Of a stretch of DNA of 35,870 nucleotides, positions 1-35,870 are shown in pieces. The DNA comes from an uncultured Coriobacteriaceae bacterium (lineage in GTDB: Bacteria > Actinomycetota > Coriobacteriia > Coriobacteriales > Coriobacteriaceae), in contig CALUOB010000008.1 in assembly GCA_944322175.1 (NCBI GenBank), positions 1 through 35,870 on the forward strand. The letters run 5' to 3'. Position 1 is the first letter of the stretch. The number at the start of each line of letters is the position of its first letter. The notes beneath the pieces were generated by a model. That model made no database searches. It was not told the origin of the DNA and worked only from the letters and a program-made list of their open reading frames with translations. The translations under genes were made by a program, and so were the position numbers.

Positions 1-1146
1 CGAGAAGAGCGCCTCAAAGGAGAGCGGGTTGTGCGCGTAGTCGACTAAGGCCATCACGCGGTGGTCGGCCGACCAGAAAAGCTCCATGCGCCCGGGTACG
101 CGCGCCTCGGCGAGACCTCGCGTGACGTCCTTCACGTCGATGCCCATGACGAGGGCGATCGTTGCGGCGGCGAGCGCGTTGTCGACGTTGAAGGCGCCGA
201 TCATGCCGATGCGCACGGGGTGCTTCTCGCCCCTGAAGACCAGGTCGAAGGCGTAGCCCTCTTCCGATCCCACGACGTTCTCGGCGCGCACGTCGGCGTC
301 TGCGCGGCCCACGCCAAAGGTCACGACCTCGTTAGCATGGCGCGCGGCTGCAAGGACGCGGTCCGCGTGGTCCGACCCGAGGTTCACCACGGCGGTGCGG
401 CACTGATGGAACAGGCGGAGCTTGGAGGCGAAGTAATCCTCGAAGTCGGGGTGCTCGACGGGCGAGATATGGTCGCGCCCGATGTTCAGGAAGCAGCCGA
501 TGTCAAACGTGAGCCCGAGCGTGCGGTCGTACTTGAGCGCCTGGCTCGAGACCTCCATGACCATGCGGCGTCGGCCGGAGCGCGCCGTGTTGGCAAGGTG
601 GCGCCACAGGTCGGGCGCCTCGGGCGTGGTGTTGTGGCTTTCGAAGTGCTCCACGCCGTCGTCGGTTTCGATGGATCCCAGGATGGAGGCTTCGTCGCCT
701 GCAGCGCGCAGGATGGAGCGCAGCATGTAGGCCACGGTCGACTTGCCTTTGGTGCCGGTGATGCCTACGACCTCGAGCGCGCGCTCGGGGTGCCCGAGCA
801 CGAGCGGCGGCAGCACCGCCATGACGCGGCGGATATCGGTGACTACGATGCCGGGCACGGACTTTGCGGCGGCAGACGAGGTCAGGGCGCTGGCCATCCG
901 CTCGTCGGCGACCCAGCAAACGGCTCCGCGCTCGCACGCCTGCTCCAGGTAGGCGGGCTTAAAGGCGGCTCCCTTGCAGATGAAGACCGCGCCGGGCTCT
1001 GCGGCGCGCGAGTCGATGGCGCACGACGAAACGGCAACCGAAGGGAACGGTTCGACCCCGATGTTCTCGAGAGCGGTGCCCGCCCAGCGGACCAGCAGCC
1101 CTTCGCTGTTGAGCAGATTCAGGATGTCGGTGGTGGTGACGCTCAT
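1..1146 (-). CDS. murE: MurE-type UDP-N-acetylmuramyl-tripeptide synthetase (3' end outside window)
   Basis: Cytoplasmic Mur ligase that adds the third amino acid (diaminopimelate or lysine) to UDP-MurNAc-L-Ala-D-Glu in peptidoglycan synthesis. The frame is open for 382 codons from ATG 1146 down to base 1, so the C-terminal part is missing. Visible: N-terminal Mur domain with SCAIDSRAAEPGAVFICKG (about 41-59), ATP-binding P-loop GITGTKGKST (128-137), the block MEVSSQALKYDR followed by RDHISPVEHPDFEDYFASK, whose last lysine fits the carbamylated lysine of the family, and DYAHNPLSFEALF at the truncated end. The DNPR-type motif that would tell the Dap from the Lys enzyme lies beyond the window, so substrate is open. 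It is transcribed divergently from rdgB; only a weak purine-rich RBS precedes the ATG. Confidence 0.9.
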   Translation of the reverse strand, partial: MSVTTTDILNLLNSEGLLVRWAGTALENIGVEPFPSVAVSSCAIDSRAAEPGAVFICKGAAFKPAYLEQACERGAVCWVADERMASALTSSAAAKSVPGIVVTDIRRVMAVLPPLVLGHPERALEVVGITGTKGKSTVAYMLRSILRAAGDEASILGSIETDDGVEHFESHNTTPEAPDLWRHLANTARSGRRRMVMEVSSQALKYDRTLGLTFDIGCFLNIGRDHISPVEHPDFEDYFASKLRLFHQCRTAVVNLGSDHADRVLAAARHANEVVTFGVGRADADVRAENVVGSEEGYAFDLVFRGEKHPVRIGMIGAFNVDNALAAATIALVMGIDVKDVTRGLAEARVPGRMELFWSADHRVMALVDYAHNPLSFEALFS

Positions 1147-1191
1147 GACATACTCGCTTTCGGCGGTGGCTTGCGGGGTCCGTGCCTGTAG

Positions 1192-1213
1192 TATGATCAG
1201 CCTGACTCAGGCT
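1192..1213. promoter_or_regulatory. Divergent murE/rdgB control region with short palindrome
   Basis: The region between the murE and rdgB starts holds a -10-like TATGAT (1192-1197, plus strand) directly followed by a 15-nt palindrome AGCCTGACTCAGGCT (1199-1213). A TTGCGG at 1171-1176 is a poor -35 because the spacer is only 15 nt. The palindrome could be an operator for the divergent pair; this is inference from position only. Confidence 0.3.
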
Positions 1214-1305
1214 CCTTTCTGTATTATGCGCCCCGGTTGCTGGCGCTGTTCAGATCGACACGAACCTGGTCGCAAACTGCAACGCCGATATGCGAAGGAG
1301 GGCAT

Positions 1306-1956
1306 ATGCCTTCGTTGGAGAAGCTCGACCCCAAAGCGCTCGATCCCGAGCGCACCGTCGTGGTGGCGACGGGCAACGCACACAAGCTCGAGGAGATCCA
1401 AGCTATTCTCGGGCCCGTTCTTCCCTCCATGCGCTTTGTTGCCTTGGGGCAGCTGGGAGACTTTCCCGAGCCGGACGAGAACGGCGACACGTTTCTCGCC
1501 AACGCGATCATTAAAGCCGAGGCGGCCGTGGCCGAGACGGGCTTCGCGGCCATTGCCGACGACTCGGGCCTGGCGGTCGACGCGCTCGACGGCGCGCCCG
1601 GCGTGCATTCGGCGCGCTACTGCGGCCACCACGGTGACGACGCGGCCAACAACGAGAAGCTTCTCGCCAACCTGGCGAACGTTTCCGACGCCGAGCGTAC
1701 GGCGCGCTTCGTGAGCGTCGTGGTGCTCATCGGCCGCTCGGGCCTCGTGCTCTCGGGTACCGGTACCTGCGAGGGCGCGGTCGGTCGCGAGGGCCGCGGC
1801 GAGCACGGCTTTGGCTACGACCCGCTTTTCCTGCCCGAGGACACCCCGGGTCGCACGATGGCCGAGCTTCTCCCCGACGAGAAGAACGCCATCAGCCACC
1901 GTTTCCATGCGCTTGAGAACCTGATTCCGCAGCTCGAGGGCTGGACGACTGCGTAG
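1306..1956 (+). CDS. rdgB: XTP/dITP diphosphatase (non-canonical purine NTP pyrophosphatase, RdgB/HAM1)
   Basis: Hydrolyses dITP, XTP and ITP to the monophosphate and pyrophosphate, cleaning the nucleotide pool. The 216-residue product has the family blocks in order: VVVATGNAHKLEEI (about 18-31), IADDSGLAVDALDGAPGV (83-100) with HSARY right after it, GFGYDPLF near 170-178 and a C-terminal KNAISHRFHAL. The start at ATG 1306 is chosen because AAGGAGG sits just upstream (1295-1301) and homology begins shortly after; an in-frame ATG at 1237 would add 23 unrelated residues. First gene of a probable rdgB-pepQ-dtd operon, with 65 nt to the next start. Confidence 0.93.
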   Translation: MPSLEKLDPKALDPERTVVVATGNAHKLEEIQAILGPVLPSMRFVALGQLGDFPEPDENGDTFLANAIIKAEAAVAETGFAAIADDSGLAVDALDGAPGVHSARYCGHHGDDAANNEKLLANLANVSDAERTARFVSVVVLIGRSGLVLSGTGTCEGAVGREGRGEHGFGYDPLFLPEDTPGRTMAELLPDEKNAISHRFHALENLIPQLEGWTTA

Positions 1957-2021
1957 GCGCACCTGTTTTGAGCGATTGCTGCGGCGGCTCGCCCGGCGTG
2001 CCGCCAGAAAGGAGGCCATGT

Positions 2022-3107
<1,086 letters not shown>

Positions 3108-3147
3108 GTGCCGGGCGCCGTGGCTGCGGCAGAGGGGAGAAGGGCGC

Positions 3148-3603
3148 ATGAAGGCAGTGGTGCAGCGCGTGCGCGAGGCGCGCGTGTCGGTTGACGGCGA
3201 GACGGTCGGCGAGATCGGCGCCGGGTACCTGGTGCTGCTCGGCGTGGCGCAGGGCGATACCGATGCCTGCGCCGAGAAGCTCTGGCGCAAGCTGTGGGGC
3301 CTGCGCATCAACGAGGACGACCAGGGCAAAACCAACGTGTCGCTTGCCGACACGGGCGGAAGCGTGCTTGTTGTGAGTCAGTTCACGTTGCTCGCCGATT
3401 GCCGGCGCGGTCGTCGGCCCTCCTTTACCGACGCTGCGGACCCAGGGGAGGCCAAGCGGCTGTACGAGCATTTCTGCGACCTCGCTCGGGCCGATGCCGG
3501 CGCCGATCGTGTGGCAACCGGCCGCTTTGCGGCGCACATGCAGGTGTCGCTCACCAACGACGGCCCGTTTACGATTCTTCTCGACACCGACGAGCTCGCC
3601 TGA
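3148..3603 (+). CDS. dtd: D-aminoacyl-tRNA deacylase
   Basis: Homodimeric proofreading enzyme that removes D-amino acids (and glycine mischarged on tRNA-Ala) from tRNA. Length 151 matches the family. It begins [18 protein letters not shown], carries the catalytic SQFTLLAD block (77-84) followed by RRGRRPSF, and ends with NDGPFT (137-142), the cross-subunit Gly-Pro motif. The residue after Pro is Phe where Val is common; the Gly-Pro pair is intact so activity is expected. It follows pepQ by 40 nt and is followed by a strong terminator, so it closes the rdgB operon. Confidence 0.94.
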
Positions 3604-3621
3604 CACTAGGCTCGCCGACAG

Positions 3622-3660
3622 GCTCCCCCGTAATGTGCAAATGCGGGGGAGCTTTGTTTT
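3622..3660 (+). terminator. Intrinsic terminator after dtd
   Basis: Perfect 9-bp stem GCTCCCCCG (3622-3630) with CGGGGGAGC (3644-3652), 13-nt loop, then TTTGTTTT. It starts 18 nt after the dtd stop. Confidence 0.9.
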
Positions 3661-3682
3661 CCGTGCTAGCATTATCCTTCGG

Positions 3683-3715
3683 CATAATGATCATATTGGG
3701 CGCACTCTCGCCCAA
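3683..3715 (+). promoter_or_regulatory. Probable veg promoter -10 and 5' leader hairpin
   Basis: CATAAT at 3683-3688 is a good -10; no clear -35 is seen about 17 bp upstream. Just downstream is a 7-bp hairpin, TTGGGCG (3696-3702) with CGCCCAA (3709-3715) and a six-base loop, ending five bases before the GGAGG of veg. The hairpin would lie in the veg leader and could affect translation of this typically abundant protein; that role is inference. Confidence 0.4.
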
Positions 3716-3730
3716 ATGCGGAGGCATAGC

Positions 3731-4027
3731 ATGGAAGAGCAGGAAGTCAACCACGTCGAAGAGATCCACGCCAAGCTGCGGGAGCTCGTCGGCGCTCGGG
3801 TTAAGGTGCGCGCCAACATGGGCCGCACGCGCATCGTGGAGCGCATGGGCACCATCATGAACGTGCACCCGTCGGTGTTCATCGTCGAGGTCGACGAGCG
3901 TCGCGGCCGCAGGTCGCGTCAGAGCTACCAGTACGTCGACGTTCTCACGGGCACGGTCGAGCTGTTTGACCCCGAGACGGGCGAGCGTCTGTTCCAGCCT
4001 GCGGGAGATCCGCTCGAGGAGGAGTAA
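3731..4027 (+). CDS. veg: Veg family protein
   Basis: Small cytoplasmic protein of the Veg family, known in Bacillus as a strongly expressed gene linked to biofilm formation; its biochemical role is not settled. The 98-residue product has the family core GARVKVRANMGRTRIVERMG, then VHPSVFIVEVDE, YQYVDVLTGTVELFD and a short acidic tail. ATG 3731 has GGAGG at 3720-3724 with six bases between. Its TAA overlaps the ispE ATG by one base (TAATG), so the two are translationally coupled. The veg-ispE pairing resembles the Bacillus order (veg-sspF-ispE), which supports both calls. Confidence 0.9.
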   Translation: MEEQEVNHVEEIHAKLRELVGARVKVRANMGRTRIVERMGTIMNVHPSVFIVEVDERRGRRSRQSYQYVDVLTGTVELFDPETGERLFQPAGDPLEEE

Positions 4028-4926
4028 TGGCTGTCCAGGCTCCCTTTGTCATGATCACCGCTCCCGCCAAGATCAACCTCTACCTCGGGGTTCATCCGGA
4101 GCGGGACGAGCGCGGCTACCACAGGGTCGACTCGGTCATGACCTGCATTGACCTTGCTGACACCGTGGCCATTGCCCCGGGCAGCGAGCTCATGGTCAAG
4201 ATGGTCCCGGCGGGCAACCTGCCGCAGGAGAAGAACGCCGCCTGGAAGGCCGCGCGCGCCATGGGGGAGGCGTTTGGGCGCCCCGCCGACTTTACGATCG
4301 TGATCGACAAGCACATTCCCGCGGGCTCCGGGCTCGGCGGCGCCTCGGCTGACGCGGCTGCGGTGATCCGCGGCATCAGCGAGTACTGGGGGCTTGATCC
4401 GATGGACGAGCGCATCGACGCCGTGGCGCGTTCCGTGGGTGCCGACGTGCCGTTCTTCCTGTACGGTCCCCCCGCCTACCTCGACGGTGCCGGCGACCGT
4501 ACGCGCGAGCTCTTCCGTCCGCTCACGGGAACGCCCGTTGCGCTCGTGAAGCCCTGGGACGACGCCGTGTCCACGCCCGAGGCGTACCGTCGCTTTGACG
4601 AGACCGCGCCCGCGGCGGGCCCCTTGGAGCCCGTGCTCGACGCACTGCGGCTTCACAGCGAGGAGGCGCTCTTCTCGAGCCTCTCGAACAACTTCGAGCC
4701 GGTTATCACCGACGCGCTTCCCGAGGTCGCCGAGATCATGGCATGGCTGGCCGAGCAGCCCGACGTGCGCGCGGTGCGCATGACCGGGTCGGGCTCGTGC
4801 GTGTACGCGGTTTGCAACACGCAGATGGCCGCCGAGAAGATCACCCTTACAGCTCTCAACGAGAAGAAGTGGTGGGCGCAGGCAGCCAAGATGCTTGAGC
4901 AGGGGCCGTTCGTCGCGGTAGGCTAG
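4027..4926 (+). CDS. ispE: 4-diphosphocytidyl-2-C-methyl-D-erythritol kinase
   Basis: GHMP kinase of the MEP isoprenoid pathway: ATP-dependent phosphorylation of CDP-methylerythritol. The 299-residue protein begins with APAKINLYLGV (12-22, catalytic Lys15), has the GHMP ATP loop IPAGSGLGGASADAAA (about 97-112), GADVPFFL, and the C-terminal MTGSGSCVYAV near 252-262. The ATG overlaps the veg stop. ispD and ispF lie about 14 kb downstream in the same orientation, so three consecutive MEP steps are in the window but in two transcription units. Confidence 0.95.
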   Translation: MAVQAPFVMITAPAKINLYLGVHPERDERGYHRVDSVMTCIDLADTVAIAPGSELMVKMVPAGNLPQEKNAAWKAARAMGEAFGRPADFTIVIDKHIPAGSGLGGASADAAAVIRGISEYWGLDPMDERIDAVARSVGADVPFFLYGPPAYLDGAGDRTRELFRPLTGTPVALVKPWDDAVSTPEAYRRFDETAPAAGPLEPVLDALRLHSEEALFSSLSNNFEPVITDALPEVAEIMAWLAEQPDVRAVRMTGSGSCVYAVCNTQMAAEKITLTALNEKKWWAQAAKMLEQGPFVAVG

Positions 4927-5006
4927 CGCGGTTCCGCGCTTGCAAGACGTGCTGGCAGGCATTGTGCGCGCCTTATGTGCCGCGCGGCGCCAGAGCGAAA
5001 AAGTCC

Positions 5007-5035
5007 GTGCAATTCTCGCGGGCATCTGCTAAGAT
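5007..5035 (+). promoter_or_regulatory. Promoter of tRNA-Pro
   Basis: -35 GTGCAA (5007-5012), 17-bp spacer, extended -10 TGCTAAGAT with TAAGAT at 5030-5035. The tRNA begins 13 nt after the -10. Confidence 0.6.
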
Positions 5036-5047
5036 ATCCAACGCATT

Positions 5048-5124
5048 CGGGTTGTGGCTCAGTTTGGTAGAGCACCGCGTTCGGGACGCGGGGGTCGCTG
5101 GTTCAAATCCAGTCAACCCGACCA
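5048..5124 (+). tRNA. tRNA-Pro(CGG)
   Basis: Full cloverleaf of 77 nt with encoded CCA. Acceptor CGGGTTG (5048-5054) pairs with CAACCCG (5114-5120), discriminator A, then CCA. The anticodon stem CCGCG/CGCGG (5075-5079/5087-5091) encloses TTCGGGA, giving anticodon CGG at 5082-5084, which reads the proline codon CCG. T-arm GCTGG-TTCAAAT-CCAGT is at 5097-5113. Confidence 0.95.
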
Positions 5125-5133
5125 TTGAATTTG

Positions 5134-5168
5134 AACAGGCCAGGGCAGATATCCGCTCTGGCCTGTTT
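5134..5168 (+). terminator. Terminator after tRNA-Pro
   Basis: Perfect 10-bp stem AACAGGCCAG (5134-5143) with CTGGCCTGTT (5158-5167), 14-nt loop, short T run. It lies nine nt after the tRNA CCA. Confidence 0.75.
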
Positions 5169-5210
5169 GCGTTATTGATGCTGTTCTCGATCGCGAATCC
5201 GACTCGAGGC

Positions 5211-5390
5211 CGTTTGGCCGCTGTGGGCGAAAGGTGCTTCGATCCTGGGAGCTTGGGCGAAATAACGTACGATCCGGGTAGCCTGGGCGAAAACTACTCC
5301 GATCCTGGTGGCTCTGGCGGAAAGAACCCCGATCCTGATTGCCTGGGCGAAAGCAGCTTCGATCCTGGTAGCCTTGGCGAAAGAGCGCAC
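5211..5390 (+). repeat. Tandem array A: 30-bp repeat, five clear units plus a degenerate first unit
   Basis: Five consecutive units of exactly 30 bp start at 5241, 5271, 5301, 5331 and 5361; a degenerate unit precedes at 5211 and a partial GATCCGGATC follows at 5391. The unit opens with GATCCTGGTAGCCTGGGCGA and then AAA plus a variable last seven or so bases. Position 1-4 (GATC) is invariant and the GGCGAAA region is strongly kept. Because 30 is a multiple of three, one frame reads as a ten-residue repeat around FDPGSLGE. An open frame with ATG at 5178 (86 codons to 5438) spans the array but lacks a ribosome-binding site and sits right behind the tRNA terminator, so I do not call a gene. Array B carries the same repeat in the opposite direction. 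Confidence 0.85.
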
Positions 5391-5510
5391 GATCCGGATC
5401 TTCGGCCATTATCGATCGATGCGATAATCTACACATAACAAAACACCGTAGAGCAAATGTATCCAAAAAGTCGGTTTTTCTAGACGAGAAGAGTATCGGA
5501 TCTCGGGAGT
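5391..5510. other. AT-richer spacer between the two facing repeat arrays
   Basis: About 120 bp, clearly less GC-rich than its surroundings. It holds a 7-bp hairpin ATTATCG (5408-5414)/CGATAAT (5422-5428) and a T-run at 5475-5479. No gene, promoter or strong terminator is evident. Both arrays point into it, so it is the centre of a large interrupted inverted repeat. Confidence 0.55.
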
Positions 5511-5600
5511 CACTAGGATCGAAGGCTTTTTGGCTCAACGCACTAGGATCGAGCGCGTTTTCGCGCAACGCATCCGGATCGAAGGCGTTTTGGCGCAGGG
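5511..5600 (-). repeat. Tandem array B: three 30-bp units, inverted relative to array A
   Basis: Three units on the plus strand begin CACTAGGATC (5511), CACTAGGATC (5541) and CATCCGGATC (5571), each exactly 30 bp. Read on the minus strand they give GATCCTAGTGCGTTG... followed by C/GAAAA and CTTC or CTC, matching the array A unit at GATCC(T/G)G/AG/AT, GCG(C)GAAA and the terminal TTC. A minus-strand frame reads as FDPDALREN and FDPSDSRD, parallel to FDPGSLGE of array A. Array B is more diverged in its middle than array A units are among themselves. Confidence 0.75.
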
Positions 5601-5817
5601 CACGGAGCAGCGCGGGGTTTGTCCGGGCTTCGCTCGGTTTCGTGGCCGGCAGTTGCGCGGGGAGCGCGCTGTGGTCCGGTAAACTAGGGATGCGCCATTG
5701 GATTTGGCCAATGGAGGAAAGCCGTCCGCTGACGAGTTTGCCTGCGGGAGCGGTACCGCGGCAACAAACGCGGTGCTCGGCTTCTCGATGCGGGGGCCCA
5801 AACAAAAAGGAGGCGCC
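5601..5817 (+). other. Leader region of the cysteine hydrolase gene
   Basis: Holds a 7-bp hairpin CCATTGG (5695-5701)/CCAATGG (5708-5714) and a 10-bp palindrome GCGGTACCGC (5750-5759). TAAACT at 5681-5686 could be a -10 but has no well-spaced -35. No gene is seen; an in-frame ATG at 5698 lies inside the hairpin and lacks a Shine-Dalgarno. Confidence 0.35.
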
Positions 5818-6375
5818 ATGAAGATCGACAAGAACGCTGCTGCCTTGCTCGTCATCGATGCTATCGAGGCGGTAGGGGAGGACTCGCTGTACGATCCCGA
5901 CGCTGCGACCGCGGCGTATCGGGGTGCCGTTGCCCGCGCTGTTGCCGCGTGCCACGAGGCCGGCATCCCCGTGATCTTCTGCAATGACGCGCATATCCGC
6001 GGCATCGACCGTGAGCTCGAGCTCTGGGGCGAGCACGGCATCGCGGGTGAGTCCCGCGTCTTCCCCGAGATCGAGGTGGGCGAGAACGACATCGTTATCC
6101 CCAAGCGCCGCTATTCTGGCTTTTTCCAGACCGATCTCGACCTCACTCTGCGCGAGCTCGGTGTCACGACCGTCATTGCGGTGGGCGCCGACACCAACAT
6201 CTGCGTGCTGCACACCTTGGCCGACGCTTACTTCCTCGGCTACGGCTCTGTTGTGGTGACCGACGCCACCATGACCTTCCTCTGCGGCACCCAGGAGGGC
6301 GCGCTGGAGCACTGCGAGAAGTGCTATGGTTCGGCCCTCGTTACCGTTGACGAGCTTGAGGGCGCGCTCGCATAG
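5818..6375 (+). CDS. Isochorismatase-like cysteine hydrolase (nicotinamidase-related)
   Basis: Cysteine hydrolase of the isochorismatase superfamily, 185 residues. The catalytic triad is visible: D14 in LLVIDAIE, K96 in VIPKRRYSGFF and C129 in GADTNICVLHT. D57 and H59 in CNDAHIRG and H73 in ELELWGEHG resemble the metal site of nicotinamidases, so nicotinamide deamidation is a plausible activity, but related family members with the same layout act on other amides. ATG 5818 follows AAAGGAGG (5806-5813) closely. It appears monocistronic: the tatA promoter lies about 100 nt downstream. No NAD-salvage neighbour supports a firmer assignment. Confidence 0.85.
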   Translation: MKIDKNAAALLVIDAIEAVGEDSLYDPDAATAAYRGAVARAVAACHEAGIPVIFCNDAHIRGIDRELELWGEHGIAGESRVFPEIEVGENDIVIPKRRYSGFFQTDLDLTLRELGVTTVIAVGADTNICVLHTLADAYFLGYGSVVVTDATMTFLCGTQEGALEHCEKCYGSALVTVDELEGALA

Positions 6376-6478
6376 AGCATGCCTGCGCAGGGCCGCCGCA
6401 TCCATAAAAGCACGTCGTAGAGGCCGCGTGTGCGCGAGGTAAGCGTCGCGTTAACCCGCTTCCTTTTTCGTGAATGAG

Positions 6479-6507
6479 TTGTTGCAGAACGGCTCACGCG
6501 GTATACT
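6479..6507 (+). promoter_or_regulatory. Promoter of tatA
   Basis: -35 TTGTTG (6479-6484), 17-bp spacer, -10 TATACT (6502-6507). This is among the best sigma70-type promoters in the window. It leaves a leader of about 60 nt before the tatA start. Confidence 0.75.
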
Positions 6508-6576
6508 CGTTCGAGCTGATCGCAAAGCTGATCACACCGTTACCTGCGTTTTAACGCTCGTACTAGGAGGATATTC

Positions 6577-6837
6577 ATGCGTCTGGGTCCTTGGGAAATC
6601 ATCGCCATCCTGGCTGTTGTCCTGCTCATCTTCGGTCCGAAGAACCTTCCGAAGCTCGGCAAGTCGCTCGGCCAGACCGTCAAGAACATCCGCGAGGGCA
6701 TGGAGGGCGATGACGCCGCCGAGGAGGAGCTCTCCGAGGAGGACAAGGAGATCAAGGAGCTTGAGGCCAAGCTCGCCGAGGCCAAGGCTAAGAAGGCCGA
6801 GGCCGCTCCGGTCGACGACGAGGACGCCGACAAGTAA
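6577..6837 (+). CDS. tatA: Sec-independent protein translocase subunit TatA/TatE
   Basis: Pore-forming component of the twin-arginine export system for folded proteins. The 86-residue product has a short N-terminal membrane helix (WEIIAILAVVLLIFG, about 6-20), the hinge FGPKNLPKLGKSLG, an amphipathic helix to about 45 and a highly charged Glu/Lys/Ala tail ending DDEDADK. ATG 6577 follows AGGAGG by about six bases. It has its own promoter and terminator; no tatC is in the window, so the partner must be encoded elsewhere. Confidence 0.93.
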   Translation: MRLGPWEIIAILAVVLLIFGPKNLPKLGKSLGQTVKNIREGMEGDDAAEEELSEEDKEIKELEAKLAEAKAKKAEAAPVDDEDADK

Positions 6838-6875
6838 CTTGCCTGCAAGCTTGTGGTGCTTGTGATGAACTGAAG

Positions 6876-6908
6876 CGACGCGCGGTGCGTATGGACCGCG
6901 CGTCGTTT
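6876..6908 (+). terminator. Terminator after tatA
   Basis: Perfect 11-bp stem CGACGCGCGGT (6876-6886)/ACCGCGCGTCG (6895-6905), 8-nt loop, then TTT. Confidence 0.8.
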
Positions 6909-6920
6909 GCCGTATATGAT
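6892..6920 (+). promoter_or_regulatory. Probable greA promoter overlapping the tatA terminator
   Basis: TGGACC (6892-6897) and TATGAT (6915-6920) are 17 bp apart. The -35 lies inside the loop and 3' arm of the tatA terminator hairpin, so terminator and promoter share sequence. Confidence 0.5.
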
Positions 6921-6975
6921 ACGAGGGATTTAAGCATGCGGCAGAGCCGCGCCGTTGCCTATGAGGGAGTTTTGC

Positions 6976-7452
6976 ATGGACGCACCTGAGATCGTACTTA
7001 CTGCTGAGGGCCGCCAGAAGCTTCTTGAGGAGCTCGAGTACCGCGAGGGCACGAAGGCCAAGGAGATCATCGAGCGCATCAAGGTCGCTCGCGGCTTCGG
7101 CGACCTCTCGGAGAACTCCGAGTACGACGACGCGAAGGAAGAGCAGTCCAAGAACGCCTCGCGCATCCACGAGATCCAGACGATTCTCGCCAACGCCAAG
7201 GAGGCTCCGGCGAGCGACGTTCACGGTGCCATCGTCTCCATCGGCTCCACGGTCACGCTCGTCGACGCTAACGGCGTTGCCACCGAGGTCACCATGGTCG
7301 GTACGACTGAGACCAACTCGCTGCAGCACAAGATCTCCAACGAGAGCCCCATCGGCCGCGCCATCATCGGCCACGGCGAGGGCGAGGCCGTTGAGGTCGT
7401 CACCCCCTCGGGCAAGACCCGCAGCTACACGATCATCAAGATCTCGCGCTAG
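6976..7452 (+). CDS. greA: Transcription elongation factor GreA
   Basis: Binds the RNA polymerase secondary channel and stimulates cleavage of backtracked RNA. With ATG 6976 the product is 158 residues, the usual GreA length. The N-terminal coiled coil carries GDLSENSEYDDAKEEQ (42-57), with acidic tip residues D43 and E46 equivalent to D41/E44 of E. coli; the C-terminal FKBP-like domain contains the block NESPIGRAIIGHGEGEAVEV. An upstream in-frame ATG at 6955 would add seven residues, but AGGGAG (6964-6969) supports 6976. It is followed by its own terminator. Confidence 0.95.
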   Translation: MDAPEIVLTAEGRQKLLEELEYREGTKAKEIIERIKVARGFGDLSENSEYDDAKEEQSKNASRIHEIQTILANAKEAPASDVHGAIVSIGSTVTLVDANGVATEVTMVGTTETNSLQHKISNESPIGRAIIGHGEGEAVEVVTPSGKTRSYTIIKISR

Positions 7453-7491
7453 AGGCCGCTCGCCGTACGCGCGAACAGCTTCTAGCGCACC

Positions 7492-7530
7492 GCCGCTCTT
7501 CGGGCCGCCCGGCCTGAGGAGCGGCTTTTT
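7492..7530 (+). terminator. Terminator after greA
   Basis: Stem GCCGCTC (7492-7498)/GAGCGGC (7519-7525) with a GC-rich inner part, followed by TTTTT. Confidence 0.8.
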
Positions 7531-7664
7531 GTTGCCGGCGCCGGTTGCCTTGCCGCCGCGCGCCGCATGGGCGCCCCCTGCCGTCATGCGCACGGCGGGT
7601 AATCGAGAAGCGCCCTTCTCACGAGCAACGCGCGGGTTGCCGCGCACCCTCAGAAAGGATTCCC

Positions 7665-9686
7665 ATGGCCGATACCGAAGCCGTTCTCGATCCCGCAACT
7701 ACCGACGAGCGCACGCTGCGCCTTGCCAAGCGCACCGCCATGATCGAGGCGGGCGCCAACCCCTATCCCGAGCATTCGAACGTGACGGCCCACGTCGCCG
7801 ACCTTAACGAGCGCTATGCCGAGCTCGAGAACGGCGAGAACACCGAGGACGCCTACACGGTTGCCGGCCGCGTGATGGCCATTCGCAACCAGGGCAAGAT
7901 CGCCTTTGTCGTGCTGCGCGACGCGACCGCCGAGATCCAGCTGTTCTGCCGCGTCAACGCCATGAGCGAGGAGGTGTGGGCCTTCCTGGGCGAGGTCGAC
8001 CTGGGCGACATTATCGAGGCGTCGGGCACCGTTACGCGCACGCGCCGCGGCCAGCTCTCCATCGCGCCCACCGCGCTGCGCCTGCTTTCCAAGAGCGTGC
8101 GTCCCCTTCCCGAGAAGTTCCACGGTCTTTCTGACAAGGAGACCCGCTACCGCCAGCGCTACGTTGACCTCATCATGAACGAGGATGTGCGCGACACTTT
8201 TACCAAGCGCTCCAAGATCCTCTCCGCCTTCCGCCGCTATATGGAGGCCGACGGCTACATGGAGGTCGAGACGCCCATTCTGCAGACCATCCAGGGTGGC
8301 GCCACGGCCAAGCCGTTCATCACGCATTTCAACGCGCTCAACCAGGAGTGCTACCTGCGCATCGCCACCGAGCTGCACTTGAAGCGCCTGCTCGTGGGCG
8401 GCTATGAGCGCGTGTTCGAGCTGGGTCGCATCTTCCGCAACGAGGGCATGGACCAGACGCACAACCCCGAGTTCACCACCATGGAGGCCTATCGCGCCTA
8501 CTCCGATCTTGAGGGCATGAAGGAGCTCGCCGAGGGTGTCATCAAGGCCGCGGCTGCCGCCGTTGGCGCTGGCGAGCAGATCGAGTACCAGGGCCAGACA
8601 ATCGACCTTTCGGGCACGTGGCCCTCTAAGCCAATGACCGAGATCGTCTCCGAGGCCATGGGCCGCAAGCTCGACCTCGACACGCCTATCGAGGAGCTCC
8701 GCGCCGCCGCCGAGGAGTGCGGCATCGAGGTCAAGCCCGAGTGGGGCCCGGGCAAGCTCATTGCCGAGATCTACGACGAGAAGGGCGAGCCCTCCATCGT
8801 CAACCCGACCTTCGTGGTCGACTACCCGGTCGAGGTGAGCCCGCTCGCCAAGCGCTTCGAGGACGACCCGCGCCTCACGCACCGCTTTGAGCTCGTCATC
8901 GCCGGTCACGAGTACGCAAACGCCTTCTCCGAGCTCAACGACCCGGTCGACCAGGCCGAGCGCTTTAAGAAGCAGGTCGAGGAGAAGGCCGGCGGCGACG
9001 ACGAGGCCATGGAGTACGACGCCGACTACGTGCGCGCCCTCGAGTACGGCATGCCTCCCGCGGGCGGCATCGGCATCGGCATCGACCGTGTGGTCATGTT
9101 GCTGACCGACTCCGCGAGCATTCGCGACGTGCTGCTCTTCCCGCACATGCGTCCCGAGAAGGGCGCCGGCCAGGCCATCGCCGCCGCGCGCGCCAAACAG
9201 GAAGCCGACACCGCGGCCGCCAAGGAGGCTGCTGCCGCCGAGGAAGCCGCTGCCCAGGCAGCGCTGTCGGTGGCGCCCAACAAGGTGCCGACGCTCGACT
9301 ACAGCCAGGTGGCCGTTGAACCGCTCTTTGCCGACTACGTTGACTTCGAGACCTTCAGCAAATCCGACTTCCGCGCGGTCAAGGTCAAGGCCTGCGAGGC
9401 GGTTAAGAAGAGCAAGAAGCTGTTGCAGTTCACCCTCGACGACGGCACGGGCACCGACCGCACGATCCTCTCGGGCATCCGCGCCTACTACGAGCCGGAG
9501 GACCTCGTGGGCAAGACCTGCATCGCCATCGTGAACCTCCCGCCGCGCAAGATGATGGGCATCGACTCCTGCGGCATGCTCATCAGCGCCGTGCATGCCG
9601 AGAAGGACGCCGACGGCAACGAGTCCGAGCGCCTGAACCTCCTCATGGTCGACGACGCCATCCCGGCGGGCGCCAAGCTGTACTAA
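7665..9686 (+). CDS. lysS: Lysyl-tRNA synthetase (class II) with C-terminal Trbp111-like tRNA-binding domain
   Basis: Attaches lysine to tRNA-Lys. The 673-residue product has an N-terminal OB-fold anticodon-binding domain (about 64-145), a class II catalytic core with motif 1 around 185-205, motif 2 GRIFRNEGMDQTHNPEFT (254-271) and motif 3 GGIGIGIDRVVMLL (467-480), then the usual LLFPHMRPE (490-498) where bacterial LysRS normally ends. It continues with an Ala/Glu-rich linker (about 503-540) and a second OB domain (about 556-673) with SKSDFRAVKVKACE, LDDGTGTDRTILSGI and NLPPRKMMGIDSCGMLIS, the EMAP-II/Trbp111 fold usually seen at the C-terminus of MetRS. ATG 7665 has AAAGGA upstream; earlier in-frame codons translate to unrelated sequence. 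Monocistronic, with terminators on both sides. Confidence 0.94.
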   Translation: MADTEAVLDPATTDERTLRLAKRTAMIEAGANPYPEHSNVTAHVADLNERYAELENGENTEDAYTVAGRVMAIRNQGKIAFVVLRDATAEIQLFCRVNAMSEEVWAFLGEVDLGDIIEASGTVTRTRRGQLSIAPTALRLLSKSVRPLPEKFHGLSDKETRYRQRYVDLIMNEDVRDTFTKRSKILSAFRRYMEADGYMEVETPILQTIQGGATAKPFITHFNALNQECYLRIATELHLKRLLVGGYERVFELGRIFRNEGMDQTHNPEFTTMEAYRAYSDLEGMKELAEGVIKAAAAAVGAGEQIEYQGQTIDLSGTWPSKPMTEIVSEAMGRKLDLDTPIEELRAAAEECGIEVKPEWGPGKLIAEIYDEKGEPSIVNPTFVVDYPVEVSPLAKRFEDDPRLTHRFELVIAGHEYANAFSELNDPVDQAERFKKQVEEKAGGDDEAMEYDADYVRALEYGMPPAGGIGIGIDRVVMLLTDSASIRDVLLFPHMRPEKGAGQAIAAARAKQEADTAAAKEAAAAEEAAAQAALSVAPNKVPTLDYSQVAVEPLFADYVDFETFSKSDFRAVKVKACEAVKKSKKLLQFTLDDGTGTDRTILSGIRAYYEPEDLVGKTCIAIVNLPPRKMMGIDSCGMLISAVHAEKDADGNESERLNLLMVDDAIPAGAKLY

Positions 9687-9752
9687 GGGGCCGGGAAGTT
9701 CGGGATCCGTGCCTTTTGGCGCTTCTCGTCAAGCCGTGCGTTCGATGAGCTT

Positions 9753-9789
9753 AAGCGGGCCGACCGTGTTTACGGGCGGCCCGCTTTTT
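9753..9789 (+). terminator. Terminator after lysS
   Basis: 10-bp stem AAGCGGGCCG (9753-9762)/CGGCCCGCTT (9777-9786) with a nested 4-bp hairpin in the loop, followed by TTT. Confidence 0.85.
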
Positions 9790-9874
9790 CGTACGCCGAG
9801 GCTTAGCCGCGCAGCGCGCGTGGCTCCGGGCGTGACGCTGCGGTACCATTCAGAGGACGGGGAGGTGCTGCGGC

Positions 9875-10942
9875 ATGCAGGACGGTCAGCTTCATTACCG
9901 CTACGAGAGCGCCCATGCGAACATTAGGCTCGAGCACTACGTGTACCGCATCGGCTCGTACCACTACAACTGGCACGCCGACTTCGAGCTGCTCGCGGTC
10001 GTACGCGGCTCGGTTGAGCTGTGCGTGAGCGGCCAGCGCCATATCCTTGAAGAAGACGATCTGGTTCTCATCAATCCCAACGAGGGGCACGCGACGCTCG
10101 GCCTGGGCCAGGGAAACATCGCGATGGTCCTCCACATCGATCCGACGTTCTTCAAGGGATATTACGACGAGATCATCCGCCTCAATCTGGTGTCTTGCGC
10201 GCAGACGCGCCGCGACCCTCGCTTTGCGGTGATTCGCCGTTGTCTTGCCCAGATGATGGTTTTGGGCACGCGGAGCGATCCTGCCTCTCGCTTGCGTTAC
10301 GACGCCCTGTTCTACCGGCTTGTTTCGGCCGTTGTACCAACCGACGCCGTGCTCGACCGACAGCCGGCGGCATATCGTATTGACCGGCGAGGCAAGGATG
10401 CCGTCGGCAGGTTGGTGTCATACATCGAGGATAACTACCGGGAACGTATTACCCTTGCCGACCTGGCTCAGCGAACGGGTTACAACGCGAGCTACATCTC
10501 GCAGTTGTTCAAGGGTAAGCTCGGTATTAATTTCTCGGAGTATCTGCTCCGGGTGCGTCTTGCGGCGGCGACTGCCGCGCTGAGCGCGAGCGACGCGCGA
10601 GTAAGCGACATTGCGGCTATGCACGGCTTCGCTGACCTAAAGTCGTTCAATGCAGCTTTTCGCAAGACGTTCGGCAAGACGCCCGCTGAGTACCGCAGGC
10701 TCATCACAGACGATAACCGTTCGGGTGATACGTCTTTCAAGCAGGTGTTTGTGTCTGCAGACGATGACTACGTGGGCGCCAAGCTGGCGCGGTACGTCGC
10801 AGAGGGTGCGGGACAGAACATCTACGCAGGTGTGGATCGGCCCTCTCCCGACGGCTCCGAGGTGGTGCGTCGGATGGGAGAGGCGGTTCGCAGCGCCCAA
10901 GCTCTGCTCGCCGAGGCGCTCGAGGCGGCGGATGGCCAATAG
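9875..10942 (+). CDS. AraC-family transcriptional regulator with cupin sensor and extra C-terminal tail
   Basis: DNA-binding regulator of 355 residues. The N-terminal part (about 20-95) reads as an AraC-type cupin sensor: WHADFELLAVVRGSVELCV, then DDLVLINPNEGHA. The paired HTH domain spans about 178-275, with ITLADLAQRTGYNASYISQLFK and the second-helix signature GFADLKSFNAAFRKTFGKTP followed by AEYR. About 80 residues follow the HTH (276-355), unusual because AraC proteins mostly end there; I recognise no domain in this tail. ATG 9875 is preceded by GGGGAGG. It lies just upstream of the ttdAB-carrier genes and in the same direction, so it is the natural candidate to sense tartrate or a related acid; that link is inference. 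Confidence 0.88.
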   Translation: MQDGQLHYRYESAHANIRLEHYVYRIGSYHYNWHADFELLAVVRGSVELCVSGQRHILEEDDLVLINPNEGHATLGLGQGNIAMVLHIDPTFFKGYYDEIIRLNLVSCAQTRRDPRFAVIRRCLAQMMVLGTRSDPASRLRYDALFYRLVSAVVPTDAVLDRQPAAYRIDRRGKDAVGRLVSYIEDNYRERITLADLAQRTGYNASYISQLFKGKLGINFSEYLLRVRLAAATAALSASDARVSDIAAMHGFADLKSFNAAFRKTFGKTPAEYRRLITDDNRSGDTSFKQVFVSADDDYVGAKLARYVAEGAGQNIYAGVDRPSPDGSEVVRRMGEAVRSAQALLAEALEAADGQ

Positions 10943-11444
10943 GGCTGCCACCGCCTTTCCGGCTATTGCCGCAGATTCAGGCGCGTCGAAGAGCAGGGAA
11001 GGGCGCGTGGAGAAAACCGGCCCTTCTCGTGTTCGCGTGCGGGCAGCCGCGGGGCCTCTGCCGCCGCGTGACGATGCCGTAGTCGACCGTTCGCCGGCTG
11101 TGACCAGCCGTTTGCGGTGCGTAGCCCCTTCGGCTCAAAACCCCCTTTTTCTAAAACATCGCCACGAGGAGAATCTTTAGGCCTCTCTGCGGGGCGCCTT
11201 GCTTTGCGCGATCGCCGTAACTTGCGAAACCGCTGCACAGCGCCGCGGCGCGCCGGTTTCGCACCTTTATATCGCAGGACGGAAGAGCGGGTGCCGCATG
11301 CTCGGATCGGCGTCGGCGTCGGCACCCCAACTCATTGACAAACGGAAGGCTCCGCGTGCGCCCGTCTCCTAAAGTTCCAGGTGTAGAAAGCGCAGGCACG
11401 TAGCATAACCTGCGGAAACACGGATAAAAGGAGGTCGAGCCAAC
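10943..11444. promoter_or_regulatory. 502-bp control region upstream of ttdA with two inverted repeats
   Basis: No gene seen. Two inverted repeats stand out: TGCGAAACCG (11223-11232)/CGGTTTCGCA (11254-11263), perfect 10 bp around a GC-rich centre, and GGGTGCCG (11289-11296)/CGGCACCC (11320-11327), perfect 8 bp. A consensus -35 TTGACA lies at 11335-11340 but without a convincing -10 at normal spacing. Either repeat could be an operator or terminate the araC transcript; neither has a T run. Confidence 0.45.
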
Positions 11445-12344
11445 GTGGAGAACAACGAGAACTTGGAGCGGCTGACCAACATCGTCGCCGACTTCACGAG
11501 CTTGGTGGGCAAGCGTCTGCCCGACGACGTTGCGGCGAAGCTCGAGGAGCTGAGCGAGCGGGAGACGAACCCCATGGCGCAGATGATCTACAAGACCATG
11601 GCCGCCAACCAAGAAAAGGCGTGGGAGCTCAACCGTCCATCGTGCCAGGACACGGGCCTCATCCAGATGTTCGTGAGCGTGGGCAGCAAGTTCCCCTACA
11701 TCGACGAGCTGGCCGACGTGCTCAAAGAGGCGGTGTTCCGCGCCACGCAGAAGGCGCCGCTGCGTCACAACACCGTCGAGACCTTCGATGAGAAGAACAC
11801 CTACACCAACGTCGGCACCAAATCCCCGTGGCTGTATTGGGATATCGTTCCCGGTGATGACAGGGTCAAGATCCACGTGTACATGGCGGGTGGCGGCTGC
11901 TCGCTGCCCGGTTCCGGCAAGACCTTCATGCCAGGCGAGGGTTACGAGGCGGTCGTCAAGTTCGTGCTCGACCTTATGACCTCTTACGGCCTGAACGCCT
12001 GCCCGCCGCTCATGGTCGGCATCGGCATCGGCACCTCGATCGACTCCGCGGCCTATATGTCCAAACTCGCACTCATGCGCCCGGTGGGCAGCCGCAACGG
12101 CAATCCGCTGGCCGCGCAGCTCGAAGAGGAGCTCATCGACGCCATCGACAAGGTCGGGCTCGGCCCTCAGGGTCTGGGCGGATCTGCCTCGGTCATGGAC
12201 GTGCATATCGAAAACTCCGCGCGTCATCCGTCCGTGCTGTCTTGCGCGGTCAACGTGGGTTGCTGGTCGCATCGCCGCGGCACCATCGTGATCGATTCCG
12301 ATCTCAACTACGAGCTTCTTACCCACAAGGGGGTTGAACTGTGA
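11445..12344 (+). CDS. ttdA: L(+)-tartrate dehydratase alpha subunit (class I fumarase-like)
   Basis: Iron-sulfur hydro-lyase subunit that, with the beta subunit, dehydrates L-tartrate to oxaloacetate; class I fumarases share the fold. The 299-residue sequence follows the TtdA pattern along its length: [71 protein letters not shown] and GCWSHRRGT. Three cysteines at the family cluster positions are C67 (CQDTG), C186 (ACPP) and C273 (GCWSHRRG). It starts with GTG 11445, with AAAAGGAGGT ten bases upstream. The stop overlaps the ttdB GTG (GTGA), showing coupling. TtdA is preferred over fumarase because of the residue pattern as I remember it and the separate short beta subunit; a related hydroxy-acid substrate is possible. 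Confidence 0.88.
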
Positions 12345-12961
12345 AAAAGGTACTCCACACGCCGGTTTCCGCTGAAGATCTGAAAGACATCCACGTCGGC
12401 GACGTCGTTTATCTGACCGGCCACATCACCACCTGTCGCGACGTTGCGCACCGTCGCCTGATCGAGCTTGGTCGCGAGCTGCCTATTGACCTCGACGGCG
12501 GCGCTATCTTCCACGCTGGCCCTATCGTGCGCAGCACGAAGAACGAGGACGGAACCGAGACGCACGAGATGGTCTCGCTCGGGCCTACCACCTCCATGCG
12601 CATGGAGAAGTTCGAGAAAGAGTTCGTCGAGCAGACCGGCGTCAAGGTCATCGTCGGCAAGGGAGGCATGGGCCCCAACACCGAGGCCGGCTGCAAGATC
12701 GGCCCCGCTATCCACTGCGTGTTCCCTGCCGGCTGCGCGGTGCTCGCCGCCACTGAGGTCGAGGAGATCGAGGACGCCAATTGGCGCGAGCTCGGTATGC
12801 CAGAGACTCTGTGGACCTGCCGCGTGAACGAACTCGGTCCGCTGATCGTCTCTATCGACGCCGAGGGTAACAACCTGTTCGAGCAGAACAAAGTTGCGTA
12901 CAACGAGCGCAAAGAGGCCGTGCTCAGCGATCTGTACGAGAAGGTGCACTTCATCAAGTAG
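12341..12961 (+). CDS. ttdB: L(+)-tartrate dehydratase beta subunit
   Basis: Partner of TtdA, 206 residues, corresponding to the C-terminal swivelling domain of class I fumarases. Recognisable segments: [20 protein letters not shown], the block [59 protein letters not shown] and [13 protein letters not shown]. These follow TtdB closely. It starts with GTG at 12341 inside the last codons of ttdA (four-base overlap), a sign of equal expression of the two subunits. Confidence 0.88.
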
Positions 12962-13102
12962 CGCGCCTGCTCGCACTGGCGAGCTTATCTTCTTCGGTGC
13001 CGATGACGCCCTTTTGCAGACGAGCGGTGCTCTCTTTTGCCGGGTGCGGCATTCCCCGGCATTTAGCTGTCTCTTTGCCGCACCCCTTCTGTCTGAGGCG
13101 TA

Positions 13103-13121
13103 CCGCCCCGGTTCGGGGCGG
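13103..13121 (+). other. GC-rich hairpin between ttdB and the carrier gene
   Basis: Perfect 8-bp stem CCGCCCCG (13103-13110)/CGGGGCGG (13114-13121) with a 3-nt loop in the 217-bp gap after ttdB. No T run follows, so it looks like an RNA-stability or attenuating structure rather than a full terminator. Confidence 0.45.
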
Positions 13122-13178
13122 GCCCCTCCGTCTGTTTGGACAATTCGATAGTTCGATGTTGTGGGAGGTGCTTCCCCC

Positions 13179-14546
13179 TTGCTGACCGTTTTGGCTTTCG
13201 CCATGATCGTGTGCTTCATCGTGTTGTTGTCCGTGAAGAAACTCTCGGTCTTCAACGCGCTTACCCTGGTTCCGCTCGTCTTCGGTGTTGTCGCCATGTT
13301 CGCTACTGGTGCGAGTTTCTCCGACTTGTTTTCGTGGATTAATGAAGGCGTGTTCTATACCGTAGATTACGAGTCGCAGCGCACGTCGATGGGCGTTATC
13401 TCGCCTGGCCTGACCATTCTGTTCTCGATCCTTTACTTCGATCTCATGCTCGGCGTTGGCTTGTTTGATCCTGTCGCTGCGTTTTTCATCAAGATGGCCA
13501 AGGGCGATCCGCTCAAGGTGCTCATGTCCACCGTCATGGTTTCGTCGGTCGTTGCGTTTAACGGTGACACCACGACGACGATCATCATCTGCGTGTCGGC
13601 GTTCATCAACCTGTACAAGCAGCTGGGCCTCAGGCTGATTTACCTGGCGATCATCGTCGTGGCGCCCATCGGCATCTGGAATCAGCTTCCCTGGGGAGGT
13701 CCGACTATCGCTGCGGCAACTGCGCAGGGCATCGAGGTCAACGAATTGTTTGCCACGTTGCTCCCCGGCCTTATCGCCGCGCAGATCACCGTTATCGCCG
13801 TCACGTATGTTATCGGCCGCAAGGAGCGCAAGCGTCTCGGCTGGTCGCCAGATGACGCCAAGTCCGTCTCATCCGAGCAGCTCGATCGCATGATCGCCGC
13901 CGTGCGCGACAAGGACGTCGAGCTCAAGCGCCCCAAGCTGTTCGCATTCAATCTTGCGCTGACGCTCGCCGCTGTCGTCCTGCTCATTCAGGGCGAGATC
14001 CACGGCTCGATCATCTTCATGCTCGCCTCGGCCATCGCGCTCGTGGTGAACTACCCGAACGTCGATGAGAGCTCGCAGCGTCTCGAGGACCTCGCCGCCG
14101 ACGTGCTGCCGACCGCGGCGATCACGCTCGGTGCAGGCGTGTTCTCCGGTGTGCTCACGGGCTCCGGTATGGCGACCGCGCTGGCGAATTTCATCGCCGG
14201 CGTCATTCCGACGCAGCTTTCGAGCCACATGGCGCCTATCTATGCCGTCATCGCGACGCCCGCCATCTGTTTTCTGCCGCAGGATGCCTTCTACTTCGGC
14301 ATCGCGTCGGTCATGAAGGACGTTATGGCGCAGTTTGGCATTACGGCCACGCAGGCCGCCGTTGCCTCGATGGTGGGGCAGGCGTTCCGTCTGGTGAGCC
14401 CGGTCATCCCCGCGCTCTACATGCTGTGCGGCGAGTGCAAGCTCAACTTCGCCGAGTTCATGAAGGAGTACGGCAAGTACTACGGACTGGTCCTCCTCAT
14501 TGTTTACCTTGCGGTCTATGGCATTGTTGGTGCGTTGCCCTATTAA
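13179..14546 (+). CDS. CitMHS-family (citrate/dicarboxylate) transporter
   Basis: Integral membrane secondary carrier of about 455 residues, rich in hydrophobic helices (about 11-12 by eye), with a polar cytoplasmic loop near residues 207-250 (RKERKRLGWSPDDAK...). The segment ILYFDLMLGVGLFDPVAAFF followed by GDPLKVL and VAFNGDTTTTIIIC matches CitMHS carriers, which take up metal-citrate or related di/tricarboxylates with protons. Following ttdAB, it most likely imports tartrate or the true substrate of that enzyme (inference). The start is uncertain: GGGAGG at 13163-13168 favours TTG 13179; an in-frame GTG at 13161 overlaps that site and has no RBS of its own. Confidence 0.85.
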   Translation: MLTVLAFAMIVCFIVLLSVKKLSVFNALTLVPLVFGVVAMFATGASFSDLFSWINEGVFYTVDYESQRTSMGVISPGLTILFSILYFDLMLGVGLFDPVAAFFIKMAKGDPLKVLMSTVMVSSVVAFNGDTTTTIIICVSAFINLYKQLGLRLIYLAIIVVAPIGIWNQLPWGGPTIAAATAQGIEVNELFATLLPGLIAAQITVIAVTYVIGRKERKRLGWSPDDAKSVSSEQLDRMIAAVRDKDVELKRPKLFAFNLALTLAAVVLLIQGEIHGSIIFMLASAIALVVNYPNVDESSQRLEDLAADVLPTAAITLGAGVFSGVLTGSGMATALANFIAGVIPTQLSSHMAPIYAVIATPAICFLPQDAFYFGIASVMKDVMAQFGITATQAAVASMVGQAFRLVSPVIPALYMLCGECKLNFAEFMKEYGKYYGLVLLIVYLAVYGIVGALPY

Positions 14547-14878
14547 GGCGACGCCTCTGCCTCGGACCTACCAACGACCCGCCCGGGAACACCTTAGTCG
14601 AAGGACGTTTCGCACGGAGGGCCTCTGGTGTCTTGCCGGCATTACCGAGCCGAGGCAACGCTCACGACGCCGCTGAGCCCGATGAGCGCTTGGTCGACGT
14701 GCTGCGCGACCAGGGTCATCGCGCTGCTTGCCTTTGACGTGCGCCCTTGTGGAGAAGTGCGCTGATGCGTTACGATACTTCAACTCTGGGTAAACAGTCA
14801 CGGAAAACTGTGACGGAGTGCGTAACAGCTCGTCGCGCTCGGGCGCGCGGCTGGGTGCACGCGAAGAGGTGCAAGCGT
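14547..14878 (+). promoter_or_regulatory. Gap between carrier gene and clpC, with probable clpC promoter
   Basis: 332 bp without a credible gene. TTGTGG (14748-14753) and TACGAT (14771-14776) are 17 bp apart and are the best promoter candidate. A 6-bp hairpin TGGTCG (14691-14696)/CGACCA (14707-14712) lacks a T run. I saw no CIRCE, HAIR or CtsR-type operator by eye. Confidence 0.35.
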
Positions 14879-17539
<2,661 letters not shown>

Positions 17540-17593
17540 CCCCTCCGCTCTGTCACGGTTTCGTAAAGCTCGTATCTATCTGCTGTTTGTTAC

Positions 17594-17628
17594 GTGGGAG
17601 GCCGTCTTCGGACGGCCTCCCATGTTCT
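17594..17628 (+). terminator. Terminator after clpC with UUCG tetraloop
   Basis: Stem GGGAGGCCGTC (17596-17606), loop TTCG, GACGGCCTCCC (17611-17621), extendable by T-A and G-T pairs. The T run is poor (TGTTCTAT). TATACT at 17628-17633 overlaps its end and may be the -10 of disA. Confidence 0.7.
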
Positions 17629-17701
17629 ATACTCATAAGGGGACCAGGTGTCCCGCAACGCTACCCAAACGAACCCTTAAACGCGGCACGGAGAGATGCT
17701 C

Positions 17702-18763
17702 ATGAGCACAGCAGACCACAACGATCGTATGAGCGAGGCCATCCGCCTCACGGCTCCCGGACAGCCCCTGCGCACCGCCCTCGACATGATCATCGCGGGC
17801 CATCTCGGTGCGCTTATCTGCGTTGGAGACGTCGAGCGCGTGCTCGAGGTCGGCAACGACGGCTTTCCTCTGAACATCTCGTTTACGTCGCACCGCCTGT
17901 TCGAGCTCTCCAAGATGGACGGCGCCATCGTCATCGACGGCAGCCTGAACCAGATCCTGCGCGCCAACTTTCATCTCAACCCCGATCCTTCGCTCGCCAC
18001 GAGCGAGACGGGTATGCGCCACCGCACAGCGGCGCGCATGAGCGTGCTGACCGACGCCATCGTGATCTCGGTTTCCGAGCGCCGTTCGGTCATCAACGTC
18101 TACGTCAAGGGCAAGAGCTACCAGGTCAAGACGGTCGCTGACATCATGAACACCGTCAACCAGCTGGTCTCGACGCTCCAGACCACGCGAACCTCGCTCG
18201 ACCGCGCGCTCGTCCGCCTGACGGCGCTCGAGCTCGACGACTACGTGACGCTCGCCGACGTGACCGAGATCTTCTCGAACTTTGAGCTTCTCCAGCAGGC
18301 CAAGGAGGGCCTCGAGTACTGTATCGAGCAGCTGGGCAGCCAGGGCAAGCTCGTGCGCATGCAGCTCGAGCAGCTCGCGGGCGACGCCATCGAGGATGAG
18401 TACAACCTTATGATCCGCGACTACGCGGCCGATTCGTCCGAAGAGAACGTAGACACCGTGCGCGAGAAGTTCGCGCAGATGTCGGCGCAGGAGCTTACCA
18501 ACCCCAAGCGCATCGCAAGCGCGCTGGGCTACGAGAACCTCGAGGAAGACTCCGTGCTCACGCCGCTCGGCCTGCGCACGCTCTCGCGCGTGTCGGTGGT
18601 GCGCGACGGCGTTGCCGAGCGCATCGTCGACCAGTACGACTCGTTCCAGGACGTGCTTCGCGAGATCCGCAAGAATCCCGAGCGCCTGCGCGACTTCGGC
18701 GTGAACAACCCGATGATTCTCGCCAACACGCTCGACCGCATGCAGGACCAGCGAGGGGAGTAG
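17702..18763 (+). CDS. disA: DNA integrity scanning diadenylate cyclase DisA
   Basis: Makes the second messenger c-di-AMP from two ATP and scans DNA for branched structures. The 353-residue protein begins its homology at IRLTAPGQPLRTALDMI; the DAC domain carries the catalytic DGA (73-75, in MDGAIVIDGSLNQILRANF) and RHR (106-108, in GMRHRTAARMS) motifs. A helical spine follows (about 150-285) and a C-terminal helix-hairpin-helix DNA-binding domain (about 290-350). ATG 17702 is preferred over the in-frame ATG at 17696 because GGAG at 17690-17693 is then eight bases away. It overlaps no neighbour but is only three bases from ispD, so the two are cotranscribed. Confidence 0.95.
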   Translation: MSTADHNDRMSEAIRLTAPGQPLRTALDMIIAGHLGALICVGDVERVLEVGNDGFPLNISFTSHRLFELSKMDGAIVIDGSLNQILRANFHLNPDPSLATSETGMRHRTAARMSVLTDAIVISVSERRSVINVYVKGKSYQVKTVADIMNTVNQLVSTLQTTRTSLDRALVRLTALELDDYVTLADVTEIFSNFELLQQAKEGLEYCIEQLGSQGKLVRMQLEQLAGDAIEDEYNLMIRDYAADSSEENVDTVREKFAQMSAQELTNPKRIASALGYENLEEDSVLTPLGLRTLSRVSVVRDGVAERIVDQYDSFQDVLREIRKNPERLRDFGVNNPMILANTLDRMQDQRGE

Positions 18764-18766
18764 CCG

Positions 18767-19519
18767 ATGAGCGCCGAGCTCGGGGGCAAAGCCGCAGAGA
18801 GGTGCCCCGCCGCTGTTGCCGGCCGTGCGTGCGCTGTTATCGCTGCGGGCGGGAGCGGGAGTCGCTTGGGCCATGCGGGCGGCAAGCAGCTGCTCGAGGT
18901 GGCGGGCCTGCCGCTGGTGAGCTGGGCGCTGCGCGCGTTCGACCAGGCGGCAAGTATCGGCCATATCGTGATCGTGTGCCCGCGGGATCGCTGCGACGAG
19001 ATGCGCGCCTGCGCGCTCGATCCGCTCGGCCTTGCGACTCCGGTGAGCTTTGCCTGGTCCGGGCCGACGCGTCAGGCGTCGACGCGGGCGGGCGTTGAGG
19101 CGGTTCCGGCGTCGTGCGACATCGTTGCCATTCATGATGGCGCGCGCCCTCTCGTTACGCCCGATCTTATCGACCGCGCCGTTGCGGAGCTCGTTCGCAG
19201 CGGGGCTGACGGGCTTGTGTGCGGCCAGCCGTCGGTGGACACGCTCAAAGAAGTCGACGGCTCCGGATTTATCGCAGGCACGCCTGATCGCGCACGGTTC
19301 TGGACGGTTCAGACGCCGCAGGTGTTTCCGGTCGACGTGATGCTCAAAGCTTTTGATGCTGCGGAGCAGGAGGGGTTTGCCGGCACCGACGACGCCTCGC
19401 TCGTCGAGCGCTTGGGCTGCCGCGTCGTGCTCTTCCCGTCGCCGCGCGACAACGTCAAGGTCACCGTGCCCGAGGACGTTCCCCTTGTGGAGGCTTTGCT
19501 GCGTGCGCGACTCGGCTAA
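18767..19519 (+). CDS. ispD: 2-C-methyl-D-erythritol 4-phosphate cytidylyltransferase
   Basis: Transfers CMP to methylerythritol phosphate in the MEP pathway. The 250-residue product has a roughly 20-residue N-terminal extension before AVIAAGGSGSRLG (23-35). Family blocks are visible: IHDGARPLVTP, FWTVQTPQVF, GTDDASLVE and NVKVTVPEDV. The nucleotide-loop end reads HAGGKQLLEVAG, with Gly in place of the Pro of the usual PKQ, but the key Lys40 and Gln41 remain. ATG 18767 is three bases after the disA stop, with GGGGAG in the disA end. ispF follows after a 289-bp AT-rich gap, which is unusual because these two genes are often adjacent or fused. Confidence 0.93.
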   Translation: MSAELGGKAAERCPAAVAGRACAVIAAGGSGSRLGHAGGKQLLEVAGLPLVSWALRAFDQAASIGHIVIVCPRDRCDEMRACALDPLGLATPVSFAWSGPTRQASTRAGVEAVPASCDIVAIHDGARPLVTPDLIDRAVAELVRSGADGLVCGQPSVDTLKEVDGSGFIAGTPDRARFWTVQTPQVFPVDVMLKAFDAAEQEGFAGTDDASLVERLGCRVVLFPSPRDNVKVTVPEDVPLVEALLRARLG

Positions 19520-19530
19520 TGTAAAAAATC

Positions 19531-19686
19531 GCCCGAAGTGTTCAAATTTGCAAGTTTTCAGTCGTTTTTCGGTGTCCAAGAGGCTGTCTGCCTTCGCACG
19601 GACAAGCTTATCTGCGCAAACGTTATTCAGAAAACATTCAGAATGGCATAAACAACTGAAAATGTGCGTTTTTGAACAGTTTGGCC
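19531..19686. repeat. AT-rich element bounded by about 40-bp imperfect inverted repeats
   Basis: The left arm (19531-19570) and right arm (19646-19686) are imperfect reverse complements. Core matches on the right arm are ACTGAAAA, TGC, TTTGAACA and TT-GG-C, which pair with TGTTCAAATTTGCAAGTTTTCAGT on the left apart from a few mismatches. The roughly 75 bp between them are AT-rich and contain no open frame. Composition differs sharply from the flanking genes, which suggests either a structured RNA or a small non-autonomous mobile or repetitive element. Confidence 0.6.
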
Positions 19687-19766
19687 CCAAGATGTCTGTA
19701 GGCACCGTGTTCCAGGCGGTTTCTGGGCGCTAACCGTGCATGCGTTCCTCGCTGCGCCGGATGCGG

Positions 19767-19772
19767 TATGAT
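19767..19772 (+). promoter_or_regulatory. Probable -10 of an ispF promoter
   Basis: TATGAT, the same hexamer seen before greA and in the murE/rdgB region, lies 37 bases before the ispF start. No good -35 is visible. Confidence 0.35.
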
Positions 19773-19808
19773 GCAGACGTTCGACGAACCTGCAGAAAGG
19801 GTCGCATC

Positions 19809-20297
19809 GTGCAACACGCACTTCGCATAGGTCATGGCTACGACGTGCATCGGCTCGTCGACGGACGCCGCTGCATCATCGGCGGCGTCGAGATTCCGTA
19901 CGAGAAGGGCCTGCTCGGCCATTCCGACGCCGACGTGCTGGCGCATGCGCTGGCAGATGCTATCCTCGGCGCTTGCCGCGGCGGCGACATCGGCAAGCTG
20001 TTCCCCGACACCGATCCTGCTTATGAAGGAGCCGACTCGCTCGTGCTGTTGCGTCGGGTTATGGAGTACGCGCGCGAGCTGGGCTACGCGTTCGTTGACG
20101 CCGACTGCACGATCGCGTGCCAGGCTCCCAAGATCAGCCCGTATCGAGACCAAATGCGCGAGAACCTTGCCTCTGCGCTCGACGTGTCGGTTGACCAGGT
20201 GGGCGTCAAGGCAACCACGACTGAGAAACTCGGCTGGGAAGGCAAGGGCGAGGGCATCGGCGCGTGGGCGGTGTGCCTGTTCGAACGATGTAGCTAA
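19809..20297 (+). CDS. ispF: 2-C-methyl-D-erythritol 2,4-cyclodiphosphate synthase
   Basis: Trimeric zinc enzyme that cyclises CDP-ME-2-phosphate in the MEP pathway. With GTG 19809 the product is 162 residues, the normal length. Metal ligands D12 and H14 (GYDVHRL) and H46 (DVLAHALAD) are present, as are GDIGKLFPDTDP and the C-terminal KATTTEKLGWEGKGEGIG. GTG 19809 has AAAGGG eight bases upstream; an in-frame ATG at 19740 would add 23 unrelated residues. cysS follows after 62 bp. Confidence 0.94.
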   Translation: MQHALRIGHGYDVHRLVDGRRCIIGGVEIPYEKGLLGHSDADVLAHALADAILGACRGGDIGKLFPDTDPAYEGADSLVLLRRVMEYARELGYAFVDADCTIACQAPKISPYRDQMRENLASALDVSVDQVGVKATTTEKLGWEGKGEGIGAWAVCLFERCS

Positions 20298-20359
20298 GCG
20301 CATAAGCGTGACGACGTGTCCAACGCACTGCAGCCAACCTCCGCAGGAGAAGCATCATC

Positions 20360-21832
20360 ATGAAGATTTACAACAGCAGCACGCATAAAAAAGAAGAGTT
20401 CCGCCCGGTAGAGGAGGGCAAGGTCCGCATGTACGTGTGCGGACCCACAGTCTACGACAACATCCACATCGGCAACGCGCGCACGTTCATCAGCTTCGAC
20501 GTTATTCGCCGCTGGCTGATCGCCTCCGGCTATGAAGTGACGTTCGCCCAGAACCTCACCGATGTGGACGACAAGATCATCAACCGCGCCAACGAGCAGG
20601 GCCGCACGGCGGAGGAGGTCGCCGAGGAGTTCTCGAAGAAGTTCATCGACGTGATGCGTCGCGCCAACGTGATGGACCCCGACGTGCGTCCGCGTGCGAC
20701 CAAAGAGATCGGCCCCATGATCGGCATGATCAAGACCCTCATCGAGGGCGGTCACGCCTATGCGGCCGACAACGGCGACGTGTACTTCTCGGTGAGGAGC
20801 GATCCGTCCTACGGCGAGGTCTCGGGTCGCAAGATCGACGACCTCATGGTCGGCGCCCGCATCGAGGAAAACGAAGACAAAAACGACCCGCTCGACTTTG
20901 CCCTGTGGAAGGCCGCCAAGCCCGGCGAGCCCATGTGGAACTCGCCGTGGGGCAAGGGCCGCCCCGGTTGGCACACCGAGTGCGCGGCGATGGTGCACCG
21001 TTACCTGGGGTGCCCGATCGATATTCACGGCGGCGGCTCCGATCTGGCCTTCCCGCATCACGAGAACGAGTGCGCCCAGGCAACCTGCGCCTGGCACGAG
21101 GGCTTTGCCAACACCTGGATGCACACGGGCATGCTGCTCGTGGACGGCGAGAAGATGAGCAAGAGCCTGGGCAACTTCTTCACGCTGGAGGAGGTGCTCG
21201 AGAAGCACTCCGCGGCGGCGCTTCGCCTGCTCATGCTGCAGACGCATTACCGCAGCCCGCTCGACTTCTCGTGGGAGCGACTCGAAGGCGCGGAGAACTC
21301 GCTCGCGCGCATCGCGGGTACCGTGCGCAATCTCAAGTGGGCAGCCGACCATGCGGAGGGACAGCCTGATGCCGAGCTCGCAGCAGGCCTCACGTCCGCC
21401 ATGGAGCGCGCCGCCGCTGAGTACGAGGCGTGCATGAACGACGATTTCAACACCGCCGGAGCCGTTGCAGCGTACTTCCAGCTCGTCACCGAGGCCAACA
21501 CCTATCTCGATCAGGCGGCGGGCGCGGTCGACCCCGAGGTGGCCCGTACGTGCGGCGCCGTTATCGCCGGGGCCCTCGCGCAGCTGGGCGTTGAGCTTCC
21601 GGTTATTGAGGAGCCGCTGCCGGTTGGGCTTTTGGGCGTAGCCGCAGGGCTGTGCGCCTATACCGGCGACAACGTCGACGAGGCTGCCGAGAAGATCCTC
21701 GCTGCCCGTGCCGAGGCCCGCGCCGCCAAGAACTGGGAGGTGGCCGACGCCATCCGAGACCAGCTCAAAGACATGGGCCTCATGATCGAGGACACCTCGG
21801 CCGGCTCCCGTATCAAGCACCTCGCTTCTTAA
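20360..21832 (+). CDS. cysS: Cysteinyl-tRNA synthetase
   Basis: Class I synthetase charging tRNA-Cys, 490 residues. The HIGH motif reads HIGN (36-39) in VYDNIHIGNARTF, which is common in CysRS; KMSKS is at 265-269 in GEKMSKSLGNFF. Zinc ligands fit C27 (YVCGPTVYD), C208 (WHTEC) and H233/H234 (FPHHENE), used to discriminate cysteine. The anticodon-binding DALR-type domain follows from about residue 340. ATG 20360 has AGGAG about 11 bases upstream. It sits with ispD, ispF and rlmB as in many Firmicutes. Confidence 0.96.
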   Translation: MKIYNSSTHKKEEFRPVEEGKVRMYVCGPTVYDNIHIGNARTFISFDVIRRWLIASGYEVTFAQNLTDVDDKIINRANEQGRTAEEVAEEFSKKFIDVMRRANVMDPDVRPRATKEIGPMIGMIKTLIEGGHAYAADNGDVYFSVRSDPSYGEVSGRKIDDLMVGARIEENEDKNDPLDFALWKAAKPGEPMWNSPWGKGRPGWHTECAAMVHRYLGCPIDIHGGGSDLAFPHHENECAQATCAWHEGFANTWMHTGMLLVDGEKMSKSLGNFFTLEEVLEKHSAAALRLLMLQTHYRSPLDFSWERLEGAENSLARIAGTVRNLKWAADHAEGQPDAELAAGLTSAMERAAAEYEACMNDDFNTAGAVAAYFQLVTEANTYLDQAAGAVDPEVARTCGAVIAGALAQLGVELPVIEEPLPVGLLGVAAGLCAYTGDNVDEAAEKILAARAEARAAKNWEVADAIRDQLKDMGLMIEDTSAGSRIKHLAS

Positions 21833-21941
21833 GGCAGTCTCCTTCGCCGTTTGGTTTTAGCGGCGGGTTTTCGGGCGCTTTCCGAGACGCCCGTTCCAGC
21901 AGCAGGGTCCTTTGAGAGATCCGGATCGCTGGACGTAGGTG

Positions 21942-22002
21942 AGCATCGTGCGGACGACTATGCCTCCATGCGGAGCGCTCGTCGGCCGCCCGATGCTTTT
22001 TT
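21942..22002 (+). terminator. Long intrinsic terminator between cysS and rlmB
   Basis: AGCATCG (21942-21948) pairs with CGATGCT (21991-21997); inside, GCGG (21950-21953) with CCGC (21986-21989), CGAC (21955-21958) with GTCG (21981-21984), and CTCC/GGAG at the tip. The stem is followed by TTTTTT (21997-22002). It begins about 110 nt after the cysS stop and ends about 105 nt before rlmB, so rlmB probably has its own promoter or is attenuated. Confidence 0.75.
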
Positions 22003-22107
22003 CTCGATCGGGCTGGCGCAGACGCGTTTGGGGTGCGCCGCGACGTCCGGCAATGTGACAATAGCTGAGAACAGCAGGCACGACCATCCGTGTGAAAAGG
22101 AGCATCC

Positions 22108-23040
22108 ATGGCTAAGCAGGGCCGACCGACATCTGAACGCGGGCGCGGCGGCAAGCGGGCGCATGCCGGTGCCGCCCATGGTCCGCGCGCGTCCGAGAAG
22201 CGCGGCTCCGGCGCCTCTCGATCCTCGCGCCCGCAAGGGCCGCGCGGAGCGGCGCCCCGCGGCAACTACATCGAAGGCCGGCGCGCTGCGGCGGAGGCTC
22301 TACGCTGCGGCTTTCCCGTCAAACGGGCGCTTATCGCCAAGGAGGCCGTGGCGCCAGGGCAGGGGCGCGGGCGCGATCCCGAGTTCGACCGTATCGTCGC
22401 GGCGGTGACGCGCGCGGGCGTTCCTGTGCGGGAGGTTCCGCGCTCCGAGCTCGATCGTCTGAGCTCCCATGGCGCTCACCAGGGCATCGTGCTCGAGGCT
22501 AAGTCGTTCCCGTACGTTTCGATCGAGGAGATCATCGCCTCTGCGGGCAGCGGTCCGGCGCTGGTGGTGGTTCTCGACCACGTGACCGACGAGGGCAACT
22601 TCGGCGCCATCGTTCGCTCGGCTGAAGTCGTGGGCGCTGCAGGTGTTGTCATCGCCGGCAAGCGCGCGGCGAGCGTGGGAGTAGGCGCGTACAAGACGAG
22701 CGCCGGTGCCGTTATGCACATCCCCATTGCGCAGGTCCCCAACATTGCTACGGCGCTCGACCAGCTCAAAGAGGCCGGTTTTTGGGTTGGCGGTTCGAGC
22801 GAGCATGCCGAACAAGATGTATGGGGGTCCCCGCTCGAGGGCCGCATCGCGTTGGTCATGGGCTCGGAGGGCGCGGGCATTTCGCGTCTCGTGCTCGAGA
22901 AGTGCGATTTTCTCGTCAAGCTGCCTCAGCGCGGGGCAACCGAGAGCCTGAACGTGGCGCAGGCGGCAACCGTTATGTGCTACGAGTGGCTGCGCGCCAA
23001 CTGGCCGGCGCTCGGGGCTGATGAAGAGGCGGGCGCATAG
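22108..23040 (+). CDS. rlmB: 23S rRNA (guanosine-2'-O)-methyltransferase, TrmH/SpoU family (RlmB)
   Basis: SPOUT methyltransferase expected to modify G2251-equivalent in 23S rRNA with S-adenosylmethionine. The 310 residues comprise a basic low-complexity N-terminus (1-51, rich in Arg, Gly, Ser), the substrate-binding domain starting NYIEGRRAAAEAL (about 53-130) and the knotted catalytic domain with LDHVTDEGNFGAIVRSAE (about 156-173), LVMGSEGAGISRL (249-261) and ESLNVAQAA (280-288). ATG 22108 follows AAAGGAG. RlmB versus another TrmH paralogue is decided mainly by the cysS-rlmB-yacP synteny. The yacP start lies one base after its stop. Confidence 0.9.
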   Translation: MAKQGRPTSERGRGGKRAHAGAAHGPRASEKRGSGASRSSRPQGPRGAAPRGNYIEGRRAAAEALRCGFPVKRALIAKEAVAPGQGRGRDPEFDRIVAAVTRAGVPVREVPRSELDRLSSHGAHQGIVLEAKSFPYVSIEEIIASAGSGPALVVVLDHVTDEGNFGAIVRSAEVVGAAGVVIAGKRAASVGVGAYKTSAGAVMHIPIAQVPNIATALDQLKEAGFWVGGSSEHAEQDVWGSPLEGRIALVMGSEGAGISRLVLEKCDFLVKLPQRGATESLNVAQAATVMCYEWLRANWPALGADEEAGA

Positions 23041-23041
23041 C

Positions 23042-23737
23042 ATGGGAAATCGCAAGAAGGCCAAAGCTAAGCGCTTTGCCAAGGTCGACCGCGGCTCTAC
23101 GGGCGCTTCTCCGGCATACGCGCACGGCGTGGGCAACGCGTTTAGTTCTGCGCCTGCCCGCTCGGGGCTTCCGACGCCGGGGGGCCGTGCGCGCTCGGGC
23201 AAGCGACCGTTGCTCGTGGTCGACGGCTACAACGTCATCTATGCCACGCCTCGCTACGAGCGGCTTGTCTACGACCGTAGCGACGACCCGCTTTCGCGCG
23301 ACGTTTACCCGCGTGCGCGTGAGGCGCTGATCTCCGACGTCGCGGCATTTGCCCAGGCGAGCTACGACGCGGTCGTGGTGTTTGACGGTGCCGGAAACAA
23401 GAACCCGGAGCGCCCCAACATCGGGGCAGCGGGCGTGAGGGTGATCTTCTCCCCGCCCAACGTATCGGCGGACCGCGTGATCGAGCAGCTCTGCACCGAC
23501 GCGCGCGAGGAGGGCCGCGAGGTTGCCGTGGCAACGAGCGACGGCACGATTCAGGCGGTTGCGATGGGCAAAGGCGTCACGCGCATCTCGGCGCGCATGC
23601 TCACCGAGGAGATCCGCGAGGTCAACGAGTCGGTCCAGCGCGAGATCGATGAGGCTCCGCCCATGAAGCTCACCATGGCCGATCGCCTGAGCCCCGAGAT
23701 GCGCGCAAAGCTCGACGCCCTTCGCGGGCGCGTCTAG
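23042..23737 (+). CDS. YacP/Rae1-like NYN-domain ribonuclease
   Basis: Predicted PIN-like endoribonuclease; in Bacillus the family member Rae1 (YacP) cleaves mRNA in the ribosome A site. With ATG 23042 the product is 231 residues: a basic, poorly conserved N-terminus (1-53), then the NYN core with LLVVDGYNVIYA (57-68, D61), AVVVFDGAGN (110-119, D115), VSADRVIEQL (141-150, D144) and VAVATSDGTIQ (161-171, D167), the acidic residues expected of the active site. An in-frame ATG at 23021 overlapping the rlmB end is an alternative start. Position immediately after rlmB matches the conserved rlmB-yacP pair. Confidence 0.87.
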   Translation: MGNRKKAKAKRFAKVDRGSTGASPAYAHGVGNAFSSAPARSGLPTPGGRARSGKRPLLVVDGYNVIYATPRYERLVYDRSDDPLSRDVYPRAREALISDVAAFAQASYDAVVVFDGAGNKNPERPNIGAAGVRVIFSPPNVSADRVIEQLCTDAREEGREVAVATSDGTIQAVAMGKGVTRISARMLTEEIREVNESVQREIDEAPPMKLTMADRLSPEMRAKLDALRGRV

Positions 23738-23755
23738 AGCGTCGCCTGCCAAAGC

Positions 23756-23784
23756 TTGCAGTTTCGAGCCGCGGACGATATCCT
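23756..23784 (+). promoter_or_regulatory. Promoter of tRNA-Thr
   Basis: TTGCAG (23756-23761), 17-bp spacer, TATCCT (23779-23784). The same -10 hexamer is used in the pheST promoter. Confidence 0.55.
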
Positions 23785-23791
23785 AAGTACC

Positions 23792-23820
23792 GCTGCGAGC
23801 GCCCAACGGCCTCTCGCAGC
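23792..23820 (+). other. Leader hairpin before tRNA-Thr
   Basis: Perfect 8-bp stem GCTGCGAG (23792-23799)/CTCGCAGC (23813-23820) in the expected 5' leader of the tRNA precursor. Confidence 0.45.
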
Positions 23821-23830
23821 AAACAAAACC

Positions 23831-23905
23831 GCCAGCGTGGCTCAACGGTAGAGCAAGTGATTTGTAATCACTGGGTTGCGGGTTCGATTCCTGTCGCTGG
23901 CTCCA
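23831..23905 (+). tRNA. tRNA-Thr(TGT)
   Basis: Complete cloverleaf with encoded CCA (23903-23905). Acceptor GCCAGCG (23831-23837) pairs with CGCTGGC (23895-23901), discriminator T. Anticodon stem AGTGA/TCACT (23856-23860/23868-23872) encloses TTTGTAA, giving anticodon TGT, which reads ACA. T-loop sequence GTTCGATTC is at 23882-23890. The last 21 bases are repeated 185 bp downstream. Confidence 0.95.
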
Positions 23906-23972
23906 GAAACGCAACGGGCCCGGTCCGATACCAGGACTGGGCCCGTTTCTGCATCGCGCCGGAATCGAACAC
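23885..23972 (+). repeat. 88-bp direct repeat, copy 1 (tRNA-Thr 3' end plus terminator)
   Basis: Identical to 24070-24157 except one base (T23938 versus C24123). It begins in the T-loop of tRNA-Thr, covers the rest of the tRNA and CCA, the terminator and about 25 further bases ending GGAATCGAACAC. That end is the reverse complement of the tRNA T-arm GTTCGATTCC, so the unit itself can fold into one long hairpin. Confidence 0.9.
23914..23949 (+). terminator. Terminator of tRNA-Thr
   Basis: 13-bp stem ACGGGCCCGGTCC (23914-23926)/GGACTGGGCCCGT (23934-23946) with one G-T pair, 7-nt loop, then TTCT. The duplicated copy at 24099-24134 has a perfect stem. Confidence 0.85.
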
Positions 23973-24069
23973 GGTTGCGGGCGCGGAGCTGAGCGAACGC
24001 GCGAGCGTTCGCCAGCGCAGCGCGCAAGGGCCCGGAGGGCCCGCAGCGGGGGCGCGGCGCCAGCCGCGC
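23973..24069. other. 97-bp GC-rich segment between the two direct-repeat copies
   Basis: No coding potential. Three hairpins: GCGAACGC (23993-24000)/GCGTTCGC (24005-24012), GGGCC (24028-24032)/GGCCC (24038-24042), and GCGCGGC (24052-24058)/GCCGCGC (24063-24069). It starts with GGTTGCGGG, a short match to the sequence just before the T-loop of the intact tRNA. Confidence 0.6.
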
Positions 24070-24157
24070 CGATTCCTGTCGCTGGCTCCAGAAACGCAAC
24101 GGGCCCGGTCCGATACCAGGACCGGGCCCGTTTCTGCATCGCGCCGGAATCGAACAC
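24070..24157 (+). repeat. 88-bp direct repeat, copy 2 (tRNA-Thr 3' fragment plus terminator)
   Basis: The first 21 bases (24070-24090) are the 3' end of tRNA-Thr with CCA but no 5' half, so this is a tRNA fragment, not a gene. A perfect-stem terminator follows (24099-24134). Layout is that of a tRNA-targeted attachment-site scar or of a tandem duplication with deletion. Confidence 0.88.
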
Positions 24158-24161
24158 ATGC

Positions 24162-24282
24162 CAAATAACGCTCTTAACGCCGTTTTTTGGCCACCCTCAT
24201 CTACCTGCGCAAATATGAGATATTCGCAGGTAGATGATGGAGAAGAGCCCCGGCCAAAATGCGCCGTTAACAGCGTATTTTG
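24162..24282. repeat. 121-bp nested palindromic element
   Basis: Outer arms of 31 bp (24162-24192 and 24252-24282) match as reverse complements at about 24 of 31 positions, with conserved blocks CAAA, ACGCT, TTAACG and TTTTGGCC. Inner arms of 16 bp (24194-24209 and 24225-24240) match at 15 of 16, core CATCTACCTGCG/CGCAGGTAGATG. The tip AATAT-GAG-ATATT adds five pairs. The whole can fold into one long imperfect hairpin or cruciform. It is less GC-rich than its surroundings and begins four bases after the tRNA fragment repeat. No open frame. Confidence 0.8.
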
Positions 24283-24285
24283 TCC

Positions 24286-24377
24286 GGGGGGGGGTTGGAG
24301 ACGGGGCCCTTTACGAGGGGGGGGGTACTTGGGTGACGGTTGGCCCAGGGTGGGCCTCGGGGCTGGCTCTTGGTCCT
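24286..24377 (+). other. G-rich segment with two nine-G tracts, downstream of degV
   Basis: G9 at 24286-24294 and G9 at 24317-24325, with further GGGG and GGG runs up to the degV stop. On the plus strand this could form a G-quadruplex; on the degV transcript it would be a C-rich 3' end. No hairpin-plus-T terminator for degV is evident here. Confidence 0.5.
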
Positions 24378-25247
24378 TTAGCGCTTGTCGGCGAGGAAGA
24401 AGAGCGCCATGGTTCCGGGGCCGGAATGGGCCCCGATAACAGGGTCGACGTAGTTGATGCGCACGTCTTGCACGCCGAGCTTCTCGCGGATCTGCCCGGC
24501 TACGTACTCCGCGTCCTCCAGGCAGTCACCGTGGGTGATAAACACCGGCTCCTGGATGGGCCTGACAGCGCTTTGCTCCATGTGCTTGACAAGGGCGTTG
24601 AGCGACTTCTTGCGGCCGCGGACCTTTTCGAGCGGGATGAGCCTGCCTTCATCGTCAACATGCATGACCGGTTTTATGTTGAGCACCGTGCCCGCCCAAG
24701 CGCTCGTGCGGCTGACGCGACCGCCTCGGAAAAGGAACATGAGGTCGTCGACCGTGAACCAATGGGCGAGGTGCAGGCGGTTCTCGACCACCCAGCGGGC
24801 CACCTCTTCGAGACTCTTGCCCTCCCGCGCGAGCCTCGCGGCGTGGTAGACGAGAAGCCCTTGGCCGCCCGAGGCCGCGAGCGTGTCGATGGCAATGAGC
24901 CGGCGGTTGGGGTAGTTGGGCGCGAGTTGCTGGAAGAGCAGGTCGGCGGCCTCGTAGGTTCCCGAGAGCGCGCTGGAGAAGCCGAGGAACAGCACGTCCT
25001 TGCCCTTCTCGAGAAGTCCGCGAACGAGCTCTTCGGATTCGCTCATGTTGGGGAGCGAGGTCTTGATGACCTTTCCCTCGCGCATCATGGTGTAGAACTG
25101 CTTGAGGTCGGTGACCTCTCCCTTGAGGTAGCTGCGGTACTCCTCGCCGTCAACAAGGAAGCGCAAGGGGAGGATGTGGATGCCGAGCTCGTCGATGGTC
25201 GCCTCGGTGAGGTTGCAGCACGAGTCGGTGACGATGGCGTAGTCCAT
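24378..25247 (-). CDS. DegV family fatty-acid-binding protein
   Basis: DegV/FakB-type protein that binds a fatty acid; FakB members present it to the FakA kinase for phospholipid synthesis. The 289-residue product has AIVTDSCCNL (4-13), the KTSLPNMSE loop (62-70), SSALSGTYEAA (91-101), a middle VSRTSAWAGTVLNIKPVMHV block and C-terminal IGAHSGPGTMALFF (271-284), where His274 and the T7-D8-S9 segment fit the lipid-headgroup site. ATG 25247 has GAAAGG six bases upstream on the minus strand. It is transcribed away from the STAND/SARP regulator gene; no fakA is in the window. Confidence 0.9.
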   Translation of the reverse strand: MDYAIVTDSCCNLTEATIDELGIHILPLRFLVDGEEYRSYLKGEVTDLKQFYTMMREGKVIKTSLPNMSESEELVRGLLEKGKDVLFLGFSSALSGTYEAADLLFQQLAPNYPNRRLIAIDTLAASGGQGLLVYHAARLAREGKSLEEVARWVVENRLHLAHWFTVDDLMFLFRGGRVSRTSAWAGTVLNIKPVMHVDDEGRLIPLEKVRGRKKSLNALVKHMEQSAVRPIQEPVFITHGDCLEDAEYVAGQIREKLGVQDVRINYVDPVIGAHSGPGTMALFFLADKR

Positions 25248-25616
25248 GCGAAGCCTTTCTCGATGCGTGCGCGCCGCAGCGCTTGTAGCCGCGGCCGCAT
25301 GGGTAATTTCTCTAGTCTACTACGGTCGTGTTTCGGGCTTTGTGCGATCCAGACGTACTCGTTGGCGAGAAGTGCCCTGTGTGCTGCAACTGGTACCGAA
25401 TCAAACACGATTCCAACAACTCCGGCCGTGCGAACCGTTGGCCGACGGAAAGCCGCCGTTGGCTGAAAACCACCCCTCCCCTGACTGTCACATCTTCTGC
25501 GACCAAGCGCACTGCCTGTGGAAAACTGCTCGTCTGTGGTAGCTTCTTTCGCACTCCAGCTGCAGATAGCCTGAAAGTGCGCCCGGGAGGGTGAGAGGGC
25601 CGAGGAGGTTGTCACG
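25248..25616. other. 369-bp divergent intergenic region between degV and the STAND/SARP gene
   Basis: No gene is seen. I found no convincing promoter pair for either direction. The segment 25300-25560 is less GC-rich than its neighbours, with short related stretches CCGTTGGCC and CCGTTGGCT (25435-25462). The forward gene RBS GAGGAGG is at its right end (25602-25608). Confidence 0.4.
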
Positions 25617-28600
25617 ATGAGCCGGAATACAGATGTGCGAATCGCGAAAGGTCGTTCAGGTACCAAGACGCGGAGGAGGGCCAAAACTGTTCCCGCTCAG
25701 AGCGGGCGCCAGGGGCAGCGCTCACGCCCCCGGCCAAGCGAGGAAGAATTTGTTGCCGCTGCGCTTAAATCCCATGAGGCCGAGAAGGAAGCGGCCCATG
25801 CCAGCCGAAGCGCAAGCCTGCTCGTTCGGCGGCCCCATCTTATGGAGCAGCTTCGGCGTCTCGGTGAGCAGGACGGAGTTGTGTTCGTCTGCGCTCCGTC
25901 GGGGTTTGGAAAGACCGCGGTGCTTCTCGAGCGAGTGATGGTGGCGCGCAAGGACCCTCGCTATCACGTTGCGCGCATCATCGACGCATGGGGCATGCGG
26001 GCCGATGAGCTTATGGCGCAGCTCGCTGCCGTGCGCATCGAAACCGATCTGGAGTCCGGGGCCCAAGAGGACGGATGCGCCTTGCTGGCGCTCGACAACC
26101 TGCCTCGCTTGTCGCCTCAAGGGGTCAAGGAGCTGATCGAGGTGCTGCGCGCAATGCGGCAAGAGGGCTGGGAGCTGGTCGTTTCGTGCACGCCTGCCGA
26201 GGCAACCGCCATGGATGCCATGGGGGATTCGGGAAAGCTCCGCGCGCAGGCTCTCACGGTTCGCGCGCGGGAGTACCGCGCGTGGGCGCAAGAGCTCTCG
26301 ATCGCCTCCTCTCTCGACATGTACGGTCTGACGCAGGGAATCCCCGCCTTGGTGGTTGCCCTTCAGGGCGTAACAGATCAGGCGGGCGAGACGAGCGTGC
26401 TCGATCGGGTCGCGGTGGAGGTCTACCGGCCTGTTCTTCTCGGACGCGGGGAGGGGCGCCTGAGACGCCTCATGCGTGCGATGTTTCTTGCCTGTGAAGG
26501 GGAGTTTACCGAGATCGATGGAGGATGGCTGCACGTTCGCCAGTCGGACCTCTCGGTCATTGCCCGCGATTACCCGCTCTTTGGTCTGGACGAGTCACGG
26601 CGATCGTTTTGCTGTCTGCGCATGGGCAAGAGGGCGCGCGAGCAGATCGCGCGCGACGTGATTTCTCAAGAGCCTGCGCTTGCCCTGCATGTTGCCCGAG
26701 CCCTCATGCGTGCAGGAAGAACCGACGATGCGATGTGGCTCGCGGGGGACTTGATGGACCGGTCGCTCGCTGCCCAGCTTATCGCGCAATTCCCCACGCA
26801 ACCCTGTCTCGACGGTCATGCGGTTGCCGTGCGGGCGATCTTTGACGACGTTGCCACGGCGCGGGGGCGCGCGGAAGCCGATTCGAGCGCGACGAGCCCC
26901 GGTCTGCTTCTCGCCGCGCACGTTGCCTCTCTTATGATCGGTGATCGGCGAACAGTTCGGGCAACGGCGGCGGAGCTTGCGCGGCATGCCCGTGAGGTGG
27001 AGCGTTGCGTTGATCCTTGCGACTGGAGCATAGCTAAAGCGGCGGGCGAGGTGTGGGGTGCCTCGGGAGCTTCGGCGCTTCCCCGCATTGATCTCGGCGC
27101 CGTCGAAGAGCCTGCAAGAGCGCAGGCGCTCAGGCTCCATGTGCGCGCCTTCGACGCCCTGGCAGACGGAGAGCTCGACAAGTTCGAGGCGCCGTTGCTA
27201 GAGGCAGCGCGCGAGGGGAAGAACGCCCTTGACGTAACGGCGCTTTTGGCGCGGCTAGATCTCATGCTTCTCGCGGCGTTCGCTCCGGAGTCGGCGGCAT
27301 CCGATATCGCGGGCGCTTATCTGGACGAGGCGATCGGAGCGCTCGAGGAGCGAAAGATGCTCTCGCTTTCCGTGCTTGCGCGTTTCGTGCGCGCGCTGTG
27401 CGACCTCCTCCGCGGCGAAAAGGCTCCCGACGATGTCTTTAGCGAGGCCTCCACGCTCGGTGTTCGCACGGCCAACCTCTCGCTTCAGCTGCTGTCGCTT
27501 TTGGCGCGCGGATGGAGCGAGCTCTTGCAGGGGCAGGCGGTCAGCGCGCAGTTCCGCGCCCAGCAGGCGCTGCGCCTCTCCCAGGACTGCGCTCCGCATC
27601 TGCGCGGCTGGGCGGATCTTCTCGAGCGTACGGCGACGCTTGCGACCACGTCGGTTGCCACCCTGCGCGAAGAGGCCGACAACCTCGATCTCGAGGAGGG
27701 CGACCCGTCTCCCCTCGCCGCATGGACGGTTGCGCTGACGCTCTCGGCGGTTCGCTACGACGCCGAGCTCTCGGCGTGGTACTCACGCCATCGAGACGTC
27801 CTTCTCGACGACGGGGTCGCCGCAATGGCGCGTCTGGCGCTTGCGTGCGCCGGTGCCGCCGGCGCCTCGCTGCTGCGGCTGCTGCCCGAAGGCTTTGCCC
27901 TCGAGCGGACGCTGGCGGCCGGTCGGGTGCAGCGCCCTCTCGAGGCGGACGAGGAGTCGCTCGATCGCGTTGCCTTGCTCTCACTGGGCCAGGTGAAGAT
28001 CTCCCTGTTTGGTGGCTTGCGTGTCGAGAAGAACGGACACATGGTTGCAGACGGCAAATGGAGGAGGAAGAAGGCGAGCGCGCTCGCCGCAAGGCTCGCG
28101 CTGTGCCCGGGGGCGTTTGTGACGCGCCGCGCGATTATTCATGACTTGTGGCCCAACATGGAGTTTCAGCGCGGGCGCGAGAACCTTTACGTGACGATGT
28201 CGGCGCTCAGAAAAGCGTTTGGCCAGATAAGCGGAGGACCCGAGTACGTATTGGTCCAAGGGGACGGCGTGTCGCTCAACACCGAGTACGTGCTCACCGA
28301 CATTGCCCGGTTCGACGCCCTGGCACGCGACGTGCTTCTCCACCGCGACGAGCGCGATGCAGGGCGTATCGTCGAGACGTGCCTTTTGATCGAGGAGCTG
28401 TATCCTGCGCCTCTGTTCGTGCCGGACCGCGTGGCGCCGGAGTTTTTCCTGCGCATGCGCGAATCGTACGCAACGAAGTTTCTGGACTGCATGCTTATCG
28501 GCACGAACGTGGCCATTCAGGAAGGGCAGATGCCGAGCGCCGCGTGGCTCGCGCGCGCCGCGTTCAACCAGGCCCCGGAACGCGAGGACGTCGCGCGCAT

Positions 28601-28796
28601 AGGCATGCGCGTGTTTGGCCTGCAGGGAAGGCGTCGCGAAGCGGCGGAGCTGTACAACGCGCATCTTCATGCGCTCATGGCAGCTCGCGGCGTCGACCCC
28701 GGTGCGGAGACGCGCGAAGTGTACGAACGCGTGGCGCGCGGCATTCCCCTTGCCGCCCCTCAGCCCGACGTGCTATCCTCAGGGGCAATGCGTTGA
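25617..28796 (+). CDS. Large STAND/SARP-like transcriptional regulator (P-loop ATPase, winged helix, BTAD)
   Basis: Predicted ATP-dependent transcription factor of 1059 residues. N-terminus (1-60) is basic and low-complexity. A MalT-like STAND ATPase follows: RPHLMEQLRRL (72-82), Walker A CAPSGFGKTAV (92-102), Walker B CALLALDNLPRL (154-165). The middle (about 330-780) is alpha-helical, Ala/Leu/Arg-rich and TPR-like. Near the C-terminus is an OmpR-type winged helix starting VKISLFGGLRVEKNG (about 793-807), with LWPNMEFQRGRENLYVTMSALRKAF followed by a bacterial transcriptional activation domain (about 900-1045), the SARP arrangement moved to the C-terminus. ATG 25617 has GAGGAGG eight bases upstream. 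Target genes are unknown; divergent degV is one candidate. The pheST promoter lies inside its 3' end. Confidence 0.85.
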   Translation: MSRNTDVRIAKGRSGTKTRRRAKTVPAQSGRQGQRSRPRPSEEEFVAAALKSHEAEKEAAHASRSASLLVRRPHLMEQLRRLGEQDGVVFVCAPSGFGKTAVLLERVMVARKDPRYHVARIIDAWGMRADELMAQLAAVRIETDLESGAQEDGCALLALDNLPRLSPQGVKELIEVLRAMRQEGWELVVSCTPAEATAMDAMGDSGKLRAQALTVRAREYRAWAQELSIASSLDMYGLTQGIPALVVALQGVTDQAGETSVLDRVAVEVYRPVLLGRGEGRLRRLMRAMFLACEGEFTEIDGGWLHVRQSDLSVIARDYPLFGLDESRRSFCCLRMGKRAREQIARDVISQEPALALHVARALMRAGRTDDAMWLAGDLMDRSLAAQLIAQFPTQPCLDGHAVAVRAIFDDVATARGRAEADSSATSPGLLLAAHVASLMIGDRRTVRATAAELARHAREVERCVDPCDWSIAKAAGEVWGASGASALPRIDLGAVEEPARAQALRLHVRAFDALADGELDKFEAPLLEAAREGKNALDVTALLARLDLMLLAAFAPESAASDIAGAYLDEAIGALEERKMLSLSVLARFVRALCDLLRGEKAPDDVFSEASTLGVRTANLSLQLLSLLARGWSELLQGQAVSAQFRAQQALRLSQDCAPHLRGWADLLERTATLATTSVATLREEADNLDLEEGDPSPLAAWTVALTLSAVRYDAELSAWYSRHRDVLLDDGVAAMARLALACAGAAGASLLRLLPEGFALERTLAAGRVQRPLEADEESLDRVALLSLGQVKISLFGGLRVEKNGHMVADGKWRRKKASALAARLALCPGAFVTRRAIIHDLWPNMEFQRGRENLYVTMSALRKAFGQISGGPEYVLVQGDGVSLNTEYVLTDIARFDALARDVLLHRDERDAGRIVETCLLIEELYPAPLFVPDRVAPEFFLRMRESYATKFLDCMLIGTNVAIQEGQMPSAAWLARAAFNQAPEREDVARIGMRVFGLQGRRREAAELYNAHLHALMAARGVDPGAETREVYERVARGIPLAAPQPDVLSSGAMR
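28750..28779 (+). promoter_or_regulatory. Promoter of the pheST T-box transcript
   Basis: -35 TTGCCG (28750-28755), 18-bp spacer, extended -10 TGCTATCCT with TATCCT at 28774-28779. It lies inside the last codons of the upstream regulator gene. Confidence 0.6.
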
Positions 28797-28818
28797 CGGA
28801 GAGGGTGCGCCCCTCGCG

Positions 28819-29056
28819 CGTTGCGCCGAGAGAGGGAGGGTCGTGGGCTGTGAGCCTTCCCGCGCAACGAGGGACGTGCGTTCACTCCCGAGCAGCGACT
28901 TGAACGGCGCGGTTCTGCCGGCTCAGTAGGGAAGCCGTCCGCCCGAACGACATCGGGCAAAAAGAGGGCGACCGGGGGAGAAATCCCGGCCGTCAAGCAA
29001 GGTGGTACCGCGGTCAGTAGCCGTCCTTGAGGAAGATCCTCGAGGGCGGCTTTTTT
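28819..29056 (+). promoter_or_regulatory. T-box leader, phenylalanine (UUC) specifier
   Basis: Tertiary and secondary landmarks of a T-box riboswitch are readable. Base of stem I: CGTTGC (28819-28824) with GCAGCG (28892-28897); GAGAGA-type k-turn at 28828-28834; GGAG with CTCC next to the specifier loop; TTC specifier at 28881-28883, matching a Phe codon; a stem III-like hairpin CCCGA/TCGGG near 28943-28960; the T-box AAGGTGGTACCGCGG at 28999-29013; then the terminator. Uncharged tRNA-Phe is expected to favour the antiterminator and so switch on pheS-pheT. Exact stem I boundaries are my reading by eye. Confidence 0.92.
29019..29056 (+). terminator. T-box regulated terminator before pheS
   Basis: 14-bp stem from AGCCGTCCTTGAGG (29019-29032) with CCTCGAGGGCGGCT (29038-29051), containing G-T pairs, loop AAGAT, then TTTTTT. 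Its 5' arm adjoins the T-box sequence, as needed for the alternative antiterminator. Confidence 0.9.
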
Positions 29057-29070
29057 AGTAGGAGGAACGC

Positions 29071-30147
29071 ATGAGTTTGGTCGAAGATCTCGAACGGCTC
29101 GAGCAAACGGCGCACGAGCGCATTGAGAGCGCCACGACGGCCGAGCAGCTCGAGGCGGCGCGCGTGGCGCTGCTGGGGCGCAAGGGCCAGCTGACGGACA
29201 TGATGCATATGATGGGGTCGCTCTCGCCCGAAGAGCGCCCCGCCGTGGGCAAGCGCGCCAACGAGCTGCGCCGCCTGATCGAGGGCATGATCGAGCGCAG
29301 CTCTCAGTCGCTCGCCGAGGTCGCTCGCCAGAACCTGATCTCGCGCGAGGCAGTTGACATCTCGCTTCCGGGCGTGCGCCCCGTCATTGGGCACCAGCAT
29401 CTTATTTCATCCATTCTCGAGGAGATCGAGGACATCTTCTGCGGCATGGGCTACACCGTGGAGTACGGCCGCCATGTTGAGACGACGTACTACAACTTCA
29501 CCGCGCTCAATGCTCCCGAGGACCATCCGAGCCGCTCGGCGCGCGACACGTTCTACGTGGTCGACAACGCCGTGGGCACCGCCGACCACGCCGAGGCCCA
29601 TGCGCGCGGCGAGTCCGATATCCTGCTGCGCACGCAGACCTCGGGCCAGCAGGTGCATGCCCTCGAGAACGAAAAGCCGCCGATTTACATGATCTCGCCC
29701 GGAACGGTGTACCGTCCCGATACGCCCGATGCCTGCCATCTGCCGCAGTTCAACCAGGTCGAGGGCCTCGTGGTCGACGAGGGCATCACCTTTGGCGACC
29801 TCAAGGGCACGCTCGACACCTTCATCCGCGCGATGTTCGGTGAGGACCGCAAGACGCGCTACCGCCCGCACTTCTTCCCGTTCACCGAGCCGAGCTGCGA
29901 GGTCGACGTTTCGTGCAACGTCTGCCACGGCAAGGGCTGTAGCTTCTGCAAGCACTCCGGCTGGATCGAGATCCTGGGATGCGGCATGGTCGATCCCAAC
30001 GTCCTCGAGATGAGCGGCGTTGACTCCGAGAAGTACACGGGCTTCGCGTTTGGCATCGGCGCCGAGCGCGTTGCGGCTCTTCGCTACGACCTGCCCGACC
30101 TGCGCGCCCTGATGACGGGCGACATGCGCTTCCTGGCCCAGTTCTAA
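29071..30147 (+). CDS. pheS: Phenylalanyl-tRNA synthetase alpha subunit
   Basis: Catalytic alpha subunit of the heterotetrameric class II PheRS, 358 residues. N-terminal coiled coil (about 1-85) for tRNA contact, then catalytic core with HPSRSARDTFYV, LLRTQTSGQQV, motif 2 PGTVYRPDTPDACHLPQFNQ followed by VEG, and motif 3 GFAFGIGAERVAALRY. The cysteine cluster C282-x2-C285-x4-C290-x2-C293 (SCNVCHGKGCSFCK), followed by GWIEILGCGMV, is present as in many bacterial PheS. AGGAGG lies about seven bases before ATG 29071. It is controlled by the upstream Phe T-box and followed by pheT after 80 bp. Confidence 0.97.
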   Translation: MSLVEDLERLEQTAHERIESATTAEQLEAARVALLGRKGQLTDMMHMMGSLSPEERPAVGKRANELRRLIEGMIERSSQSLAEVARQNLISREAVDISLPGVRPVIGHQHLISSILEEIEDIFCGMGYTVEYGRHVETTYYNFTALNAPEDHPSRSARDTFYVVDNAVGTADHAEAHARGESDILLRTQTSGQQVHALENEKPPIYMISPGTVYRPDTPDACHLPQFNQVEGLVVDEGITFGDLKGTLDTFIRAMFGEDRKTRYRPHFFPFTEPSCEVDVSCNVCHGKGCSFCKHSGWIEILGCGMVDPNVLEMSGVDSEKYTGFAFGIGAERVAALRYDLPDLRALMTGDMRFLAQF

Positions 30148-30153
30148 GGCAAT

Positions 30154-30180
30154 GCGGGCGGCCAGGGTTTTGGCGCCCGC
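30154..30180 (+). other. Hairpin between pheS and pheT
   Basis: 7-bp stem GCGGGCG (30154-30160)/CGCCCGC (30174-30180) seven bases after the pheS stop, without T run. Possibly stabilises or tunes the bicistronic message. Confidence 0.4.
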
Positions 30181-30227
30181 AGCAAGAAGCGCTGTTCTCT
30201 ACTTGGTACAGAAAGGAGGAGCCGCTC

Positions 30228-32687
30228 ATGCGCGTCTCCTATAAATGGCTCAAGACTATGGTCGACGTGCCCGAGGAGCCTCGGGATCTCGTCGCCGAGC
30301 TCATTCGCACCGGAACCGAGGTCGAAGCGGTCGATACGGTCGGTCAGGCGTTTGACCATGTCGTTACCGGCAAGGTGCTCACGAAAGACCCCCATCCCGA
30401 TTCCGACCACATGTGGGTCACGACCGTCGACGTGGGTGCGGCAAATACTGACGCCGAGGGCAACCCTCAGCCGCTGCAGATCGTTTGCGGCGCCCAGAAC
30501 TTCAACGCCGGCGACCATATCGTGGTCGCCATGGTGGGCGCCGAGTTGCCGGGCGGCATCAAGATCAAGAAGGCCAAGCTGCGCGGCATCGAGTCGCGCG
30601 GCATGAATTGCTCGGCGCGCGAGCTCGGCCTCAGCGGTGACCACTCGGGCATCATGATCCTGCCCGAGGACGCGCCGGTGGGCATGCCCTTCGCCCGCTA
30701 CGCCGATCTCTCCGACTCCGTTCTCGACTGCGAGATCACGCCCAACCGCCCCGACTGCCTCTCGATGATCGGCATGGCGCGCGAGGTGGGTGCGATTCTC
30801 GATGAGGACCTCCATGTCGACCTTCCTGCGATCAAGCAGGAGCAGGGCGCTCCCGCTTCCGATGTCGTTGAGGTCGAGATCGCCGACGAGGGCCTCTGCG
30901 ACCGCTACGTTATGCGCGTCGTGCGCAACGTGAAGGTGGGGCCGTCGCCCCAGTGGATGGTCGAGCGCCTTGCCGCCGCGGGCGTGCGCAGCATCAACAA
31001 CGTCGTCGACATCACCAACTACGTCATGATGCTCACCGGTCAGCCGCTGCACGCCTTCGACATGGCCGCCTTCGACATGGCCGACGACGGCAAGCGCCGC
31101 GTGGTGGTGCGCGCCGCTCACGCGGGCGAGAAGTTCACGACGCTCGACGGCCAGGAGCGCGTGCTGGCCGAGGGCATGGGCCTCATCACCGACAGCGGGC
31201 GCCCGGTTGCGCTTGCCGGCGTCATGGGCGGCCTCAACTCCGAGATCGAGGACGACTCCACCGACGTGCTGATCGAGAGCGCGTGCTTTGCCGCCGGCCG
31301 CACGTCGCACACGAGCCGCGACCTAGACCTGATCTCCGAGGCGTCGCTGCGCTTCGAGCGCCAGGTTGACGTCGAGGGCTGCGTGGACGTTGCGAACATC
31401 ACCGCCGCCCTTATCGAGGAGCTCGCGGGCGGCGAAGTCGCGCCGGGCTATGTCGAGGTGTATCCGAACCCCTTCGAGCCTGCCAAGATCACGCTGCGTC
31501 TCGCGCGCGTCGACGCGCTTATCGGCGCCGCCATCGACCCCGCCTTCACGCGCACGGCGCTCGCGCGTCTGGGCTGCGGCGTCGAGGACGCCGCCCCGGG
31601 CGAGCTGCTCGTCACGCAGCCTTCGTTCCGTCCCGACCTCACGCGCGAGATCGACCTTATCGAGGAGATCCTGCGCCTGTGGGGCATGGGCCGCGTTGAG
31701 GCGACGATTCCCGCCGCACGGAACCACGTTGGCGGTCTCACGCCCGACCAGCGCCTGGAGCGCAAGATCGGCCAGATCCTGCGCGCATGCGGTCTGAACG
31801 AGACCACTACCTACGGCTTTGCCGCTCCCGGCGACCTCGAGAAGATCGGCATGAGCGAAGAGGGCAAGGGCCTTCCCGTCAAGCTCATGCGCCCGCTCGT
31901 GGCGGAGCAGTCCGAGATGCGCCGCACCCTGCTGCCTGGCTTGCTGACCTCGGTCGATTACAATGAGGATCACGGCAACGGCAACATCCAGCTCTACGAG
32001 ATGGGAAGGCTCTTCTTCGGGCGTCCTAACAAGAGCCAGCCCAAGGAGCGCATGTCGGTCGCTGCGGTTCTCGCGGGTGCGTGGGGCGATTCCACATGCA
32101 ATCAGAAGTACCGTCCCCTGCGCTTCTTCGACGGCAAAGGCATCGTCGAGGAGCTTCTCGCTCAGCTGCGCGTCGAGAAGGTGCGCTTCCGCCCCTGCGA
32201 CCCCGAGAAGTACCGTTTTCTCCAGCCCGGTCGCGCGGCCGAGGTGCTGGCGGGCGGCACGCTGCTCGGCTGGGTCGGCGAGGTGCATCCGTCGGCGCGC
32301 GAGGCGTTTGGCATCAAGCTGCCCGTTACTGCGTTCGAGCTCGACGTCGACGCGCTCAAGCGCGCCGCACGGCCCCAGGGCGCTTACCACGGCTTCTCTC
32401 CGTACCCGCCGGTCGAGGTGGATCTCGCGATTGTGGTCGACGAGGACGTCACCTGCGAGACGCTCGAGCAGCGCCTGCGCTCCGCGGGCGGCAAGCTGCT
32501 TTCGGATGTGCGCCTCTTTGACGTGTACCGCGACGACGAGCGCGTGGGTGCCGGCAAGAAGTCCATGGCGTTTGCCCTTACGTATCGCGCCGAGGACCAC
32601 ACGCTCACCTCTTCGGAGGTCGAGAAGGTTCATCAGCGACTGATCACCAAGGTTTGCAAGGCCGTGGGCGGCACGGTTCGTTCGTAG
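30228..32687 (+). CDS. pheT: Phenylalanyl-tRNA synthetase beta subunit
   Basis: Beta subunit of PheRS, 819 residues. Domains in order: N-terminal EMAP-like tRNA-binding OB fold (about 43-155; VVTGKVLTKDPHPDSDHMWV and ESRGMNCSARELGL), B3/B4 editing domain (about 215-385; VVDITNYVMMLTGQPLHAFD) that hydrolyses Tyr-tRNA-Phe, B5 domain (about 405-475), catalytic-like core and a C-terminal FDX-ACB anticodon-binding domain (about 725-818; YHGFSPYPPVEVDLAIVV). AAAGGAGGAG precedes ATG 30228. The PLC-like gene begins eight bases after its stop, so it is in the same transcript. Confidence 0.97.
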   Translation: MRVSYKWLKTMVDVPEEPRDLVAELIRTGTEVEAVDTVGQAFDHVVTGKVLTKDPHPDSDHMWVTTVDVGAANTDAEGNPQPLQIVCGAQNFNAGDHIVVAMVGAELPGGIKIKKAKLRGIESRGMNCSARELGLSGDHSGIMILPEDAPVGMPFARYADLSDSVLDCEITPNRPDCLSMIGMAREVGAILDEDLHVDLPAIKQEQGAPASDVVEVEIADEGLCDRYVMRVVRNVKVGPSPQWMVERLAAAGVRSINNVVDITNYVMMLTGQPLHAFDMAAFDMADDGKRRVVVRAAHAGEKFTTLDGQERVLAEGMGLITDSGRPVALAGVMGGLNSEIEDDSTDVLIESACFAAGRTSHTSRDLDLISEASLRFERQVDVEGCVDVANITAALIEELAGGEVAPGYVEVYPNPFEPAKITLRLARVDALIGAAIDPAFTRTALARLGCGVEDAAPGELLVTQPSFRPDLTREIDLIEEILRLWGMGRVEATIPAARNHVGGLTPDQRLERKIGQILRACGLNETTTYGFAAPGDLEKIGMSEEGKGLPVKLMRPLVAEQSEMRRTLLPGLLTSVDYNEDHGNGNIQLYEMGRLFFGRPNKSQPKERMSVAAVLAGAWGDSTCNQKYRPLRFFDGKGIVEELLAQLRVEKVRFRPCDPEKYRFLQPGRAAEVLAGGTLLGWVGEVHPSAREAFGIKLPVTAFELDVDALKRAARPQGAYHGFSPYPPVEVDLAIVVDEDVTCETLEQRLRSAGGKLLSDVRLFDVYRDDERVGAGKKSMAFALTYRAEDHTLTSSEVEKVHQRLITKVCKAVGGTVRS

Positions 32688-32695
32688 GGGAGAGC

Positions 32696-33370
32696 ATGCC
32701 GAGCTGGAACATCCATATCGCCGAGGCCGAGGGGCTGCTCGCGGCGCCGGGCGCCGAGGCGCTCGGCGTGCGCGATCCGAACGTCTTTCTCTTCGGCAAC
32801 CTCGTGCCCGACGTATACGTGGGCTACATGGTTCCCGACGTCTCGCACAAGCGCCCGTATCGCGAGACGCACTTTGCGGGGCCGGGCGCCATCCCCTGCC
32901 CGCGCGACGACGAGTTCTGGGATCGCTACATCGTAGCCGCCGACCGACGCGGCGAGGATCCGGGCGACCTTGTCCTCGGCGTATGGGCGCACCTTGCGGC
33001 CGACAATATCTGGAACTCCCGCGTGCGGCGCTTCATCGCCGCACGCGGGATCCCCACCGGCGAGCGCACGCGCGTGCGCAAGCAGGCGGATTTCGACGTG
33101 TTCGGCAAAACGCTCTCGATCAGCCTCGCCCCGACTCTGACCGACGACCTTGTACGTGCGGCGCAGGCGTTTCCGCAGTATGCGATCGAGCCTCAGGACA
33201 CCGAGCGGGCCGTGACCGCCGCGCAGGCGATCGTTGCCCACAACGAGCCCGACTCACCCGGTGAGCCCGTGTACGACCTTCTCGATCAGGCGTTTTTTGA
33301 GGACACGTTCCGCGCGGTGCGCGAGCATACCGCGCGCCGCCTTACCGAGAGGGCGCGTGTGCTGGGATAG
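32696..33370 (+). CDS. Zinc-dependent phospholipase C family protein
   Basis: Predicted metal-dependent hydrolase of the Zn_dep_PLPC family, 224 residues, no signal peptide or membrane helix visible. Candidate metal ligands are spread as in the family: W4/H7 in PSWNIHIAEAEG, D39 in FLFGNLVPDVYVGYM, H59 in RETHFAGP, and H99/D103 in GVWAHLAADNIWN. The true substrate is unknown; lack of a signal sequence argues against a secreted phospholipase. ATG 32696 follows GGGGAG and is eight bases after the pheT stop, so it is likely cotranscribed with pheST under T-box control. Confidence 0.72.
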   Translation: MPSWNIHIAEAEGLLAAPGAEALGVRDPNVFLFGNLVPDVYVGYMVPDVSHKRPYRETHFAGPGAIPCPRDDEFWDRYIVAADRRGEDPGDLVLGVWAHLAADNIWNSRVRRFIAARGIPTGERTRVRKQADFDVFGKTLSISLAPTLTDDLVRAAQAFPQYAIEPQDTERAVTAAQAIVAHNEPDSPGEPVYDLLDQAFFEDTFRAVREHTARRLTERARVLG

Positions 33371-33431
33371 GGGCGCAGTGGCTGCCTGCCTCCTGCTCTC
33401 CGTGCGTCGCCACGCTATAGAGCATCTTTGC

Positions 33432-33457
33432 GCCGGGTTCGCGTCGAGCGGCCCGGC
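33432..33457 (+). terminator. Possible weak terminator after the PLC-like gene
   Basis: 6-bp stem GCCGGG (33432-33437)/CCCGGC (33452-33457) about 60 nt after the stop, followed by ACCTTGCGTTT. The rest of the 217-bp gap to the next gene shows no clear promoter. Confidence 0.3.
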
Positions 33458-33587
33458 ACCTTGCGTTTGGGCCCACGCTCACGCGCGCGATCATGCCGAT
33501 CCCCGATATACCGTCATGCGCTCCCGTCGTTTTGGGTACCCTTCTCATCGTAGGTAGGCACTTTGATCCTCAGGAGGATTGATTACC

Positions 33588-35282
33588 GTGGTAGACGTTA
33601 TGGAGTTGCTCGACACCTGGGTCGAGAACGTAACTGATCCCGAGCTCGCCGAAGAGCTCAAGCAGATGAAGGAGTCGGGCGACAAGGACGCGATCACCGA
33701 CGCGTTCTTCCAGGATCTTGCCTTTGGTACCGCCGGCCTGCGCGGCACGCTCGGCGCTGGCACCAACCGCATGAACATCTACACGGTCGGCCGCGCTACG
33801 CAGGGCTTCGCCAACTACCTCAACGAGACGTTTGAGAACCCCACCGTTGCGATCGCGCGCGACAGCCGCAACAAGGGCGAGCTGTTCGTCAAGACGACCG
33901 CTGCCATCCTCGCGGCGAACGGCGTGACGGCGTACGTGTACCCCAGGATCTCGCCGGTTCCCACGCTGTCGTGGGCCACGCGCTATCTCAAGTGCTCCGG
34001 CGGCATCTGCATGACCGCGAGCCACAACCCCGCTCCCTACAACGGTTACAAGGCCTACGGTCCTGACGGCTGCCAGATCACGTCCGAGGCCGCGGCTGCC
34101 ATTTCCGCCGCCATGGAGGCCACGAACCCCTTCACCGACGTCAAGACCATGGACTTCGACGAGGCTGTTGCCCAGGGTCTCGTCAAGTGGATCGACGACG
34201 AGGTTCTCGACGCCTACTACGACGCCGTGGTGAGCAAGTCGGTCAACAACCTGACCGATGAGCAGATTGCCTCCGCTCCGCTCAAGCTCGTCTACACCCC
34301 GCTCAACGGCACCGGCCTGATTCCGGTCACCACCGTTCTCAACAAGGTCGGCATCACCGACATCACGATCGTTCCCGAGCAGAAGGATCCCGACGGCAAC
34401 TTCCCGACCTGCCCCTATCCGAACCCCGAGATCCGCGAGGCCATGCAGAAGGGCATCGATCTGTGCAAGGAGGTCAAGCCCGACCTGCTGCTCGCGACCG
34501 ACCCCGACGCCGACCGCGTGGGCGTTGCGTGTGCCGACGGCGACGACTACACCCTCATCACCGGCAACGAGATGGGCGTCCTGCTGCTCGACTACATCTG
34601 CAAGATGCGCGCCGAGCGCGGCGAGGACCTCAAGACCAAGGTCGCGGTGACCACCATCGTTTCCTCCGCCATGGTCGATTCTCTCGCCGAGAAGTACGGC
34701 TTTGAGCTTCGTCGTTGCCTGACGGGATTCAAGTACATCGGCGACATCATCACCGGTCTGTCCGATGCCGGCGAGGTCGACCGCTTCATCTTCGGCTTCG
34801 AGGAGAGCTACGGTTACCTCTCGGGCGACCATGTGCGCGACAAGGACGCCGTGAACGCTTCTATGCTCATCTGCCAGATGGCGCAGTACTACCGCCTGAA
34901 GGACATGAACCTGGTTGACGCCATCAAGGCGCTGTACGAGGAGTTCGGCTACTACCTCAATAAGACGATCTCGCTGTCCTACCCCGGCGCCGACGGCTCT
35001 GCCAAGATGGCGGGCATCATGGCCGGCCTGCGCGAGAGCGCTCCGACCGAGCTTGCGGGCACGGCGGTCGACAAGGTCGTCGACTACGGCGAGGGTGTGA
35101 ACGGTCTGCCCAAGGCCAACGTCATCGAGTTCGACCTTGCAACGGGCGACAAGATCATCATCCGTCCTTCGGGCACCGAGCCCAAGATCAAGGCGTACCT
35201 GTTTGCCAAGGGCGCTACGAAGGAAGATGCCGAGAAGCTCCTCGACACGCTCGAGGAGGCAGCGCGCACCATCCTCGCTTAG
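33588..35282 (+). CDS. Phosphoglucomutase / phosphomannomutase (alpha-D-phosphohexomutase)
   Basis: Interconverts hexose 1- and 6-phosphates. The 564-residue product has the four superfamily loops: active-site serine S145 in TASHNPAPYNGYKAYGPDG, metal-binding DPDADR (305-310) in LATDPDADRVGVA, sugar-binding GFEESYGYLSGD (about 403-414), and phosphate-binding RPSGTEPKIKAYL (about 526-538). Length fits the PgcA/PGM2-like subgroup. The start is GTG 33588: AGGAGG at 33572-33577 gives ten-base spacing, whereas an in-frame TTG at 33579 is too close to it. Glucose versus mannose preference cannot be decided here. It appears monocistronic. Confidence 0.93.
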   Translation: MVDVMELLDTWVENVTDPELAEELKQMKESGDKDAITDAFFQDLAFGTAGLRGTLGAGTNRMNIYTVGRATQGFANYLNETFENPTVAIARDSRNKGELFVKTTAAILAANGVTAYVYPRISPVPTLSWATRYLKCSGGICMTASHNPAPYNGYKAYGPDGCQITSEAAAAISAAMEATNPFTDVKTMDFDEAVAQGLVKWIDDEVLDAYYDAVVSKSVNNLTDEQIASAPLKLVYTPLNGTGLIPVTTVLNKVGITDITIVPEQKDPDGNFPTCPYPNPEIREAMQKGIDLCKEVKPDLLLATDPDADRVGVACADGDDYTLITGNEMGVLLLDYICKMRAERGEDLKTKVAVTTIVSSAMVDSLAEKYGFELRRCLTGFKYIGDIITGLSDAGEVDRFIFGFEESYGYLSGDHVRDKDAVNASMLICQMAQYYRLKDMNLVDAIKALYEEFGYYLNKTISLSYPGADGSAKMAGIMAGLRESAPTELAGTAVDKVVDYGEGVNGLPKANVIEFDLATGDKIIIRPSGTEPKIKAYLFAKGATKEDAEKLLDTLEEAARTILA

Positions 35283-35446
35283 GGGTTGACGCTGCGGCCT
35301 TTCGGGCTCGACGCTGCGGCCGCCCCTGGCGGGCATCTCCGCCCTCACTCGTCGGGCATGGCCGCAAGGCCAATGCCCTCCTCCTTCGGGCCGACCTGCT
35401 CCGCCAGGGACGCCCTCGCTTTCGCGCAGGCAACCTGCACCGCATC

Positions 35447-35481
35447 GGCCGGCTCCCCCTCTGGGGGGCCGGCCCCGCTTT
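35447..35481 (+). terminator. Probable terminator downstream of the phosphoglucomutase gene
   Basis: GGCCGG followed by a C-rich arm (35447-35459) pairs with a G-rich arm followed by CCGGCC (35463-35474), loop TCT, one bulge, then CCCGCTTTG. It lies about 165 nt after the stop; nothing else is evident in that gap. Confidence 0.5.
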
Positions 35482-35504
35482 GTCTCGAGGGTCATGCGGG
35501 CCAC

Positions 35505-35554
35505 GCTGACTTTCGAGCACGAAAGTTCATGAACTATCGAAAGCGAAGGTCAGC
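35505..35554. repeat. Imperfect 50-bp palindrome
   Basis: 24-bp arms around a central AT: ends GCTGAC/GTCAGC are perfect and the core GAAAGTTC-AT-GAACTATC nearly so; about 18 of 24 positions match. It shares the core AGTTC-RT-GAACT with the palindrome at 35580-35607. Confidence 0.75.
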
Positions 35555-35579
35555 AAAGCGCAGGAAAGGCGAAGATGAA

Positions 35580-35607
35580 GTGCCGAAAGTTCGTGAACTT
35601 TCGGCAC
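35580..35607. repeat. Perfect 28-bp palindrome
   Basis: GTGCCGAAAGTTC (35580-35592), centre GT, GAACTTTCGGCAC (35595-35607); arms are perfect. Centre-to-centre distance to the preceding palindrome is 64 bp. No T run follows, so an operator or other protein-binding site is more likely than a terminator. Confidence 0.8.
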
Positions 35608-35870
35608 GGCTCATAGAGAGCAGAGGGAACAAAGCGGGTGGGACATGCCGCACGGGGATCATTCTCTGTATAAGGAAGCGCATAGCGAAGACCGTGGGAG
35701 GCGATGATGTTCTTACTCGCGGCAGCGCGTTGCTAAGAAGGACAAAATCAGTCCAGCACGCTGATTTGTGCAGGTCCTGTGAACCTCCCCGCGCCCCTTG
35801 CGCGGGGCCGGGAGGGCTGGCAATATATCTCCCTGCCGCGCGGCCCCACGGGGAGCGCGGGGCACCTTGA
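35608..35870. other. Right-end non-coding segment with GC-rich hairpins
   Basis: No credible gene. TATAAG at 35669-35674 could be a -10. Near the end, CCCCGCGC (35787-35794)/GCGCGGGG (35800-35807) is a perfect 8-bp stem, and a second GC-rich hairpin CCGCGC/GCGCGG follows around 35836-35860. They are not copies of each other. The start of whatever gene lies beyond is not in the window. Confidence 0.35.

Follow-up and report, generated by a model that had tools for sequence, protein, structure and literature searches.

A multicopy family of composite palindromes between genes in two Collinsella-like species, read as a putative double-stranded DNA site

Results

A nested palindrome beside a duplicated tRNA segment

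The window, meaning the whole 35,870-nt stretch of DNA analyzed here, carries a palindromic element between a tRNA-Thr gene and a degV-like gene (Table 1). The preliminary description of this locus had pictured a near-complete hairpin with outer arms paired at about 24 of 31 positions and inner arms at 15 of 16, unlike its neighbors in composition and starting four bases past a duplicated tRNA fragment, and every part of this picture was borne out. The outer arms (24162-24192 and 24252-24282) form 25 Watson-Crick pairs and one G-T pair over 31 positions, and the inner 16-bp arms (24194-24209 and 24225-24240) pair at 15 of 16. The minimum free energy of the element as RNA is -53.6 kcal/mol, compared with -25.8 ± 3.6 kcal/mol for 200 dinucleotide shuffles, none of which was as stable (z = -7.8); folded as DNA, it is similarly far from its shuffles (z = -7.3). 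Its G+C content is 48%, against 64% for the window and 67 to 72% for the flanks. The hairpin is real. The 88-bp block that ends just before it stands in tandem duplication, with a spacing of 185 bp and 99% identity, and includes the fragment GAATCGAACAC in addition to the tRNA 3' end and hairpin. A similar duplication is seen at the orthologous locus of the sister genome introduced below.

Table 1. Features of the element and its surroundings, in window positions
Feature	Position	Strand	Remark
tRNA-Thr(TGT)	23831..23905	+	
Duplicated block (tRNA-Thr 3' end and downstream hairpin), copy 1	23885..23972	+	Neighboring feature
Duplicated block (tRNA-Thr 3' end and downstream hairpin), copy 2	24070..24157	+	Ends 4 bp before the element
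Whole palindromic element	24162..24282	none	One member of a 24-copy family in its genome
Left 28-bp palindrome P, consensus CAAANNNCGCYGTTAACRGCGNNNTTTG	24162..24189	none	GC directly outside both ends in most copies
Central inverted repeat (core) ATCTACCTGC-N17-GCAGGTAGAT	24199..24235	none	Segment common to Coriobacteriia
Right spacer	24236..24254	none	Exceeds the left spacer by about 10 nt; same asymmetry in relatives with unrelated arms
Right 28-bp palindrome P	24255..24282	none	
degV-like gene	24378..25247	-	3' end towards the element, 95 bp off

The element is one of many copies of fixed length

A BLAST search with the 121-bp element against its own genome returned many matches. Extraction and alignment of the loci gave 24 copies there and 22 in a sister genome, that of the uncultured Collinsella CASEEV01 (G002), where a covariance-model search found further copies on contigs 97, 75, 71, and 65, for a total of about 26. 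Copies are almost always 120 to 121 bp long, although they are only 65 to 80% alike (about 30% divergence). All share one anatomy, in which two 28-bp palindromes, here called P, stand 93 bp apart around the inverted repeat that we call the core. With its outer GC, P reads GC-CAAANNNCGCY-GTTAAC-RGCGNNNTTTG-GC, and each outer arm is itself a palindrome. Scanning for P with zero to three mismatches gave 48 forward matches in the window's genome, where all 24 copies have a P pair 93 bp apart, and 52 in G002 (up to three mismatches). Across both whole genomes every match was paired except one in G002, and a reversed-P control pattern matched nowhere in either. Centers of P and core are 41.5 and 51.5 bp apart and the two P centers 93 bp; that these distances approximate whole helical turns is suggestive only. 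In alignment A1, columns 53, 55, and 59 change together and divide the left arms of the core into two types, CTACCTGCG and CTGAGCTGGG-like, next to a constant right arm, CGCAGGTAGA.

That these copies form a real, conserved, multicopy family is, in our judgment, virtually certain. In our reading it is a new ERIC/BIME-like family of palindromic intergenic repeats, and its history is best explained by amplification in the ancestor of the two Collinsella-like species and retention by selection since then. No relevant report of an intergenic repeat in Coriobacteriia turned up in literature searches, and the element is previously undescribed.

All copies lie between genes. In our own codon-usage gene calls, 16 copies lie between convergent genes, 23 between genes in tandem, and 6 between divergent ones. 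Around the 24 copies of the window's genome, 27 of 47 neighboring genes present their 3' end to the element, and the median distance is 94 bp for gene 3' ends against 188 bp for 5' ends. Neighboring genes share no common function by eye; at one copy (L016, 2-1567), apparently missing from G002, the neighbor is a Cas9-like gene. CTTCTC/GAGAAG motifs are dense in the intergenic flanks of copies, at times as tandem arrays (L012), and a GAGAAGRRCGG-like motif occurs 22 times in the window with one mismatch allowed, against 4.3 expected. We considered whether these motifs and the element make up a larger composite, and rejected this since they are common window-wide and out of register with the element. 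An origin in phages or plasmids was likewise set aside: phages and plasmids searched for the element gave no match, P is absent from IMG/VR, and three core matches in that database appear to be due to chance or to coding sequence.

Motifs are conserved at orthologous loci without covariation of the arms

Most copies occupy loci shared by the two species. Flank comparison placed 17 elements at the same locus in both, and these were aligned. Four further orthologous pairs were inferred from flanking genes or spacing (L010/L164, L024/L165, L020:4874/G002 C65:28158, and L022:1532/G002 C71:4173) and were left out of the substitution rates, which rest on the 17 aligned pairs. Between the species, 4.7% of the fixed P bases and 7.4% of inner-stem positions differ, compared with 24% for the NNN positions of P, 23% for the loop, 24% for the right spacer, and 27.6% for the flanks. 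Orientation to the flanks is constant, with the core inverted in none of the 17 pairs. Elements found only in G002 have flanks that gave weak or paralogous matches at most in the window's genome.

Pairing between the arms is not the conserved property. Over 46 copies, covariation was 0.123 in the local helices and 0.123 in shuffles, 0.153 against 0.164 in the inner helix, and the long hairpin paired at 77.6% against 79.0%; nor did the orthologous pairs contain an excess of compensatory changes over slid pairings. The preliminary description had taken a lack of both further copies and covariation as a sign of chance or of lineage-specific sequence; the covariation is indeed lacking, yet the sequence is strongly conserved and the copies exist, which already refutes that reading. 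The reversed-pattern control and the order-wide distribution of the core described below also speak against chance, and we regard the probability of a functionless coincidence as negligible. At the Y/R pair of P, C-A mismatches are as frequent as U-G wobbles, so no transcript strand is favored.

Either A or G adjoins the GCG of each P half-site. Palindromes that mix the two forms (A/G; alpha-beta) number 59 of 92 against 41.6 expected (0 of 5,000 shuffles) and, in the window's genome alone, 32 against 21.9 (2 of 5,000), an excess that is inflated by the relatedness of the copies; column-preserving tests were weaker (39 and 21 of 5,000 for all copies, 240 and 90 of 5,000 for that genome alone). 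The excess may mean that perfect palindromes are avoided or that two unlike subunits are involved; it is not explained by a simple homodimer operator. Conservation of the half-sites could in part be due to copying among copies.

The core is shared across Coriobacteriia and its arms are exchangeable

When 257 Gb of genomes were scanned for exact matches to the 20 core bases, nine stretches were returned, eight of them in Coriobacteriia (Collinsella, Enorma, Atopobium, Lancefieldella, and uncultured Coriobacteriaceae) and the ninth in a Chloroflexaceae MAG, probably by chance. A covariance model of the core matched 33 of 199 genomes of the order, usually one to four times each, as opposed to about 25 or more times in the two amplified genomes. 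These one to four copies in other Coriobacteriaceae and Atopobiaceae have unrelated outer arms, and P was found in no other genome of the genus and family. The ends of the element are conserved within the two species and replaced in other genera, and the inner repeat is older than the palindromes around it. In G003 the core has a perfect 30-bp outer stem unrelated to P, and in G214, one genome of family f5, the whole architecture is repeated with a different palindrome, GTTGCAACC..GGTTGCAAC. Arms of unrelated sequence are complementary at nine loci (0 to 1 of 500 shuffles as good); Lancefieldella-type copies are without such arms. One flank of the core is always 9 to 10 nt longer across genera, or 6 nt in a core near xerD. 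This complementarity and constant asymmetry could alternatively reflect selection on a folded strand.

The core near xerD is degenerate, lacks P, and lies about 150 bp downstream of the gene (L163, 4423-5045, between xerD and a mraZ-like gene; also L184). It is conserved in both species, with 1 change in 34 positions, and its surroundings change more. Nearby, ACACAATATATTGTGT resembles an NrdR box.

A solo P and gene traffic at element edges

A solo P lies on G002 contig 72, where contig 60 of the window's genome has a full element with near-identical flanks on both sides. Its left half is that of the left P in the full copy and its right half that of the right P, which places the crossover inside P. 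At this one locus, the only case of presence and absence, the difference is exactly one P plus the core (93 bp) with no other duplication; a target-site duplication, which the preliminary description had suggested looking for, was not seen there. Either the core and one P were deleted between the 28-bp repeats, through recombination or slippage, or recombination at P introduced them.

Gene content varies around some elements. On G002 contig 82 (L053, 1439-5088), an ATPase gene and an ABC-2-like permease gene alternate with three near-identical elements, the outer two of which share flank sequence beyond the element; the window's genome has a single element there. A gene block that varies among strains lies between two inverted cores in the g18 genomes (L147, 5337-7460; L149, 1112-5319; L156, 5381-6632), and homology stops at the element edges. 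Such traffic, though of interest, is not enough to establish site-specific recombination.

Discussion

Conserved, contact-like blocks separated by neutral bases and held at constant spacing give the element the look of a double-stranded protein-binding site. Since motif bases change at 5 to 7% and spacers and flanks at 23 to 28%, with no covariation of the arms, protein-bound DNA motifs are favored over a structured RNA, a terminator, or a decaying MITE. We therefore propose, with a probability of roughly 0.5, that the element is a composite site for one or several putative sequence-specific DNA-binding proteins. Two dimer-type palindromes and the central inverted repeat would be kept at fixed spacings so that the protein or proteins could assemble on them, mostly near gene 3' ends. 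A dispersed noncoding repeat, amplified in the common ancestor, would then probably have been domesticated as a nucleoprotein site.

The location near gene ends also invites a reading in which the element works as RNA, as a bidirectional terminator or a stabilizer of mRNA 3' ends, and the great stability of the fold, the bias of neighboring 3' ends towards it, the consensus P hairpin (-17.6 kcal/mol, ending in T6), and arm complementarity across genera would suit it. Such a role nevertheless appears unlikely to us. Covariation is absent among the 46 copies, the T-tract and NNN positions evolve about as neutrally as the flanks (24% and 27.6%), and neither strand is preferred, whether judged by the tandem contexts (14 against 9) or by the C-A and T-G counts. 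No terminator-like site was found in the copy at 24162-24282, which weakens the earlier suggestion of a bidirectional terminator for the tRNA and degV transcripts: a GC stem with a T-tract under selection is not what we see. Its other suggestion, a structured RNA, gains no support, as covarying pairs are missing within the clade, even though unrelated arms do pair across genera, and an Rfam search gave no match, so that a known RNA family was rejected. An ordinary MITE or PATE, a selfish non-autonomous element mobilized by a transposase in trans, with P as its ends and without host function, would account for the many dispersed copies, the differing loci between genera, the full element and solo P at one orthologous locus, and the copies acquired around new genes on contig 82. 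The preliminary description's mobile palindrome of MITE or REP type holds as to kind, being dispersed, intergenic, and multicopy. Several observations nonetheless stand against such an origin: a whole-genome search for PF01797 (Y1_Tnp, RAYT/TnpA-REP) gave 0 matches, which excluded a RAYT/REP origin; a partial transposase search saw no autonomous copy; no target-site duplication was seen at the one solo-P locus; the core and not the ends is conserved between genera; and motifs at fixed loci are under purifying selection, unlike decaying MITEs. We consider a plain MITE improbable.

Sites of the dif and pdif kind are 28 bp long, with two related 11-bp half-sites around 6 bp. P has the same 11+6+11 layout and two related half-sites, and one could imagine a dif- or attC-like recombination site at which gene blocks between elements are exchanged. 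The crossover inside P, the alpha-beta excess, the synteny breaks at element edges in G086 and G143, the alternating elements and genes on contig 82, and the degenerate core beside xerD are consistent with this. It nonetheless strikes us as distinctly improbable. The element occurs in tens of copies with no recognized similarity to dif, none of the 17 orthologous copies is inverted although a palindromic P would permit it, and slippage between the 28-bp repeats equally explains the 93-bp loss. Tyrosine recombinase (Phage_integrase) matches number only three, two of them XerD- and XerC-like housekeeping genes by context and the third an unclassified one on contig 153. Integron attC was considered, and no attC boxes were recognized by eye.

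Among known repeats, the enterobacterial ERIC/IRU/RU-1 elements are near-complete intergenic palindromes of about 120 to 130 bp in tens of copies per genome, with an obscure manner of spread (PMC2229807, PMC10969869). Against the ERIC standard of a roughly 127-bp intergenic palindrome in tens of copies, the present element has 121 bp and 24 copies, all intergenic. ERIC has TA termini, short terminal inverted repeats, and target-site duplications (PMC2229807, PMC10969869), whereas our element ends in CA..TG flanked by GC, each end being its own 28-bp palindrome, has a deeply conserved core, and resides in Coriobacteriia. REP/BIME sequences resemble it as paired palindromic units around a spacer between genes, and by coincidence the core stem terminates in CTAC/GTAG; their units, however, are 20 to 40 bp with an unpaired GTAG foot and are mobilized by RAYT (PMC3733652), whereas here GTAG pairs with CTAC inside the core stem, the unit is fixed at 121 bp, and the lack of a Y1/RAYT gene excludes a REP/BIME proper. 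Correia/NEMIS and other bacterial MITEs are likewise long-stem hairpins of 100 to 155 bp between genes (PMC2229807, PMC10969869), but no pair of terminal inverted repeats and transposase and no target-site duplication was found for this element, which is under motif-wise purifying selection at orthologous loci. Its termini thus set it apart from ERIC, and it is most like an ERIC/BIME-type palindrome kept as a DNA site, a mechanism to which we give even odds.

The usual view of ERIC and other palindromic intergenic repeats is that they are selfish hairpins. In the two sister genomes, motif bases are preserved locus by locus while paired non-motif bases drift, so the question of hairpin or protein site becomes directly testable. 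The element also offers a case of an interior older than its ends and a marker for a class of gut and oral bacteria that has received little study. A bolder extension, which we think doubtful, is that the deeply conserved core with its exchangeable outer palindromes forms a class-wide system of sites in Coriobacteriia, where a putative host protein would organize the chromosome or guide recombination at gene ends.

In G122 (L150, 4552-9680), the core loop contains an extra palindromic repeat, CAAGACAG...TGTCTTGC, and the core elements adjoin a series of short peptides that are Nif11-leader-like, have Cys/Gly-rich ends, and are possibly RiPP precursors.
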